This document shows, piece by piece, positions 1 through 64,000 of a stretch of DNA of 64,000 nt; the first letter of the stretch is position 1; each line of letters opens with the position of its first letter. Source of the stretch: Bacteroidota bacterium (GTDB taxonomy: Bacteria; Bacteroidota; Bacteroidia; B-17B0; Aurantibacillaceae); contig CAUJCR010000031.1 in NCBI GenBank assembly GCA_963169355.1, positions 62,001 through 126,000 of the forward strand, in the 5' to 3' direction. The position numbers were made by a program, and so were the translations under genes. The notes below the pieces were generated by a model that saw only the letters and a list, made by a program, of their open reading frames with translations, searched no databases and was not told the origin of the DNA.

Positions 1-1044
1 ATTACAATTGACGTAGCTTATAAGTATTTTACTACATCAAAACGAAAATTTATAATAGCTGACACACCAGGACATGTGCAATACACGCGTAATATGTTTA
101 CAGGGGCATCATTAGCTCATTTAGCTTTGCTCTTAATAGATGCTAGGCATGGTATCACCGAACAAACAAAACGACACGCTGTTATTTCATCTATTTTAAG
201 AATACCAAATGTACTTGTGTGTGTAAATAAAATGGATTTAATTAATTATAGTGAACATAAGTTTAATGACATAAAAGATGAATTTATAAAATTCTCTAAT
301 CCATTAAATTTATCAAATATTACTTTTATCCCTATGAGTGCCTTACTGGGAGAAAACGTGGTAACACAGTCTAGTAAGTTGGAATGGTATAAAGAAAAGT
401 CGTTACTAGATTATTTAGAAACTGTTGGGATTAATCCGTCTCAAGAATTACTATCGTCTAGATTTCAGGTGCAATATATTATAAGACCAGAAACGAATGT
501 TTTGCACGACTATAGAGGCTATGCGGGAAAAGTGCTTTCGGGTAAATATTATGTAGGACAAAAAGTAAAGATCTTTCCTGGAAATTATGATACTGAGATT
601 ACTTGTATTGAAATGAATCAACAAAATGTAACTGAGGCATGTGCAAATTCTTCTGTTATCCTTCATTTAAAAGATGCTATAGATGTGAGTAGAGGTAGTT
701 CTATAATTCCAATAAATGAGTTACCAAATATAAGCAACGAATTTACTGCAACCTTGTGTTGGATGGATGATAGTTCGTTTGTAAAAGGTCAAAAATTTTA
801 TCTTCAACAGAATTCATATAGAACAAAAGCAGTTATTAAAGAAATAGTATATAAAATAAATATTCACTCATTTACACCAATAGAAGGCGAATCTAACATA
901 CAATTAAATGATATTTGTAAAGTTGTAATTAAAACAGCGGAATCAGTTTGTTACGATAAATTTACCGAAAATCGAAACAACGGTTCATTTATCTTAATAA
1001 ATGAAAACACACATAATACTGTAGCCGCAGGTGTAATAGAATAA
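1..1044 (+). CDS. cysN: Sulfate adenylyltransferase subunit 1 (CysN), 5' end missing
   Basis: This is the GTPase subunit of ATP sulfurylase, which works with CysD to turn sulfate and ATP into adenosine 5'-phosphosulfate in the cytoplasm. The frame is open from base 1, so the gene begins before the window. About 347 residues are present against roughly 420 for the family, so the P-loop and most of switch I are missing. Visible GTPase motifs are the switch I end (ITIDVAYKYF, codons 1-10), G3 DTPGH, G4 NKMD and G5 SAL. Two translation-factor beta-barrel domains follow. The first internal ATG (base 76) would remove DTPGH and is not the true start. No APS kinase (CysC) fusion is seen at the C-terminus. 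CysD is expected just upstream. EF-Tu-like proteins share the motifs, but the YTRNMFTGAS and DARHGITEQT segments are typical of CysN. Confidence 0.93.
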   Translation: MTIDVAYKYFTTSKRKFIIADTPGHVQYTRNMFTGASLAHLALLLIDARHGITEQTKRHAVISSILRIPNVLVCVNKMDLINYSEHKFNDIKDEFIKFSNPLNLSNITFIPMSALLGENVVTQSSKLEWYKEKSLLDYLETVGINPSQELLSSRFQVQYIIRPETNVLHDYRGYAGKVLSGKYYVGQKVKIFPGNYDTEITCIEMNQQNVTEACANSSVILHLKDAIDVSRGSSIIPINELPNISNEFTATLCWMDDSSFVKGQKFYLQQNSYRTKAVIKEIVYKINIHSFTPIEGESNIQLNDICKVVIKTAESVCYDKFTENRNNGSFILINENTHNTVAAGVIE

Positions 1045-1067
1045 TTAAAGTTATTTGATGCTATATT

Positions 1068-1101
1068 AAAAAAGCCTCTATCCGAAGGTAGAGGCTTTTT
1101 T
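1068..1101. terminator. Bidirectional intrinsic terminator
   Basis: A perfect stem (1068-1080 with 1089-1101) around an 8-base loop is flanked by A-run and T-run. It lies between the converging cysN and the repeat-protein gene and could stop transcription from both sides. Confidence 0.85.
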
Positions 1102-1119
1102 ATGCGTTGGATTATGCAT

Positions 1120-4100
1120 TTAATGATTCACAATTAATTTTAATGTGGTTTCTTGTTTTTCTATTTCTAGCCTAATAAAATATACTCCTGAAGGAATATG
1201 TTTAGTCTCGAAACTAAATTGTTGGTGTCCTTGTTCGTATTTTGCTTCATGAATTATATCAGTAACTTTTTCTCCTAACACATTATACAAAGCAGCTTTG
1301 ATATTTGCTGTATTATTTAAGTTAAATGCAAGGTAACTTATTTGTGTAGATGGATTTGGATAAAGGTTGATATTACCTTTTATTTGGGTTAATTGATGAA
1401 TAGATGATGTAATACCAGTTGGATTTATGTACATAGAATCTACCACAAAATCAAGATTGTTAAATGTTGTAGAGCCTGTATTTATAACACGATGGTAAGT
1501 GCTACTTGTATCAAGTCCTGGGATGTCAACCATAATAAAATACGATTCTCCAGTTAAATTATCAGGTAATCCTGTTAAAGTGTATGTCCCATTTACATCT
1601 GTTGTTGTTTGTACTAACATTTGCCCGCCTGGGTTACGTCCTCCTTTTACAATGATACCTCCAATGGGTTGTCCTGGTGCAGTTGGCTTAAACTCATTAA
1701 AAGCTAATCGTTGCCCAAAGCCTATACCTTCAGTAATTGTTCCACTTAATTGACCAGAGCCTGGCGTAAATGTTGCTAAAGGAATAATTTTAATATCCTG
1801 ATTTGTATTATTTGTGCATCCATGTGAAATAATGGTTGCATCTTGCCACGTAGTTGAACTATCGGCATAAGTAATTTGTAGATTAGTTGCAGTAGGCGTT
1901 GCTCTAATAATGTATTGTCCACTGTCAACACTCGGAAAATTATAACTACTAGCCAATGAAACAGTTGTTAATGAATCCCATTTACTTAAATAAGAAGTGT
2001 ATTTATAAAGAGTAACGTCTCCTGGTGTTACTCCAGCGGTATTAGTAATGGTTCCTCCGATGTTCTTATTAGAAACAATATTAATGGATGTTGTTTCTGT
2101 ACCAATACAACCATTTGCATCTGTTACAGATAATGAATAGGTAGTAGTTAACGTAGGATTTGCAATTACTGATGCAGTATTTGTTGAATTTAATCCAGTT
2201 GAAGGCGTCCAATTGTATGTGTAAGGCACAACTCCTCCACTTACGTTAGCTGTTATATTAGTACTAGAACCCTTACAAATATTAAAGTTGCCAGAAATAC
2301 TAGGGATAACGGCAATTGGTTGATTAATCGTGGAGGTTGCAGTATTCGTACAACCATTAGTAGCTGTTACTTGTAAAGTATATGTACCTGCACAAATATT
2401 TGTAATATTTGCAGTGGTTTGATTATTAGGCAACCATAAGTAGGAAGACGCAGGAATTCCAGTAACAGTAGATGTTATTGAACCATTACAAGAACCAAAG
2501 CATGGTACATTTATAGGAGAGAGAGTAATCACAGGTGAAACCGTATTTTGAGTTACACTGGTAGTTGCTGTTGTTGCACAGCCAAAAGCCGAAGTTGCTG
2601 TGAGTGTATATGTGCCAGGTAAATTTATTACAGCATTTAATGTTGTACCACCCGACACAACTCCAGGCCCTGTCCATAAATATGAACTTCCACCAAGTAC
2701 AGTAGCTGTAAGTGTATTAGTAGTGATTGAACAACTTAAGCTAGCTGTGTTTAATGATATGGTAGGGTTTGGCTGCACAGTAACACTTATGGTTGGAGAA
2801 CTGCCAATACAACCATTATTATCAATGATTTGGACTGTATAATTCGTGCTCACAGTGGGGTTAGCAATTACAACTGATGTAGTAGTTGAACTTAATCCCG
2901 TAGGTGGTGTCCAATTATAAGTGTAAGGAGGAGTACCCCCAGTAGCAGTTACTGATAGTGTGGTGTTTGAGCCTATACAAATATTTGAGTTTCCATTTGC
3001 AGTTGCTGATAAGGCAGGTGGAGAAGTTATGAATATAACTTTGGTATTAACACATCCTGCTGCATCACTAACACTTAAACTATATGTACCAGCACACAAT
3101 CCAGTAACACTAGGCGTAGTTTGACCTATTGGCATCCAAGAATAACTATATGGGGGAATTCCTCCACTCACAAAACTTGTAACAATTCCATCGCATGATC
3201 CTGAACAAGAAGTATTAGTTTGTGTGGTATTGGCTATAACATTAATAACAGTTAGTGTAACTGTATTAGACGCTAAGTTATAGCAACCATCATTTACAAT
3301 ACATCTTATGTTGTTTTGATTTAAACTTGGATTAGCTAATACAGACAAAGTAGAAGTTGTGGCGTTTGAATATGGTGTAGTGGCATCTGCATAAAATAAT
3401 GAATTACGTACCTGCCACTGAAATGTTGCACCTGTTGCACCACAAGTAAAACTTCCATTGGCTCCATTACACACCGTTTGAGAGATTGGTTGAGTATCTA
3501 TATTATAACTCCCAACTGATGTACGAACACTGCCTTTTGCTCCTGAATTATCGTAGTAATAAAAATAAGGATATCCACTTCCATCAATTCCTATATTTAC
3601 AAATGTGGTGCTAATAGACGAGGTAACATTAGATAGAACTAAATCAAAATTACCACTTCCGCTATTATATTTATAAACATCAGGGTAAGGTGGAGTTGTA
3701 GGGATAGAGATAAATAATGGATTGTCATTAGGATCAATTGCTAAATCAAATTGACCTTGAACAGTACTTTGTCCAGAAAGAGTTGAACCAACTTGAGACC
3801 ACGAGCTTCCATTGTATTTAGAAACAGATAAACCGCTTGTTTCGGTATAACCCAAGAAGTAATTATTGGAATTTTTTCCAATTTTAATTTTGCAGTTTGT
3901 TGTAGAACCTGTTCCAAAAGAACCGATTGAATTCCAATTTACACCATCAAATTGTTGAACTTCTAATTTTCCTGAGTTATCAATATCTTGATACGCAACA
4001 ACTGGAGTTCCACCAAAATCAACAGCAATGGAATTAAATTGTGCTTGCCCAGCAGAAACAACACCAGAACCAACATTATCCCAAGTGCTCATTACAGAAT

Positions 4101-4590
4101 TCCATTTTTTTACAGTTGTTGCATTACCATTTGATACATCCGAGAAAGCAACATATTCAATGCCTAACGTATCGAATGCTAAAGCAAAATTATTACCAAC
4201 GTTTGAAGAAATTGCGCTTCCTTGTTGAATTAAGGAAGAACCAGATAAATAATATAATAACGGAGTTTTTGATCCTGCATCATCACGGACTATAATAGAA
4301 ACCTTGCCTGTTCTACTCACAGCTATATCTGTATTAACATTACATGAAGTGGCAAGAGATGCTTGCAATGTCCAAGTTGAAATGGTTTTACCTTTCCATA
4401 ATTCTGTTTTACCAGAGTTACCTTTGCCTACCAAAACATAAATATCACCATTCGGGGCAACTGCCATAGATTGATTTTGGGGATTAGTTAAAAAGCCTAA
4501 TGCTCCTACTTGATCTCTCGAACACTGTGAAAATAACTTTAAATTGAAACTTAGCCCTAATATTAAAAGGCTTAATAAATATTTATTCAT
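1120..4590 (-). CDS. Secreted T9SS-sorted protein with SprB-like/Ig-like repeats
   Basis: This is a large (1156 aa) exported protein. Residues 1-22 form a signal peptide ending near LFSQC. Residues ~25-370 contain repeated beta-rich units (for example NGSSWSQVGS), probably propeller-like. Residues ~370-880 hold at least five Ig/PKD/SprB-like repeats of two alternating kinds: one with CSGSCDG...GGIPPYSYSW...CAGTYSLSVSDAAGC, the other with C-G-S...GGxxPYTYNWTPxTGL. A carboxypeptidase-regulatory-like region follows, and the last ~75 residues are a type A T9SS sorting tail (LYPNPS ... ALYNVLGEKV ... IPSGVYFIRLE). In this family the tail directs passage through the type IX secretion system and attachment to the cell surface. 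A role in adhesion or gliding is inference from the SprB-like repeats. It is transcribed alone and ends at the shared terminator with cysN. Confidence 0.85.
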   Translation of the reverse strand: MNKYLLSLLILGLSFNLKLFSQCSRDQVGALGFLTNPQNQSMAVAPNGDIYVLVGKGNSGKTELWKGKTISTWTLQASLATSCNVNTDIAVSRTGKVSIIVRDDAGSKTPLLYYLSGSSLIQQGSAISSNVGNNFALAFDTLGIEYVAFSDVSNGNATTVKKWNSVMSTWDNVGSGVVSAGQAQFNSIAVDFGGTPVVAYQDIDNSGKLEVQQFDGVNWNSIGSFGTGSTTNCKIKIGKNSNNYFLGYTETSGLSVSKYNGSSWSQVGSTLSGQSTVQGQFDLAIDPNDNPLFISIPTTPPYPDVYKYNSGSGNFDLVLSNVTSSISTTFVNIGIDGSGYPYFYYYDNSGAKGSVRTSVGSYNIDTQPISQTVCNGANGSFTCGATGATFQWQVRNSLFYADATTPYSNATTSTLSVLANPSLNQNNIRCIVNDGCYNLASNTVTLTVINVIANTTQTNTSCSGSCDGIVTSFVSGGIPPYSYSWMPIGQTTPSVTGLCAGTYSLSVSDAAGCVNTKVIFITSPPALSATANGNSNICIGSNTTLSVTATGGTPPYTYNWTPPTGLSSTTTSVVIANPTVSTNYTVQIIDNNGCIGSSPTISVTVQPNPTISLNTASLSCSITTNTLTATVLGGSSYLWTGPGVVSGGTTLNAVINLPGTYTLTATSAFGCATTATTSVTQNTVSPVITLSPINVPCFGSCNGSITSTVTGIPASSYLWLPNNQTTANITNICAGTYTLQVTATNGCTNTATSTINQPIAVIPSISGNFNICKGSSTNITANVSGGVVPYTYNWTPSTGLNSTNTASVIANPTLTTTYSLSVTDANGCIGTETTSINIVSNKNIGGTITNTAGVTPGDVTLYKYTSYLSKWDSLTTVSLASSYNFPSVDSGQYIIRATPTATNLQITYADSSTTWQDATIISHGCTNNTNQDIKIIPLATFTPGSGQLSGTITEGIGFGQRLAFNEFKPTAPGQPIGGIIVKGGRNPGGQMLVQTTTDVNGTYTLTGLPDNLTGESYFIMVDIPGLDTSSTYHRVINTGSTTFNNLDFVVDSMYINPTGITSSIHQLTQIKGNINLYPNPSTQISYLAFNLNNTANIKAALYNVLGEKVTDIIHEAKYEQGHQQFSFETKHIPSGVYFIRLEIEKQETTLKLIVNH

Positions 4591-4682
4591 ACTCTTGAAA
4601 TTTTTTAACCACCGAATATAAATAAAATACTTGTTAAAATTTATCTTTTATCGAATTAAGAATTAGAATTTAACTAAAAAAT

Positions 4683-5189
4683 TTAGTCTAAATACATACT
4701 TATTAAACCTTCTGGCGAATTAAATTGGATGGTTTTTTCATCATCATCAATTTCTTCAATTAAATCTTCATTAAAAGGTAAGATTATTTCTTTACCACTT
4801 GGGTGAACAACCAAAGCTGTAATGTTTTGAGTTTTTTCATCAATATGTTGTATCACTCCAATATTACCATAAGTAGTGTCAATGATGCTATAACCAACAA
4901 ATTCTTGGTAAGACTCTTCGTCTTCTATAATAAAATCAGGTAATACAGAAACTTTTTTTCCTACTAAGTTTCTAGCTAAATCTATTGAGTTTATTGTTTC
5001 TAATTTTAATAAATAACCCTGATTGATGGGATTACATTCCTCTATAAAATAAGGTACTTGAGAACCATTAAGAGTGATAAACAAAGAGGTGAGATGACTG
5101 TTTATATCTATAAAATCTAATAAACGTAAAACTACTTGTCCTTTTAGTCCATGTGTTTTACTAATATATCCAACCTCTTTTGTTTCCAT
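4683..5189 (-). CDS. rimM: Ribosome maturation factor RimM
   Basis: RimM binds ribosomal protein S19 and helps process 16S rRNA and mature the 30S subunit. At 168 aa it has the normal family length. The N-terminal RimM barrel starts with the diagnostic GYISKTHGLKGQV (residues 7-19). The C-terminal PRC-barrel-like part contains FVGYSIIDTTYGNIGVI and ends with the family pattern of aliphatic and acidic residues. It lies 3 bp downstream of the TRIC-like channel gene, so the two are probably co-transcribed. The usual partner rpsP (S16) is not next to it here. Confidence 0.93.
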   Translation of the reverse strand: METKEVGYISKTHGLKGQVVLRLLDFIDINSHLTSLFITLNGSQVPYFIEECNPINQGYLLKLETINSIDLARNLVGKKVSVLPDFIIEDEESYQEFVGYSIIDTTYGNIGVIQHIDEKTQNITALVVHPSGKEIILPFNEDLIEEIDDDEKTIQFNSPEGLISMYLD

Positions 5190-5192
5190 GTA

Positions 5193-5816
5193 TTAATCTT
5201 TTGTTTCGTTGCCAAATTCAAATTTTGGGAGTGCTAATTTATATTTTACAGCACTTACCCTCACTATTATAATGATACTTATACTCATTATCTCTGCTAT
5301 ATTATTATCTAGTTCAAAATATTGTAAGAATACGTAAACAATTGCCCCAATAATACACGCAGTAGCATATATTTCTTTTGCAAAAATTAATGGAATTTCA
5401 TTTAATAGCGTATCTCTTATCACACCGCCAAATACGGCACTTACCAAGCCTAAAATAACAGCTGCATAAGGGTTTACGCCCATCTCTAAACTTTTTTCTA
5501 CACCTACAATCGTATAAATAGCAACTCCAATGGTATCAAATAAAAAAAGAGTACGATATAATTTTACGATGTAGTTTTTGAAAAAGAGAGTAAAAATAAA
5601 AGCTACAAAAATTGTGATAAGAATATTACCGTCGTTTAACCACGAGATAGGATAAGCTCCTAACATCATATCGCGCAAGGTTCCACCTCCAATAGCCGTT
5701 AAAAATCCTGTAAAAAAAACACCAAAATAATCGTGGTAATGTTTCTTATCTCTAGCAGCTACAGCCCCCGAAATGGTAAAAAAGAATATACCAATAAGAT
5801 TTAACCAGTAAGACAT
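5193..5816 (-). CDS. Trimeric intracellular cation channel (TRIC/UPF0126) family membrane protein
   Basis: This is a 207-aa inner-membrane protein with about seven hydrophobic segments. The two family hallmark repeats are visible as GGGTLRDMMLG (residues ~43-53) and FGGVIRDTLL (residues ~128-137), matching an internal duplication of a three-helix unit. Bacterial relatives (YicG/YadS type) are proposed potassium-conducting trimeric channels; that role is known for the family and not shown here. It is 34 bp downstream of the symporter gene and 3 bp upstream of rimM, in the same direction. Confidence 0.88.
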   Translation of the reverse strand: MSYWLNLIGIFFFTISGAVAARDKKHYHDYFGVFFTGFLTAIGGGTLRDMMLGAYPISWLNDGNILITIFVAFIFTLFFKNYIVKLYRTLFLFDTIGVAIYTIVGVEKSLEMGVNPYAAVILGLVSAVFGGVIRDTLLNEIPLIFAKEIYATACIIGAIVYVFLQYFELDNNIAEIMSISIIIIVRVSAVKYKLALPKFEFGNETKD

Positions 5817-5850
5817 TTTTATTTGATAAATATGTTGGTGTTAATACACA

Positions 5851-7209
5851 TTAAACTTCTGATTTTGGTGTTAATGTTTCTCCTTCCCACTTTGCTACCA
5901 CTGCACTTGCTACTGCGTTACCAATTACATTGATTGCTGAACGTCCCATGTCTAATATTTGATCAATTGCTAATAATAATAGTAATCCTTCAACTGGAAT
6001 ATGAAACATCGTTAGCATACCCGCTATTACTACCAACGAGGCTCTTGGTACACCTGCCATGCCTTTACTAGTTATTAATAAAATTAACATCATCTGTATT
6101 TGATCACCCATGGTCATTTCAATACCGTAGGCTTGTGCAATAAACACAGTAGCAAATGTCATATACATAATGGAGCCGTCTAGGTTAAATGAGTATCCAA
6201 GTGGAAGCACAAAAGATACAATGCGATTACTGATTCCGAATTTTTCTAATTGTTCAATTGTTTTGGGCATGGCACTCTCGGAACTAGCGGTGCTAAATGC
6301 TAATAAGATTGGTTCTTTAATATAGGATAGCAATGAAAAGAAATTTATACCTAAAACCAAACAAATTGTAAATAAGATACCAAATACAAAAAATAACAAC
6401 CCTCCAAAAAAACAAGCGATAAGATACACATAACCTCCTAATACATCTAATCCTTGTTGTATAACAACAGCGGTAATAGCTCCAAAAATGCCGATGGGTG
6501 CAAATCCCATTACAAAATTTGTTACCTTAAACATAATGTGAGATAAACTATCCATTATAGTTATCATGGGTTTGCCCATTTCGCCAATACTTGCTGCTGC
6601 TATACCAAAAAATAAAGCAAATACTACAATAGGTAATATCTCGTTTTCGGCCATTACTCTTACAATGCTATCTGGAACGATATGTGCTATAAAGTTAGAT
6701 GCCGTTTGTGTATTAGTTTTTACGCCAGCATCTGCCGAACTTGGTGGTAGCTCCAGTGCCATTACTTTACCTGGTTCAAATAGATTAACCAATACCAAAC
6801 CTAATGTGAGTGCTAATAATGTAGCAAATGTAAAATAGATGATGGTTTTACCTCCAATTCGTCCTACACTTTTAAAATCGCCTACTTTAGCCACACCCAT
6901 AACGAGCACAGATAATACCAATGGTGCAATAATCATTTTTATAAGTCGTAAAAAAATATCACTAAGAATGGAGAAATCTGAAGCAATATCCTTTTTTACT
7001 TGTTTTAATTGAGCAGCATATAGTTGGTCATTGGCATCTATAATTTGTTGTTCAATTTCAAGATTACCTTTAGATAGTTGTTTGATGTAACTTGTCTCTA
7101 ATTTAGGAATTTCGTTTGTAATGGATTTATTAATTCCATAGCCAATAATAATTCCTAATATCATAGAAATTACAATAATTGTAATGAGCCTATTTTTTTT
7201 ACTAAACAT
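5851..7209 (-). CDS. Dicarboxylate/amino acid:cation symporter (DAACS, SLC1-type)
   Basis: This 452-aa inner-membrane transporter imports glutamate, aspartate or C4-dicarboxylates with Na+ or H+. The first hairpin-loop signature is seen as AFSTASSESAMPKTIEQL (residues ~305-322), followed by the NLDGSIMYM motif of TM7 and VPRASLVV/GRSAINVIGN of hairpin 2 and TM8, all typical of GltP/GltT. An insert of ~60 residues between TM1 and TM2 (about 30-90) is predicted to be periplasmic and is common in Bacteroidota members. The substrate cannot be fixed from sequence. It sits 40 bp downstream of aroC. Confidence 0.92.
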   Translation of the reverse strand: MFSKKNRLITIIVISMILGIIIGYGINKSITNEIPKLETSYIKQLSKGNLEIEQQIIDANDQLYAAQLKQVKKDIASDFSILSDIFLRLIKMIIAPLVLSVLVMGVAKVGDFKSVGRIGGKTIIYFTFATLLALTLGLVLVNLFEPGKVMALELPPSSADAGVKTNTQTASNFIAHIVPDSIVRVMAENEILPIVVFALFFGIAAASIGEMGKPMITIMDSLSHIMFKVTNFVMGFAPIGIFGAITAVVIQQGLDVLGGYVYLIACFFGGLLFFVFGILFTICLVLGINFFSLLSYIKEPILLAFSTASSESAMPKTIEQLEKFGISNRIVSFVLPLGYSFNLDGSIMYMTFATVFIAQAYGIEMTMGDQIQMMLILLITSKGMAGVPRASLVVIAGMLTMFHIPVEGLLLLLAIDQILDMGRSAINVIGNAVASAVVAKWEGETLTPKSEV

Positions 7210-7249
7210 ATATTATCATTTATTCGGATTAATGAATTACTGGATTGTT

Positions 7250-8329
7250 TTATAGTTTTGTGCTTCGTTGTTTTAATAAGTTATCTACTATTACTAAGGC
7301 TGCCATACTTTCTACAATAGGAACTGCTCTTGGTAAAACACAAGGGTCGTGGCGCCCTTTGCCTTTAATAGTGGTAGTATTACCATTTGCATCTACGCTT
7401 AATTGTTCTTGCATAATAGTGGCTACAGGTTTAAAAGCAACATTAAAATAAATGTCTTCGCCATTGCTTATGCCTCCTTGAATGCCTCCACTAAAATTTG
7501 TTTTGGTTTTAATTTTATGTTGTTCGGTTATAAAAACATCATTTAGTTCAGAGCCTTTATAGTTAATAGAATTAAACCCAGCACCATATTCAAATCCTTT
7601 TACGGCATTTATGCTAAGCATGGCTTTTCCTAAATCGGCATGTAATTTATCAAATACTGGTTCACCTAAGCCAATTGGAGTTCCTTTAATAACACAACTT
7701 ACAATGCCTCCAATGGTATCACCCGCTTTTTTTATTTCTTCAATATAACTAATCATTTTATCAGCTATTTCAGTATCAGGGCATCTTATAATAGATTCTT
7801 CTGTTTTTGATAAATTGAGTTCAGTATAAGATTTTTCTAATTTAATAGGTCCCACTTGGCTTACATAAGCTTGTATGTGAATGTGATAATGATTTAAAAT
7901 GAGTTTAGCAATAGCGCCTCCTACAATCCTACAAGCGGTTTCCCTAGCAGATGAGCGTCCACCACCTCGATAATCTCTAACACCATATTTTTGATGATAA
8001 GCAAAATCGGCATGTGAAGGGCGAAATACATCTTTTAAATGTTCGTAGTCATTACTTTTTTGATTATTATTTTCGATAATAAAACCAATGGGGTGTCCTG
8101 TTGTTACCCCATCAAAAACACCTGATAAAAATTTTACTTCGTCATCTTCTTTGCGTTGCGTTGTAATGTGCGATTGCCCAGGTTTGCGGCGTTCAAGTTC
8201 ATGTTGAATGAATGTCATATCCAACTTTAATCCAGCAGGGCATCCATCTATAATTCCACCAATGGCTTCGCCATGACTTTCGCCAAATGTGGTTAATCGA
8301 AAAATATTGCCAAATGTATTTGCCGCCAT
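7250..8329 (-). CDS. aroC: Chorismate synthase
   Basis: AroC makes chorismate from 5-enolpyruvylshikimate-3-phosphate using reduced FMN, the last shared step of aromatic amino acid, folate and menaquinone synthesis. Signatures are [18 protein letters not shown] near the N-terminus, [14 protein letters not shown] and [15 protein letters not shown] in the middle, and [18 protein letters not shown] at the end. I place the start at the ATG encoding MAANTFGN (8329). A TTG three codons upstream would extend it, but homologues begin with M-A-x-N-x-FG. The resulting 359 aa is normal. It is the first gene of a run that continues into the symporter gene, and is divergent from hutI. Confidence 0.95.
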
Positions 8330-8429
8330 AAGTGCCAAAAATACTAAAAATAAACGGGTATTTTTATAATAGATTTAAGATAGATGATAGAAAAAAATAA
8401 ATACCTTGGTGTTTCTAAAAGCACAAGTA

Positions 8430-9680
8430 ATGGCAAATAAACTTTTAATTAAAAACATAAAAACATTAGTACAAGTAAGAGAGCCCGAAGTTTTAAAAGT
8501 AAGCGGACAAGACATGAAGACCTTACCTTGTATTGAAAATGCTTGGTTAGCAATAGATAATGGCTTAATTGCCGATTATGGTTCTATGAATGATTTTCCT
8601 GGCATTGTAGATTGGAAAGACTTAGAAGTGGTAGATGCCGATGGAAAAATAGTTTTACCATGTTATGCCGATAGCCACACGCATATTGTTTATGCTGGAA
8701 ATAGAGAAGCTGAATTTGTGGATAGAATAAATGGCTTAACTTATGAAGAAATTTTTGCACGTGGGGGCGGTATTTTAAATTCGGCTAAGCGCTTACATGA
8801 AACCACTGAAGACGAATTGTTTGAACAAGCCATGTGGCGATTAAAAGAAATGATTAGTCAAGGAACAGGTAGTGTAGAAATTAAGAGTGGGTACGGGCTT
8901 AGTGTAGAAAGTGAGTTGAAAATGCTGCGTGTTATAAAACGAATAAAAGATTTAAATATATTGCCCGTTAAAGCTACTTTTCTTGGAGCACATGCCTTAC
9001 CACATGAATATAAAAACGATAAACAAGGCTACATTCAGTTAATAATTAACGAGATGTTACCTTTAATAGCGAAAGAAAAATTAGCGGATTATATTGATGT
9101 ATTTTGCGAACAAAATTATTTTACACCCGAAGAAACCAAAATGATTTTAGAAGCTGGAAAAAAACAAGGGTTAATTCCTAAAGTTCATGCTGAGCAAATG
9201 AGTCATTTTGGAGGCATAAAAGTTGGTGTAGAGTGTGGCGCCATTAGCGTTGATCATTTAGAATATTGTAATGAAGATGATATTGCCTTGTTAAAGCAAT
9301 CGGATACTATGCCAACGGTGTTACCTGGTGCTGCTTTCTTTCTGAGTTTACCATTACCACCAGCTCGAAAAATGATAGATGCTGGATTAGCTGTAGCTTT
9401 TGCAAGCGATTATAATCCAGGTAGTAGTCCTAGTGGTAATATGAATTTTATGATGAGCTTAGGTTGTGTGCAATATAAGTTAACTCCTGAAGAAGTAATT
9501 AACGCCTGCACATTAAACTCTGCTTATGCCATGCATTTATCGCATGAGGTAGGAAGCATTACGTTAGGTAAGAAAGCTAATTTTTTTATAACCAAACCTA
9601 TTAGTTCGTATGCTTTTATTCCTTACGCTTTTGGTAGTCAATTAATAGAAAGTGTGTATTTAAACGGTATAAAACAATAA
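8430..9680 (+). CDS. hutI: Imidazolonepropionase
   Basis: HutI hydrolyses 4-imidazolone-5-propionate to N-formimino-glutamate in histidine breakdown. It is an amidohydrolase-superfamily metal enzyme. Metal and substrate motifs are DSHTHIVYAGNREAEF, GTGSVEIKSGYGL, PKVHAEQMSHFGG and FASDYNPGSSP. The protein is 416 aa from the ATG at 8430 (MANKLLIKNIK). A TTG eight codons earlier is possible but less likely. No other hut genes (hutH, hutU, hutG) lie in the window, so the pathway is scattered, as is often seen in this phylum. Its stop is 2 bp from the stop of the opposing ABC permease gene. Confidence 0.95.
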   Translation: MANKLLIKNIKTLVQVREPEVLKVSGQDMKTLPCIENAWLAIDNGLIADYGSMNDFPGIVDWKDLEVVDADGKIVLPCYADSHTHIVYAGNREAEFVDRINGLTYEEIFARGGGILNSAKRLHETTEDELFEQAMWRLKEMISQGTGSVEIKSGYGLSVESELKMLRVIKRIKDLNILPVKATFLGAHALPHEYKNDKQGYIQLIINEMLPLIAKEKLADYIDVFCEQNYFTPEETKMILEAGKKQGLIPKVHAEQMSHFGGIKVGVECGAISVDHLEYCNEDDIALLKQSDTMPTVLPGAAFFLSLPLPPARKMIDAGLAVAFASDYNPGSSPSGNMNFMMSLGCVQYKLTPEEVINACTLNSAYAMHLSHEVGSITLGKKANFFITKPISSYAFIPYAFGSQLIESVYLNGIKQ

Positions 9681-9682
9681 GC

Positions 9683-10921
9683 CTACTCAAAGCGCAAACT
9701 TTCAATTGGGTCGAGTTGTGAAGCTCTTTTAGCGGGCATATAACCACTAATGAGCCCAACGATAAAACAAATTGTAAAGCCAAGAATAATCCAAGTCCAG
9801 GGAATAAAAAATGTTGAACTAAGGTTAAATGAAATTAAGTTGGCTGCTATAATTCCCATCACAATTCCAAAAAATCCGCCACAAATACAAATCACAATAC
9901 TTTCAATTAAAAATTGATTTTTAATTGTGTTGGCTGTTGCACCTAGTGCTTTACGAATGCCAATTTCTCGGGTTCGTTCAGAAACTGAAACGAGCATAAT
10001 ATTCATTAACCCGATAGACGCACCAATTAATGTAATGATGCCTATTACAATGGCGCCCATTGAGGCTTTAGAGGTTAAGCTAATGAGCATAGTTGCTAAA
10101 TTATCGGATCGTGTAATTTCAAAATTATCGTCGTCGCCCACTCTTACTTTTCTAATCTTTCTAAAAACGCCCGTGGCTTCATCAATAGCAGGATCTAATA
10201 AAAGCGCATTGGGTGTCATCACATTAATGGTAAAACTCATGCCATTACCGCCAAAATATTGTCGGGCAGTACTTAATGGAATAATACAAATTTTATCGCC
10301 ACCAAATCCCATGCTATTTCCTTTGCTTGATAGCACTGCAATTACTTTATACTTTCCTCCATTTAAGTTAATGTATTTATTCAATGCTTTTTGTTTACCC
10401 TTAAATAAGGCAAACTCTACATCTTTACCAATAATAACTACATGAGTGCTATTGGTAATGTCTAAGGGTGAAAAATTTCTACCTTGTTCAATTTCATAAC
10501 CGCTAATGTCAATGTAGTTTTCATCGCTGCCAAACACTTGAATGTTAGGGTTTGTTTTCTCTGATTCAAATTTTAGTCGGGCATTAAACGAAGCCATAGT
10601 CGAGATAGATGTTTTTGCGGGGAAATGATAAATTTCTTTAAATCGTTCGGCTTCTTTATAGGCTATTGATGTATAAGTTCGCCTTTTTTTAGAAGATTTT
10701 ACACGCATAGCAGTGCCACTATTTCTAATGGTGAATGAGTTAGCTCCCATATTAGCAAAATTGGCATTAATAGATTCTTTCATAGCATCAATAGCTGATG
10801 AAATACCTACCAGTGCTGTAATCCCGAAAAAAATAATAAGCATAGTAAGATAAGCTCTTAGCTTATTGGCTTTAATAGAATTAATAGCGATTTTAATATT
10901 TTCATTTAATGAAAATGTCAT
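9683..10921 (-). CDS. ABC transporter permease, MacB/FtsX type
   Basis: This 412-aa inner-membrane protein has one N-terminal transmembrane helix (residues ~18-40), a large periplasmic MacB-type domain (~45-270) and three C-terminal helices forming the FtsX domain. The cytoplasmic coupling segment SERTREIGIRKALGA between helices 2 and 3 is diagnostic. Such permeases pair with a LolD/MacB-type ATPase and act by mechanotransmission, in lipoprotein release, efflux or cell-wall hydrolase control. No ATPase gene adjoins it here, so the partner is elsewhere and the substrate is unknown. Confidence 0.88.
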   Translation of the reverse strand: MTFSLNENIKIAINSIKANKLRAYLTMLIIFFGITALVGISSAIDAMKESINANFANMGANSFTIRNSGTAMRVKSSKKRRTYTSIAYKEAERFKEIYHFPAKTSISTMASFNARLKFESEKTNPNIQVFGSDENYIDISGYEIEQGRNFSPLDITNSTHVVIIGKDVEFALFKGKQKALNKYINLNGGKYKVIAVLSSKGNSMGFGGDKICIIPLSTARQYFGGNGMSFTINVMTPNALLLDPAIDEATGVFRKIRKVRVGDDDNFEITRSDNLATMLISLTSKASMGAIVIGIITLIGASIGLMNIMLVSVSERTREIGIRKALGATANTIKNQFLIESIVICICGGFFGIVMGIIAANLISFNLSSTFFIPWTWIILGFTICFIVGLISGYMPAKRASQLDPIESLRFE

Positions 10922-11018
10922 TAGGTAAATGTAATTAATAAAACGATTAGAGTTATAAAAATTTTAACCCAAATTGCGCATTAGGAATTGGTAGTGAGAG
11001 TTAATGATATTGCTACGC

Positions 11019-12362
11019 TTACTCTTGCTGACCGTTAAGGGCAGCTTCGTAGTTTGGTTTCTTAAGATATTCTGCTTTAATGCTTTCTGGATTCATCGAG
11101 CCAAAAACTTGCCAATAAGCTTCCTTGGTCATTCCATCGTAATCTATAATATTGTATTTGTACTGAAAAGTTTGAAATATATTTAAGAACATAAGTAAAC
11201 AAAGGACAGTAACGCAAGTTTTAGAAAATATCTTCGATTTTTGGTGGATATAATAAATAAAACTTCCTAATGGAATTGCTAATAATGGATAAATATCTAT
11301 AAAAGTTCTCTGTCCAAAAGAGCCGCCGTACCACCAACACCACCAACTCGAAATGAGGAAAACGTATAAAGGAAAAAGTGCTAAAAGGCCGCTGATGAAA
11401 ATTTTTGTATTTTGTTTATAAAGCGTGAAAATGCCCACCGTTGCTATTAACATAATAGGTGTATAGAGATACCAACCTTTTCTAAAACTAAATAAAACAT
11501 TTAGTATTTGTGGGTTTGAGAAATAAAATTTTTCGTTGCCATAAGAAAATATTAGCCAATTTCCAGTAACATATTTGTAATACAATAGTTGAGGTGCAAT
11601 AATTAAAATGAAAATGCAAACAAATACAAGAACATGGCGGTAGTGATTGGTAAAAAATAATAACCGTTTTTTTAGTTGTGAAAGTGTTAGCACGTTATAA
11701 AGCAGGAATGGTAAAATAAATAGAATATTTAATGGCCTTATTAAAACCATCATACCGAAACAAATGGCAACAGCGATAAGTGGTTTAAAACTTTGAGTGT
11801 GATAATATGTATGAGTATAATAAAGAAAGATGGAGAATATAGAAAACGTATAGGCATGGCTCATAGCAGATTCAACACAGGTGTAATAGAGTAGGTTAGT
11901 GCCAAAAAACACAAGTAGTAAGGTAAGTGCAGTTATTTTTTCTGAGTAAAATTGAAGCAATAATTTACGAAGATACCAAAGCCCGAGTGCAATATAAATT
12001 AAGCCCGAAAAATCAATCATACATTCGTAAATGACCGAAAAACCATCGTTAGCATAGCCTAATGGACTTGCTAATAAATGAGCAATGAAAAAAAATGGGG
12101 CATATAACACTGCCATTCCCATTGTGTATTTAATAACACGATTTCCTTTCTCATCTTCAATATACCAATATTTAATTCCCGAATTTTTATTATTGTTTTC
12201 GAGTGTTACAAATTTTAAACTAACATCTTTATCAATAAAAGTTGCAGGTAAATAGCTATAGTAAGATGTAATGTCCCACTTTATAACATTGTCATACTTG
12301 TATTTAGATAAATTAAGATGTACCTCTATTATTGTTATGCAAGCTAATGCAATAACAAGCAT
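11019..12362 (-). CDS. Multi-pass membrane protein, possibly GT-C glycosyltransferase-like
   Basis: This 447-aa protein has roughly 10-12 hydrophobic segments. An early extracytoplasmic loop contains WDITSYYSYLPATFI, with acidic residues placed as in GT-C (polyprenyl-phosphate-dependent) glycosyltransferases, but I cannot assign a specific family. A conserved-looking aromatic stretch SSWWCWWYGGSFGQRTFID (residues ~330-350) resembles related Bacteroidota membrane proteins of unknown role. The ATG at 12362 falls directly at the first hydrophobic segment. The frame stays open about 22 codons upstream without ATG, GTG or TTG. It lies downstream of the desaturase gene with a 66-bp gap. Function is not established. 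Confidence 0.6.
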   Translation of the reverse strand: MLVIALACITIIEVHLNLSKYKYDNVIKWDITSYYSYLPATFIDKDVSLKFVTLENNNKNSGIKYWYIEDEKGNRVIKYTMGMAVLYAPFFFIAHLLASPLGYANDGFSVIYECMIDFSGLIYIALGLWYLRKLLLQFYSEKITALTLLLVFFGTNLLYYTCVESAMSHAYTFSIFSIFLYYTHTYYHTQSFKPLIAVAICFGMMVLIRPLNILFILPFLLYNVLTLSQLKKRLLFFTNHYRHVLVFVCIFILIIAPQLLYYKYVTGNWLIFSYGNEKFYFSNPQILNVLFSFRKGWYLYTPIMLIATVGIFTLYKQNTKIFISGLLALFPLYVFLISSWWCWWYGGSFGQRTFIDIYPLLAIPLGSFIYYIHQKSKIFSKTCVTVLCLLMFLNIFQTFQYKYNIIDYDGMTKEAYWQVFGSMNPESIKAEYLKKPNYEAALNGQQE

Positions 12363-12428
12363 ACTTGGAAATTGAAAACTGTATTTTAAGATATTTTTGA
12401 TGTGAACAAAGATATTAAAATAGAATTT

Positions 12429-13394
12429 TTACAGTCTAATCATTTTTTGTTGTTCATAATCCCACACTTTAAGACTTAAACAATCCCAAATTGCTTTTGG
12501 AGATAGAGAAGTTGTTTTTGGATGTTGTAATTCAGGAATGGCTTGCATTACCTCAGGTAATCTATAAAAAGGAATTCGGGAGTTGAGGTGATGAATATGA
12601 TGATAGCCGATATTAGCAGTAAACCAATGCATAATGGCATTTAGTTTCATGTAACTAGAAGAGTCAAGTGCAGCGCCTTCATAAGTCCATTCTTCATTTC
12701 CTACAAATGTAACGGTAGGAAAATTATGTTGGGCATAAAATAAATAGCTACCCAAGGCTCCTGAAATAAAGTGAGGAATAGCACATAATAATATCCATGT
12801 TTGCCAACCCAAAAAGTAAAATACCGCTATTTGATAGGCGAAATGCACAATTAAAGCAATGAGCGAATCTACATTTTTACTAAAACGGTTAATAATAGAT
12901 TTTACACACATACCGTACATAAAGGTAAAAATGTATCCAAATAAGATGGTAAGTGGGTGTCTGATAAATAAATAATGTATTTGTTCTTTTCTACTTAATC
13001 TTTCAAATTTTTGCTTGGTGTAAATAGGATATGAACCAATACTTGCGCTAAATAATTTGGAGTTGTTTTTATGATGATAATCATGGCTAGCACTCCATAT
13101 ACCTGTAGGTGCTAAAACATAAAATCCGAAAATGGTAAAAATAATATCAGCAAATAACGATTTGTTTAAAATGGCTTTATGTTGATGATCGTGATAAATA
13201 ACAAACAAACGAACGATAACTAAGCCTGCTAGGATACTACAAATGAGTTTTAATGACCAATGAAAATTATACACTGTACCTGTTAAAAGAGCAATTAGGA
13301 TAAGGTAAGTGCTTATCGTTAAAATCCAACTTTTTGTTCGGTTTTCGATAGCAAATGGCTTAGTGGCTAATATTAATTGTTTACCCTGTAACAT
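12429..13394 (-). CDS. Membrane fatty acid desaturase family protein
   Basis: This 321-aa integral membrane di-iron enzyme probably introduces double bonds into acyl chains or hydroxylates lipids. The three histidine boxes are present: HDHQH (residues ~68-72), SHDYHH (~102-107) and a C-terminal HHIHH (~267-271). Four to six hydrophobic segments lie between them. Substrate and electron donor are not visible. It starts just upstream, in transcription, of the membrane-protein gene. The terminator of the protease gene separates it from the upstream gene, so it needs its own promoter between 13395 and 13410. Confidence 0.85.
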   Translation of the reverse strand: MLQGKQLILATKPFAIENRTKSWILTISTYLILIALLTGTVYNFHWSLKLICSILAGLVIVRLFVIYHDHQHKAILNKSLFADIIFTIFGFYVLAPTGIWSASHDYHHKNNSKLFSASIGSYPIYTKQKFERLSRKEQIHYLFIRHPLTILFGYIFTFMYGMCVKSIINRFSKNVDSLIALIVHFAYQIAVFYFLGWQTWILLCAIPHFISGALGSYLFYAQHNFPTVTFVGNEEWTYEGAALDSSSYMKLNAIMHWFTANIGYHHIHHLNSRIPFYRLPEVMQAIPELQHPKTTSLSPKAIWDCLSLKVWDYEQQKMIRL

Positions 13395-13410
13395 CCGAAG
13401 CGAATATATA

Positions 13411-13441
13411 AAAAAAACACCGCATTAGAGCGGTGTTTTTT
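13411..13441 (-). terminator. Intrinsic terminator of the subtilase gene
   Basis: A perfect 11-bp stem (13413-13423 with 13430-13440), including the GC core CACCGC/GCGGTG, closes a 6-base loop and is followed by a T-run on the minus strand. It lies 25 bp after the stop of the S8 peptidase gene. Confidence 0.9.
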
Positions 13442-13465
13442 AAATGATGTTTTAACTTTTGGATG

Positions 13466-15055
13466 TTATTTAACCATACTTTGAGCCATTTTTACAGCTT
13501 CATAAAGATTAACAATACCTCCGTGTTTTGATAGTTCACTAAATTCAACCATCTCATCTCTCGAACCTGGTTTAATTACTTTGCTTCCTTTGTACGATTT
13601 AATAGATGATTTAGTTAAGATTTTTATGATTTGCTTAGGAGTAAGACTAGGGAAATATGATTTTAAAACAGCCGCACATCCAGCAACTACTGGGGCTGCC
13701 ATACTTGTTCCACTTGCGTCTTTGTATTGATTGTTATCTGGAACGGTAGAATGAATATCTACGCCAGGTGCAAAAATATCAACGGTTTTTTTACCATAAT
13801 TACTAAATGGGGCAACAATCTCATCCGCTGGTTTCCAACTTAGGGCACCTACATCCATAAAGTTAGAAGGAACTTTGCCGTTTTCCATTTTTTTGCAAGG
13901 GTAATGAATAATTTCATCAATGTCATCAGAGTTATTGCCCGCTGCATGAATTAATAATACTCCTTTACTTTCGGCGTATTTAACTGCATCATCAACTGCT
14001 TTTTTATTTGAGGTGTATTTTTTTCCGAAACTCATATTTAATATACTAGCGCCATTATCAACAGCATAGCGAATAGCATTAGCGATATCTTTATCGCGCT
14101 CATCTCCATCGGGTACACAACGTAAACTCATTATACGAACATTGTCGGCTACACCATCTATACCAATTCCATTATGGCGAGATGCCCCAATGATACCAGC
14201 TACGTGTGTGCCATGAAAAGCGCCTGGACCTTTACAATCGGCGTTACCATAATATCTTTCATTAACATCATTATAGTTATCGCCTACAATTTCTCGAGAA
14301 TTAAAGTTTATGTCTAATCTTGTATTGTCCATTGATTTTAAAGCTTCAGATAATTTTTCAATTAAATCTTCTATTTCCATTCCTGATGAAGCTTGAGCAA
14401 CGGCAATCATTTTGCCTTGCATGTCTTTCTTATCGTCAGATTTAAAAGCTTTAATATCTTCTAAAGTAACTTTCTCAACGCCTTTTTCTTTTTTAATTTT
14501 TTCTACAACACCACTTACCGCTTCTTTAATAAACTTATATTGATTAACTCTCGCTTCTTGCTCTGCTGTTTCTTTATCATAATCTGCTTTTACTTTTTGC
14601 CAATACTTAAATTCTGTTTTCTCGGCTTTAGTTTTCATGTCCGCCTCAGATTTTCCGTCGTATTTATCTTTTAAAGTTTTATAAACACGGGCAATCTCTA
14701 GGTTGTCTTTCTCTACATTTCTACCATCTTTGTTTCCTAAGAAATTCCATCCATGAATGTCATCTATATAACCGTTTTTATCGTCATCAATGCCGTTGTT
14801 AGGAATCTCTCCAGCATTAGTCCACATCACATCTTTTAAGTCTTCGTGGTTATAATCTACACCACTATCTAAAACACCAACAATAACGGTTGTTGATTTT
14901 TTTCCTTTTAATAGTTCTTCATACGTGCGTTCGGTACTTACGCCGTTCACATTATCTTTACTGGCATCTAAGTTAAACCAGTTATCAGGTCTTTTATTTT
15001 GAGCATTGGCTGTTGCTACTAATAATAATGAGGCTAAGACAACTACTTTTTTCAT
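13466..15055 (-). CDS. Secreted S8 (subtilisin-like) serine peptidase
   Basis: This is an exported endopeptidase of 529 aa. Residues 1-19 form a signal peptide (cut after ATANAQ). The catalytic Asp is in GVLDSGVDYNHED (Asp63), the His in FHGTHVAGIIG (about 282) and the Ser in SGTSMAAPVVAG (about 449); the oxyanion-hole Asn is in HAAGNNSDD. Between Asp and His lies a lysine/glutamate-rich, probably helical insert (~100-245), longer than in classical subtilisins. No T9SS tail is visible; the C-terminus ends soon after the catalytic domain. It is transcribed alone and ends at a strong terminator. Confidence 0.93.
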   Translation of the reverse strand: MKKVVVLASLLLVATANAQNKRPDNWFNLDASKDNVNGVSTERTYEELLKGKKSTTVIVGVLDSGVDYNHEDLKDVMWTNAGEIPNNGIDDDKNGYIDDIHGWNFLGNKDGRNVEKDNLEIARVYKTLKDKYDGKSEADMKTKAEKTEFKYWQKVKADYDKETAEQEARVNQYKFIKEAVSGVVEKIKKEKGVEKVTLEDIKAFKSDDKKDMQGKMIAVAQASSGMEIEDLIEKLSEALKSMDNTRLDINFNSREIVGDNYNDVNERYYGNADCKGPGAFHGTHVAGIIGASRHNGIGIDGVADNVRIMSLRCVPDGDERDKDIANAIRYAVDNGASILNMSFGKKYTSNKKAVDDAVKYAESKGVLLIHAAGNNSDDIDEIIHYPCKKMENGKVPSNFMDVGALSWKPADEIVAPFSNYGKKTVDIFAPGVDIHSTVPDNNQYKDASGTSMAAPVVAGCAAVLKSYFPSLTPKQIIKILTKSSIKSYKGSKVIKPGSRDEMVEFSELSKHGGIVNLYEAVKMAQSMVK

Positions 15056-15144
15056 AATTAATTTATTTGATTTATCAATGTTACGATTATTTTATCGTAT
15101 AAGTTTGTTAAATAATGTAATTTGCTCAAAAACGTGATGAACGG

Positions 15145-16527
15145 CTAGTTACATATTTGAGAGATGCCAAGTATTAAATCGTGCTTGGTAATAATATGTA
15201 CGGTACCTGCTAAATCAGTCATTAAAACTGCGTTGTTTTCTTTTGTGATTAATTTAGAGATTTCGTCCATTGGTGTATTAGCACTTACCATTGGAAAAGC
15301 AGGTTGCATTAATTCAGCCACTGTTTTAGTTTTTAAACTATTATCAGCAATTAATTTATTAAATAAATAATTGTCATTTAATGAGCCCACAAATTTTCCA
15401 TCTTTAGTAACCGGTACTTGTGAAATACCATATTTATTCATCAAATTAAGAGCATCACCAATTGGAGCATTATCATTTATAGTAACCAATTTTTGGTTTT
15501 TATGTGTTGAGATTAAATCAATAGCCTTCGGTTTTTTAATTTCTAAGAAGCCTCTATCGCGCATCCAATCATCATTAAACATTTTACCCAAATAGCGTGT
15601 TCCATGATCGTGAAAAATAACTACTACTACATCGGTAGGTTTAAATAAATGTTTCATTTGTATTAAACCAGCCATGGCTGCTCCAGCGCTATTACCTACA
15701 AATATACCTTCTTCGCGTGGGATACGGCGCGTCATAATAGCGGCATCTCTATCAGTTACTTTTTCAAAATGGTCAATTAAATTAATATCTACATTCTTTG
15801 GTAAAAAGTCCTCACCAATTCCTTCGGTGATGTAAGGGTAAATTTCATTTTTATCAATTTCGCCAGTTTCTTTTAACTTTTTAAATATTGAACCATAAGT
15901 ATCAATACCTAATAATTTGATGTTTGGATTTTTTTCTTTTAAATATCTACCAGTACCACAAAGAGTACCGCCTGTTCCTACACCTACAACTAAATGCGTT
16001 ATTTTCCCTTCTGTTTGTTCCCAAATTTCGGGACCCGTTTGTTCGTAATGAGCTTGAGAGTTAGATAGATTGTCGTATTGATTAGGTTTCCAAGCATTAG
16101 GCACTTCTTTTTCTAAACGAGATGAAACAGAGTAGTAAGATTTAGGATCTTCTGGTTCAACATCTGTAGGACACACAATAACGTCAGCTCCAAATGCTCT
16201 AAGTGCATCTACTTTCTCTTTACTTTGTTTGTCGGTGGTTGTAAAAATACATTTATAGCCTTTAATAATGGCGGCAATGGCTAAACCCATTCCTGTATTA
16301 CCACTTGTTCCTTCAATAATTGTTCCGCCTGGTTTTAAACGTCCATCTTTTTCAGCATCTTCTATCATCTTTAATGCCATTCTATCTTTTATAGAGTTGC
16401 CAGGATTTACGGTTTCTATTTTAGCTAATACCGTACAAGGTAAGTCTTTTGTAATAGAGTTTATTCTTACCATTGGCGTATTACCAATTGTTTCTAAAAT
16501 ATTATTACTTATTTTTTGGTATTTCAT
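15145..16527 (-). CDS. Cystathionine beta-synthase / cysteine synthase with C-terminal CBS pair
   Basis: This PLP enzyme condenses serine, or an activated serine, with homocysteine or sulfide. The PLP lysine lies in NSIKDRM (Lys47), the substrate loop is EGTSGNTGMGLA, and the phosphate-binding loop is GVGTGGTLCGTG. A pair of CBS domains occupies residues ~345-460 (DLISTHKN... and VAELMQPAF...), as in cystathionine beta-synthases, where they may bind adenosyl ligands. At 460 aa it matches bacterial CBS-type proteins and is longer than plain CysK (~310 aa). Whether it makes cysteine or cystathionine cannot be decided from sequence. purC lies 20 bp upstream in the same direction. Confidence 0.9.
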   Translation of the reverse strand: MKYQKISNNILETIGNTPMVRINSITKDLPCTVLAKIETVNPGNSIKDRMALKMIEDAEKDGRLKPGGTIIEGTSGNTGMGLAIAAIIKGYKCIFTTTDKQSKEKVDALRAFGADVIVCPTDVEPEDPKSYYSVSSRLEKEVPNAWKPNQYDNLSNSQAHYEQTGPEIWEQTEGKITHLVVGVGTGGTLCGTGRYLKEKNPNIKLLGIDTYGSIFKKLKETGEIDKNEIYPYITEGIGEDFLPKNVDINLIDHFEKVTDRDAAIMTRRIPREEGIFVGNSAGAAMAGLIQMKHLFKPTDVVVVIFHDHGTRYLGKMFNDDWMRDRGFLEIKKPKAIDLISTHKNQKLVTINDNAPIGDALNLMNKYGISQVPVTKDGKFVGSLNDNYLFNKLIADNSLKTKTVAELMQPAFPMVSANTPMDEISKLITKENNAVLMTDLAGTVHIITKHDLILGISQICN

Positions 16528-16547
16528 ATCGTATTAAGTTTTAAAAA

Positions 16548-17495
16548 TTATAAAAGGTTGTTTAATGATTTTAAAATATTGGTTTCAACTCTTTCTAGTA
16601 AATTATGTGTAGGATGTTTTACAAAGGTATCTCCAGTTACTTTTTCAAAAAGTTCAATATAGCGTTCCGATATTTCATTAACCCATTGTTCACTCATTTC
16701 AGGAATTTTTTGCCCTTCTTTTCCTTGAAATCCATTTTCTATTAACCAACGGCGTACAAATTCTTTGCTGAGTTGTTTCTGTTCTTCGCCTTTTTGTTGG
16801 CGTTCTTCGTAGCCATCTAAATAAAAGTATCGAGATGAATCGGGCGTATGAATTTCATCCATTAAATAAATTTGACCATTATATAAACCAAATTCATATT
16901 TTGTATCAACTAAAATCAAGCCCATTTTATGAGCTATTTCTTGCCCACGAGCATATAGTTTTCGGGTGTAATCTTCAAGTTGTGTGTAGTATTTTTCTTC
17001 AACGATGCCTTGTTTTAAAATTTCTTCTCGGCTAATATCTTCGTCGTGTCCTTCACTAGCTTTGGTAGTTGGTGTAATAATTGGTTCAGGCAGTTTGTCA
17101 TTTTCTTTTAATCCTTCAGGTAATGCAACACCACAAAGTGTTCTTAGTCCACTATTATATGTTCTTGCAGCGTGTCCAGCTAAATAACCACGAATGACCA
17201 TTTCTACTTTAAACGGTTCGCATAAACGACCAATAGATACGACTGGGTCAGGAGTGTCTATAACCCAATTAGGTACAATATCTTTTGTTTCATTTAAAAA
17301 TTTAGCCGCAATTTGATTTAATACTTGCCCTTTATAGGGAATACCTTTTGGTAATACCACATCAAAAGCACTAATACGATCGCTAGCAACCATAACTAGG
17401 TATTTATCGGCAATATTATACACATCTCTTACTTTTCCTTTGTAAAAGCTTTTTTGATTTGGTAAATTAAAGTGGGTAGCGGTAAGTGCTGACAT
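16548..17495 (-). CDS. purC: Phosphoribosylaminoimidazole-succinocarboxamide synthase
   Basis: PurC joins CAIR and aspartate using ATP to form SAICAR in de novo purine synthesis. At 315 aa it is of the longer, yeast-like type usual in Bacteroidota. Signatures are [11 protein letters not shown] near the N-terminus, [24 protein letters not shown] and [14 protein letters not shown]. It lies 20 bp upstream of the cysteine/cystathionine synthase gene, so co-transcription is likely, although there is no evident pathway link. Confidence 0.95.
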
Positions 17496-17562
17496 AGTAT
17501 AAAAAATTGAAAAGCAAATATAGCAACTAATTTAAGCTTTTAAGCCTTGATTTACTCACAGT

Positions 17563-18717
17563 TTACTGACATTTTTCCTTGTGTTTTTGGATGCTTTGCT
17601 GTATCTTTTCTATAGTTTCTTTTGCTATGATATCCCAATTAAATTTAGTTTGAATGTATTGAAGCGAGTGAGTTTTTTTGTCGTCTATGTTAGAAGTGTT
17701 AATTGCTTCAAGGAGCGATTTTTCTAATTGTTGTGAACTGGAAGGTTCAATTAACCAGCCATTTTTAGCACTTACGGCTTCGGAAACAGCGCCTACATTG
17801 GTGGCAATAATTGCCAAACCACTCGCCATTGCTTCAATAATAACATTTGGAAAACCTTCGCTCCAACTTGGGCAAACTAAAACATCGCATTGTTGTAAAA
17901 TTGATTTTAATTTCTCTGTATCTCTAATTTCTCCATGATAGATAATGGATGAATGATGAATCTGTTGTGTGGCATGAATTGGACCAATAAAGTCAAATTG
18001 AAAAGGTATTTGTTGTTGAATTAATTTTTCGAGAACATGATTTAGTTCAACGATACCTTTTCGGCGTTCAGCTCTTCCCATAAAAATAAAGCGACGAATA
18101 CCTGTTGTGTTTTTTGAAATAGATGAGTTGATAAAATGAGATTCAACTCCAGAAGGTATTTCTATTATTTTTGACGCTTTTATGTTGAGTTGCTGGATGA
18201 TTGGAGTTATTTTTCCACCATACGAAAAAACAAAATCCGCCTTTCTAGCTAGTTGTTTTACAAATGGCCGCAATAAATAATGTTGTAATTTTACGTTTAA
18301 ACTTGGAGCAATTTGAAACATCTCATATCCATGAAAGTTTACTCCTATTGGGCATTTTTTTGTTTTTGATTGAAGTGTTTTCCATCCTGTAAACCCTTTG
18401 GTGTAAATAAAATCATATTTATCAAGTTGTTCTTTAATGCTGTTGTATGCAAGTTGAGAGTAACGATATGAATTATAAATATAGTGTCCAGGAAATTTGA
18501 AACTGGTTGGAAATTGCAGTACAATAGAATGAATGAATTTCTTTTCTTCTTCTGTAAAGAATTCTAATTGCTGAATATCATAATTAGAATCGTTGTAATG
18601 TATTAAATCAACATAAATGCCATTTTTAGCAAAATACTTAGCTAAGTAAAACGAATGTTTTTGCATCCCTCCTAAAACATAAGGTGAAATTCCATCTGTT
18701 ATTAGGGCAATGTGCAT
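17563..18717 (-). CDS. Glycosyltransferase family 4 protein
   Basis: This 384-aa GT-B fold enzyme transfers a sugar from a nucleotide-sugar donor. The N-terminal acceptor domain begins with ITDGISPYVLGGMQKHSFYL, containing the glycine-rich loop. The donor domain has FIFMGRAERRKGI and the E-x7-E region SEGFPNVIIEAMASG. Acceptor and donor are unknown. It follows the DUF4270 gene by 2 bp and is therefore probably co-transcribed with it. No other polysaccharide genes are adjacent. Confidence 0.9.
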   Translation of the reverse strand: MHIALITDGISPYVLGGMQKHSFYLAKYFAKNGIYVDLIHYNDSNYDIQQLEFFTEEEKKFIHSIVLQFPTSFKFPGHYIYNSYRYSQLAYNSIKEQLDKYDFIYTKGFTGWKTLQSKTKKCPIGVNFHGYEMFQIAPSLNVKLQHYLLRPFVKQLARKADFVFSYGGKITPIIQQLNIKASKIIEIPSGVESHFINSSISKNTTGIRRFIFMGRAERRKGIVELNHVLEKLIQQQIPFQFDFIGPIHATQQIHHSSIIYHGEIRDTEKLKSILQQCDVLVCPSWSEGFPNVIIEAMASGLAIIATNVGAVSEAVSAKNGWLIEPSSSQQLEKSLLEAINTSNIDDKKTHSLQYIQTKFNWDIIAKETIEKIQQSIQKHKEKCQ

Positions 18718-18719
18718 AC

Positions 18720-20090
18720 TTATTTATCGTAAGGATATTTTATATAAGTTACTTTAAATTTAGGTCTAGCAGCAATGTTGCTAGATTGCGTACCAGCAAA
18801 TACAACACGTTGATAACGATTATCTCTTCTGGCAGCGTATGCTGGATTAGGAAGCGCATTTACTATATAAAAACCATAGTTTTTTATTTTTTTAGTTATA
18901 ATTTTTTGCATCTGTCTGGCAATATTAAAAACATATTGTTTTTTAGTTCCATCATAACTTCCACCATATTTCACAAAGTCTGATGCTTCTAATTGGTCAT
19001 AAACAAGCTCTTCAGAACCATCGTCTCCACAAGCTAATAGTGCTAATGAGCTTGGATAACTATAATAAAAATTATATGGACTTGCAATTTCATCAATGTT
19101 TACGATTAACTCAGCTCTACTAATTGAAACGTTTACAGAATCTGCAAAATGTTCCATAAATGGTAAATAAACCTTTACTCTTGTTCCGCCAAATGTGTTA
19201 AGATATACATTGTTTTTGCCACTTGCCGTATCATTTGCAACAACTTGCTGATATAAATTTAGAGTTGATCCTGCAATGTAATTATGTTTTACATGATTAA
19301 ATCGTAAGGCATCTGGTCCTGAAAAAGAGAAATGATACATTTCGCCCTTTGTACTTAATGAATTGCCATTATGGTAATATAAATTTACCCCCGAGTTTAC
19401 ATCATCTAAATCAAACTGACGAATGGAACCACTGCCAGGTAATGACAAAGCTGTGTTCTCTGTGGTAATATAAAATCCCTTGTATGCTTCTTGAAAATAG
19501 GTGTTGTTGATGAGATTTGAAGTGTTTTGAAGAATGTATTGAGCTAAAGTTTTACTTAAAGGTATTATTAAATAAACATATTCACCTCTTGCACGCACTG
19601 TTCCATATAAGGTATTTATAGGAGCGGTTGATTTATTAATGGTATGATTTACTCTATACCCATTATCTGTTTTAAGTTTTTCGTTTAATGTATATACTTC
19701 AAACTTTAATTTAGTTGCTGTATCTCCAACAACATTTCCAGTATATAACATAACTATTTCAGCTGAATCTATTATTGGATTGGTGCCAAAACTTAAATTA
19801 GATAAATTATTACTAATAGAAAAATTAGTATAGATAGAAGCGTCTGTACGCCCAAAAATAGGATCTTGATTAGAACCTAAGAATTTATATTGGTCGTTAA
19901 AGGTTCTTACACTATCAGCACGTTGTGTGTGCATCCACAATGAAACAGAATCGGTAATGGTAATGCCTAATTTATCCGATTCGGGTTGCACATCTAACCC
20001 TAAAATATTGCTATCATCTTTCTTTTTACAAGATGAAAGAATAATTATACACGTAAGAAATATAAAATATTTAAGGTGAGGTTGTAACAT
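18720..20090 (-). CDS. DUF4270 family lipoprotein
   Basis: This is a Bacteroidota envelope lipoprotein of unknown function. The signal peptide ends in a lipobox ILSSC followed by KKKDD. The body (~456 aa) is beta-rich with the family's QDPIFGRTDASIYT segment and a C-terminal part resembling a DUF4270 ending (VVFAGTQ...RPKFKVTY). I place the start at the ATG at 20090 (MLQPHLKYF). An ATG nine codons upstream would put the coding sequence inside the terminator hairpin of the preceding gene. The order glycogen-synthase-like gene then DUF4270, divergent from panC, is one I recognise from other Bacteroidota. Confidence 0.85.
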   Translation of the reverse strand: MLQPHLKYFIFLTCIIILSSCKKKDDSNILGLDVQPESDKLGITITDSVSLWMHTQRADSVRTFNDQYKFLGSNQDPIFGRTDASIYTNFSISNNLSNLSFGTNPIIDSAEIVMLYTGNVVGDTATKLKFEVYTLNEKLKTDNGYRVNHTINKSTAPINTLYGTVRARGEYVYLIIPLSKTLAQYILQNTSNLINNTYFQEAYKGFYITTENTALSLPGSGSIRQFDLDDVNSGVNLYYHNGNSLSTKGEMYHFSFSGPDALRFNHVKHNYIAGSTLNLYQQVVANDTASGKNNVYLNTFGGTRVKVYLPFMEHFADSVNVSISRAELIVNIDEIASPYNFYYSYPSSLALLACGDDGSEELVYDQLEASDFVKYGGSYDGTKKQYVFNIARQMQKIITKKIKNYGFYIVNALPNPAYAARRDNRYQRVVFAGTQSSNIAARPKFKVTYIKYPYDK

Positions 20091-20098
20091 ATTAAAAT

Positions 20099-20130
20099 AA
20101 AACGCATAATTAATCAAAATTATGCGTTTA
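20099..20130 (-). terminator. Intrinsic terminator of the glycogen-synthase-like gene
   Basis: A perfect 12-bp stem (20100-20111 with 20118-20129) around a 6-base loop is followed by a T-rich run on the minus strand, 26 bp after the stop at 20155. It argues that the DUF4270 gene starts at 20090, beyond the hairpin. Confidence 0.8.
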
Positions 20131-20154
20131 AAATAGTTAAATCTATAAAATTTT

Positions 20155-20985
20155 TTAATCAGCCAATACGATACTATCTTCTAATACCATATCGTAAAAT
20201 TCGTTACACGCATCACAATATTCTCCTTCGTGTTTAAATTCTAAAATAGGTTTACCTGATTTTTTAGCGTATTTTTCTAATTCAGGGTTTATTTTTTCGC
20301 TACCAAATGTGATGCCATCAGCATGATCAATAGCTAACTTCATTAAGTTAATGTAATTAGCATCTTCAATATGTTTTAAATCTTTTCTATTAATTCCTTC
20401 TACAATGGCTTTATCTATTATTTTTTTATTTAATGATTTTGTAAACTCATCATCGTAAATAGTGAAAATAATTTTAGTTTCAGCAAATAAAGGATCTTCG
20501 CTAAAAGCCTTCTTCACATATAAAGGCGTTAAACCTGTAAACCAACCATGACAATGAATAACGTCTGGAGCCCATCCCAATTTTTTAACGGTTTCAATAA
20601 CCCCACGATTAAAGAAAATAGAACGTTCATCATTATCGTCAAAGGATTTACCAGTTACTTTATCGGATAACACAGATTTTCTTTGAAAATAATCATCATT
20701 GTCAATAAAATACACCTGCATACGAGCAGAAGGAATAGAAGCAACCTTAATGATTAAAGGATGATCGGAATTATTGATGACAATATTCATTCCTGACAAA
20801 CGAATTACTTCGTGCAGTTGATGCCTTCTTTCGTTAATATTACCGTATTTTGGCATAAACGTTCTAATTTCCTTCCCTTTCTCTTGTATAGCTTGAGGAA
20901 GTCTTCTAGCAATTTTACCAATATGGGTTTCATCTAAATAAGGAGTAATTTCCTGCGACACAAAAAGGACTCTTGCTTTTCTCAT
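20155..20985 (-). CDS. Glycogen/starch synthase-like protein, short (GT5 N-terminal domain only)
   Basis: This 276-aa protein matches the N-terminal starch-synthase catalytic domain: VSQEITPYLDETHIGKI corresponds to the start of GlgA, and DVIHCHGWFTGLTPLYVKK is the GT5 helical motif. Full GlgA is ~480 aa with a C-terminal donor-binding domain. That domain is absent here, and the protein ends with CDACNEFYDMVLED, which is not GlgA-like. The gene is not visibly broken, since no remnant follows it. Short versions next to panC and DUF4270 are common in Bacteroidota. Whether it makes glycogen is doubtful. It has a good promoter at 21014-21045. Confidence 0.8.
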   Translation of the reverse strand: MRKARVLFVSQEITPYLDETHIGKIARRLPQAIQEKGKEIRTFMPKYGNINERRHQLHEVIRLSGMNIVINNSDHPLIIKVASIPSARMQVYFIDNDDYFQRKSVLSDKVTGKSFDDNDERSIFFNRGVIETVKKLGWAPDVIHCHGWFTGLTPLYVKKAFSEDPLFAETKIIFTIYDDEFTKSLNKKIIDKAIVEGINRKDLKHIEDANYINLMKLAIDHADGITFGSEKINPELEKYAKKSGKPILEFKHEGEYCDACNEFYDMVLEDSIVLAD

Positions 20986-21013
20986 AATTTAGGTTTAAGT
21001 TTTTTAGGAAATA

Positions 21014-21045
21014 CAAAAGTAATAAAAAAAAATCCATATTTCAAA
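21014..21045 (-). promoter_or_regulatory. Bacteroidetes-type promoter of the glycogen-synthase-like gene
   Basis: Read on the minus strand, a -33 box TTTG (21042-21045) and a -7 box TACTTTTG (21014-21021) are 20 bp apart, matching TTTG-N19-20-TAnnTTTG. The start codon follows 28 bp downstream. Confidence 0.7.
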
Positions 21046-21091
21046 GTATTATTTAGCTTTACACCCAGTTTTTGAACTTTAGACATAAAAA

Positions 21092-21928
21092 ATGCAGATA
21101 TTTTGTACAATAAAGGAAGTAAAATCGTTTGTTGATGAAAAAAAACAATTAGGGAATGTGATTGGATTTGTTCCAACAATGGGTGCATTACACCAAGGAC
21201 ATATTTCATTAATTGAAACATCGAGAAAGCAAACCGATATTACGATATGTTCCATCTTTGTAAATCCTACTCAGTTTAATAATGCAGATGATTTAAAACA
21301 TTATCCACGTACACCTGATAATGATATACAGATGCTACAAGATGCTAAGTGCGATATTTTGTACATGCCCGACGTAAATGATATTTATCCAAATAATGAG
21401 ACCCAACAGTTTGATTTTGGTAAAATTGGTAATGTTTTAGAGGGTGAACATCGTCCAGGTCATTTTAATGGAGTAGGTCAAGTGGTAAGTATATTGCTAA
21501 AAGGTATTCAACCACATAAAGCATTTTTTGGTAGTAAGGATTATCAACAAGTGATGATTGTAAAAGAATTAGTAAAGCAACAAAATTTGTCGGTTGATAT
21601 AATTTCTTGTCCTATATTAAGAGAACCCGATGGCTTAGCAATGAGCTCAAGGAATAAGCGCTTAACTGTTGAAGAACGAAAAGTAGCCTCGCTTATACCT
21701 ATTATAATGAAAAAGGCTGCAGACTTGGCTCGAGAAAAAGGAGTAACGTATGCTAAATTATATGTAGATGAACAAATACATCAGCAACCGTTAATGAAAT
21801 TAGATTATTATGAAATTTGTGACGCTGAAAGTTTAGATTTATTGCAAGATATATACAACAAGCGAGCTATTTCATTGATTGCTGTATTTGTTGGTGCCAT
21901 TAGATTAATTGATAATTTAGAGATTTAG
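21092..21928 (+). CDS. panC: Pantothenate synthetase
   Basis: PanC joins pantoate and beta-alanine with ATP to make pantothenate, the precursor of coenzyme A. At 278 aa the length is normal. Signatures are VPTMGALHQGHISLI (ATP-binding HxGH, residues ~28-42), FVNPTQFNN, the pantoate/KSD-type region FFGSKDYQQV and the SSRNKRL loop. It is divergent from the glycogen-synthase-like gene across a 106-bp promoter region. panB and panD are not in the window. Confidence 0.96.
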   Translation: MQIFCTIKEVKSFVDEKKQLGNVIGFVPTMGALHQGHISLIETSRKQTDITICSIFVNPTQFNNADDLKHYPRTPDNDIQMLQDAKCDILYMPDVNDIYPNNETQQFDFGKIGNVLEGEHRPGHFNGVGQVVSILLKGIQPHKAFFGSKDYQQVMIVKELVKQQNLSVDIISCPILREPDGLAMSSRNKRLTVEERKVASLIPIIMKKAADLAREKGVTYAKLYVDEQIHQQPLMKLDYYEICDAESLDLLQDIYNKRAISLIAVFVGAIRLIDNLEI

Positions 21929-21986
21929 TTTTAACACCTTAACAATATTTAGCAAAAGAAAAATAAATACCTTAATCTGATTTACA

Positions 21987-21994
21987 TAGTTTTG
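21987..21994 (+). promoter_or_regulatory. -7 box (TAGTTTTG) next to a start codon
   Basis: The TAnnTTTG consensus is matched exactly and ends 5 nt before the ATG of the following gene, so the mRNA would have almost no leader. No clear -33 box is seen. Confidence 0.5.
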
Positions 21995-21999
21995 CAGTT

Positions 22000-22395
22000 A
22001 TGTTTCTTAAACATTTAAAACATATATTATTTACGAGCATTTTCTTACTTGGGATTGTTGGCGTAAATACATCTTTTGCTCGTACATCTCAAGAAACATC
22101 CTTAATATATAAAAAATTAGTTTCACAAAATACGGTAGTCTTAGCTGGCGAACATCAGTTAGATGATGTGTTATATGTTTTACCTGCTCAAACTGAGTCG
22201 GCAATTTTTACTCAATTAAGATTAATTGATGAGTTTCAAATATCAGATAAGTTATTACCAGAATTACACGCATTAAAAACTCTTTTCACTTCCATTAGCA
22301 ACGTATCGAATGTTAGTCAAAGGGGTCAACAGCAACCTACTATTTCTTATTTATCTTCTGATAAGTATTTGTACATCCGTACTTTTAGAATCTGA
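22000..22395 (+). CDS. Small exported protein of unknown function
   Basis: This 131-aa protein has a clear signal peptide (MFLKHLKHILFTSIFLLGI..., cut near SFA-RT). I do not recognise the mature part. It contains a helical segment (LLPELHALKTLFTSISNVS) and a polar, glutamine-rich stretch (SQRGQQQPTISYLSS) near the C-terminus. It precedes the efflux operon by 145 bp in the same direction. It has its own -7 box at 21987-21994. Confidence 0.6.
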   Translation: MFLKHLKHILFTSIFLLGIVGVNTSFARTSQETSLIYKKLVSQNTVVLAGEHQLDDVLYVLPAQTESAIFTQLRLIDEFQISDKLLPELHALKTLFTSISNVSNVSQRGQQQPTISYLSSDKYLYIRTFRI

Positions 22396-22540
22396 TTTCT
22401 GATTTTTATTCTTTCGTTTTAGCAATCTTTCATTTAAGAGGCAAGATAAACTTTTCGTTTATGTCTATGCTATTTCTTGTTGCTAATAAATTCTAATAAT
22501 AAAAATCAAAAAAAAGTTCGTAAAACACATTTTAAAAATT

Positions 22541-23623
22541 ATGAAAAAAGTACTCTTATTTGGTACACTGTGCGCTAATATCTTTTTAGTTGCATGTCAT
22601 TCAGAACATGAAGAAAAAGAAAGTGATATAAAATTTTTGGTTACTACACCTTTAATTAAAGATACAAGTATTACCACACAGTATGTTTGCCAAATACATG
22701 CTATACAGCATATTGAATTAAGAGCCTTAGAAAAAGGCTATTTACAAAACATTTATGTAGATGAGGGTAAAATGATAAATAAAGGGCAAAAAATGTTTCA
22801 AATTATGCCCTTAATTTATAATGCTGAATTACAAAAAGCAACTGCAGAAACAAATTTTGCAGAAATAGAATATCAAAATACTAAAAGCTTAGCCGATAGT
22901 AATATTGTTTCTAAAAACGAGTTGGCCTTAGCAAAGGCTAAGCTTGAGAAAGCTAAAGCTGAACAAGCATTGGCACAAACTCATCTACAGTTCACAGAAA
23001 TAAAAGCACCATTTACTGGAATTATGGATCGCTTTCAAGTAAGACTAGGTAGCTTAGTTGATGAGGGAGATTTACTAACTACATTATCTGATAATAGTAA
23101 GATGTGGGTTTATTTTAATGTTCCTGAAGCCGAATACCTAAACTATAAAACAAATATTTCATCAAATAACTTAATGAAGGTAAAGTTATTGATGGCAAAT
23201 AATAAGATGTTCGATCAGCAAGGTATTGTTGAAACCATAGAATCTGATTTTAATAACGAAACGGGTAATATTGCTTTTAGGGCAACATTCCCAAATCCTA
23301 CAGGATTATTAAGGCATGGTGAAACAGGAAATATAGTTGTAACCTCTCCTATGAAGCAAGCACTTATTATTCCTCAAAAAGCCACATTTGAAGTGTTGGA
23401 TAAAAAATTTGTATATGTTATTGATAAAAATAATCAAATAAAATCAAGAGAAATTACAGTAACTGCTGAGTTGCCTCATATTTTTATTGTTGGTAGTGGC
23501 TTAGCGCCAACGGATAAAATTTTATTAGAAGGCTTACGTCAAGTACATGAAAACGAGAAAATTGAATTTAGTTTAATGAAACCTGATTCCGTGGTTTCTA
23601 ATTTGAATTTATATGCTGAATAA
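22541..23623 (+). CDS. RND efflux periplasmic adaptor (membrane fusion protein)
   Basis: This AcrA/MexA-type adaptor links the inner-membrane pump with the outer-membrane channel. It is 360 aa with a lipoprotein signal ending LVAC (Cys near residue 19). It contains a biotinyl-lipoyl half-motif (IELRALEKGYLQNIYVDEG), an alpha-helical hairpin (residues ~85-150, repeated A/K-rich helices), FTEIKAPFTGIMDRFQVRLG closing the lipoyl domain, and a beta-barrel plus membrane-proximal domain with GSGLAPTDKILLEGLRQV. It is the first gene of a three-gene pump operon, 24 bp before the permease gene. No local regulator gene is seen. Confidence 0.93.
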   Translation: MKKVLLFGTLCANIFLVACHSEHEEKESDIKFLVTTPLIKDTSITTQYVCQIHAIQHIELRALEKGYLQNIYVDEGKMINKGQKMFQIMPLIYNAELQKATAETNFAEIEYQNTKSLADSNIVSKNELALAKAKLEKAKAEQALAQTHLQFTEIKAPFTGIMDRFQVRLGSLVDEGDLLTTLSDNSKMWVYFNVPEAEYLNYKTNISSNNLMKVKLLMANNKMFDQQGIVETIESDFNNETGNIAFRATFPNPTGLLRHGETGNIVVTSPMKQALIIPQKATFEVLDKKFVYVIDKNNQIKSREITVTAELPHIFIVGSGLAPTDKILLEGLRQVHENEKIEFSLMKPDSVVSNLNLYAE

Positions 23624-23647
23624 ATTAATCTTAAAAAATTAGAAATC

Positions 23648-26600
23648 ATGTTTACGAAATTTATTCAAAGGCCAGTTCTTGCCATTGTTATTTCCATCAT
23701 TATCATATTTGTTGGAATATTAGCCATAAAAAAATTACCTATTTCACAATTTCCAGATATTGCACCTACAACAGTAAATATCTTTATTGCATATCCTGGT
23801 TCAAGTGCAGATGTATTGGTGAAATCAACATTAATTACTTTAGAACAAGCAATTAATGGAGTGCAAGACATGCGTTATATTGCTACTGATGCTACAAGTG
23901 CAGGTGAAGCTACTTTACGTATTATATTTGAACCTGGTACCGATCCAAATGATGCGGTTATTCGTGTGAAAACCAGAGTAGATCAGGTAATGCCATTATT
24001 ACCTGAACTTGTTCAACGCGAAGGTGTTATTATTACGCCTATTCAGCCAAGTATGTTGATGTATGTGAATCTTTATTCAAAGAATAAAAGCATGGATGAA
24101 AAGTTTTTATTCAATTATGCTACTGTTGAAATGATTCCTGAAATTCAACGAATAAAGGGTGTAGCAAGAGCACAAATTTTAGGCAGCCGTCGTTATGCTA
24201 TGCGTGTGTGGTTAAACCCAGAAAGAATGAGAGCATATAACGTGTCGGTAGAGGAAGTAATGGATGCACTTGCTGAACAAAGTATCATTGGCAGACCAGG
24301 GCGAATAGGACAAAGTTCTGGTATTGCAGCGCAATCATTAGAGTATGTTTTAACTTATAAAGGTCGTTATAATAAACCTGAAGAGTATGAGGGCGTTATT
24401 ATTCGGGCTAATGCCAATGGAGAGAGTATTCGACTAAAAGATATTGCAACAGTAGAATTAGGAAGTGAATTTTTTGATATTTATTCCAACTTAGATGGAC
24501 ATCCTTCGGCTGCTATTGTATTAAAACAAAACTATGGAAGTAACGCCAGTGATGTTATAGAAAGTGTAAAATCTACTTTGGAGGAAATGAAAAAATCTTT
24601 TCCTCCAGGCATGGATTATAAAATTAGCTATGATGTATCTCAATTTTTGGATGCTTCCATCGAACAGGTTATTGAAACATTGCGCGATGCTTTTATATTA
24701 GTAGCCTTAGTTGTATTTGTGTTTTTAGGTGATTTTCGTTCTACATTAATTCCAATTTTAGCAGTTCCGGTTTCGCTTATAGGTGCTTTTTTTGTTATTC
24801 AATTTTTTGGAATTTCTATAAACTTAGTAACTCTATTTGCATTAGTACTTGCTATTGGTATTGTTGTAGATGATGCAATTGTGGTGGTAGAGGCAGTACA
24901 TGCTAAAATGGAAGAGAACCCAAAACTGTCACCCTATAGTGCAGTGAAAATAGTACTTGGAGAAATTAGTGGGGCAATTATAGCAATTACCTTAGTAATG
25001 GTTTCGGTATTTGTTCCCATATCCTTTATGAGCGGACCTGTGGGTACTTTTTATCGACAGTTTTCTATCACTATGGCAAGTGCTATTGTAATTTCAGCAT
25101 TAATTGCGTTAACGCTCACGCCTGTATTATGCGCTATGCTGTTAAAGAATCATCATGGACATGAAAAAAAGAAAAACATATTAAATAGAGCAATTAATGT
25201 GTTTAATAGAAAATTTGATAGCTTAACAGGTAAGTATGTTTGGTTATTAAAGTTAATTGTAAATAGAAGACTAGTTACTTTTGGTGTTTTAATTTTATTT
25301 TGTATTGGTGTATTTTATGGTAGTAAAGTAGTACCATCTGGTTTTATTCCTAATGAAGATCAAGGAACCATTTATGCCATTATTCAAACACCTCCAGGCT
25401 CTACACTCGAAAAAACAAATCAGGTTTCTCAACATCTTCAAAAAATTTGCGAAGATGTTGAAGGAGTGGAGTCGGTATCTTCATTAGCAGGTTATGAAAT
25501 TATGACGGAGGGTAGAGGGTCAAACGCAGGAACTTGTTTAATTAATTTAAAACCTTGGTCTGAACGTCATCAAACTGTAAAAGAAATTATGGAAGAATTA
25601 GAAGTTAAAACAAAAGGACTTGGAGCTATTGTTGAGTTCTTTGAACCACCTGCTATTCCAGGCTTCGGTACTTCAGGTGGATTCTCTATGCGCTTACTAA
25701 ATAAAACAACGAATACGGATTATCACGATTTTGATAAAGTAAATAAAGAATTTATGGAGAATTTAGGTAAACGAAAAGAACTGACAGGCTTATTTACTTT
25801 TTTCGCTGCTAATTATCCTCAGTATGAATTAGAAATTGATAATAATCTTGCGAAACAAAAAGGAGTAAATATTGGTAAGGCAATGGAGAATTTGAATATT
25901 ATGATTGGAAGTACTTACGAGCAAGGATTTATTAAATTTAACCGATTCTTTAAAGTGTATGTTCAATCTGATCCAAAGTTTAGAAGATTGCCATCAGATA
26001 TTCTTAATTTGTTTGTGAAGAATGAAGAAGGGGAAATGGTGCCTTATTCTTCTTTTATGAAACTTAAAAAGGGGCAAGGTCCCAATGAAATTACTCGATT
26101 TAATTTATATAATTCGGCAGCCATACAAGGTCTTCCAGCAAAGGGATATACAACGGCAGAGGCTATACAAGCTATTCGAGCGGTGGCAGCTAAAACCTTA
26201 CCTAATGGTTATGATATTGCATTTGAAGGATTATCTTACGATGAATCTATTCGAGGTAACGAATCAATTTATGTATTTCTTGTGGTTTTATTATTTGTGT
26301 ATTTTGTTTTGGCAGCGCAATATGAAAGCTTTATTATACCGTTATCAGTTATCCTATCTTTACCTGTAGGTATCTTTGGCTCCTTTTTATTGCTGAAAGT
26401 GATGGGCTTAGAAAATAATATCTATGCCCAAGTTGGTTTAATTATGCTGGTAGGGTTGTTAGGTAAAAATGCCGTATTAATTGTAGAGTTTGCATTACAA
26501 AAGCAACAGCAAGGGGCTACAATACTCGAAGCAGCCATAGAAGGAGCCAAAGTGCGTTTTCGCCCTATCTTAATGACTTCATTTGCATTTATAGCTGGGT

Positions 26601-26848
26601 TAATTCCTTTAATGTTAGCTCATGGGGCAGGTGCCATTGGTAATAGAACTATTGGAACTTCAGCATTAGGCGGTATGTTGTTTGGTACCTTGTTCGGTGT
26701 GATTATTATACCTGGCCTATATTTCATTTTTGCTAAACTAGCTGAGGGTAGAAAACTCATTAAAAACGAAGACGATTCGTCGTTAACAGAAGACTTAGTA
26801 CATCAAATAGATAATTTCCCACATCCAGATGAAAATGAATATAAATAA
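23648..26848 (+). CDS. RND multidrug efflux permease (HAE-1, AcrB-like)
   Basis: This 1066-aa proton-driven inner-membrane pump has 12 transmembrane helices and two large periplasmic loops in two repeats. The N-terminus FIQRPVLAIVISIIIIFVGI is typical of AcrB. The TM4 proton-relay pair is in GIVVDDAIVVVEAVH (Asp-Asp around residue 408). The end of the second repeat shows GLLGKNAVLIVEFA and the TM11 region. An extended cytoplasmic tail, rich in acidic residues, follows TM12. Substrates cannot be assigned; antibiotics, bile or dyes are typical. The stop overlaps the start of the outer-membrane factor gene by 20 bp, which suggests translational coupling. Confidence 0.96.
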   Translation: MFTKFIQRPVLAIVISIIIIFVGILAIKKLPISQFPDIAPTTVNIFIAYPGSSADVLVKSTLITLEQAINGVQDMRYIATDATSAGEATLRIIFEPGTDPNDAVIRVKTRVDQVMPLLPELVQREGVIITPIQPSMLMYVNLYSKNKSMDEKFLFNYATVEMIPEIQRIKGVARAQILGSRRYAMRVWLNPERMRAYNVSVEEVMDALAEQSIIGRPGRIGQSSGIAAQSLEYVLTYKGRYNKPEEYEGVIIRANANGESIRLKDIATVELGSEFFDIYSNLDGHPSAAIVLKQNYGSNASDVIESVKSTLEEMKKSFPPGMDYKISYDVSQFLDASIEQVIETLRDAFILVALVVFVFLGDFRSTLIPILAVPVSLIGAFFVIQFFGISINLVTLFALVLAIGIVVDDAIVVVEAVHAKMEENPKLSPYSAVKIVLGEISGAIIAITLVMVSVFVPISFMSGPVGTFYRQFSITMASAIVISALIALTLTPVLCAMLLKNHHGHEKKKNILNRAINVFNRKFDSLTGKYVWLLKLIVNRRLVTFGVLILFCIGVFYGSKVVPSGFIPNEDQGTIYAIIQTPPGSTLEKTNQVSQHLQKICEDVEGVESVSSLAGYEIMTEGRGSNAGTCLINLKPWSERHQTVKEIMEELEVKTKGLGAIVEFFEPPAIPGFGTSGGFSMRLLNKTTNTDYHDFDKVNKEFMENLGKRKELTGLFTFFAANYPQYELEIDNNLAKQKGVNIGKAMENLNIMIGSTYEQGFIKFNRFFKVYVQSDPKFRRLPSDILNLFVKNEEGEMVPYSSFMKLKKGQGPNEITRFNLYNSAAIQGLPAKGYTTAEAIQAIRAVAAKTLPNGYDIAFEGLSYDESIRGNESIYVFLVVLLFVYFVLAAQYESFIIPLSVILSLPVGIFGSFLLLKVMGLENNIYAQVGLIMLVGLLGKNAVLIVEFALQKQQQGATILEAAIEGAKVRFRPILMTSFAFIAGLIPLMLAHGAGAIGNRTIGTSALGGMLFGTLFGVIIIPGLYFIFAKLAEGRKLIKNEDDSSLTEDLVHQIDNFPHPDENEYK

Positions 26849-28274
26849 AATAACATATACCATAATTTGTGTCTTAGTAGCCATAATTATGAATTCTTGT
26901 GTAAACAATTCTAAAATTGTTACAAGAAAAGAAAATAGATATACTCCTAATCAATTTACTGCAACTGCTGATTCTACAGATAATTCAGCAAAGATAAAGT
27001 GGAAGGAGTTTTTTACGGATCCTGTTTTAGTGGCGTTAATTGATACGGCACTTAAAAATAATCAAGAACTTAATATCGTAACACAAGAAATTGAAATAGC
27101 TCGAAATGAAGCAAGAGCAAAGAAAGGAGAGTATTTGCCGTATTTGTATTTGCAAGGAGCAGGCGGCGCTGAAAAAACACCTCGTTATACAAGGAATGGG
27201 GTTGTAGAAGATAATTTAGAAGTAGAGCCAGGGGAACATTTTCCAGAGCCTTTAACCGATATGTTACTTTCAGCAAATGTTTCATGGGAAGTTGATATTT
27301 GGAAAAAACTGAGAAACGCTAAAAAAGCAGCAGTAGCTCGATATATTGCAACGGCAGAAGGAAAGAATTTTTTGGTAACACATTTAGTTGCCGAAATTGC
27401 TAGCACTTATTATGAGTTACAGGCCTTAGACAATCAGTTGCTAATTTTAAAACAAAATATTGCGATTCAAAGTGATGCGTTAGATATTGTTAAACTTGAA
27501 AAAGCATCAGCTCAGGTTACAGAATTGGCAGTAAAACGTTTTGAGGCAGAAGTTTATCACACAAAGAGTTTGCAGTTTGATATTCAACAACAAATTATTG
27601 AAACTGAAAATAAACTTAATTTTCTAGTAGGCCGTTACCCAACTTCTATTGTTAGAAATTCAGAAAGTTTTATGACGATTATTCCTAAACCTATTCAAGC
27701 AGGTATCCCATCTCAATTATTACAAAACAGACCAGATATAAAACAAGCTGAATATCAATTAACGGCTGCCAAGTTAGATGTAAAATCGGCAAAGGCTAGT
27801 TTTTATCCAGCATTAAATATAAGAGCAGGCGTTGGGTATCAAGCTTTTAATCCACAATACTTTATTAAAACTCCACAATCTTTATTATACACTGTTGCGG
27901 GAGATTTAATAGCGCCATTATTAAATAGAAATGCCCTAAAGGCTCAATATTATAGTGCGAGTGCAAAACAAGTGCAAGCCATGTTTAATTATGAGCAAAC
28001 TATATTAAATGCCTATATAGAAGTTTTAAATCAGGTAAATAAAATGGATAATATTGCTAAGAGTTATGAGTTAAGAGAGAAACGTGTACTTTCATTAACA
28101 CAATCTATTCCCATTTCAAATAATTTATTTAAGTCTGCACGAGCAGATTATATGGAAGTATTAATGACACAACGTGATGCCTTAGACTCTAGAATGGAAT
28201 TAGTGGAAACAAAAAAAGAACAAATGAATGCCCTCATAAATGTGTATAGAGCATTAGGAGGGGGCTGGAGATAA
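26829..28274 (+). CDS. TolC-family outer-membrane efflux lipoprotein
   Basis: This is the outer-membrane channel of the pump (OprM/NodT type), 481 aa. Its lipobox is MNSC (residues ~21-24). It has two outer-membrane efflux repeats with long helices: SAKIKWKEFFTDPVLVALID and NNQELNIVTQEIEIARNEAR in the first, and LLQNRPDIKQAEYQLTAAKL in the second, the last being diagnostic. It overlaps the permease gene by 20 bp. An in-frame ATG two codons later (MNINKITY) could also be used. It completes a self-contained tripartite pump operon (22541-28274). Confidence 0.94.
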   Translation: MKMNINKITYTIICVLVAIIMNSCVNNSKIVTRKENRYTPNQFTATADSTDNSAKIKWKEFFTDPVLVALIDTALKNNQELNIVTQEIEIARNEARAKKGEYLPYLYLQGAGGAEKTPRYTRNGVVEDNLEVEPGEHFPEPLTDMLLSANVSWEVDIWKKLRNAKKAAVARYIATAEGKNFLVTHLVAEIASTYYELQALDNQLLILKQNIAIQSDALDIVKLEKASAQVTELAVKRFEAEVYHTKSLQFDIQQQIIETENKLNFLVGRYPTSIVRNSESFMTIIPKPIQAGIPSQLLQNRPDIKQAEYQLTAAKLDVKSAKASFYPALNIRAGVGYQAFNPQYFIKTPQSLLYTVAGDLIAPLLNRNALKAQYYSASAKQVQAMFNYEQTILNAYIEVLNQVNKMDNIAKSYELREKRVLSLTQSIPISNNLFKSARADYMEVLMTQRDALDSRMELVETKKEQMNALINVYRALGGGWR

Positions 28275-28299
28275 TGTTAGCTAATGACTAGCATAGAAA

Positions 28300-28379
28300 C
28301 TTGCTAAACCTTGGTTGAGTACTTAATATTTTTATTTCATAGTTTTTATATTAGGCTATTCGACTAAGGTTATAGCAAG
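28300..28379. repeat. Imperfect inverted repeat after the efflux operon
   Basis: Arms 28300-28320 and 28359-28379 pair imperfectly (CTTGCTAAACCTTGGTTGAG against its inverted partner) around an AT-rich 38-base centre. There is no T-run directly after it, so it is not a classical terminator. It could be a fold-back RNA or a palindromic mobile remnant. The 10-mer CCTTGGTTGA recurs at 55813-55822. Confidence 0.5.
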
Positions 28380-28444
28380 ACAATTATTAATTTATTTTGA
28401 AAAAATAATGTAATTTTACAGCCATTATTTAATTAGATTGATTT

Positions 28445-28795
28445 ATGGCTGATTTTCCTGCTTGCCCGAAATGTAAATGTGAATATACTTATTCAACTGG
28501 TACTTTATTAACTTGCCCTGAGTGTTTTTATGAGTGGAATCCAGATGAAGAAATAAAAACGGATATAGTTAACGAATCATCAGATAAGGTAATTGATGCC
28601 AATGGCAATCAGTTATTTGATGGAGATACAGTGGTTGTGATAAAAGACTTACCTGTCAAGGGCGCATCAAAACCAGTAAAAGCAGGAACAAAAGTTAAGA
28701 ATATTAAGTTAGTAGAGGGCGACCACAATATTAGTTGTAAGATAGAAGGATTTGGTGCAATGGGGCTTAAGTCTGAGTTTGTAAAAAAGGCTTAA
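28445..28795 (+). CDS. Zinc-ribbon PhnA-domain protein (YjdM-like)
   Basis: This 116-aa protein has an N-terminal zinc ribbon, [10 protein letters not shown]...CPECFYEW (two CxxC pairs, residues ~7-27), and a C-terminal PhnA-like domain ([16 protein letters not shown] ... [19 protein letters not shown]). The family was named from E. coli phnA/yjdM; a role in phosphonate use is not supported and the true role is unknown. It lies alone between the efflux operon and a convergent amidase. Confidence 0.88.
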
Positions 28796-28807
28796 TTACT
28801 TTTAATC

Positions 28808-29344
28808 TTACCATAATTTTTTAAGAGATTCCCAATCAGTGTTCCAAGGATCTGTTTTTCTAATAGGGGCAATATCGCTGTGTCTTAAAATATATTTTAT
28901 AGAATGTCGTTGTTTTATAGTCTTAATCAAGGCAGCTAATGATTTAATTTGTTGTTCGGTTGGCGATTCTGTATAAGAGGTCATTATCTCAATTCCTATT
29001 GAACAACTATTTACATTTGTTCTGCCATCAGGCAAACTACTTTTTCCAGCATGGTATGATAAATCTTTTTCTTCAACTAAACGGTAAATAGTCCCGTCTC
29101 TTCCAATAACATAATGTGCTGATACATTATATTGTGCAAATTGTTTGATAACTAAATCAATATCATAGAAATCGCCACCAGAGTTATTAAAGGTGGAGTG
29201 AATGATGACAGCGTCAATTTTTCTGTTTTGTGCAGTGGCGTGCCCAAAGGTTATATTTTTATTTACAATCTTTAAACTATCTTGCGACAAGATAGTTGTG
29301 TGATAACCAACTGATAATAGTATGATGAGATGAATAAGTTTCAT
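28808..29344 (-). CDS. N-acetylmuramoyl-L-alanine amidase (amidase_2 type)
   Basis: This 178-aa exported zinc amidase cuts the bond between muramic acid and the stem peptide in peptidoglycan. It has a signal peptide (residues 1-20). Zinc-site histidines are visible in AVIIHSTFNNSGGDFYD, in SAHYVIGRDGTIYRLV and YHAGKSSLP, and in ILRHSDIAPIRKTDPW, the AmpD-like ending. A role in cell-wall recycling or remodelling is family knowledge. It is convergent with the PhnA-like gene and downstream of the cytochrome c peroxidase gene, in the same direction as the latter. Confidence 0.93.
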   Translation of the reverse strand: MKLIHLIILLSVGYHTTILSQDSLKIVNKNITFGHATAQNRKIDAVIIHSTFNNSGGDFYDIDLVIKQFAQYNVSAHYVIGRDGTIYRLVEEKDLSYHAGKSSLPDGRTNVNSCSIGIEIMTSYTESPTEQQIKSLAALIKTIKQRHSIKYILRHSDIAPIRKTDPWNTDWESLKKLW

Positions 29345-29395
29345 TATTTTGTAAATACACTAAAGTTTCTTCATAAGAAACTTTAGTGTAAAATA

Positions 29396-30469
29396 TTAGT
29401 TAGGCATTTCTGGGCTAATCTCAACACCAGTTGGTGTTTTTCCTTTTAAACTACTTAAGAAAGCTTTAATACTTTCTGTTTGTTCATCACTCAATTCTTT
29501 ATTTAATTGAAGTTTTGCCATTATTTTAATTGCTTGACCCAAGTCTGCTACACTTCCATCATGAAAATATGGAGCTGTCTCAGTAATATTAATGAGTGAG
29601 GGAACTTTAAATATGAATTTATCGGATTCATTTTTTGTGTTTGCCATTTTTCCTAGGTCTTCATGTGTACTGCCAGTTAGTGATGTGTAATTATCACCAT
29701 AAGTAGGGAATTTCATTAAAGAAGCTCCACCCATTGCAACTCCATTGTGACATGTCATGCATCCAGTATTTATAAATTCTCTAAGTCCCTTTTTCTGTTC
29801 AGATGTAAGTGCATCTTTATTACCATTCAAATATTCGTGAAAAGGAGCTGGTGTTATTAATGTGCGCTCAAAAGCACCAATTGCCTTTTTTAAATTATCA
29901 TAAGTTATTGGATTTTCTTCTTCTGGAAAGGCCTCGGTAAATAATCGTTTGTATCCAGCTATTTTTTTAAGTCTATCTATAACGTAGTTTTCTGAAGGCA
30001 TATTCATTTCTACAGGATTTAAGATAGGCATCCCAGCTTGTTCCTCTACATCTTTTGCACGCCCATCCCAAAACTGTGTCAGGTGTAATGCAGCATTATA
30101 AACAGTAGGTGAATTTCTATCTCCTAATTTCTTTAAGTCGCCCTCGCTAGTTGGTTTGTTATCAACTCCATAAGTAGATAGGTTGTGGCATGTATTACAA
30201 CTTTGAGTGTTGTTTTTGGATAATCGGTTGTCAAAGAAAAGTGTTTTCCCTAGTAATATTTTTTGAGTGCTGAGTTGATTTTCTGTACTAGTAGCTTCAT
30301 TAGGTAATGGTTTAAAAAAGGCTTGCGCCTCTGCTAGTAATGCTGAGTCTTCTTGCGCCTCTGCATTAATAATAGGATTCGCTTCTGAGGTTTTGGTTTC
30401 GGAAGTGCCACAAGATACAAGAACATTGATTAAGCCAATTGTAATAAATAAAGATAGTGTATGTTTCAT
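29396..30469 (-). CDS. Di-haem cytochrome c peroxidase lipoprotein
   Basis: This periplasmic peroxidase of the CcpA/MauG family, 357 aa, reduces H2O2 with electrons from small cytochromes. Two c-type haem sites are visible: SCNTCHNLSTYG and GCMTCHNGVAMGG. Other family segments are GDRNSPTVYNAALHLTQFWDGRA and FKVPSLINITETAPYFHDGS, the latter supplying a distal methionine/histidine region. The ATG at 30469 gives a lipoprotein signal (MKHTLSLFITIGL...VSC). An ATG 16 codons upstream is less likely, as it would add a charged, non-signal leader. It is divergent from a second peroxidase gene, with about 96 bp between starts. Confidence 0.93.
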   Translation of the reverse strand: MKHTLSLFITIGLINVLVSCGTSETKTSEANPIINAEAQEDSALLAEAQAFFKPLPNEATSTENQLSTQKILLGKTLFFDNRLSKNNTQSCNTCHNLSTYGVDNKPTSEGDLKKLGDRNSPTVYNAALHLTQFWDGRAKDVEEQAGMPILNPVEMNMPSENYVIDRLKKIAGYKRLFTEAFPEEENPITYDNLKKAIGAFERTLITPAPFHEYLNGNKDALTSEQKKGLREFINTGCMTCHNGVAMGGASLMKFPTYGDNYTSLTGSTHEDLGKMANTKNESDKFIFKVPSLINITETAPYFHDGSVADLGQAIKIMAKLQLNKELSDEQTESIKAFLSSLKGKTPTGVEISPEMPN

Positions 30470-30486
30470 AGTTTTTAAATAAAACA

Positions 30487-30494
30487 CAAAGGTA
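30487..30494 (-). promoter_or_regulatory. -7 box (TACCTTTG) of the minus-strand peroxidase gene
   Basis: Read on the minus strand, this matches TAnnTTTG and lies 17 bp upstream of the ATG at 30469. It faces the plus-strand box at 30517-30524. Confidence 0.5.
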
Positions 30495-30516
30495 TTAAAA
30501 ATACATCGGCTTATCA

Positions 30517-30524
30517 TAGTTTTG
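30517..30524 (+). promoter_or_regulatory. -7 box (TAGTTTTG) of the plus-strand peroxidase gene
   Basis: An exact TAnnTTTG match, 41 bp upstream of the ATG at 30566. It supports that start over an upstream TTG (30527), which would lie at or before the transcription start. Confidence 0.55.
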
Positions 30525-30565
30525 TTTTGGTAAATTTTATACTTTTAGCTAATAATTTCGTGAAT

Positions 30566-31516
30566 ATGTATAAGTTATTGTTTCTGTTGTTTTTAACCTT
30601 TGTTGTATCGTGTGGCGAACCTACACCTAAAGAAAAAATACTAAAAGAACCCAATACAATAGCTGAATTAGGAGAATTGCTTTTTAACGATTCTATTTTA
30701 TCGAGAGGAAATCAGGTGAGTTGTGCTTCATGTCATAAATCAGAATTTGCCTTTGCTGATAATGTGCCGTTTAGTTTTGGAGTTGATAGTATTGCAGGAG
30801 ATAGGAATGCGCCAAGTGCAATGAATATGTCGGCGCGTAATTTTTATTTTCATGATGGTAGGGCAGAAACGCTTGAAGAACAAGCCAAAGGTCCAATTGA
30901 AAATCCAAAAGAGATGGATCTACCTATTTCAGAAGCAGTAAAAAAATTAAATAATCATGCTCAATATAAAGCATTCTTTATAAAGTTATTTGGTAAACCT
31001 GCTAATTCAGAAAATTTAGTTGAGGCTATTGCTACCTTTGAGAAGACTTTAGAAACGAGTAATTCTCCGTTCGATAATTATATAAATGAAAAAGATACAG
31101 TACTGTTTTCAGAGGCAGCCAAAAGAGGTCAAACAGTTTTTAATGTAAAAGGAAAATGTTTTGATTGTCATTTTGGTCCTGATTTTACAGGCGATGAATT
31201 TAAAAATATTGGATTGTTTAATGCTAAAGATTTGAATGATAGTGGGCGATACCTTATTACTCGGAAAATAGAAGACATAGGAAAATTTAAAGTGCCAGGA
31301 TTACGAAATATTGAAATTACAAAACCCTATATGCATAATGGCATGTTTAAAACCTTACGCGAAGTAATAGATTATTACAATAACCCTGATAAATTTGTTT
31401 CAAACTCAATTAATAGAGACACTTTACTAAGTAAGCCTCTAAATCTTTCAGAAGATGAAATAAAAGATTTAGAAGCTTTTTTAATTTCATTAACCGACCA
31501 GCGTTTTAAGAAATAG
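30566..31516 (+). CDS. Second di-haem cytochrome c peroxidase lipoprotein
   Basis: This is another CcpA/MauG-type protein, 316 aa, in the periplasm. Haem-binding sites are SCASCHKSEFAFAD and KCFDCHFGPDFTG. Conserved segments are GDRNAPSAMNMSARNFYFHDGRA and FKVPGLRNIEITKPYMHNG. The ATG at 30566 gives a short lipoprotein signal (MYKLLFLLFLTFVVSC). It is clearly a distant paralogue of the divergent gene at 29396-30469. It lacks about 40 residues of linker and ends without the acidic/proline tail of its neighbour. Confidence 0.93.
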   Translation: MYKLLFLLFLTFVVSCGEPTPKEKILKEPNTIAELGELLFNDSILSRGNQVSCASCHKSEFAFADNVPFSFGVDSIAGDRNAPSAMNMSARNFYFHDGRAETLEEQAKGPIENPKEMDLPISEAVKKLNNHAQYKAFFIKLFGKPANSENLVEAIATFEKTLETSNSPFDNYINEKDTVLFSEAAKRGQTVFNVKGKCFDCHFGPDFTGDEFKNIGLFNAKDLNDSGRYLITRKIEDIGKFKVPGLRNIEITKPYMHNGMFKTLREVIDYYNNPDKFVSNSINRDTLLSKPLNLSEDEIKDLEAFLISLTDQRFKK

Positions 31517-31580
31517 TTTTTAATACCTGTTTTTGTAAGTAATCTAATATTTTTTTAGTACATTTAAACGGTTTAGATTA

Positions 31581-33821
31581 ATGATAAAAAAGGGATGGAT
31601 ATTTAGTTTTTTATTTTTCAACTCAATATTATTGGCTCAAGATTCTTTAAACGTCAATTCTTGGATAGAGCAAAGTAAAGATTTAATGCGTCTTGGGCAA
31701 ACACAACAGTCCTTGAGTCAGTCTCATCAGGCGGTTGCGTTTTGTAAAAAACAACAATACTATAAAGGATTAGCTCAATCATATAACCAACTTGGAGCTA
31801 TATTCGAGAGTCATAGTAATTATGATAGTGCAAATTTTTATTTAAATGCCTCGATTCAAATTTCTGAGAAATTTAATTTTAAAAATGAGTTAGCCGTTGC
31901 TCATAATCTGATTGGATTGATATTATGGCATCAAAGCGCCTACAAAGAAGCATTACCACATCATAATAAAAGTTTGGCATTATTTCAAGAAACCAATAAT
32001 CAAAAAGGCTTAGCTAATACTTATACAAGAATTGGAAATGTGTATTATGATTTAAGTGATTTTCCTAATTCGCTCGATAATTTTTTACAATCATTAAAAA
32101 GATATGCCAATCTTAAAGATAGTATAGGTATTGCCGAGGCTTGTAATTATTTAGGAAAAGTGTATAGCCGTTTAAATGAAAAAGAATCGGCAAAGAAATA
32201 TTTATTTAAAGCTTTAGGCATAAATCAACGTCTAAAAAATAGCCGCGGTATTGCTATATCCTATAATGGACTGGGTAATCTATTCATGGATAATTTTGAT
32301 TTAATAAAAGCGCTTAAATTTTTTATAAAAAGCAAAGAGTATCATCAAATAGGTGGAGATAAGATAGGCATCTCGATTGCGCATATTAATATTGGGACAA
32401 TTTACGATATGATGTATAATTTATCAGATGATTCATTAAAGATTGTAGCGCTTAATCTAAATTATACATCGCCTCGCCCCATTCGTCTTAGCCTCATTGA
32501 TTCTGCAAAATTTAACTTTAGCGAGTCTATCCGAATTAATACACAAGTAGGTAATAAATTCGGATTAATTTATGGGTATAATGGTATTGGCGATATTTAT
32601 GTAAAGGAAAACAACTATCAAGAGGCAATACCACAGTACAAACAAGCTTATGCTTTAGCTCTTGAGGTAAAGGCTACTAGTGAGCAATACGAAACAGCTA
32701 AAAGAATTTCAAGATGTTTTGAAGGACTAAATTTAAAGGATAGCGCTTTTTATTACTTAAAGACTTATATACATGTGAAAGAAGAAGTAGTAGGCGAGGA
32801 GAGACAAAGGGAGCTTTATAGAAAAGAAAGTCAATATGAATATGAAAAGCAAATTCAGAAACAAAAATTAATTCGCCAAGCCCAACTGGCTGTGGCTGCC
32901 GAAAAACAAAAACAGCAATGGTTTATCATAACAGCCGTTGTTATTGTTTTAGCAATAGTGATTTATTTTGCCATTGTATTAAATAAGCGATTAAAGACAA
33001 CTCGTATTCAAAACAGATTAATTGAACAGCAAAAATCGAGTATTGAACAAAAAAATAAAGAGATTATAGATAGTATAACGTATGCTAAACGAATACAAGA
33101 TGCGATGCTTACGTCTCAAACATATATTGAAAATGAATTAAGAAGAATAAAGTGTAGTAGTTTTATTGTATTTAAACCTAAGGATATTGTAAGTGGTGAT
33201 TTTTATTGGTTTCATGTAGATGGTGATGAGATTTTTTATATGACAGCTGATAGTACAGGGCATGGTGTTCCTGGCGGTTTTATGAGCATGTTGGGTATAA
33301 ACTTGTTAAGTGAAATTGTTGTAGAAAGAAAAATAAAAGACCCTGGCATGGTTCTAAATTTATTGCGAGATGAAATTACTCGCTCTTTAAAAACAGATGA
33401 TGGTTATGCTAAAGATGGCATGGATGCTGTATTTTGCAGGCTTAATACTAAAGCAGGGACATTGGATTGTGCTTTAGCAAATAATGCCTTGTATATTGTA
33501 AGGCAAGGTGCGTTATTAGAATTTAAAGCTCAAAAAATGCCAGTGGGTTATATGGAACATGCAAAACCATTTGAAACTAAACGCATCGAATTACAAACTA
33601 ATGATGTTGTTTATACCTTTACAGATGGCTATGCCGACCAATTTGGAGGTGAAAAAGGCAAGAAATTTAAATACAGCCAACTTAAAAATAAATTAATAGA
33701 GATACACGCATTGCCTCTTACAGCGCAACAAATCGAGTTGTCAAAATGCTTTGAAGAATGGAAATCGAATATAGAACAAGTTGACGATGTATGTGTAATT
33801 GGTCTTAAATATTCAGTATAA
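31581..33821 (+). CDS. TPR-repeat sensor with SpoIIE/PP2C-type phosphatase output domain
   Basis: This 746-aa membrane protein is a probable signalling phosphatase. It has a signal peptide (1-19) and seven or more tetratricopeptide repeats (residues ~40-400, periplasmic). A charged coiled coil precedes one transmembrane helix (~446-468), and a second coiled coil (~470-505) leads to a cytoplasmic SpoIIE domain (~520-746). Metal-binding motifs are DIVSGDFYWF, ADSTGHGVPGGFMSM and the final DDVCVIGLKY. Such enzymes dephosphorylate serine/threonine on anti-anti-sigma or partner-switch proteins. No anti-sigma or STAS gene lies next to it, so the target is unknown. It is a single-gene unit. Confidence 0.9.
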   Translation: MIKKGWIFSFLFFNSILLAQDSLNVNSWIEQSKDLMRLGQTQQSLSQSHQAVAFCKKQQYYKGLAQSYNQLGAIFESHSNYDSANFYLNASIQISEKFNFKNELAVAHNLIGLILWHQSAYKEALPHHNKSLALFQETNNQKGLANTYTRIGNVYYDLSDFPNSLDNFLQSLKRYANLKDSIGIAEACNYLGKVYSRLNEKESAKKYLFKALGINQRLKNSRGIAISYNGLGNLFMDNFDLIKALKFFIKSKEYHQIGGDKIGISIAHINIGTIYDMMYNLSDDSLKIVALNLNYTSPRPIRLSLIDSAKFNFSESIRINTQVGNKFGLIYGYNGIGDIYVKENNYQEAIPQYKQAYALALEVKATSEQYETAKRISRCFEGLNLKDSAFYYLKTYIHVKEEVVGEERQRELYRKESQYEYEKQIQKQKLIRQAQLAVAAEKQKQQWFIITAVVIVLAIVIYFAIVLNKRLKTTRIQNRLIEQQKSSIEQKNKEIIDSITYAKRIQDAMLTSQTYIENELRRIKCSSFIVFKPKDIVSGDFYWFHVDGDEIFYMTADSTGHGVPGGFMSMLGINLLSEIVVERKIKDPGMVLNLLRDEITRSLKTDDGYAKDGMDAVFCRLNTKAGTLDCALANNALYIVRQGALLEFKAQKMPVGYMEHAKPFETKRIELQTNDVVYTFTDGYADQFGGEKGKKFKYSQLKNKLIEIHALPLTAQQIELSKCFEEWKSNIEQVDDVCVIGLKYSV

Positions 33822-34167
33822 TATCGATGTATTAAGGGGTTTAAGCTCTAAAATCCAATTCATCATTTAAAATAGTGTGTTTTGTCCTTTCCTATACGAA
33901 ATTTATCTTTAGAAATGAAATTTTTCGTTCGTTTTTAATCCAATTTAATGTTTAAATTATAAACATTTTTGGAAACAATGTTAAAATAGTTGTTATTATC
34001 GTTTTCAATATTGAAAACTTTTTTTGTTAGTAAAATATGTAGCGTGTTGAATTATAGCAATTTAACATATCGATTTTGATAACTTTTTAGTCATTAGAAA
34101 AAAAATGTGGTTTACTTTGGGCTACTTTTATGAAAAGCAAAACACATTTAAACAAACAATATATTAT
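33822..34167. other. Long AT-rich intergenic region with several palindromes
   Basis: This is the longest gene-free stretch in the window. It holds an 8-bp inverted repeat (33947-33954/33960-33967) and an 18-bp perfect palindrome (34001-34018) followed by seven Ts, which could be a terminator for the phosphatase gene or an operator. There is also an imperfect hairpin at 34043-34067. A near match to a -7 box (TACTTTGG, 34113-34120) lies shortly before the probable ribonucleotide reductase start. I see no cobalamin-riboswitch B12 box and no tRNA. Confidence 0.6.
34001..34025 (+). terminator. Palindrome plus T-run, possible terminator or operator
   Basis: An 18-bp perfect palindrome (GTTTTCAAT and its inverse) is followed immediately by TTTTTTT. 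As a hairpin it would be weak because it is AT-only, 180 bp after the phosphatase stop. As a DNA site it could bind a dimeric regulator of the reductase gene. Confidence 0.4.
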
Positions 34168-36732
34168 ATGGAAACAGTTACTATGAAATTAGGGAAAAAG
34201 ACATTCTCAAAAGACGAAGTTCAAAAAGCCACTATCGCGTATTTTAAAGGAGATGATTTAGCAGCTAGAGTATGGATTAATAAATACGCCTTAAAAGATT
34301 CTGAAGGAAATTTTTATGAAAGATCGCCTGAAGATATGCACCATCGTATTGCAAGTGAAATTGCAAGAATAGAAGCAACGTATTCTAATCCATTATCACA
34401 TCAAGAAGTTTATGATTTAATTAAAGACTTTAAATATATTGTTCCGCAAGGTAGCCCAATGACGGGTATTGGAAATCCTTTTCAAATCGCCTCTTTGTCT
34501 AACTGTTTCGTAATTGGTAATAAAGGCGGAAGTGATTCTTATGGAGGTATCATGAAAATAGATCAAGAACAAGTTCAGTTAATGAAACGTAGAGGTGGTG
34601 TAGGGCACGATTTATCGCACATTCGTCCAAAAGGTTCGGCAGTAAAAAACTCAGCTCTTACTTCTACTGGCTTAGTTCCTTTTATGGAGCGTTTCTCTAA
34701 TTCAACTCGCGAGGTAGCTCAAGATGGTCGTCGTGGTGCTTTAATGCTTTCTGTTTCTATTAATCACCCCGATTCTGAAGATTTTATTGATGCTAAATTA
34801 GAGCAAGGTAAAATTACTGGTGCTAATGTATCAGTTCGTATCGACGATTCTTTTATGAAAGCGGTAAAAGAAGACACATTATATACTCAAAAATATCCAA
34901 TATTTAGTGATAATCCTCAATTTACTAAAGAGGTAAATGCTCAAGATATTTGGAAAAAAATTGTACACAATGCATGGAAATCGGCAGAGCCAGGCATCTT
35001 ATTTTGGGATACAATTATCAACGAATCTTTACCAGATTGTTATGCTGATTTAGGTTATAAAACTATCTCAACTAATCCATGTGGCGAAATTCCTTTGTGT
35101 CCTTACGATTCTTGTCGCTTATTAGCTATTAACTTATTTTCTTATGTTGTAAATCCGTTTACTAAAGATGCATATTTTGATTTTGATTTATTCAAAAAAC
35201 ATGTAGGATATGCTCAACGTATGATGGATGATATCATTGATTTAGAATTGGAAAAAGTAGATGAGATTCTATTAAAAATAGATTCAGATCCCGAGGATGA
35301 TGAAATTAAGCGTATTGAAAAAAATCTTTGGTTAGAAATTAGAAACAAAGCACGCGAAGGAAGAAGAACTGGTGTAGGAATTACAGCAGAAGGTGATATG
35401 TTAGCAGCATTAGGTATTCGTTATGGCAGCAAAGAAGGTAATGAATTCTCAATTAATGTACATAAAACTTTAGCTTTAGCAGCTTACCGCTCATCTGTTG
35501 AGATGGCTAAAGAAAGAGGAGCATTCGCTATTTATGACTCAAAAAGAGAGTTAAATAATCCATTTGCACTTCGCATTAAAAAAGAAGATCCTGCATTATA
35601 TAATGATATGCAAGAGTATGGTAGAAGAAATATTGCCATGTTAACTATTGCTCCAACAGGTAGTACATCTATTATGACACAAACTACTTCTGGTATTGAG
35701 CCAGTATTTATGCCAGTGTACAAAAGAAGAAGAAAAGTAAACCCTAATGATAAAGATGTGCGTGTGGACTTTGTAGATGAGGTGGGTGATTCATGGGAAG
35801 AATATGTAGTATTCCATCATAAATTTAAACAATGGATGGAAGTAAATGGCATTGATACAACCATTAATTACTCTAATGAAGAATTAAATACATTAATTGA
35901 AAAATCACCTTACTATAAAGCAACATCTAATGATGTGGATTGGTTAAGTAAAGTGAAAATGCAAGGTGCTATACAAAAATGGGTAGATCACTCAATTTCT
36001 GTAACTATTAATATCCCTAGTGATGCTACCGAAGATTTAGTTAATCAACTTTATTTAACTGCTTGGGAAGAGGGCTGTAAAGGTGTAACTGTTTATCGTG
36101 ATGGCTCTCGTTCGGGTGTATTAATCTCTAATGATGATAAGAAAAAAGAGAACGATGCTGAGAAGAATGCTCAACAAAATACCTTCCCAACAAAACGTCC
36201 TCAGGTGTTAGATGCAGATGTTGTTCGTTTCCAAAATAATAAAGAGAAGTGGATTGCATTTGTGGGAACTATTGATGGGAAACCGTATGAAATATTTACA
36301 GGGTTAGCTGCCGACGATGATGATGGAATATTATTACCACGTTGGGTAAACGATGGTTACATTATTAAAAACAGAGATGATAAAGGAAACTCAAGATATG
36401 ACTTTCAATATATTAACCAAAGAGGTTACAAAACAACTATCGAAGGATTATCATATCGTTTTGAACCAGCCTATTGGAATTATGCCAAATTAATTTCTGG
36501 AACTTTAAGACATGGTATGGCTATAGAAAATGTAGTTGAATTAATTAATGGTCTTCAATTAGATAATGAATCAATCAATACTTGGAAAAATGGTGTAGCT
36601 CGTGCGCTTAAACGTTATATTCCAGATGGTACACAAGCTAAAGGAAAATGTTCGGATTGTTCATCTCCAAATTTAATGTATCAAGAAGGCTGCTTAACGT
36701 GTAAGGATTGCGGTTCTTCTAAGTGTGGATAA
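34168..36732 (+). CDS. nrdJ: Adenosylcobalamin-dependent ribonucleotide reductase (class II)
   Basis: This enzyme makes deoxyribonucleotides using a B12-generated thiyl radical and needs no oxygen. It is 854 aa from the ATG at 34168 (METVTMKLG); an ATG 21 codons upstream is possible but overlaps a likely promoter. Active-site features are the first redox Cys in ASLSNCFVIG, the N-x-C-x-E triad in STNPCGEIPLCPYDSC, and the phosphate-binding loop APTGSTSIMTQTTSG. The C-terminus carries paired cysteines (CSDCSS...CLTCKDCGSSKCG), a zinc-ribbon/thiol shuttle. It probably covers oxygen-poor growth; any class I enzyme is outside the window. It ends at a strong terminator. Confidence 0.93.
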   Translation: METVTMKLGKKTFSKDEVQKATIAYFKGDDLAARVWINKYALKDSEGNFYERSPEDMHHRIASEIARIEATYSNPLSHQEVYDLIKDFKYIVPQGSPMTGIGNPFQIASLSNCFVIGNKGGSDSYGGIMKIDQEQVQLMKRRGGVGHDLSHIRPKGSAVKNSALTSTGLVPFMERFSNSTREVAQDGRRGALMLSVSINHPDSEDFIDAKLEQGKITGANVSVRIDDSFMKAVKEDTLYTQKYPIFSDNPQFTKEVNAQDIWKKIVHNAWKSAEPGILFWDTIINESLPDCYADLGYKTISTNPCGEIPLCPYDSCRLLAINLFSYVVNPFTKDAYFDFDLFKKHVGYAQRMMDDIIDLELEKVDEILLKIDSDPEDDEIKRIEKNLWLEIRNKAREGRRTGVGITAEGDMLAALGIRYGSKEGNEFSINVHKTLALAAYRSSVEMAKERGAFAIYDSKRELNNPFALRIKKEDPALYNDMQEYGRRNIAMLTIAPTGSTSIMTQTTSGIEPVFMPVYKRRRKVNPNDKDVRVDFVDEVGDSWEEYVVFHHKFKQWMEVNGIDTTINYSNEELNTLIEKSPYYKATSNDVDWLSKVKMQGAIQKWVDHSISVTINIPSDATEDLVNQLYLTAWEEGCKGVTVYRDGSRSGVLISNDDKKKENDAEKNAQQNTFPTKRPQVLDADVVRFQNNKEKWIAFVGTIDGKPYEIFTGLAADDDDGILLPRWVNDGYIIKNRDDKGNSRYDFQYINQRGYKTTIEGLSYRFEPAYWNYAKLISGTLRHGMAIENVVELINGLQLDNESINTWKNGVARALKRYIPDGTQAKGKCSDCSSPNLMYQEGCLTCKDCGSSKCG

Positions 36733-36755
36733 TTAATATCTCAATTTAAATAAAT

Positions 36756-36798
36756 AAACACCTGTTCATTTAATTAATTTAAGTGAACAGGTGTTTTT
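36756..36798 (+). terminator. Intrinsic terminator of nrdJ
   Basis: A 17-bp stem (36756-36772 with 36780-36796, one G-T pair) is followed by a T-run, 23 bp after the stop codon. Confidence 0.9.
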
Positions 36799-36804
36799 GT
36801 TATA

Positions 36805-36965
36805 ATACCAAATGCAATTATAATTTAGACCGAAGATGCTTAGTAATTTTTTGTCAAGACGAGGAAAAAAATCGTTGCATAACTTTGCCTATGGAGCTAT
36901 TTTTTGAAGAAGCATTGATGGAAAAGAATAAGCAGATTGGACTAGATTGTAGTTGTATTTGGTAT
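36805..36965. mobile_element. MITE-like element with terminal inverted repeats
   Basis: This 161-bp non-coding element has 20-bp ends (36805-36824 and 36946-36965) starting ATACCAAAT and ending ATTTGGTAT, with 3 mismatches between them. The right 52 bp recur in inverted orientation at 55831-55882 with 2 mismatches. It carries no credible gene. A target-site duplication is not certain. It is inserted between the nrdJ terminator and pyrF. Confidence 0.65.
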
Positions 36966-36983
36966 AACTTCTATTTACCTTTG
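36953..36983 (+). promoter_or_regulatory. Putative pyrF promoter built partly on the MITE end
   Basis: A -33 TTG (36953-36955, inside the element's right terminal repeat) and a -7 box TACCTTTG (36976-36983) are 20 bp apart. The -7 box ends 4 nt before the pyrF ATG, so the transcript would be leaderless or nearly so. Confidence 0.55.
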
Positions 36984-36987
36984 CAGT

Positions 36988-37800
36988 ATGACAAGAGCAG
37001 AAATTATACAAGAAATAAAGCAAAAGAAATCTTTTTTGTGCGTTGGTTTAGATCCTGATGTGGATAAACTTCCCAAACATTTATTAGAAGAAGATGATCC
37101 AATCTACGAATTTAATCGTCAAATTATTGATACCACAGCAGATTATTGCGTGGCTTACAAACCTAATACCGCTTTTTACGAAGCTTATGGTGTATCAGGT
37201 ATTACAAGTCTTGAAAAAACTATAAAATACATTAAGCAATATTATCCTAAGCATTTTTTAATTGCAGATGCAAAACGAGGTGATATTGGAAATACATCGG
37301 CCATGTACGCCAAAGCCTTTTTTAATCGCTTAAGTGCCGACGCTATTACAGTAGCACCGTATATGGGAAGCGATTCGGTAAAACCATTTTTACAATTTGA
37401 AAATAAATGGGCTATAGTTTTAGGATTAACATCTAACGAGGGAGCTAATGATTTTCAATTAGATATGGGTAAAAATGAATTACTATATAAACATGTCTTA
37501 CGAACTTCTAGTCAATGGGGAACACCTAATAACATGATGTATGTGATAGGAGCCACTAAGGCCGAAATGCTAACTGAAGTAAGAAGTATATTACCTACAC
37601 ATTTCTTTTTAGTTCCAGGTGTTGGTGCTCAAGGCGGAAGTTTGTCTGATGTTTGTAAATATGGATTAATAAAGGACGATATAGGTTTGTTAGTTAATTC
37701 CTCAAGAGATATTATTTACGCATCAAACGGGAAAGATTTTGCAGAGGCAGCTGCTATGAAGGCTAAGACGATTGCTAACGAAATGAGCCGTTATCTGTAA
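36988..37800 (+). CDS. pyrF: Orotidine 5'-phosphate decarboxylase (type 2)
   Basis: PyrF removes CO2 from OMP to give UMP, the last step of de novo pyrimidine synthesis. At 270 aa it is the longer PyrF type 2. Substrate-site motifs are SFLCVGLDPDVDKLP near the N-terminus and the catalytic IADAKRGDIGNTS (Lys and Asp tetrad), with VPGVGAQGGSLSD and LVNSSRDIIYA at the C-terminal phosphate site. The last 10 bp overlap the end of the opposing L,D-transpeptidase gene. Confidence 0.95.
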   Translation: MTRAEIIQEIKQKKSFLCVGLDPDVDKLPKHLLEEDDPIYEFNRQIIDTTADYCVAYKPNTAFYEAYGVSGITSLEKTIKYIKQYYPKHFLIADAKRGDIGNTSAMYAKAFFNRLSADAITVAPYMGSDSVKPFLQFENKWAIVLGLTSNEGANDFQLDMGKNELLYKHVLRTSSQWGTPNNMMYVIGATKAEMLTEVRSILPTHFFLVPGVGAQGGSLSDVCKYGLIKDDIGLLVNSSRDIIYASNGKDFAEAAAMKAKTIANEMSRYL

Positions 37801-39467
37801 ATCAGTTTCATCATTTCTTCATCTTTTCTATAAATGTCAAGATAAAGTTTTAAGCCTGTACTATCGGCATGAGCTGTGTAGTATCTAGTGTATATTGGTA
37901 TTAATGGCCGTTTAAGTTTTATTTTCTTTTGTTCTTGTTTTGTAAAATATACTTGTAAACTATCATGACGATAATTTAAACTATCGTCTCTTATTAAAAA
38001 ATCGGCAAATTCTACAAAATTTTCAAGTCGAATGCAACCATGACTTTGCGCTCTATTACTGGTTTTAAAGTAGCGTTTAGAATTGGTATCGTGTAAGTAA
38101 ACACCAAATGGATTGTGAAAGTTAAATTTTACAATACCTAAACTATTTTCTTCGCCTATGCGTTGCCTAAAGCGTACGGGGAGATAATCTTCTGTATATT
38201 TTTTCCATGGCAATTTAGTATAATCGAGAACCTTGTTGCTGGCGCCAATTACTTCAAAATTTTTCTTTCTTATATAGCTGGTGTCTCTTTTCACAAGAGG
38301 TAGAATTTCTTTGGTAGCAATACTTAATGGTACATTCCAGTAGGGATAGATGAGCATGTGGTCAATTTTACTTTTAAGAATAGGTGTTTGATGGTCAGGC
38401 TTCCCACACACTACTGCCGATTGCATCACTACGGTATCTTTTTCGAATACAGTAAGCCAAAATGCAGGAATATTAATGAAAACATATTTCTCAGGAAAAG
38501 TATTTTCCCAGCGCCAGCGTTCCATAGCCATACAAATTTGTTTAATCACTTTTGCTCTGTTATATGACATGGCTTGCATGGTGTAAACACCTAATTTCCC
38601 ATCGGGTTGTATAAACCATTTTGTTTGTAATTTCTTTAATGCTCTTGCCAATTTTAAACTATCATTGGCTTTGCTGGTACTATCATAAAAACCTTGTTTT
38701 ATTAAACTATTTACGATGAGTTGATGTTTTAGTAAACTATCTTTCTCGCTTGTAAATGGAATTGAATCTATGTTAAATTGATTCCTATCGTTTAAAATGT
38801 GAGCTAGTTCTAGCTTCAACATTCGATAATTATAAAATTTAGGTTCCAACGAATCGAGAGCTGCTTTCAATTGATGGTTCTTATAACCACTCACTAAAAT
38901 ACTGTCCCAACCTCTTGGAAGTTTCTTAAAATTAGTTTGTAATAGCAAACTATCCGCATAAAATCGGCCTTTGTTGAGGTGTGCGCCTAACAAGAAATAA
39001 GCATCGCTTAGTAATAAATCGGCATTTACAAGTGCAGTTACATTTATGTATTTTTTGTCCGTATTAATGGAATCTAAATTTCGTTTAATTTCTAGTAAAT
39101 GATAATCGTTTGAATAAAGACCATAATATTCAGCACGAAGAATAATACTATAAAGTGAATCTCCACTGGTATTTAATTTATTCTTAGTAAACCAAAGTAA
39201 AGAATGTTGATACATTGGTTTAAAAAAAGTAAAGCATGAAAGGGGCGTTGAATCTACATAAATGATAGAATCTTCAGTAGATAACCAATTTTGAAGTTCG
39301 TGGGTGGTTTCAAGTTCAACGTCTTGAGGTTTATCTGCTTTTACAATAACTTGTTTTTTGGGTTCTGGTTGGCAAGCTGTGAGGGAAATAACGAATAGTA
39401 ATAAAAAACAAAACCTTGTCTTTATTTTAGACAAGGTTTTGAATATAAATATGGTATTTAAAGTCAT
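37791..39467 (-). CDS. L,D-transpeptidase lipoprotein (YkuD/YcbB-like)
   Basis: This envelope enzyme forms or swaps 3-3 peptidoglycan cross-links, or attaches proteins. It is 558 aa. The hydrophobic signal ends in SLTAC, a lipobox. An N-terminal scaffold domain (~60-230) and a peptidoglycan-binding-like segment (ALKKLQTKWFIQPDGKLG, ~270-300) precede the YkuD domain (~315-500). The catalytic motif is SHGCIRLENF, with Cys at about 477. The ATG overlaps the stop of the upstream T9SS gene as ATGA. A perfect terminator hairpin (39409-39441) lies within the first ~20 codons, so the start or the regulation is unusual. The 17 residues before the hydrophobic core are long for a lipoprotein signal. Its last 10 bp overlap convergent pyrF. 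Confidence 0.88.
   Translation of the reverse strand: MTLNTIFIFKTLSKIKTRFCFLLLFVISLTACQPEPKKQVIVKADKPQDVELETTHELQNWLSTEDSIIYVDSTPLSCFTFFKPMYQHSLLWFTKNKLNTSGDSLYSIILRAEYYGLYSNDYHLLEIKRNLDSINTDKKYINVTALVNADLLLSDAYFLLGAHLNKGRFYADSLLLQTNFKKLPRGWDSILVSGYKNHQLKAALDSLEPKFYNYRMLKLELAHILNDRNQFNIDSIPFTSEKDSLLKHQLIVNSLIKQGFYDSTSKANDSLKLARALKKLQTKWFIQPDGKLGVYTMQAMSYNRAKVIKQICMAMERWRWENTFPEKYVFINIPAFWLTVFEKDTVVMQSAVVCGKPDHQTPILKSKIDHMLIYPYWNVPLSIATKEILPLVKRDTSYIRKKNFEVIGASNKVLDYTKLPWKKYTEDYLPVRFRQRIGEENSLGIVKFNFHNPFGVYLHDTNSKRYFKTSNRAQSHGCIRLENFVEFADFLIRDDSLNYRHDSLQVYFTKQEQKKIKLKRPLIPIYTRYYTAHADSTGLKLYLDIYRKDEEMMKLIYR
39402..39441 (-). terminator. Intrinsic terminator of the T9SS-protein gene, inside the next coding region
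   Basis: A perfect 13-bp stem (39409-39421 with 39429-39441) around a 7-base loop is followed on the minus strand by TTTTTT (39403-39408). It begins 22 bp after the stop at 39464 but lies within codons ~9-20 of the L,D-transpeptidase reading frame. Confidence 0.85.
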
Positions 39468-40471
39468 TTACTTACGTTAAACTTACCAGTTTTTAAAGTA
39501 ACATTTTCTTTATTAACTACTTGATAAATATATAATCCTGAAGGAAGGTGAGATGCATTCATGTGGCTTTTTCCTATATCAAATGTAGTAGTTGAAACTA
39601 ACTTACCAGTTACATCATATACTAATACTTTAGCTGCATCGAGGCTTAGTGTTGTAAAATTCACAATGTTAGATGCAGGATTTGGGAATACATTTAATTC
39701 AATTGTTGATTTTTGACTCTCTTGAACGCTAACAACATCATAATTACTTAGTGCGGTTACAAAAGTTTGAGTACTAGTGCCTAACGAGGATATGATTGTT
39801 GATGTATTGATTGTTAAAATCGGAGCTTTACTTGCACTTGGACTATAATAGTCGTAAACTTCTGTATTTACTGTGGCTGTAAGAAGAGATATAGTAGCAA
39901 CTATATCTTGATTAGTTTTTACTCTGATAATATCAGTAAAAGTTTTACTTGGTAATACTAAGGTACCTGTGCCATCAGCTAATACTGTGCAAGATCCATT
40001 GAATGTACCTGAACCTGATAGAGGTGATGTAGCAGTAGCTGAACCACTAGTTGCAACAGTAGTTGTGGTGTTTAAACTCATTGGATATACTGCATAATAA
40101 GCAGGAGAAGTGTAAATAAAGTTCATGTTGAACATATTCATAACCATATCTCCTCCATAATATTTAAGTTCTGTAGAGCTAGCTAAGTAATAAGAGTTAT
40201 TGTTAGTCCCCGCGGTAACAAAAATATTTGCAGGATTGTAAGCAGTATTGGTAGATGTGCTGGCTGCATAATCGGTTGTAACAGTAGTAGAAGGAGTTAT
40301 AGAATAATTCCAAGTGGCACCAGTGCCACCAGCACCTGGGGAGATACCAACGGTGTTGCATGGAACAGTAGAGTAGGTGTCGCCTGCAACAAAAGCATGA
40401 TTAGATTGTGTAAGCTGTGCCGACACAGTTAATGCACTTAATGATAAGATAGAAAGTAAAAGTTTTTTCAT
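39464..40471 (-). CDS. Secreted protein with T9SS type A sorting tail
   Basis: This 335-aa exported protein is of unknown function. The signal peptide is MKKLLLSILSLSALTVSAQ (residues 1-19). The mature part is serine/threonine-rich and beta-predicted. The last ~75 residues are a T9SS tail (LNVFPNPASNIVNFTTL ... LVYDVTGKLVSTT ... LPSGLYIYQV). I place the start at the ATG at 40471; an ATG eight codons upstream lies inside the -7 box. It overlaps the L,D-transpeptidase start by 4 bp. Confidence 0.88.
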   Translation of the reverse strand: MKKLLLSILSLSALTVSAQLTQSNHAFVAGDTYSTVPCNTVGISPGAGGTGATWNYSITPSTTVTTDYAASTSTNTAYNPANIFVTAGTNNNSYYLASSTELKYYGGDMVMNMFNMNFIYTSPAYYAVYPMSLNTTTTVATSGSATATSPLSGSGTFNGSCTVLADGTGTLVLPSKTFTDIIRVKTNQDIVATISLLTATVNTEVYDYYSPSASKAPILTINTSTIISSLGTSTQTFVTALSNYDVVSVQESQKSTIELNVFPNPASNIVNFTTLSLDAAKVLVYDVTGKLVSTTTFDIGKSHMNASHLPSGLYIYQVVNKENVTLKTGKFNVSK

Positions 40472-40492
40472 ATTTTTAAGTTTAAGGTTAAT

Positions 40493-40500
40493 CAAATATA
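40493..40500 (-). promoter_or_regulatory. -7 box (TATATTTG) of the T9SS-protein gene
   Basis: An exact TAnnTTTG on the minus strand, 21 bp before the ATG at 40471; it rules against the upstream ATG at 40495. Confidence 0.5.
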
Positions 40501-40507
40501 CAAAATT

Positions 40508-41914
40508 TTAAAATATTTTGCTAGGATTTAAAATTAAGTTTGGGTCAAACACTTTTTTAACATTTCTCATCAATTCTAATTGATATTCTGGGAAAATAAT
40601 GGGCATATAGTTTTTTTGAACTAATCCTATGCCGTGTTCACCACTTATGGTGCCGCCCAACTGTTTACACAGAGTAAATATTTCGGTAATACCTTTTGGT
40701 AATTCGCGCTCCCAAACATCGTTGGGTAAATCGCCTTTTATGATATTTACATGTAAATTACCATCACCAGCATGGCCATAACACACACTTTTAAAACCAT
40801 ATTTTGCACCAATGGCTTTAACACCTTTTAGAAGTGTTGGTAATTCAGCTCTTGGAACCACGGTATCCTCTTCTTTATACACCGAGTTACTTTTAACCGC
40901 TTCGCCCACTTTTCGTCTAATTTTCCATAAAGATGATTTTTGTTCGGCAGTATCCGCCATTAGTATTTCATCGCACCCGTGTTGAGTCATGATGTCGCTA
41001 ATGGTTTCACAATCTTGATACAGTAAATCTAAATTATTACCATCTACTTCTACCAATAATAAGGCTTGCCATTCGGGTTTAATAGAAAAATTTACTTCTC
41101 CAGCATATTTGATACTCCAATCGATAGCATCTCTTTCCATAAATTCCATAGCACTAGGGGTAACACCTGCCCTAAATGTGGCCCCCACAGCTTCGCAGGC
41201 TTTTTCGGCCGATGTAAATGGAATTAACATTAGCACATCATGTTTTGGTAAAGGAATAAGTTTAAAAACTATTTTGGTTACAATACCAAGCGTTCCTTCG
41301 CTTCCTATCATAAGATGTGTAAAATTATAACCTGTAGAGTATTTGAGGGTATTAGCCCCTGTCCAAATAATTTCGCCATTAGGCAATACCACTTCTAAGT
41401 TTAAAACATAATCTCTGGTTGTTCCATATTTAACGGCTTTAGGTCCACCACTACTGTGTGCAATATTTCCTCCCAATGAACAACTTCCCCAACTGGCGGG
41501 GTCTGGCGGATAAAATAAACCTTCTTTCTTTACCTCCTCTTGAAATACATAATTAATAACACCTGGCTCAACGGTTGCTTGTAGATTGCGTGTATCGATT
41601 TGTAAAATACGGTTAAAGCGTTCCATGCTTATCACAATGCCACCATATATTGGTAATGCGCCACCACTTAAACCAGTACCTGCACCACGGGCTGTTACAG
41701 GAATGTGATGTAGATTTGCTAATTTCATAATTTCAGAAATTTGCGCTACGCTTTGTGCTTTCACCACTACTTCGGGTTTAAAAATAAAATCCTCGGTATG
41801 GTCTTGCCCGTAAGACTTTAAAATTTCTTCGTCAATAAATACATTTTGTTCGCCAACAATTTGTTGTAGTAATTGTATGTGTTGAGGTGTAATGATTTGA
41901 TAAGGTGAATTCAT
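40508..41914 (-). CDS. FAD-binding oxidase, GlcD/D-lactate dehydrogenase type
   Basis: This 468-aa flavoprotein oxidises a 2-hydroxy acid such as glycolate or D-lactate. The N-terminal FAD domain (PCMH type) is marked by PVTARGAGTGLSGGALP (residues ~75-91), DPASWGSCSLGGNIAHSSGG and YGTTRDYVLNLEVVLPNGE. The C-terminal FAD-oxidase domain includes CYGHAGDGNLHVNI with its metal/substrate histidines and GTISGEHGIGLVQKNYM. The true substrate is unknown. No GlcE/GlcF or cysteine-rich CCG subunit lies nearby. It overlaps the stop of the upstream membrane-protein gene by 4 bp, indicating coupling. Confidence 0.92.
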   Translation of the reverse strand: MNSPYQIITPQHIQLLQQIVGEQNVFIDEEILKSYGQDHTEDFIFKPEVVVKAQSVAQISEIMKLANLHHIPVTARGAGTGLSGGALPIYGGIVISMERFNRILQIDTRNLQATVEPGVINYVFQEEVKKEGLFYPPDPASWGSCSLGGNIAHSSGGPKAVKYGTTRDYVLNLEVVLPNGEIIWTGANTLKYSTGYNFTHLMIGSEGTLGIVTKIVFKLIPLPKHDVLMLIPFTSAEKACEAVGATFRAGVTPSAMEFMERDAIDWSIKYAGEVNFSIKPEWQALLLVEVDGNNLDLLYQDCETISDIMTQHGCDEILMADTAEQKSSLWKIRRKVGEAVKSNSVYKEEDTVVPRAELPTLLKGVKAIGAKYGFKSVCYGHAGDGNLHVNIIKGDLPNDVWERELPKGITEIFTLCKQLGGTISGEHGIGLVQKNYMPIIFPEYQLELMRNVKKVFDPNLILNPSKIF

Positions 41915-42432
41915 TTTAATTTTTGGCTAAAATATTGTACGATGGTTTCGGCTTCTTCTTTTTGTTGTGTACCAATTAAAAATTGCTTGCCATTTTTATA
42001 AGTTATTTTAATACCATGTTCACCAGCTACATTATAACACCAGCCCTTACCTGAAATACTATATCGTACTCCCCAGCCACCATAATCACTTATAGGAGAA
42101 TATTTAATAAGCTGAATAGATTGTATTTCTTCCCATGTAATATTGCGTTTACAAAAAGGAATAAAATGAAACTTGGTCTCAATGCCATTAGAGTTAATAG
42201 TTGTACTCAGTTTTAAAACAACAAACCAAATACTAAATAATAATGTTGAACCTAATGTTACAATCATTATCCAACGGAGTGTTTCGGGATTTTGATTTGG
42301 TTTTTGTTGGATGATGCCGCTCCATTCAGAATAAAAAATTAAAGCAATAAGTATAAATGGAAAAAAGGCTAATAGGTAATGCCACCATTTATTAAATCTT
42401 TGAACTTCTTCAAATGTAGGGGCTAAATCCAT
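41911..42432 (-). CDS. Small membrane protein of unknown function, Fic-type promoter
   Basis: This 173-aa protein has two transmembrane helices (residues ~18-38 and ~52-76) followed by a cytoplasmic beta-rich, PH-like domain (GIETKFHFIPFCKRNITWEEIQSIQLIKY...). I do not recognise a named family. The architecture resembles bacterial PH-domain (DUF304-like) membrane proteins, which is inference only. It is translationally coupled to the GlcD-like oxidase (4-bp overlap). Its promoter region (42436-42486) is almost the same as that of the fic gene, suggesting common control. Confidence 0.7.
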   Translation of the reverse strand: MDLAPTFEEVQRFNKWWHYLLAFFPFILIALIFYSEWSGIIQQKPNQNPETLRWIMIVTLGSTLLFSIWFVVLKLSTTINSNGIETKFHFIPFCKRNITWEEIQSIQLIKYSPISDYGGWGVRYSISGKGWCYNVAGEHGIKITYKNGKQFLIGTQQKEEAETIVQYFSQKLK

Positions 42433-42435
42433 ATT

Positions 42436-42486
42436 ACGATAATGTCAAGTGATAGTATCAAAGGTAAGGAAAAATTGCGGAAGATT
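42436..42486 (-). repeat. Promoter/operator repeat, copy 1
   Basis: This 51-bp block matches 43621-43671 with 5 mismatches; its last 31 bp (42456-42486) are identical to the other copy. It contains a minus-strand -7 box TACCTTTG (42459-42466) and two tandem TGATAnTATCA-like sites between -7 box and ATG. Confidence 0.85.
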
Positions 42487-42660
42487 TTGAAATAATATTA
42501 ATGTCAGATTGGTTTATACACAAGATTGATAGTTGTTATGACTACTTTTACTTTCCAATTCAAAGAATATCAATATACTGTATTTACGAGCTTTCAAACC
42601 CTTTGTAATTACAAGTTGCTTTTTTGACGGAAACTAAATGCAAAAATTGGAAAACATCGC

Positions 42661-43617
42661 TTACTTAAATTTGTATTCAGTTAATCGTTGTTCTCCAAAT
42701 TTAACTAATATTTTTTGTTCAACTGCCCATTTTAAATCTCTACTAGCTGTGGGTGCCGATATGGATTTAAAATTTAACAAATAGTCTTTTCTACTAAACG
42801 TATTTTTACCAATTTTTTCTTTGTATAGCTGTATTCTATCCTCAGGGTGTAATGTTTTGTTTTGAGATTGTAAAACCTCATCTAATGCGTTGGAAATTAT
42901 TCCTAACATAAATTCTATAAATGGTGTTGAATTCCCTTTTTTATCCGATTCGGATAACTTGGCGTAATACTGTTTTTGCTGTTGTTTTATTAAATGTTCG
43001 ATAGGTAGAAATTCAAAAACAGGGTATTGTTTCATTAAAAGTAATGTTTGCCAAAGTCTTCCCATACGTCCATTGCCATCAATAAACGGGTGTATAAATT
43101 CAAACTCGTAATGAAAAACACAACTTTTTATGAGCATTAAATCTTTATTTGTTTTTAAGTAGCTAAATAAATCATTCATTAAACCTTTAACCATTGCTCC
43201 ATTTGGAGCCATGTGCTCAATTTTTGAACCTTTAACAATGCCCACATTTTTAGTTCTTAATTTACCAGCACTATCAATTAATCCGTTCATTAAAATGGCG
43301 TGTGCTTTTTCTAAGTCTTTTAATTGTATGGGATTAAATAGGTGTAATTGTTCATACACCTTAATAGCGTTTTGTACTTCTAGAATATCTTTTTTAGGCG
43401 CTATTACTCGCTTGTTATCTAAAAAAGCTGTTATTTGTTCTTCGGTAAGTGTATTGCCCTCAATCTCTAAAGATGATTGAATGGTTTTTATTCTGTTTTT
43501 TTTACGTATTTCAGTTGTTGGTTTATATAAGTGTGTAGCATTAATAGCTCCTATTTTTTCGGAAATAGTAGCTATTAATTGTAAAATATTGTAGGTAATG
43601 GTATAAGGAGGTGTCAT
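42661..43617 (-). CDS. Fic-family AMP transferase, class II, with C-terminal winged-helix
   Basis: Fic proteins transfer AMP or another nucleotide part to a hydroxyl on target proteins. At 318 aa this has the complete core motif HPFIDGNGRMGR (His176, residues 176-187). An N-terminal inhibitory motif fits [S/T]xxxE[G/N] as SLEIEG (residues 49-54), placing it in class II, in which the inhibitory helix precedes the core. The last ~70 residues (ISAPTASRDLKWAVEQKILV) look like a winged helix, common in Fic proteins linked to gene control. No separate antitoxin gene is seen. Its promoter (43621-43671) is duplicated before 42432, so autoregulation plus control of that gene is plausible. Targets are unknown. 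Confidence 0.9.
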   Translation of the reverse strand: MTPPYTITYNILQLIATISEKIGAINATHLYKPTTEIRKKNRIKTIQSSLEIEGNTLTEEQITAFLDNKRVIAPKKDILEVQNAIKVYEQLHLFNPIQLKDLEKAHAILMNGLIDSAGKLRTKNVGIVKGSKIEHMAPNGAMVKGLMNDLFSYLKTNKDLMLIKSCVFHYEFEFIHPFIDGNGRMGRLWQTLLLMKQYPVFEFLPIEHLIKQQQKQYYAKLSESDKKGNSTPFIEFMLGIISNALDEVLQSQNKTLHPEDRIQLYKEKIGKNTFSRKDYLLNFKSISAPTASRDLKWAVEQKILVKFGEQRLTEYKFK

Positions 43618-43620
43618 TTC

Positions 43621-43671
43621 ACGATAGTATCATTTGATATTATCAAAGGTAAGGAAAAATTGCGGAAGATT
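43621..43671 (-). repeat. Promoter/operator repeat, copy 2 (fic promoter)
   Basis: This is the partner of 42436-42486. On the minus strand it reads -7 box TACCTTTG (43644-43651), then tandem TGATAATATCA and TGATACTATC sites 2 bp apart, then the fic ATG at 43617. The sites cover the expected transcription start, as a repressor site would. Confidence 0.85.
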
Positions 43672-43736
43672 AGCATCACACAATTGTTTAAGTCAGGAAA
43701 TAGTTTGTATATTGAGTTGATTATATTTACCTCAGA

Positions 43737-44297
43737 TTACAAATACTCTGTTTCGTTTGTTCTTAAATTCATTACCCAAGTACGTTCACTTTCAAAATCT
43801 TTACTATCCGAATGGTAAAACTCATTATACACCCAATAAATATTTGAATAATTGCTAAGACCAATATTTAATTTTTCTAAATAAGATAATGTGATTTGAT
43901 AGTTTAATCGCTCTTGTTTCATTCCATTCAGAAATAAGCATATTATAATTTGTTTATTGTGCTCGTTCGCTAACCTTTTTAATTTTTCTCCAAAATTTTT
44001 AAGCCTATTTGGCACTACGCTAAAGATTATAATATTGGAGTTTGGGTCTTTTTTTATATCATTTATTAATTTTTGCTTACTAAATTTATTGTAATGATTG
44101 ACTTTAATTTTACTAAAGTTGGCGTGGAAAAAAGCAGAGTTTTTTTGTAAATGCTTAATAAAATTAGCTGTAGAGTAGGGGCTTTGAATATTATAAAGTG
44201 AGCAAATGTCGAGTTTAAACAAACAACATCTAAGAGCTTCCCTATTTGGACTGCCTATTATTAGAGTTACATGCTTTGTATTTACGATGTTAATCAT
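43737..44297 (-). CDS. Unrecognised protein, third gene of an accessory cassette
   Basis: I do not recognise this 186-aa protein. It looks like an alpha/beta fold: a first strand-turn HVTLIIGSPNREALRC could be a nucleotide-binding-like loop, and NIIIFSVVPNRLKNFGEKLKRLA and KQIIICLFLNGMK alternate strand and helix. There is no signal peptide or membrane helix, so it should be cytoplasmic. Its start overlaps the preceding gene by 8 bp (44290-44297), showing tight coupling. The C-terminus is charged (SDSKDFESERTW). Confidence 0.65.
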   Translation of the reverse strand: MINIVNTKHVTLIIGSPNREALRCCLFKLDICSLYNIQSPYSTANFIKHLQKNSAFFHANFSKIKVNHYNKFSKQKLINDIKKDPNSNIIIFSVVPNRLKNFGEKLKRLANEHNKQIIICLFLNGMKQERLNYQITLSYLEKLNIGLSNYSNIYWVYNEFYHSDSKDFESERTWVMNLRTNETEYL

Positions 44298-45036
44298 TTA
44301 TATTTTTTAGGTAATCGACTATATCTTTAGTATTTTCAAATATCTCTGTTGGATTATTAAAAGGAAATCCATTATAATTTTGCGGGCTTAAAATTTCTCC
44401 ATTTTCAATGTCAGTAGAATAACGTGGTTCATTTTTAAAATCGCCTTTACCTCTAAAATTCATAATGATTGCTTGTACTCCACTTAAAACACAAATTTGC
44501 AATGCACTTTCTTCACATTCATAAAAATCATTCTTATTTAAGCGCATTTTTACGTTTTTATTTTTCAGCATACATTCCGGGCAGAAACCATTCCATATTT
44601 GGTTTATTTTAACTGGTTCAATTTCTTTTCGCTGAATGTCATCTATATAATAATGTATTCTACTATTTTCCATTTGTTCATTCATAACATTATATGCAAA
44701 ATTACCCATACCCATAAATGTATCTCCTAAAATCCAATTATTTCTGCTGTTTATAGCACTAGCATTTAAACAATCAAAAATATATACTAAAGTATCTTTT
44801 AATTTTTTCTGAACAATCAATTTATACATTTCATCCACTTTTACATAGTAGTATGTATGCCACAAAGGATTTTCATTAATTAAGTCTTCAATAAAATCTA
44901 GAAAAGAATTATAAGTGCTTTTTAATTTACCTCCTGACTCTACTATAATTGTTCCATCATCCTTCTTATATACAGTAACATTAAAGCCGTACATTCCTTT
45001 ATACCTGCTATGTCCAAATTCAGCTATTTTATTCAT
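44290..45036 (-). CDS. Unrecognised protein with possible zinc finger, second gene of the cassette
   Basis: This 248-aa cytoplasmic protein belongs to no family I can name. The middle has a CPEC pair (residues ~149-152) followed ~25 residues later by C and further on QICVLSG, a pattern that could bind zinc. The N-terminal half (GFNVTVYKKDDGTIIVESGGK) is beta-rich, with an aromatic stretch NPLWHTYYYVKVDEMYK. It overlaps the next gene by 8 bp and lies 11 bp after 45048-45650, so the three form one transcription unit. Confidence 0.65.
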   Translation of the reverse strand: MNKIAEFGHSRYKGMYGFNVTVYKKDDGTIIVESGGKLKSTYNSFLDFIEDLINENPLWHTYYYVKVDEMYKLIVQKKLKDTLVYIFDCLNASAINSRNNWILGDTFMGMGNFAYNVMNEQMENSRIHYYIDDIQRKEIEPVKINQIWNGFCPECMLKNKNVKMRLNKNDFYECEESALQICVLSGVQAIIMNFRGKGDFKNEPRYSTDIENGEILSPQNYNGFPFNNPTEIFENTKDIVDYLKNIND

Positions 45037-45047
45037 GTTCTAATTAT

Positions 45048-45650
45048 TTATTGATATTTATTTCTAATTTCTTCAAAATTATTTGAAATGCCAATTTTTT
45101 TCCACAAACCTTCTACCCAATCTTTATCTGTTAATTTATAATAGGAATAATGATAATGATATACAAATTGATTGTTTTGAAATTTAGATTTTATAAGATT
45201 TGAAATAATCTGCCCTAAATAACTTTTTTCTACCCCAAAGATTAAAAAAATGGTTTTATCATTAACTCCAATATCCATCATTTCTTCACAAAAAGTATCA
45301 ATGTGTTTGTTGATGATTGATAAATTGGCACCAATATTATCAATTAATATTTTAGAATCTTTTTGATTTATATTTTTAAATAAATCGGTAAGGTATGCTC
45401 CTTTAAAATGGCTTTCATTAAGAGCATAAGCGAGTTTTCGATCGTGTTTTCCACCATGAAAATTTTGCCAATTATATGATAATTCTCCTGAAATATTTAA
45501 ACCAATACCTACTAGTCTTGAATTTAAAATATCTTTATTGGCTTCAATAAATGAAACGTCTGACAGGTTCGTATTATTCCATACCGCCCAGCTAGATGTT
45601 TTAGCATATTTTTCTGTAATACTATTAAAGTTAGATTGTATGATGCTCAT
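45048..45650 (-). CDS. Unrecognised protein, weakly uracil-DNA-glycosylase-like, first gene of the cassette
   Basis: This 200-aa cytoplasmic protein shows the order of elements seen in uracil-DNA-glycosylase superfamily folds: LVGIGLNISGELSYNWQNFHGG early, AYLTDLFKNI in the middle, TIFLIFGVEKSYLGQII late, then a basic/aromatic strand with several His and Tyr. The similarity is by eye only and no catalytic residue is confirmed. It follows mnmE by 28 bp in the same direction and may be transcribed from the mnmE promoter or from a weak box just upstream. Nucleic-acid or nucleotide processing is a guess. Confidence 0.6.
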   Translation of the reverse strand: MSIIQSNFNSITEKYAKTSSWAVWNNTNLSDVSFIEANKDILNSRLVGIGLNISGELSYNWQNFHGGKHDRKLAYALNESHFKGAYLTDLFKNINQKDSKILIDNIGANLSIINKHIDTFCEEMMDIGVNDKTIFLIFGVEKSYLGQIISNLIKSKFQNNQFVYHYHYSYYKLTDKDWVEGLWKKIGISNNFEEIRNKYQ

Positions 45651-45678
45651 GTTTTTAAAGTTATTTGACTAATTATTT

Positions 45679-47082
45679 CTATTTCCCTATGCAGAATTTT
45701 CCAAAGATGTTTCCTAAAAGGTCCTCTGAGCTTACATTTCCTGTAATCTCCGATAGTGCTTCTAAGGCATAACGAATATCAAGCGCTAAAAAATCACTTT
45801 GTATGTTTTGCTCTAATCCTTCAATTACTTTTTGTAATGCTTGTTGTGCTTTTATTAATGAATCAACGTGTCTAGAGTTTGTAACTACTGTTTCGGTTGC
45901 TTGAATAGTTGAGGTGTTAAACAGTTGTGTTAAATTGTTTTTTAACGTATCAATGTGTTGGTTTTGCTTAGCAGAAATGTATATCAAATTATCTATTTCC
46001 GAAAATTTATGCAACAATTCATCTTTTGCTAAGGCATCTATTTTATTACCAACTATTAATAAATGGGCTTTACCAAGATGCTCTTTTATTTGATTGATTT
46101 CTTGTTGCAATGTGCGCTTGTCAATGGAGGATACATCAAATAAATAAATAACAATGGCCGATTTTTTAATAACCTCAAACGCTTTATTAACGCCTATTAG
46201 TTCTATTACATCAGTTGTGTTTCTAATTCCAGCCGTATCAATAAAACGAAATAAAATGCCATTTATAATGAGTTGATCTTCAATGGTGTCGCGTGTAGTT
46301 CCAGGAATTTCGCTAACAATGGCACGTTCATCTTCTAGCAACATGTTTAGCAAAGTTGATTTCCCCGCATTGGGTTTTCCAACTATGGCTACTGGAACAC
46401 CGTTTTTTATCACATTGCCTATTTCAAAACTTTGTATGAGTTTACGAATAGATTGTAAGATAGTTTGTACTAAATGATTTAATTCTTTTCTATTAGCAAA
46501 CTCTACATCTTCTTCACTAAAATCTAATTCTAGTTCAATTAATGATGCAAAGTTGAGTAAGTTTTCGCGTAATAAAGCTATTTGATGACTAAAACCACCA
46601 CGCATCTGCTGCATGGCTACTTGATGTGAGGCAGCGGAATGACTTGCAATTAAATCGGCCACAGCTTCGGCTTGGCTTAAATCAAATTTTCCATTTAAAA
46701 ATGCCCTGAGTGTAAACTCGCCTGCTTGTGCTGGGCGTGCACCTTGCGCATAAAGTAATTGTAAAATTTGTTGTTGTATATACGTTGAACCATGACACGA
46801 TATTTCTATCACATCTTCGCCTGTGTATGTATTGGGTGCCTTAAAAATAGTAACTAATACCTCATCAATAATTTGGTTGTTTTGATTAACTATAACACCA
46901 AAATGAGCGGTGTGGCTATTTTTTAATTGTAGCAATTTTGGTTTTAAATGCTTAGTTCTAAAAACAGTTTCGGTAATTGAAAATGCTTTGCTACCGCTTA
47001 ATCGTATAACCGCAATGGCACCACTACCATGAGGCGTTGCTAGGGCGGCAATAGTGTCGTTATTTAATAAATAGCTACTCAT
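45679..47082 (-). CDS. mnmE: tRNA uridine-5-carboxymethylaminomethyl GTPase MnmE
   Basis: MnmE works with MnmG to modify U34 of certain tRNAs. At 467 aa it is full length. The N-terminal folate-binding domain holds IAALATPHGSGAIAVIRLSG, and the helical domain has AEAVADLIASHSA. The inserted GTPase domain shows G1 VGKPNAGKST (~235), G2/G3 GTTRDT and DTAGIR, and G4 NKID. The C-terminal catalytic Cys motif FCIGK ends the protein (residues 463-467). It is a housekeeping gene; the accessory cassette sits directly downstream of it. Confidence 0.97.
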   Translation of the reverse strand: MSSYLLNNDTIAALATPHGSGAIAVIRLSGSKAFSITETVFRTKHLKPKLLQLKNSHTAHFGVIVNQNNQIIDEVLVTIFKAPNTYTGEDVIEISCHGSTYIQQQILQLLYAQGARPAQAGEFTLRAFLNGKFDLSQAEAVADLIASHSAASHQVAMQQMRGGFSHQIALLRENLLNFASLIELELDFSEEDVEFANRKELNHLVQTILQSIRKLIQSFEIGNVIKNGVPVAIVGKPNAGKSTLLNMLLEDERAIVSEIPGTTRDTIEDQLIINGILFRFIDTAGIRNTTDVIELIGVNKAFEVIKKSAIVIYLFDVSSIDKRTLQQEINQIKEHLGKAHLLIVGNKIDALAKDELLHKFSEIDNLIYISAKQNQHIDTLKNNLTQLFNTSTIQATETVVTNSRHVDSLIKAQQALQKVIEGLEQNIQSDFLALDIRYALEALSEITGNVSSEDLLGNIFGKFCIGK

Positions 47083-47186
47083 ACTTGAGTTGGTAAAGGT
47101 ATTAATTAATGTTAATATTTGAGAACTCAGTAAACCATTAAAGTACTTTTTTTTAGTTATATTCGTTATGACTCAAAATTACCTTT

Positions 47187-48392
47187 ATGTTTAATACCTC
47201 ATCTGAGTATATCCAAGAAATTACTCAAAGTATTTCTAATGCGGATTATAGCCTTACTTCTAGGCGCATGTTAGATTTTTTATACGATTACAATGTTAGT
47301 TCAAATGCTGAATTAAAGCACTTGAGTTATGAAATTAGACAAAACTATTTAACGCTATCGCAAGATGAAAGTGCAAAAGTAACGAAGTTGCAAGAGCAAT
47401 GTGATGCTTGGTTACAACTGGCTCATCAGTTAATGCCTCATCTTTCTCAAAGCCAAGTTCCTAATGAAAATACGGTTGTTTATTCGGCTAGCGAGTTGAG
47501 TAAAGAATTTGTTTCGGCCAATCGTAGTTTTAAGTTACATCCTTTGTCGTTAGAGATTAAACTAGGAGAATTAACCGCGGTTGTGGGAGAAAATGGTAAT
47601 GGTAAAACAACCTTGTTGCGATTAGTGTCGGGTGAATTAGCTAAAAGTACAGGCAATGTGCTTTATTTCGAAAATCAACAAAACGATTGGTATAACATAA
47701 AGGGTAAAATAGCTTACATTCCTCAACGACCCAATAGATGGTATGGTACTTTAATAGATAATTTACATTTTTATTGTACAATAAAGGGCATTAAGCATGA
47801 GGATAATGAAAATCATGTTAATTATATTTTACATCGCTTAGGCTTATACCAATTTCGTAATTTAAAATGGACTGAGATTTCGAGTGGTTATCGCTTACGA
47901 TTTGAATTAGCTAAAGCATTAATGATGCGTCCGCAATTATTAATATTAGACGAGCCTTTAGCCAATTTAGATATCAATGCTCAACAATTGTTTATTCAGG
48001 ATTTAAAATATTTATCACAATCGGTCAAAAATCCAATGGGTGTTATCTTAAGTTCACAGCAATTACATGAGTTGGAACGTAATTGCCAAAATATCATATT
48101 TATCAAACAAGGTAAAACCATTTATAGCGGTAATCAACAAGCATTTGCCTCTAACCGACAAACGAATGCGTACGAAATAGGAGGGAACTTTAATTACCCT
48201 CAAATTAAAGAGTATTTCTCAAATCTTAGTGATATTAAGATTATTGATTCGGGTACGGTGTTTATTATCAATACGCCGCTTCATATTGATAGCGCTACAA
48301 TTCTTAAAACAATTACAGATAAGCAAATTCCCGTTAATTATTTCCGTGATATTTCTAAATCAACTCGTCAATTATTTCAAAAAGATATTTAA
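47187..48392 (+). CDS. ABC transporter ATP-binding protein with N-terminal extension
   Basis: This 401-aa ATPase has Walker A GENGNGKTT (about residue 132), an altered signature ISSGYRLR in place of LSGGQ-R, Walker B LLILDEPLANLD, and a D-loop. About 95 residues precede the ABC domain and are predicted helical (SADYSLTSRRMLDFLYDYN...), an extension I do not recognise. A ~75-residue C-terminal part follows the nucleotide-binding domain. It is 11 bp before a multi-pass membrane protein gene and almost certainly pairs with it. The substrate is unknown. Confidence 0.88.
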   Translation: MFNTSSEYIQEITQSISNADYSLTSRRMLDFLYDYNVSSNAELKHLSYEIRQNYLTLSQDESAKVTKLQEQCDAWLQLAHQLMPHLSQSQVPNENTVVYSASELSKEFVSANRSFKLHPLSLEIKLGELTAVVGENGNGKTTLLRLVSGELAKSTGNVLYFENQQNDWYNIKGKIAYIPQRPNRWYGTLIDNLHFYCTIKGIKHEDNENHVNYILHRLGLYQFRNLKWTEISSGYRLRFELAKALMMRPQLLILDEPLANLDINAQQLFIQDLKYLSQSVKNPMGVILSSQQLHELERNCQNIIFIKQGKTIYSGNQQAFASNRQTNAYEIGGNFNYPQIKEYFSNLSDIKIIDSGTVFIINTPLHIDSATILKTITDKQIPVNYFRDISKSTRQLFQKDI

Positions 48393-48403
48393 ACTTTATT
48401 ATT

Positions 48404-49954
48404 ATGCTTACATTCTTAGCTCCAAAATTTATGAAGGCTTTCGACAAGTTTTTATTGTTGAATTATCCTTTTTGGTATATCGTTAAAATCCATTACATCT
48501 TATACTTTACCATATTGATGTGGTTACTTAGTTTTGGTATAGGATACTTATTAAATATTGATATTACTGCTTATAGTCCTGAAGCCGTTTCGGGAACATG
48601 GATTTTTTTAATGGCTGTTTTAGCTATTATTTTATTTTGTGTGTGGATGTATCATCTAACCATTTATAACAATGAAGACCATTATGGAAAATTTACCAAA
48701 TGGGATGATGTTAAGTTTTTAGGTGTATTTATTATTGGTATTAATTTACTTATGTCATTTTCTTATCCTATGCAGTGGGTAGTGAAACATCGTATAGCCA
48801 ATACATTTACCGATGCACAATTAGCTCAACATTACAATGCCTTAAACTTAGGTCATAAATATGTAGGAAATAATATTGATGATTATCAATATTGCGGCTT
48901 TGATGTGCATGATACGGTTACATACCAACAAGCTCAAAGTGATACCAATTGTTTTAAAAATGGAAGCATGTATCGTGATTTAAACAAGTACAGAAATTTT
49001 GTATGTTTTTCGCCAGATAAAAACGATTATGATTATGACCTCATTCGCTTTTGGGATAAATCGGATATTAAAGCGAGTAAGGAGTTTTCGGATAATATGA
49101 TGTCGGCATCCGCTATCGAAAAGGGCTATCAACAACATCAAACCGATGGCGCTAAATTGGGTGCCATTGATGAATATTTTAAAGTAGTGAGAATTTATAG
49201 TTCGGATAATGATTACAATTTCAATAATTTAGCGTCTTATACGCCAAAAGATTATTTAGATAATTATAACCATTATGAAAAAGCATGCGTTATAACTTTT
49301 CCATTGGCCTATAACTATAAAAAAAGTTCTTATGCTGAATATGAACAAGAATCTTATTTGCCTTCTCCGGATGTAACGTACCAACTTAATAACATCTTTA
49401 AAGCAAAGTTTACCAATATTTATTTAGTGAGTTTGTCATATCTCCGTTTCTGTTTTTATTTTTCATTTTATGCTTCGTTATTAATGATTTTGTTTAGAAA
49501 TAATCGTTGGCAGCATTACTTGGTTACTGCTGTTACGGTAATTTTATTATCAATTATCATTGGTATTATTTCATTAATTAGTTTGCCAAGTGCTTATCCA
49601 ACACTTTCTATATTGGTGTGGGTAGTAGCAGGTTTTATGAGTATAAAATACTCCTTTAAGAAAGATAGATACCGTGTGATAGATGTTGTAGCTTCCAATA
49701 TATTTTATATTGGTTTACCATTAATGCCTTATTTTCTTTGCGAATATGCCCACGAAATTTTTGGATGGTATAAATGTAACTTCTCAGATGTAGATGATAT
49801 TCAAGCTCAGATTGAATGTTCTATAAAGGAATACACTTTTAAAAACATTTGTTATTATGCACGTGTAATTGGAATTACAGTATTTATTGTATTAGTAATG
49901 CCATTTTATAAAGTGTTTTTTATAAATCAAAAAGCTTTACCGAGCAATAAATAA
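48404..49954 (+). CDS. Multi-pass membrane protein, partner of the ABC ATPase
   Basis: This 516-aa protein has three N-terminal membrane segments (about 25-48, 62-84, 100-120), a ~190-residue hydrophilic domain rich in Asp, Tyr and Asn (~125-315), and five further segments up to the C-terminus. The arrangement recalls ABC-2-type permeases with a large outer domain, but I do not recognise a family. The gene order with the ATPase (11 bp gap) implies a two-component exporter or envelope machine. Confidence 0.75.
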   Translation: MLTFLAPKFMKAFDKFLLLNYPFWYIVKIHYILYFTILMWLLSFGIGYLLNIDITAYSPEAVSGTWIFLMAVLAIILFCVWMYHLTIYNNEDHYGKFTKWDDVKFLGVFIIGINLLMSFSYPMQWVVKHRIANTFTDAQLAQHYNALNLGHKYVGNNIDDYQYCGFDVHDTVTYQQAQSDTNCFKNGSMYRDLNKYRNFVCFSPDKNDYDYDLIRFWDKSDIKASKEFSDNMMSASAIEKGYQQHQTDGAKLGAIDEYFKVVRIYSSDNDYNFNNLASYTPKDYLDNYNHYEKACVITFPLAYNYKKSSYAEYEQESYLPSPDVTYQLNNIFKAKFTNIYLVSLSYLRFCFYFSFYASLLMILFRNNRWQHYLVTAVTVILLSIIIGIISLISLPSAYPTLSILVWVVAGFMSIKYSFKKDRYRVIDVVASNIFYIGLPLMPYFLCEYAHEIFGWYKCNFSDVDDIQAQIECSIKEYTFKNICYYARVIGITVFIVLVMPFYKVFFINQKALPSNK

Positions 49955-49971
49955 ATGAGATAAAGTTTCGG

Positions 49972-50832
49972 TTACTTTACGTGTTTTTCTTCGGCTTGTA
50001 ATACTTCGTAGTAAGTAGGGCTATTTGGGTCAGCGTCATATATATAAGCTACCACATGGCATTTCTCAGGACGATAAGACGTGCTAATGGTTTTAGTATA
50101 AACTTTAGTGATTGAGTCATTTAAAAAAGCTCCCGAAGCAAATACAGCATCTCCCCACGTACTATTTATGGCATCGCGTAACACATGGTTAAAAACATAA
50201 TTAGTAATTTTTTGTGATGGAGCAGGAGGGGATACAATTCGATAATCTAGTTGTTCGGCTACGATACTATCTTCTGTTAAAAGCACAACTAATTTATACA
50301 TGCCCGAATTAGTAGTAAGCGATTTTACGGTTACTTTTGTGTTTAATAAATTACTAGAAGCTGTAAAGGAGTTATTTATTTTTAATTCAAATTTGGCAGC
50401 TGTAGAAAGCATTTGAACAGTTTCTGCTTCCCATGAAGAATAGGCTTTAATAAAACCTCCTGTCCCATGTCCCACACGATTAATTAAACCGTTAGGGTTT
50501 CCTGCTGATGAAATACCAAATTCAGTATCATAAGCATTGCCAGTTGCAGTTCTAAAATCGGTAGGATAAGAAGCATTGATGTTGGCAAATGAACCGGCAT
50601 GTATAGCAATTGGAATTATTTTTTCACCATATACATTATGTAAATATCTAAGTGTATCAGCTGCGGCTGGGCAATTACCACATTTATGACCAGTGTAATC
50701 TTCTATTAATACTTTTCTATTGCCACTTATTACTTGCACATTTGGATCTCTTGCATCTTTCACTTTATCGCAGCTGGTAAAACAAGTGGTGATGCTGATA
50801 CATAATGCTGAAATTAAAATATAATTTTTCAT
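49972..50832 (-). CDS. Omp28-related outer-membrane lipoprotein with thioredoxin-like fold
   Basis: This 286-aa lipoprotein (lipobox FTSC, Cys21) has an Omp28-type domain. A CxxC pair lies in GHKCGNCPAAAD (Cys51, Cys54), like a thioredoxin active site, followed by GEKIIPIAIHAGSFA and GNPNGLINR. The C-terminal half is a beta-rich domain. In Porphyromonas, Omp28 is surface-exposed. A thiol-redox role is inferred from the CxxC. It is the third gene of the tlpA-DUF6029-Omp28 run, 12 bp after DUF6029. Confidence 0.88.
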   Translation of the reverse strand: MKNYILISALCISITTCFTSCDKVKDARDPNVQVISGNRKVLIEDYTGHKCGNCPAAADTLRYLHNVYGEKIIPIAIHAGSFANINASYPTDFRTATGNAYDTEFGISSAGNPNGLINRVGHGTGGFIKAYSSWEAETVQMLSTAAKFELKINNSFTASSNLLNTKVTVKSLTTNSGMYKLVVLLTEDSIVAEQLDYRIVSPPAPSQKITNYVFNHVLRDAINSTWGDAVFASGAFLNDSITKVYTKTISTSYRPEKCHVVAYIYDADPNSPTYYEVLQAEEKHVK

Positions 50833-50844
50833 TGGCTATATTTT

Positions 50845-52566
50845 TTAAAAACTAGATGAAATACTTAAACTTAAACCATTTGATGCTGGAACAAAACGAC
50901 ACACGCCACCTGCACAAAAAATGCCTTGACGCTGACGCCCATAACTTATTGATATACGGGTAGGCCCGCTAATATAGGCTAACATGCCATAGTAATAATG
51001 TACACGTTTCGTAATATCCGGATTATTGTAGTTATATTGGTCGGCAACTGTAATACTCCAGTGAGTTGAAGGTGTCCATTCAACTAAAGCAGATACCCAT
51101 GAACCAGTATTACCAATAATGTTTTTTTCATTAGTTACTGGATCTATTTTCTTGTCTTTGTAATCATAGCTTGCAAAATAACCTTGACCTTCAAAACGAA
51201 TTGCTGAATTAGATTTATATCTCCAAGTTAAATCTATCACACCTATATTTGAATGAATATCTGGATGTTCTTCTTTATCAAGAGTATTAAATTGAACAAT
51301 GGATTGATTTAAGAATTGGTTAGCATACATTAATGTCATTTTTAATTTTTTTGTAAATTTCTTTGTAATTTCAATATTAAAATCGTGGTAATACTCATCA
51401 CCTACAGAGCCATAATTAGTAGTATATTTATAATGGTTGGCAGTATCTTTTATTACTGGAATCCCAGTAGTATCTGTTCCAAAAAACATTGAACCGTTCA
51501 AAGTTATATCCATTCCATACTTACCACCAAGCCAAGTTCCTTTTTTTACTTTATATTGTATTTCTGCACTTCCACCAATTTCACCGTTTGGTTGGGTTGC
51601 ATAAGGATAATAAGCCATTAATGAATAGGTGTGAAATTTACTAAAGTCAGGCAAATAATTAATCATGTCAATGGTATTGGTTGCATTACGGTCGCTTCTA
51701 AAACTCATGTTGTCAATCATTTTACCAGAAAGTAAAAATGAGAAACCATTGGTGGCATAGGAGGTGGACGCAATTAAAGCATGACCATCACGATAGCTAT
51801 AGTGATTTTGATATGAAGGGTCGTTAGCTTTGAAAGCATATTCTGCATTAAAATTAAAACCACCTCGAATTACGGTAAAACGACCTGAACCAGCAGCTAC
51901 ATTTTCTGGTAAAACTAACGTAGGATCTTGGTCTTGTTGGTACTTACTTACAAAATTACCACCAATGATTACTTTTGTTTTGAGTTTTCCGAGGGTTGAA
52001 TCAAATAGTTCCATTACATTTACTTCTCCATCAATACCACGAACGGTTCCTGGCGATAATGAAAAATATGTTCGTTGTTTACCTATTACTCCTTTAAGTG
52101 TTATACCATTTTTAGGTCTAAATATCACACGCATACCATCCATAGCATTGTCGTATAATAATCCGCGGTTTTCATAAGCTCTAAATACAATGCCACTTCC
52201 AAATTGTTCGTAATAATTTCCTACGGTAATATCAATATCTTTATGGGCATATCTTGCAAAACGGTATGGTACTCCTGAACCTTTATAACCAGATAAAAAG
52301 CCTAATAATGGAGGGTTATAACTCTCAAAGCGACCGCCTGCACTAAAACCTCCACGAGTATAGGTTATATTTCCAAAAGCATTATATCTAAATAATTCAC
52401 TTCCAGGATCAGCCCCAATGGCACTATCTTTTTGGTAATAAGCCCCATCAAATTGAAAATTGCCATGAATAGCACCTGGATCTTCTTTAAAGCTTTGCGA
52501 TTTTAAATTTATGCTAAGCACTAAACCCAATAAAGCTAAATAATATTTAGATTGTGAATAAACCAT
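50845..52566 (-). CDS. DUF6029 family outer-membrane beta-barrel protein
   Basis: This 573-aa exported protein has a signal peptide (about residues 1-22). The body consists of alternating hydrophobic/polar strands typical of an outer-membrane barrel, with aromatic girdle residues and a terminal LSISSSF. A cysteine pair near the end (IFCAGGVCRFVPASNGL) is characteristic of the DUF6029 family, as I recall it, and sits just before the last strand. Its function is unknown. It lies between tlpA (40 bp gap) and the Omp28 gene (12 bp gap). Confidence 0.8.
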   Translation of the reverse strand: MVYSQSKYYLALLGLVLSINLKSQSFKEDPGAIHGNFQFDGAYYQKDSAIGADPGSELFRYNAFGNITYTRGGFSAGGRFESYNPPLLGFLSGYKGSGVPYRFARYAHKDIDITVGNYYEQFGSGIVFRAYENRGLLYDNAMDGMRVIFRPKNGITLKGVIGKQRTYFSLSPGTVRGIDGEVNVMELFDSTLGKLKTKVIIGGNFVSKYQQDQDPTLVLPENVAAGSGRFTVIRGGFNFNAEYAFKANDPSYQNHYSYRDGHALIASTSYATNGFSFLLSGKMIDNMSFRSDRNATNTIDMINYLPDFSKFHTYSLMAYYPYATQPNGEIGGSAEIQYKVKKGTWLGGKYGMDITLNGSMFFGTDTTGIPVIKDTANHYKYTTNYGSVGDEYYHDFNIEITKKFTKKLKMTLMYANQFLNQSIVQFNTLDKEEHPDIHSNIGVIDLTWRYKSNSAIRFEGQGYFASYDYKDKKIDPVTNEKNIIGNTGSWVSALVEWTPSTHWSITVADQYNYNNPDITKRVHYYYGMLAYISGPTRISISYGRQRQGIFCAGGVCRFVPASNGLSLSISSSF

Positions 52567-52606
52567 ATAAGAAAAGGGAGGTTATAAATGATGTACGATA
52601 TATTAA

Positions 52607-53122
52607 TTAGTGCGAGATTTTTTCACCCTTAACTAATTTTTTGACATTTTCAAACAATATTTCTTCGTCGCCTTCGGCGTAGGAATTGTGGCTCCACACA
52701 ATTTCGCCTTTCCCGTCTATTAAAAAGGTGTGAGGTACATTATTTACATTCATGGCTCTTTTAAAATCTTGATTTTCATCAATGTAAACTTCGTATGTCC
52801 ATCCTTTTGATTTTACATCAGTAACAACTTTACCCGAACTACGAGCGTCGTCTATTGAAATTGCAATTAATTTTACACCAGTTTCTTTTTGTAACTCGGC
52901 ATACTCTTCATTGATAGCATCAAGTTCTTTTTTACACGGTTTGCACCAAGTAGCCCAAAAACTTATAATCATTGGTTTTCCATCATTACTAAAAGTATTA
53001 GAATTGATGCTAGTACCATCCAAATTTTTTACTGTAGCAGAAGGAAGTTTTCCACCATTATTAAAAGTAAAAGAAGTAAGAGTTAATATAATGGCAGATG
53101 AGATTACGATAAGCTGTTTCAT
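52607..53122 (-). CDS. TlpA-family exported thioredoxin-like protein
   Basis: This 171-aa periplasmic protein probably reduces or exchanges disulfides. It has a signal peptide (1-19 or so; no lipobox). The AhpC/TSA-type fold contains the active site FWATWCKPCKKEL (Cys60, Cys63), the cis-proline loop NVNNVPHTFLID and a terminal helix. It heads an operon with two other Cys-pair envelope proteins, suggesting they form a redox chain. A -7 box TATATTTG (53145-53152, minus strand) lies 22 bp upstream. Confidence 0.93.
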   Translation of the reverse strand: MKQLIVISSAIILTLTSFTFNNGGKLPSATVKNLDGTSINSNTFSNDGKPMIISFWATWCKPCKKELDAINEEYAELQKETGVKLIAISIDDARSSGKVVTDVKSKGWTYEVYIDENQDFKRAMNVNNVPHTFLIDGKGEIVWSHNSYAEGDEEILFENVKKLVKGEKISH

Positions 53123-53144
53123 AACTGTTAAATTTTTGTTTCAG

Positions 53145-53152
53145 CAAATATA
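53145..53152 (-). promoter_or_regulatory. -7 box (TATATTTG) of the tlpA-DUF6029-Omp28 operon
   Basis: An exact TAnnTTTG on the minus strand, 22 bp before the tlpA ATG. A -33 box is not obvious. Confidence 0.5.
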
Positions 53153-53310
53153 CTAAAAGGATTAAAATTTAGTGGAGTTAAAGTCATATAATAGAAAATT
53201 AAAATTGGATTCTTAACGACTTTTATGAAGAATTATCATCAGAGTATTACTTTATCTAAACTTTATTGATCTTCAAAGATTCGATGCAACGTTTTCCTTC
53301 TTCAAAAACA

Positions 53311-53343
53311 AAAAGCCATTCTTAAAACTTAAGAATGGCTTTT
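53311..53343 (-). terminator. Intrinsic terminator of the 53364-54152 lipoprotein gene
   Basis: A perfect 14-bp stem (53311-53324 with 53330-53343) around a 5-base loop is followed by a T-rich run on the minus strand, 20 bp after the stop. Confidence 0.9.
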
Positions 53344-53363
53344 AAAACAAATTAATGAGTGAA

Positions 53364-54152
53364 TTAGTTAGTTACACTAATGTTTCTATTAGTAGTACTT
53401 AAATTAATAAAGTAATATTTTTTGGTAGATGCCGTTGTGTTATTGAATTTATAAGCTGTAATGGTCATAAATGCATTTGAAGAAAGATCTAATGTACCCA
53501 TTTCAGATGAAGAGAATGTATGCGAAGTTTGAGTGGCACCTTTCATTTTATAAATTGTTTTACTTCCAGATGTAATTTGGAAACATAATGAATCAGCATT
53601 TGATACCGAACTCGTGCTAAAAGTAAATGCACTACCTTTGCTTACAGATGTAATACTAGGTAATGTAGGATTTGAAGGAAAACCATTAGCGGTATATGTA
53701 AAAGCCGGAACATTAGTTGCTGAATTACCAGCTATACTCCATTTTGAATTACTGCTCCAGTTAATTCCAGTTGATTTAGGAGTAAAGATATAAGCATTAT
53801 TTGATTGCTTTGCTAAAGTAGAATCGTTGGCAGTAATGGCACCACCATCTACTAATGTAGAAGAACCTGCAGCGTCGAATAAACTAGCTGTTGCACTTCC
53901 CATTGTAGTTGTAACTTCCATTGTAGTTCCAGGTACTGCAACTATGGCATTAACTTTCGATGCTATCATTGTACCGTTTCCATCAGTAAAACTTGGTGTT
54001 ACAGGGGCATTTGATGCACTTCCTCCACCACCGCCGCCTGGTGTTGTTGGGGTTTCGGTTTCTGGCTCAGTATTATCTTTTTTTGAACATGATGTTAAAG
54101 TTATTGTACCAGCAATAACTAGTAATCCTAATAAATAAATGTGTTTTTTCAT
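53364..54152 (-). CDS. Lipoprotein of unknown function
   Basis: This 262-aa lipoprotein has the signal MKKHIYLLGLLVIAGTITL and lipobox TSC (Cys ~22). A linker rich in Glu, Thr and Pro with a run of six glycines (~38-44) leads to a serine/threonine-rich beta domain (residues ~50-262). No enzyme motif is visible. A -7 box TAATTTTG (54178-54185, minus strand) lies 25 bp upstream. It is a single-gene unit with its own terminator. Confidence 0.8.
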   Translation of the reverse strand: MKKHIYLLGLLVIAGTITLTSCSKKDNTEPETETPTTPGGGGGGSASNAPVTPSFTDGNGTMIASKVNAIVAVPGTTMEVTTTMGSATASLFDAAGSSTLVDGGAITANDSTLAKQSNNAYIFTPKSTGINWSSNSKWSIAGNSATNVPAFTYTANGFPSNPTLPSITSVSKGSAFTFSTSSVSNADSLCFQITSGSKTIYKMKGATQTSHTFSSSEMGTLDLSSNAFMTITAYKFNNTTASTKKYYFINLSTTNRNISVTN

Positions 54153-54227
54153 AGTAATAATAATTTAATAATTGATACAAAATTAAAAAGTTTAATTTTT
54201 AATGCTATACCCTGCTTTGGGTATTTT

Positions 54228-54258
54228 TTGTTCGTAATCAATTTAGAATGTAACTTTA
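54228..54258 (+). promoter_or_regulatory. Promoter of fmt
   Basis: A TTG (54228-54230) and a TAACTTTA -7-like box (54251-54258) are 20 bp apart, 19 bp before the ATG. The last base of the -7 box departs from TAnnTTTG. Confidence 0.5.
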
Positions 54259-54277
54259 TGCAAATTTTTAATGAAAG

Positions 54278-55219
54278 ATGAGAATTGTATTTATGGGTAC
54301 TCCCGAGTTTGCCGTAGCAAGCTTAGATATATTAGTAAAGAATGGATATAACGTGGTTGCTGTTGTAACCGTACCTGATAAACCTGCTGGCAGAGGACAG
54401 TTAATACAACAATCGTCAGTGAAAAAATATGCCATTGAAAAAGGATTACCTGTATTGCAACCCGAAAAACTAAAAGACGAACATTTTATTAATCAATTAA
54501 AAACTCTAAATGCAGATTTACAAATTGTAGTTGCCTTTAAAATGTTACCTGAAATAGTGTGGAATATGCCACCATTAGGCACTTATAATTTACATGCTTC
54601 ATTATTGCCTAAATATCGTGGTGCAGCGCCAATTAACTGGGCTATCATAAATGGCGAAACTGAAAGTGGAGTTACTAGTTTTAAACTAAAGCATGAAATT
54701 GATACTGGTAATATTTTGTTACAAGAAAAAGTAGTCATTTCTTCTAAAACAACTGCAGGTGAATTACATGACCAACTTATGAACCTAGGAGCGCAAGTTG
54801 TACTTAAAACAGTTCAAGTAATTGAAAGTGGTAACTATGAATTAAAACCACAAGATGACACTTTAAGTATTCATGCCCCAAAAATTTTTAAGGATACTTG
54901 TAAGATAAATTGGCAACAATCTGTGGATACTATATATAATCATATTCGTGGTTTATCGCCTTACCCAGCAGCTTATACCGAATTTAAAGATAAGAACAAC
55001 CAATTAGTAAGCGTTAAATTATTTGTAGTTGAAAAACAAATTTCTCATGTTTCGGAAAGTACTGGAACCGTTAGTAGTGATGGAAAATCATATTTACGCG
55101 TGGCTTGCAACAATGGCTACATCTTTATAAAAGAGTTACAACTAGCTGGTAAAAAAAGAATAAGTATTGAAGAATTTTTGCGTGGCTTTAAAGTAGAAGA
55201 AACTTTTTCGTTTTTATAA
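54278..55219 (+). CDS. fmt: Methionyl-tRNA formyltransferase
   Basis: Fmt formylates initiator Met-tRNA with 10-formyltetrahydrofolate. At 313 aa the length is normal. The N-terminal domain has RIVFMGTPEFAVASLD and DKPAGRGQ. The catalytic core is NLHASLLPKYRGAAPINWAI (Asn-His...), followed by GVTSFKLKHEIDTGNIL. The C-terminal tRNA-binding domain holds IYNHIRGLSPYPAAYT. It is transcribed alone; the HU gene follows after a 242-bp region with repeats. Confidence 0.97.
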   Translation: MRIVFMGTPEFAVASLDILVKNGYNVVAVVTVPDKPAGRGQLIQQSSVKKYAIEKGLPVLQPEKLKDEHFINQLKTLNADLQIVVAFKMLPEIVWNMPPLGTYNLHASLLPKYRGAAPINWAIINGETESGVTSFKLKHEIDTGNILLQEKVVISSKTTAGELHDQLMNLGAQVVLKTVQVIESGNYELKPQDDTLSIHAPKIFKDTCKINWQQSVDTIYNHIRGLSPYPAAYTEFKDKNNQLVSVKLFVVEKQISHVSESTGTVSSDGKSYLRVACNNGYIFIKELQLAGKKRISIEEFLRGFKVEETFSFL

Positions 55220-55258
55220 TCTCTTTATAGATAGTATTTACAGATTTTCTACAGTCTG

Positions 55259-55386
55259 TAAGGCTTATATAATGGTAAATAAGCCTTAGCTAAGGTCGTA
55301 AAAGCCTTATTTTAGTGCTATTTAGGGCTTACTTATTAACAAAATGGCGATTTATCAACAAAATCGGCACTTTTTCAGCCTTAGCT
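55259..55386. repeat. Repeat-rich region upstream of the HU gene
   Basis: Five copies of an AAGCCTTA-like octamer occur in either orientation (55260-55267, 55281-55288, 55302-55309, 55324-55331, 55377-55384). Two of them form a perfect 10-bp inverted repeat (55259-55268/55279-55288). Two TTATYAACAAAAT direct repeats (55333 and 55352) are 19 bp apart and resemble DnaA-box-like sequence. No T-run follows the hairpin. Confidence 0.6.
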
Positions 55387-55387
55387 C

Positions 55388-55417
55388 TTGACAAATAAGG
55401 AATACGGCGTACATTTG
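55388..55417 (+). promoter_or_regulatory. Strong promoter of the HU gene
   Basis: TTG (55388-55390) and TACATTTG (55410-55417) are 19 bp apart, an almost ideal Bacteroidetes promoter. A 44-base leader precedes the ATG. Confidence 0.8.
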
Positions 55418-55461
55418 TATTGTAATTAATTAAAAAGTTTAACCCTTAAAAATCAAAAAAA

Positions 55462-55743
55462 ATGAACAAAGCAGAATTAATCGAAGCAATCGCAAACGGA
55501 TCAAAATTAACTAAAGCTGATTCAGCTCGTGCTTTAGATGCAACTATCGAAGCAATTAGCAAAACTTTAAAAAAAGGTGACCGTTTATCTTTAGTAGGAT
55601 TTGGTTCTTTTTCAGTAGCTAAGCGTTCAGCTCGTGTTGGTCGTAACCCTCAAACTGGTAAAGAAATTAAAATTGCTGCTAAAAAAGTAGTAAAATTCAA
55701 AGCTGGTGCTGAGTTAGCTGGAAACGTTAACAAAGGAAAATAA
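55462..55743 (+). CDS. HU-family DNA-binding protein
   Basis: HU is an abundant nucleoid protein that bends DNA. At 93 aa it has the full IHF/HU fold: helices in the first half (NKAELIEAIANGSKLTKADS), then the arm motif VGFGSFSVAKRSARVGRNPQTGKEI-type (residues ~46-70), here written in short as FGSFSVAKRSARVGRNP, with the DNA-intercalating proline. The C-terminal helix is AGAELAGNVNK. Codon choice looks biased (GGT, GTT, GCT, CGT), as expected for high expression. The upstream promoter is near consensus and a strong terminator follows. Confidence 0.97.
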   Translation: MNKAELIEAIANGSKLTKADSARALDATIEAISKTLKKGDRLSLVGFGSFSVAKRSARVGRNPQTGKEIKIAAKKVVKFKAGAELAGNVNKGK

Positions 55744-55764
55744 TTAGAACTTCTAATTAAAAAG

Positions 55765-55793
55765 AAACTCCTCAATATTGGGGAGTTTTTTTT
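55765..55793 (+). terminator. Intrinsic terminator of the HU gene
   Basis: A 9-bp stem (55765-55773 with 55780-55788, one G-T pair) closes a 6-base loop and runs into eight Ts, 21 bp after the stop. Confidence 0.92.
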
Positions 55794-55830
55794 ATGCCAT
55801 TATTTTGATTAGTCCTTGGTTGAATAACTA

Positions 55831-55882
55831 ATACCAAATACAACTACAATCTAGTTCAATCTGCTTATACTTTTCCATCAAT
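55831..55882. repeat. Inverted partial copy of the MITE-like element
   Basis: These 52 bp are the reverse complement of 36914-36965 with 2 mismatches, starting at the terminal ATACCAAAT. Similarity stops after CCATCAAT, so only the right end is present. It lies between HU and the M28 peptidase genes. Confidence 0.8.
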
Positions 55883-55941
55883 ACTCGCTCGCGCAGATAT
55901 TCTCTTACTTTCTTTTAACCCGCTCACGCGGATTTGCAAAA

Positions 55942-57105
55942 TTACAGTTTGCTTGTAAACTCAATAAGCAATTGGCAAACCTCTTTATATTTAGTAAGTG
56001 GTAAAGTAGCGGCAATGTCATAAATATCATGATAGGCCGTTGTTCCGCCTAATGTATAAATAAAAAAACTAGGAACGCCTTTTTCTGCAAACCAATAATG
56101 ATCGCTATTAGCAGCTTTGCCTCTTTGTTTTATTTGTGGCACATAATGTTTTGCCTCATTGGTTTGATTTAAAATTTCAAATTGAGATTTAAAAACCGTT
56201 GCGTTAACTACCATAATGCCATCATCGCCTGTTCCAAGTAAATCTAAATTAGTAAGAAATTTAATTTTTGATAATGGAAAAACGGGGTGTTCAGTAAAAT
56301 ATTTTGAACCAAGTAATCCTGCTTCTTCACCACTAAAAAGGATAAACACCACCGAATATTTTAAAGGATGTTTTTTGTAATATTTGGCAAGGTTTAAAAC
56401 CATACTTACACCACTAGCATTGTCGTTAGCTCCTGGAAAATAACAGTCAGTGCCCATAGCGCCAAGATGATCGTAGTGTGCTGTAAATACAATAAAACTA
56501 TCGGGTTGCTGTGTGCCTTTTACATAACCAATTAAATTTTGATTCTTAAATGATGGAATAAATTGGTTTGTAAAAATGACATCAATAGTTTTTAATTCTT
56601 CAGGAAAAGAATCTTTTAATAATTCAATGGTTGTTTTATCAGATAATTCGGTAGCAACTGTATAAGTAAGTTTCTTTTTTAGTTTTACAGTTAATGGAAA
56701 CGGTCTTCTTCCATCATTGGCTTCATAAGTTACACTATCTGTTTTATATAACTGAAAACCCGATTTTATAGTTTGTGCATTGGGGTAAATTAAGTAATGT
56801 ACACCTGCTTTTAGTGGTTTACCATTTACAACTATTGTTATTGGTAATGGAAAAGTATTAACTGGAAAATGATAAACTTGTGCATAGGATTTATTAAATC
56901 TTAATAAACCTATTTTTTGGTACTCTTTGCTTAAATAGCTTGCAGCCTTATTTACACCATTGTTTACATAACCTCTTCCCAAAAATTTTTGTGAGGTTAA
57001 TTTTTTTATCACTTGTTTGGCATAGCTCGTATCCTGAGCATAAATATTAAGTGCAAAAAAAAGTACGAAAATTATTGTAAACAAGTTGGCGTGGCGCAAT
57101 ATCAT
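55942..57105 (-). CDS. Exported M28-family zinc aminopeptidase
   Basis: This 387-aa peptidase probably trims peptides in the periplasm or outside the cell. The signal peptide is residues 1-23 (...LNIYAQ). Zinc-site motifs run in order: TAHYDHLGAMG (His, residues ~215), GANDNASGVSM (bridging Asp), FSGEEAGLLGS (catalytic Glu pair), an Asp in LDLLGTGDDG, and SDHYWFAEKGVPSFF with the final His nearby. The N-terminal 200 residues form an insertion-like domain. No T9SS tail is seen. It lies 9 bp downstream of a conserved hypothetical gene, likely one operon. Confidence 0.93.
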   Translation of the reverse strand: MILRHANLFTIIFVLFFALNIYAQDTSYAKQVIKKLTSQKFLGRGYVNNGVNKAASYLSKEYQKIGLLRFNKSYAQVYHFPVNTFPLPITIVVNGKPLKAGVHYLIYPNAQTIKSGFQLYKTDSVTYEANDGRRPFPLTVKLKKKLTYTVATELSDKTTIELLKDSFPEELKTIDVIFTNQFIPSFKNQNLIGYVKGTQQPDSFIVFTAHYDHLGAMGTDCYFPGANDNASGVSMVLNLAKYYKKHPLKYSVVFILFSGEEAGLLGSKYFTEHPVFPLSKIKFLTNLDLLGTGDDGIMVVNATVFKSQFEILNQTNEAKHYVPQIKQRGKAANSDHYWFAEKGVPSFFIYTLGGTTAYHDIYDIAATLPLTKYKEVCQLLIEFTSKL

Positions 57106-57114
57106 GTCGTGTGC

Positions 57115-57723
57115 TTATGAAAAACGTTTTTGAGTGAGGGCAATTATTTTTTTTACCATTTCATGTTCTTCTTTCCACATGTAAATATCCTTTAGTCCTT
57201 TTATATAAATCATAGCATCATCTAAAGTATTTACGGTGTTTATTTGTTCTATGGCAATATTATATTCATTAGCATTACCCGAAAATAAATCGTTTATCAT
57301 CCTAAACTTATCATTAATACTAATAACGAGTGTAGGAAATGTTTTTTCTTCAACTGGCTTAGTTTGTTCAGGTACAGTATTATTAATTTCAGCTACTTCA
57401 GGGACAATCGTTTCTATTTCCACTTTAGGTTCGGCAATAGGCTCGGTAGCTGGTAAACTTGGTTCTACATCGGCAATTACTTGTTTTTCTTGTGGTGTAG
57501 GCACATTCATTAATTTTAAATGTAAGTTTAAATCGGGTGCTACATCTTTTTGCTCTTTTAATACTAAATATGCCGAAACTAATTTATTACAGTCGTTTAA
57601 TGCTTTATATAAACTCTCCGAATATTGTGTACTTGGCGAAGGATGTTTTTCAAACTTCTCAATGGCTGTTTTTAATTCGCTAAGACTTGAGTAAACCTGT
57701 TTTAATAAAATATCCGTTTGCAT
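57115..57723 (-). CDS. Conserved Bacteroidota protein of unknown function
   Basis: This 202-aa cytoplasmic protein has an N-terminal helical part (1-75), a Pro/Glu/Val-rich flexible linker (~75-135), and a C-terminal domain SINDKFRMINDLFSGNANEY... ending in VKKIIALTQKRFS. I recognise that C-terminal domain from many Bacteroidota proteins of unknown role. It lies 9 bp upstream of the M28 peptidase gene in the same direction. Confidence 0.75.
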   Translation of the reverse strand: MQTDILLKQVYSSLSELKTAIEKFEKHPSPSTQYSESLYKALNDCNKLVSAYLVLKEQKDVAPDLNLHLKLMNVPTPQEKQVIADVEPSLPATEPIAEPKVEIETIVPEVAEINNTVPEQTKPVEEKTFPTLVISINDKFRMINDLFSGNANEYNIAIEQINTVNTLDDAMIYIKGLKDIYMWKEEHEMVKKIIALTQKRFS

Positions 57724-57807
57724 AATGTGAATAATTAGAAAATAAATTTACGTTATTTTATCAATTCTTCCTGTATTTTTAGCTTTTGTTATTAAGATAA
57801 AATAAAC

Positions 57808-58383
57808 ATGTTTTTAGAAAACATAAAGCAAACTACAAATCGCAAAGGCTGGATAGAGGTTGTTTGTGGCTCTATGTTTTCGGGTAAAACAGAGGAACTC
57901 ATTAGGCGATTAAAGAGGGCTCAGTTTGCCAAACAAAAAGTTGAAATTTTTAAACCTCAGATTGATACACGCTATGATGAGGTAAAGGTGGTTTCACATC
58001 AAGGTACCGAAATTCATAGCACACCTGTTCCAGCAAGTTCTAATATTTTGTTATTAGCAAATGATGTAGATGTAATTGGTATTGACGAAGCTCAGTTTTT
58101 TGATATGGAATTAATCAATGTGTGTAATCAGTTAGCCAATAGCGGAGTAAGAGTTATAGTAGCGGGCTTAGATATGGATTTTAAAGGGCAACCCTTTGGC
58201 CCAATGCCTGGATTATTAGCTATTGCCGAATATGTTACTAAGGTACATGCAATATGCGTAAGATGTGGTAGCTTAGCACACATTTCTCATCGCACAACAC
58301 AGGATACTAATTTAGTATTATTAGGCGAAACCGATAGTTACGAGCCATTGTGCAGAGACTGCTACAATGAAGCTAATCATTAA
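57808..58383 (+). CDS. tdk: Thymidine kinase (type II, TK1-like)
   Basis: This enzyme phosphorylates thymidine to dTMP in nucleotide salvage. At 191 aa it has Walker [15 protein letters not shown] (~22-35), Walker [12 protein letters not shown], and the lasso-domain zinc cysteines in CVRCGS and EPLCRDC. The thymidine-binding region has [15 protein letters not shown]. It is divergent from the conserved hypothetical gene at 57115-57723 and convergent with the amidohydrolase gene (6 bp between stops). Confidence 0.96.
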
Positions 58384-58389
58384 ACCCTA

Positions 58390-59673
58390 TTATGGTTTAA
58401 TTCCTAACTTATTTGAGTATTTTTTATACAAATCGGTTTGAAAATTAGTTAAAGAAATAGCTTGTCCGTTTATAAATGCCATGGTGATATGATTTGTTTT
58501 CATATCTAAAATATCTCCTTCCGAAACTATAAATGACGCTAATTTTCCGCTTTCTAAACTTCCTATTAAGCTATCTACACCCAATATTTTAGCGGCATTA
58601 AGGCTAATACTTTGTAAGGCTTCTTCTTTAGTTAAACCATAAGCAGCGGCTGTACCGGCTAAAAATGGTAAGTTGCGCGCATTCATAGCCTCCATATCGC
58701 CTTGGTTTTGTAAGCAAAACATAACCGAATCTTTGTGTAACAAATAAGGTAATTTATACAATATGTCGGTGGGTTGTTCTGGTAAATCGGGTAGGTCGTG
58801 TAGCCTATTAAGCATAATAGCAACTTGGTGTTTCTTTAAAAAGGAAGTTATTTTATAACTGTCTTTACCACCTACAATAATTATTTTTTTAATTTTAAAT
58901 TTCTCTGCAAAATCTACTGCCGAAATAATATCTTTCACATAATCGGCTTTTAAATACAAGTTTTTAGAACCATTAAAAACGCCTTTCATAGCATCGTATC
59001 TCAAATTTTGTTCGCTAACTGTGGTAGATTGATAATAGGCATACGCATTTTCAAAAAACTCTTGTAATTGCTTTAAGTCATTATCATATTGCTTGTTTCG
59101 GCTATTGGGCTCTGGTTCTGCCCACCAGCCATGCTTTTCAATCATACTCGGAAAATTAACATGCACGCCATCATCCATTTTTAAAACGGCATCTTCCCAA
59201 TTCCAACCCACTGTAGCTAAAATAGAAGATGTACCCGGAATTCGTCCGCCACGTGGTGTAGATTGTGTGTAAAGCACACCATTTGTTTTTACGGTTTCTA
59301 AAATTTTACTTTCGGCATTGTAGGCTATTACACTTCTAACATGCGGATTAAAATTTCCAGTTTCATTATAATCGCTGGTTTGTCTTACGGCTTCGGCTTC
59401 TTGCAACCCTAAAATACAATTGGGAGCAATAAGGGCAGGATAAATATGTTTACCAAATACATCTATTGTGGTATCAAATTGGCTTATGTCAATTCTTACA
59501 TTCGTAGCATTGCTTACCATATCTATTTTATTTTCTTTTATAGACAAATAAGCGTTTTCTATTACCTCGCCATTACCAATATGCACAGTAGCATTTTTAA
59601 ATAAAATACGTTTTGAATGTTGAGCCAATAAAACACAAGATGTAAAAAAGAATAAAATAAAATAGCGCATCAT
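58390..59673 (-). CDS. Amidohydrolase-family exported protein, metal site degenerate
   Basis: This 427-aa protein has a signal peptide (1-18) and the amidohydrolase-like start KNATVHIGNGEVIENAYLSI, plus the late motif LQSISLNAAKILGVDSLIGSLESGKLASFIV. The HxH metal pair expected after the GKHIYPALIAP segment is replaced (N-C-I-L), and I find no clear replacement. It may be non-catalytic or use another site. In related Bacteroidota proteins this gene is often one of a tandem pair, but no second copy adjoins it here. It is convergent with the thymidine kinase gene. Confidence 0.82.
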   Translation of the reverse strand: MMRYFILFFFTSCVLLAQHSKRILFKNATVHIGNGEVIENAYLSIKENKIDMVSNATNVRIDISQFDTTIDVFGKHIYPALIAPNCILGLQEAEAVRQTSDYNETGNFNPHVRSVIAYNAESKILETVKTNGVLYTQSTPRGGRIPGTSSILATVGWNWEDAVLKMDDGVHVNFPSMIEKHGWWAEPEPNSRNKQYDNDLKQLQEFFENAYAYYQSTTVSEQNLRYDAMKGVFNGSKNLYLKADYVKDIISAVDFAEKFKIKKIIIVGGKDSYKITSFLKKHQVAIMLNRLHDLPDLPEQPTDILYKLPYLLHKDSVMFCLQNQGDMEAMNARNLPFLAGTAAAYGLTKEEALQSISLNAAKILGVDSLIGSLESGKLASFIVSEGDILDMKTNHITMAFINGQAISLTNFQTDLYKKYSNKLGIKP

Positions 59674-59714
59674 ATTATCTAATTTCTAGTTAGGTAAATG
59701 TAATAAAAATACAG

Positions 59715-59722
59715 TAATTTTA
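59715..59722 (+). promoter_or_regulatory. -7-like box (TAATTTTA) next to a start codon
   Basis: The box ends 5 nt before the ATG at 59728 and differs from TAnnTTTG in the last base. The spacing matches those at 21987 and 36976. Confidence 0.35.
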
Positions 59723-59727
59723 CCCAG

Positions 59728-60939
59728 ATGAACAAAAAAACAGTTAAAGTTGCAAAACCACATCGTGTACTATTGCAAGCTATTGTTTCTACACTCGAAA
59801 CAATTTTTAATGAACATAAATATGCCGATAAAGTTATTGAAAAGACTTTAAAGGAAAACCCAAAGTTTGGTAGTAGAGATAGGCGATTGGTAGCCGAAAC
59901 TACCTACGACATTGTTCGTAATTACCGTTTATTAGCGTATTTATCGCAACGAGAAAATGATTTTTGGTCAATATTAGGCGTGTATTTTATTGTAAGACAA
60001 ATGCCTGTTCCGCACGAAAGAGAATTTAAAGAGTTTCGACAAGAAACGGTATTTGCCATGCTAAAGGCTATAAGCGATGAAAAAATAAAACAATCTTATC
60101 CAGATTGGTTGTGGACATTGTGCGAAGAAGAATTAGGAAAAACCAATTGGTTAAAAGAAGCCAAAGCCCTTAATCAACAAGCCGAAGTGGTATTGCGAGT
60201 TAATACACATAAATCAAGAAAGGAAATACTTCAAAAATTTTTATTAGAAAAAGATATTGAAACAGAATTTATTAATGGCTACGAAGATGCCTTACGTCTT
60301 GTGCAACGCCAAAACTTGTTTCAAAACGAATTGTTTAAGTTGGGATTATTTGAGATACAAGATGCAGGATCGCAACGCATTTCGGAATTTTTAAATGTAG
60401 AGCCAGGTATGCGAGTGATAGATGCTTGTGCAGGCGGTGGTGGTAAATCTTTGCATTTATCGGCCATTATGAAAAACAAAGGCAAAATAATTGCCATGGA
60501 TGTAACCGAATGGAAACTAACCGAACTTAAAAAACGAGCTAAGCGTGCATCGGCGGATAATATTGAAACACGCTTAATTGAAGGTTCTAAAACCATTAAA
60601 CGACTAGAAAATACAGCCGATAGATTGTTGCTAGATGTTCCATGTAGCGGAACAGGAGTTATAAAAAGAAACCCAGATGCTAAATGGAAATTAAACGAAG
60701 AGTTTATTAACCGAACTAAAGAACTACAAAAAACAATCTTACACGATTACTCCTTAATGACTAAAGTGGGCGGCTATTTGGTGTATTCTACTTGTAGTAT
60801 TTTACCAAGCGAGAATAATAAACAAGTGGAATTGTTTTTAGCTAACAATTCAAAATTTGAATTTGTAAAAGATGAAACCGTTTTACCAAGTGCTGGATTT
60901 GATGGATTTTATATGGCATTAATAAAACGTGTAGGCTAA
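59728..60939 (+). CDS. RsmB/NOL1-NOP2-Sun-type RNA m5C methyltransferase
   Basis: This enzyme adds a methyl group to C5 of cytosine, probably in 16S rRNA, using S-adenosylmethionine. At 403 aa it has an N-terminal helical NusB-like region (about 1-150). A Rossmann methyltransferase domain shows motif I VIDACAGGGGKSLHLSAIM, motif IV DVPCSGTGVIKRNP and motif VI YSTCSILPSEN with the two catalytic cysteines (in PCSG and STCS). The exact rRNA position is not determined by sequence. No fmt or def neighbour is present, unlike the E. coli rsmB context. Confidence 0.9.
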   Translation: MNKKTVKVAKPHRVLLQAIVSTLETIFNEHKYADKVIEKTLKENPKFGSRDRRLVAETTYDIVRNYRLLAYLSQRENDFWSILGVYFIVRQMPVPHEREFKEFRQETVFAMLKAISDEKIKQSYPDWLWTLCEEELGKTNWLKEAKALNQQAEVVLRVNTHKSRKEILQKFLLEKDIETEFINGYEDALRLVQRQNLFQNELFKLGLFEIQDAGSQRISEFLNVEPGMRVIDACAGGGGKSLHLSAIMKNKGKIIAMDVTEWKLTELKKRAKRASADNIETRLIEGSKTIKRLENTADRLLLDVPCSGTGVIKRNPDAKWKLNEEFINRTKELQKTILHDYSLMTKVGGYLVYSTCSILPSENNKQVELFLANNSKFEFVKDETVLPSAGFDGFYMALIKRVG

Positions 60940-61010
60940 GCTATTGATTGCTATTTTTAAAATAAAATACTAACTTGCTTACCTGAAATAAACCTTTAAA
61001 ACTGATACCT

Positions 61011-61397
61011 ATGAAACATGTATTAACAATTATATTAGCTTTTATGTCGCTGTGCATGGTTGCACAAACTAAAGTAGAGAATGTAGATGCTGCAACCTTT
61101 AAAAAATTAATAGATGAAAACAAATATGAGTTAATTGATTTAAGAACCGATGATGAATTAACTAAAAAAGGATTTATAAAAGGTGCCAAACAAATAGACT
61201 GGTTTAAAAAAGATGCCGAAGCAACCATTAAGGCTTTAGACAAGACAAAAACATACTTGGTGTATTGTGCAGCGGGTGGCCGTAGCGGGCAATGTGCTGA
61301 GTTAATGGTTAAAGAAGGCTTTACCAAAGTTTATAACTTATCTAAAGGTTTTGATGACTGGAAAAAACAAGGCTTTGATATAGAACTTAAGAAGTAA
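61011..61397 (+). CDS. Exported rhodanese-like domain protein
   Basis: This 128-aa periplasmic protein is a single rhodanese domain behind a signal peptide (1-18, ...CMVAQ). The active-site loop YCAAGGRSGQCAELM has the persulfide-carrying Cys (about residue 86). Rhodaneses move sulfur as persulfide; the acceptor here is unknown. It lies 71 bp after the methyltransferase gene. Confidence 0.93.
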   Translation: MKHVLTIILAFMSLCMVAQTKVENVDAATFKKLIDENKYELIDLRTDDELTKKGFIKGAKQIDWFKKDAEATIKALDKTKTYLVYCAAGGRSGQCAELMVKEGFTKVYNLSKGFDDWKKQGFDIELKK

Positions 61398-61623
61398 TTC
61401 TCTTAATTTCTACTTTTGTGTAGTTTTAATTTTTGGGAGATTACGCAATCATTTACTTAGAAAAAATTAATTTTTTACAATTTAAGGAACATAAGGAGTA
61501 ACTGTGACAAATTGTTTGGAAAAAATTAATAATTAAAAACGACAGATAATTATATTCTATAATACTACAAGATGAAATGCTTATATATACTAATGATTAC
61601 AAATACAGTGGAGCGGGGGAGTT
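61398..61623. other. Intergenic region, nothing recognised
   Basis: AT-rich, 226 bp, convergent tails on both sides. One TACTTTTG occurs on the plus strand (61412 area) without a following gene. No hairpin with T-run, RNA gene or repeat was seen. Confidence 0.4.
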
Positions 61624-62157
61624 TTATTTCATTGAATAATCTTTTATCTTGTTAAAAGTTGTTCTTATTTCCAATTCTGTTCCAAGTTCGTAGTTTGTTA
61701 AAGTATAAATTAAGCAACTCAAATACACATAAAATTCTTTTTCCAAAGGAAAGTCTCTAAATCTTACAGTAATGTCGGTTTTTGGGAACTGGATATGTTG
61801 AATAACTACGTCTCTTTTACCATTTACGTAGAGCTTCCAATTTCCACCAATTCCATAAAAATTATGATAACCAACTATTTTGTCACTTCCGATAATGTTG
61901 TGAAGAACTATAATTCTATGAGTTTCATTATTATCAACTGATTCTACAAAACGATATACTAAATTGTGATTTTTTAAATGGTCAATTGTTTTATTTAGCT
62001 CAGAAAATTCACTAATCGAATGACCTCCTAATATATTTAGTTTAACTGTAATAAATTTGGTGCCCACATTAGCAAAAGTATTGTCTTTGGAAATACCCGA
62101 TAACTCTTCACTATCTCCATGAAAGGTGTGTCCAATATATAGATTTAATGGTTTCAT
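61624..62157 (-). CDS. Cytoplasmic protein of unknown function
   Basis: I do not recognise this 177-aa protein. It has no signal peptide or membrane segment. The sequence is beta-rich with many aromatic and polar residues (LYIGHTFHGDSEELSG, RIIVLHNIIGSDKIVGYHNFYG, KTDITVRFRDFPLEKEFYV). It stands alone with 226 bp on one side and 268 bp on the other, and may be a recent arrival. Confidence 0.6.
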   Translation of the reverse strand: MKPLNLYIGHTFHGDSEELSGISKDNTFANVGTKFITVKLNILGGHSISEFSELNKTIDHLKNHNLVYRFVESVDNNETHRIIVLHNIIGSDKIVGYHNFYGIGGNWKLYVNGKRDVVIQHIQFPKTDITVRFRDFPLEKEFYVYLSCLIYTLTNYELGTELEIRTTFNKIKDYSMK

Positions 62158-62425
62158 TTTGTTGTACGCTTTAATAATTACCGCTATCGTCAGCCAATGA
62201 AAAAAAACTCATAATCATTAACATAGGCGGGTTGCTATTTATAAAATAAATGTACAAATAAAAAATGAATTGCCGATTTCTTTGTGTTTGTTAATTTTAA
62301 TTTAGTAAAATTTATGGATACAAGAGGTTTAATAAAAATTTGTTAAATGCTTTTGCAGATAGATTTTGTATTTTCGATATTAAACAAATAATTATTCTCG
62401 TGTAGAAGTATAGGATTGTAAAAAT
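62158..62425. other. Intergenic region, nothing recognised
   Basis: 268 bp between divergent genes, AT-rich apart from a short GC-richer part (62181-62235). No consensus TAnnTTTG box with correct spacing was found for either gene. Confidence 0.4.
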
Positions 62426-63004
62426 ATGAATCAACTAAACACAGCCCCAACTATAGAGTTCAAATCAAGTAAATTGTTTTACACATGGTTAGATAAACAT
62501 CATAACAAATCGAGTGGAATATGGCTTAGGATATTTAAAAAAAATACTGGAATGAAAACAATTACCTATGCCGAAGCACTTGATGTAGCGCTTTGTTATG
62601 GCTGGATAGATGGGCAAAAAAAATCTTTGGATAGTGTTTCGTGGATTCAGAAATTTTGCCCACGAAGTGCTAAGAGTATTTGGTCGAAAGTAAATGTAGG
62701 ACATGCGGAGCGTTTAATTAACGAGGCTAAAATGAAGCCTGCTGGGCTTAAAGCAATTCAAGATGCTAAAGCAGATGGCAGATGGGACAGAGCCTACGAT
62801 TCGCCTAGTAAGATGACAATTCCCGACGATTTTATAGAATTACTTAGTAAGAATAAAACCGCACTCCAATTTTATAAAACACTCAATAAAACAAATCTTT
62901 ATTCAATTGGTTTTAGGCTACAAACAGCTAAAAAACAAGAAACACGAGAAAAGCGTATGAACGACATTATTGAAAAATTAGCCAAAGGAGAGAAGTTTCA
63001 TTAA
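62426..63004 (+). CDS. YdeI/OmpD-associated family protein
   Basis: This 192-aa cytoplasmic protein matches the YdeI-like (bacteriocin-protection/DUF1801-related) family: FKSSKLFYTWLDKHHNKSSGIWLRIFKK at the N-terminus, shown in part, then YAEALDVALCYGWIDGQKKSL, RSAKSIWSKVNVGHAERLI and the C-terminal KKQETREKRMNDIIEKLAKG. The biological role is not known. It is convergent with the large membrane-protein gene, 9 bp between stops. Confidence 0.85.
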   Translation: MNQLNTAPTIEFKSSKLFYTWLDKHHNKSSGIWLRIFKKNTGMKTITYAEALDVALCYGWIDGQKKSLDSVSWIQKFCPRSAKSIWSKVNVGHAERLINEAKMKPAGLKAIQDAKADGRWDRAYDSPSKMTIPDDFIELLSKNKTALQFYKTLNKTNLYSIGFRLQTAKKQETREKRMNDIIEKLAKGEKFH

Positions 63005-63013
63005 TAAATGAAC

Positions 63014-64000
63014 TTATACTTTTCCGTTATATTTTCTCAAAAACCATTCGATAGATAGCAATAGTAAGATGAAGAAAAACAACCATTTTAATTGAACTAA
63101 ATCGGTGAGTTGCTTATGCGAATAGGTAATTGAGGTGATGTTTTGGTTAGAATTGATGATGCTTGCTAATTGTTGTATTTGATTTCTATAAACGAGTTGC
63201 CCACCACTTTCATTGGCCATTTGATATAAAAGTTGATGATTAGCGACAGTATTAATTTTCTCCGAAACAATTTCTTTCACAGTTATAATTCCAGATTTTA
63301 CAAATAGTTTTTCTCCATATTTTACCCTTGCTTCATAGCTATATTCGCCAGCAGAAAAACGCCCTACTGGTAAATAATACATATTTTGTTTTTTTGTGAA
63401 AATGTAATCGTAGGTTTTACCATTTTCATCTTTTAGTTGAAGCTGAACCTCTGGTTCGGTAGTAAGCTCATAGCTTTGATTGTAAACCTCGGCATTAAAC
63501 TCAATGGGCTCATTTTCGTTTATAATTTTTTTAGTATGAACTCTAAAAAAACTTTTGTCGGCTTTAACTGATAAATATTGAACGGTTTTACTGATGAGTT
63601 CATTAAATAAATGTTGATTTTCATGTTCCACGTAATCTCTCATACGCCATCTCCACAAACCATCTCCAACAAATGCACCTAATTTTATCGAATTTATTTC
63701 GGTAAAATATAACAACGGATAATCGGTTTCTACCAAACCAATTTTTTGAGTTAATAAACTATTTACAGTATTACCTGAAACAGTATTTGCAAAATTACAT
63801 TTTACAGCTGGTAAATCTTTTAAGAAATTTTGTAACTCGGTACTTATAGTAAATAAAGTAAAATCTTTTCTATATACTGCTTCTACATCATTTTTACGCG
63901 AATCGTTTAACCGTTTAATATTAACTCCTGTTATAGGGTTCATCACATCATTGCCAATACATAATACCGATTGGTTATTTGCTTTTATTTCGTTAGTAAG
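63014..64000 (-). CDS. Membrane-anchored protein, 5' part outside the window
   Basis: The frame is open through the end of the window (the residues before the internal GTG/ATG at 63946-63941 read LTNEIKANNQSVLCIGNDV), so this is the C-terminal part of a larger gene. The ~329 visible residues have an alpha/beta segment (LLYFTEINSIKLGAFVGDGLWRWRMRDYV) and then a beta-sandwich (EFNAEVYNQSYELTTEPEVQ). A single terminal membrane helix (LKWLFFFILLLLSIEWFLRK) ends in a short cytoplasmic tail. The WRWRM...FN(E)LI pattern resembles Bacteroidota von Willebrand/glutamine-amidotransferase-like membrane proteins; this is tentative. Confidence 0.7.
   Translation of the reverse strand, partial: LTNEIKANNQSVLCIGNDVMNPITGVNIKRLNDSRKNDVEAVYRKDFTLFTISTELQNFLKDLPAVKCNFANTVSGNTVNSLLTQKIGLVETDYPLLYFTEINSIKLGAFVGDGLWRWRMRDYVEHENQHLFNELISKTVQYLSVKADKSFFRVHTKKIINENEPIEFNAEVYNQSYELTTEPEVQLQLKDENGKTYDYIFTKKQNMYYLPVGRFSAGEYSYEARVKYGEKLFVKSGIITVKEIVSEKINTVANHQLLYQMANESGGQLVYRNQIQQLASIINSNQNITSITYSHKQLTDLVQLKWLFFFILLLLSIEWFLRKYNGKV

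Follow-up and report, generated by a model that had tools for sequence, protein, structure and literature searches.

A conserved palindromic site at the start of one clade of class II fic genes is a likely autorepression operator

To our knowledge, the ways in which class II Fic proteins are kept quiet are largely unknown. This class makes up 80% of Fic proteins (PMC9755527). Autorepression has been established by footprint, gel shift and reporter for CccR (YPK_0951) of Yersinia pseudotuberculosis (PMC9755527). CccR belongs to class II, like the Fic protein described here, and its C-terminal helix-turn-helix binds palindromes at its own promoter; a C-terminal winged helix and promoter palindromes are present in our locus as well, and CccR thus provides a precedent where an earlier sequence-only reading of our locus had found no known system with this arrangement. 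The CccR half-site ATGATAATCT resembles the ATGATAnTATC of our locus (PMC9755527). However, the half-sites are spaced by 26 bp in CccR and by 2 bp here, where the pair is compact (22 bp) and joined directly to a -7 box of the Bacteroidota type. Given this difference in geometry, we suggest that our site works like that of CccR, but we do not file the two as one site type. CccR is also a secreted protein (PMC9755527).

Three further systems are related. The anti-phage Fic proteins SoFic and EcSofic (PMC12249575) share the class II motif with our protein, to which the PADLOC SoFic profile aligns over nearly its full length, and the predicted structure of our protein has a two-domain fold like that of SO_4266. 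EcSofic is accompanied by a downstream antitoxin, AS1 (PMC12249575), whereas we found no recurrent neighbour gene around fic in 43 loci of the family studied here. CbFic2 of Coxiella burnetii (PDB 8cil), likewise a class II protein with a C-terminal winged helix, is a structural neighbour of our model; its winged helix binds DNA, as tested with random DNA only, and no specific operator is known for it (PMC10628234). The closest solved relative is Dde_2494 of Desulfovibrio (PDB 4rgl; 40% identity structurally, E 5e-73 by sequence), although its sequence match to our protein ends at residue 282, before the recognition helix.

The window analysed here is the whole stretch of 64,000 nucleotides taken from contig CAUJCR010000031.1 of a Bacteroidota bacterium, and its features are listed in Table 1. 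The catalytic and inhibitory motifs mark the predicted fic product as a class II Fic protein and putative AMP-transferase. The Fic motif HxFx(D/E)GNGRxxR occurs as HPFIDGNGRMGR at residues 176-187, where the key residues do not vary among 60 sequences. The inhibitory motif of class II, (S/T)xxxE(G/N), lies N-terminally as SLEIEG (residues 49-54; E53 and G54 invariant in 60 sequences). Whereas the PADLOC SoFic profile matches, the NCBIfam SoFic equivalog profile scores 65 bits, below its cut-off of 550. The AlphaFold model (mean pLDDT 88.6) has C-terminal helices at residues 258-269, 276-282 and 288-300 and strands at 304-307 and 314-317, and the nearest PDB folds are Fic proteins, including SoFic and CbFic2 with their C-terminal DNA-binding domains. 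Within the recognition helix, A291-L295 are invariant in 60 sequences.

Two blocks of the window, 42436-42486 and 43621-43671, both read on the minus strand, are identical at 46 of 51 positions. The repeat is real, as the sequence-only reading had described it, and no exact direct repeat in the window is longer than its unbroken 31-bp core. A chance origin is ruled out by 30 first-order Markov simulations, which reach at most 20 bp, and by 100 dinucleotide shuffles, in which TACCTTTGATAnTATCAnnTGATAnTATC, comprising the -7 box and both palindromes, has 0 occurrences. In the window this sequence occurs only twice, with 0 and 1 mismatch, and the palindrome pair has no other place in the 3.2-Mb genome when up to one mismatch is allowed. 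The two tandem palindromes and the shared -7 box had been noted before, with both palindromes placed between the box and the start codon. The elements themselves are there, but the first palindrome overlaps the box, its first G being the last base of TACCTTTG, and the second is imperfect in the membrane-protein copy (TGACATTATC).

Table 1. Positions of the fic gene, its putative operator and the neighbouring features within the window (G018, sister genome).
Feature	Position	Strand	Remark
fic, class II Fic protein, 318 aa	42661..43617	-	Pfam Fic 6.4e-21; PADLOC SoFic 1.5e-47
C-terminal winged helix of Fic, residues 258-318	42664..42846	-	AlphaFold model
Recognition helix with PTASRDL, residues 288-300	42718-42756	-	AlphaFold model
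Putative fic operator, GATAATATCAAATGATACTATC	43623..43644	-	Perfect match to GATAnTATCAnnTGATAnTATC, 5 bp before start codon
-7 promoter box TACCTTTG of fic	43644..43651	-	One base in common with operator
31-bp core, fic copy	43641..43671	-	Upstream half probably a copy of the membrane-protein promoter
Operator-like site of membrane-protein gene, GATACTATCACTTGACATTATC	42438..42459	-	One mismatch, 5 bp before start codon
-7 promoter box TACCTTTG of membrane-protein gene	42459..42466	-	Homologous box in G018
31-bp core, membrane-protein copy	42456..42486	-	Upstream half is the native promoter (G018 alignment)
Membrane-protein gene, 173 aa	41911..42432	-	No Pfam family at 1e-3
GlcD-like FAD oxidase	40508..41914	-	FAD-oxidase_C 4.7e-60; 4-bp overlap with membrane-protein gene
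Insert absent from G018, fic and three genes of unknown family	~42510..45679	.	G018 alignment

The site is conserved at the fic genes of relatives, in whose genomes the sequence-only reading had proposed to search for the tandem. The close fic orthologs among the first relatives searched (57-75% identical) all carry GATAnTATCAnnTGATAnTATC at the start codon. This pattern has 18 fixed positions, and we counted it as present when no more than two were changed. Among 32 fic orthologs whose loci were found by protein alone, 27 have it within this limit and close to the start, and in one further ortholog (L219) a perfect site lies some 200 bp upstream. In a set of 77 loci, mostly fetched by pattern so that only positions outside the pattern are informative, nearly all have 0-15 bp between the end of the site and the start codon, and TAnnTTTG, the -7 consensus of Bacteroidota (PMC7366714), precedes or overlaps the site in most. 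From these comparisons we predict that GATAnTATCAnnTGATAnTATC serves one clade of Fic genes as a conserved operator. A literature search found no paper reporting this site.

Presence of the site follows the C-terminal helix of the protein. The site accompanies 32 of the 35 Fic genes (loci retrieved through the protein only, with the same limit of two changed positions) that encode a recognition helix with A[TS]A[ST]RDL or PTASRDL, nearly always no more than 15 bp from the start codon and in overlap with the -7 box TAnnTTTG; the three exceptions (two paralogs in G233, and L016) have a degenerate site with 4 mismatches. By comparison, the site is missing from all 12 Fic genes that combine a related core with a different C-terminal helix (0/12 vs 32/35, Fisher p = 9e-9). 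This association is not independently replicated, because in the tree of Fic cores the genes with the motif all fall on one side. Seven additional relatives whose helices differ (from Fusobacterium, Proteobacteria and one phage record) lack the site as well, which brings the count to 0 of 19 Fic genes with another C-terminal helix. Several genes of this group lie inside type I restriction operons with little promoter room, and the absence of the site there may only reflect the absence of a promoter. The site is present at a broken fic on a Bergeyella plasmid.

We found at least 120 exact matches to the site in the genome collection. Among the 120 matches listed, 88 are at Fic genes, 13 at Fic remnants, one at a contig edge, and 18 are without a Fic trace; the matches include a few records named Gammaproteobacteria, Verrucomicrobiales, Calditrichia and Saganbacteria. 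In a class sample of 395 genomes, the site was present in 35 and a reversed control in none. Nearly all genomes of this sample with the site have one copy, and G352, which has two, carries the second beside a fic remnant. The distribution of fic itself across genomes is patchy. Given that the operator moves with fic across phyla and that fic has no conserved neighbour, Fic itself is likely to be the repressor, and it is the simplest candidate for the protein that binds the site; a conserved partner regulator was dropped from consideration on the same lack of a recurrent neighbour in the 43 loci.

Alternatively, a host factor or the product of a gene elsewhere may bind the operator, with Fic merely its target. 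The 18 listed sites without adjoining Fic could point to such a factor, as could the genomes with lone sites, 24 of 25 of which, when tested, gave no Fic match at E 1e-25, the one match being 34% identical with another C-terminal helix. However, movement of the site with fic between phyla, the lack of a recurrent neighbour and the restriction of the site to Fic genes with one recognition helix all argue against a separate regulator, which we consider improbable. The simplest reading of the lone sites is that fic genes once stood beside them and have been lost, since copies of fic next to the site range from intact through truncated to nearly erased; Fic remnants at every stage of decay would thus account for them. 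Control of these sites by Fic as a regulon was rejected on the same search of the 25 genomes. Near the solo sites, a search for a winged helix separate from any Fic domain gave nothing convincing. Carriage of the site by phages was also rejected, as just two viral contigs match, both without adjoining Fic.

The membrane-protein gene beside fic has orthologs in 11 of 19 other genus members at E 1e-45, and the oxidase that it overlaps scores 429.5 bits with TIGR00387 glcD, under the curated cut-off of 567.9. In the sister genome G018, trmE lies next to the membrane-protein gene, with no insert and no fic there. G018 aligns to 42138-42509 and 45680-47067 only, and the approximately 3.1 kb between them are missing. 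Its membrane-protein promoter, TTACCTTTGATTCAATCACTTGAAACATTTG, is homologous to block 42436-42486 and has 6 mismatches to the operator. Because G018 has this homologous promoter without the insert, the best reading of the fic promoter is that its upstream half was copied from the membrane-protein promoter and joined to the operator that belongs to fic. Two near-identical blocks on either side of a patchily distributed gene could also be taken for a recombination or target-site duplication flanking a mobile fic cassette, with the palindromes as recombinase sites. We rejected this as extremely improbable, since at other fic loci there is almost always just one site, which lies at the start codon, and the shared upstream half is a native promoter present also in G018.

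The sequence-only reading had further placed the membrane protein and the GlcD-like oxidase in a Fic regulon. As a conserved arrangement this does not hold: the operator was not found at the membrane-protein gene orthologs of any other genome, and the sister species has the locus without fic. A real two-target regulon, in which Fic represses both fic and the membrane-protein/glcD-like operon as a maintained function of this lineage, would fit the single mismatch of the membrane-protein site and its equal spacing to the start codon. It would also fit the agreement with the operator, in the window, of 5 of the 6 positions at which G018 departs from it, and the occurrence of the same TGACA variant in the native fic operator of L248. 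Nevertheless, we regard such a regulon as unlikely, given the absence of the site from the orthologs and its occurrence once per genome in nearly all of the class sample. The comparison of two genomes is compatible both with a gain of the near-consensus membrane-protein site here and with its decay in G018. Cross-repression of the membrane protein and oxidase is plausible as an incidental effect rather than a conserved regulon, because the site has one mismatch only and its variant also occurs in the native operator of L248.

Overall, we consider it probable that fic represses itself through an operator that travels with it. The 22-bp palindromic pair would be the autoregulatory operator of fic, bound by a Fic dimer via its C-terminal winged helices, and the bound protein would keep RNA polymerase from the -7 box and the start of transcription, holding production of a potentially toxic AMP-transferase down to a low level. 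The gene and its operator travel between genomes as a unit. Here this unit has inserted between trmE and the membrane-protein/glcD-like pair, where it probably picked up a copy of the promoter of the membrane-protein gene, so that two promoters of almost the same sequence are now present. That of the membrane-protein gene, with its near-consensus site, is perhaps repressed by Fic as a side effect. That the DNA-binding tail of Fic binds the palindromic switch and keeps fic off is very likely, given the conservation of the site at fic in relatives, its absence where the recognition helix differs, and the precedent of CccR; the prediction of the sequence-only reading that Fic controls its own gene is thus strongly supported. 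We infer toxicity and phage defence from the SoFic family (PMC12249575) and CccR, and the enzyme is probably toxic, with which tight autorepression and the frequent fic remnants beside the site would agree. DNA-bound Fic might in addition act as a sensor, with operator occupancy setting enzyme activity and loss of contact, for example through competing foreign DNA, raising both expression and AMP transfer. This is conceivable because the activity of CbFic2 depends on DNA binding, and we think it very unlikely. With a conserved operator linked to a single recognition helix, autorepression becomes open to direct test in a family widespread among Bacteroidota, and the window illustrates how a mobile gene with its own operator may draw a neighbouring promoter towards its control.

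Several further observations were made in the course of the comparison. The insert contains three genes of unknown family (186, 248 and 200 aa; 43737-45650), which came with or near fic into the gap between trmE and the membrane-protein gene; the 248-aa gene (44290-45036) has no match in 59 related genomes. G018 has a different fic of its own (L015), 57% identical and with the operator, elsewhere in its genome. Perfect operators without adjoining fic or remnant are those of L081, L094, L101, L104, L107, L108, L116, L117, L123, L145, L147, L154, L156, L157, L158, L162, L164 and L171, and L147 and L171 have the same small gene as neighbour. L110 has two perfect operators (5328-5349 and 5466-5487), one at fic and a second 138 bp upstream of it; the second adjoins a terminator-like hairpin and precedes no evident gene. 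Three overlapping palindrome copies, not two, are present at the fic start in L066 (6494-6528) and L169 (3471-3505). Finally, a sister Fic group with another C-terminal helix (L274, L275, L276 and L277) is encoded directly after hsdS of type I restriction systems on plasmids, followed by hsdR in two records.
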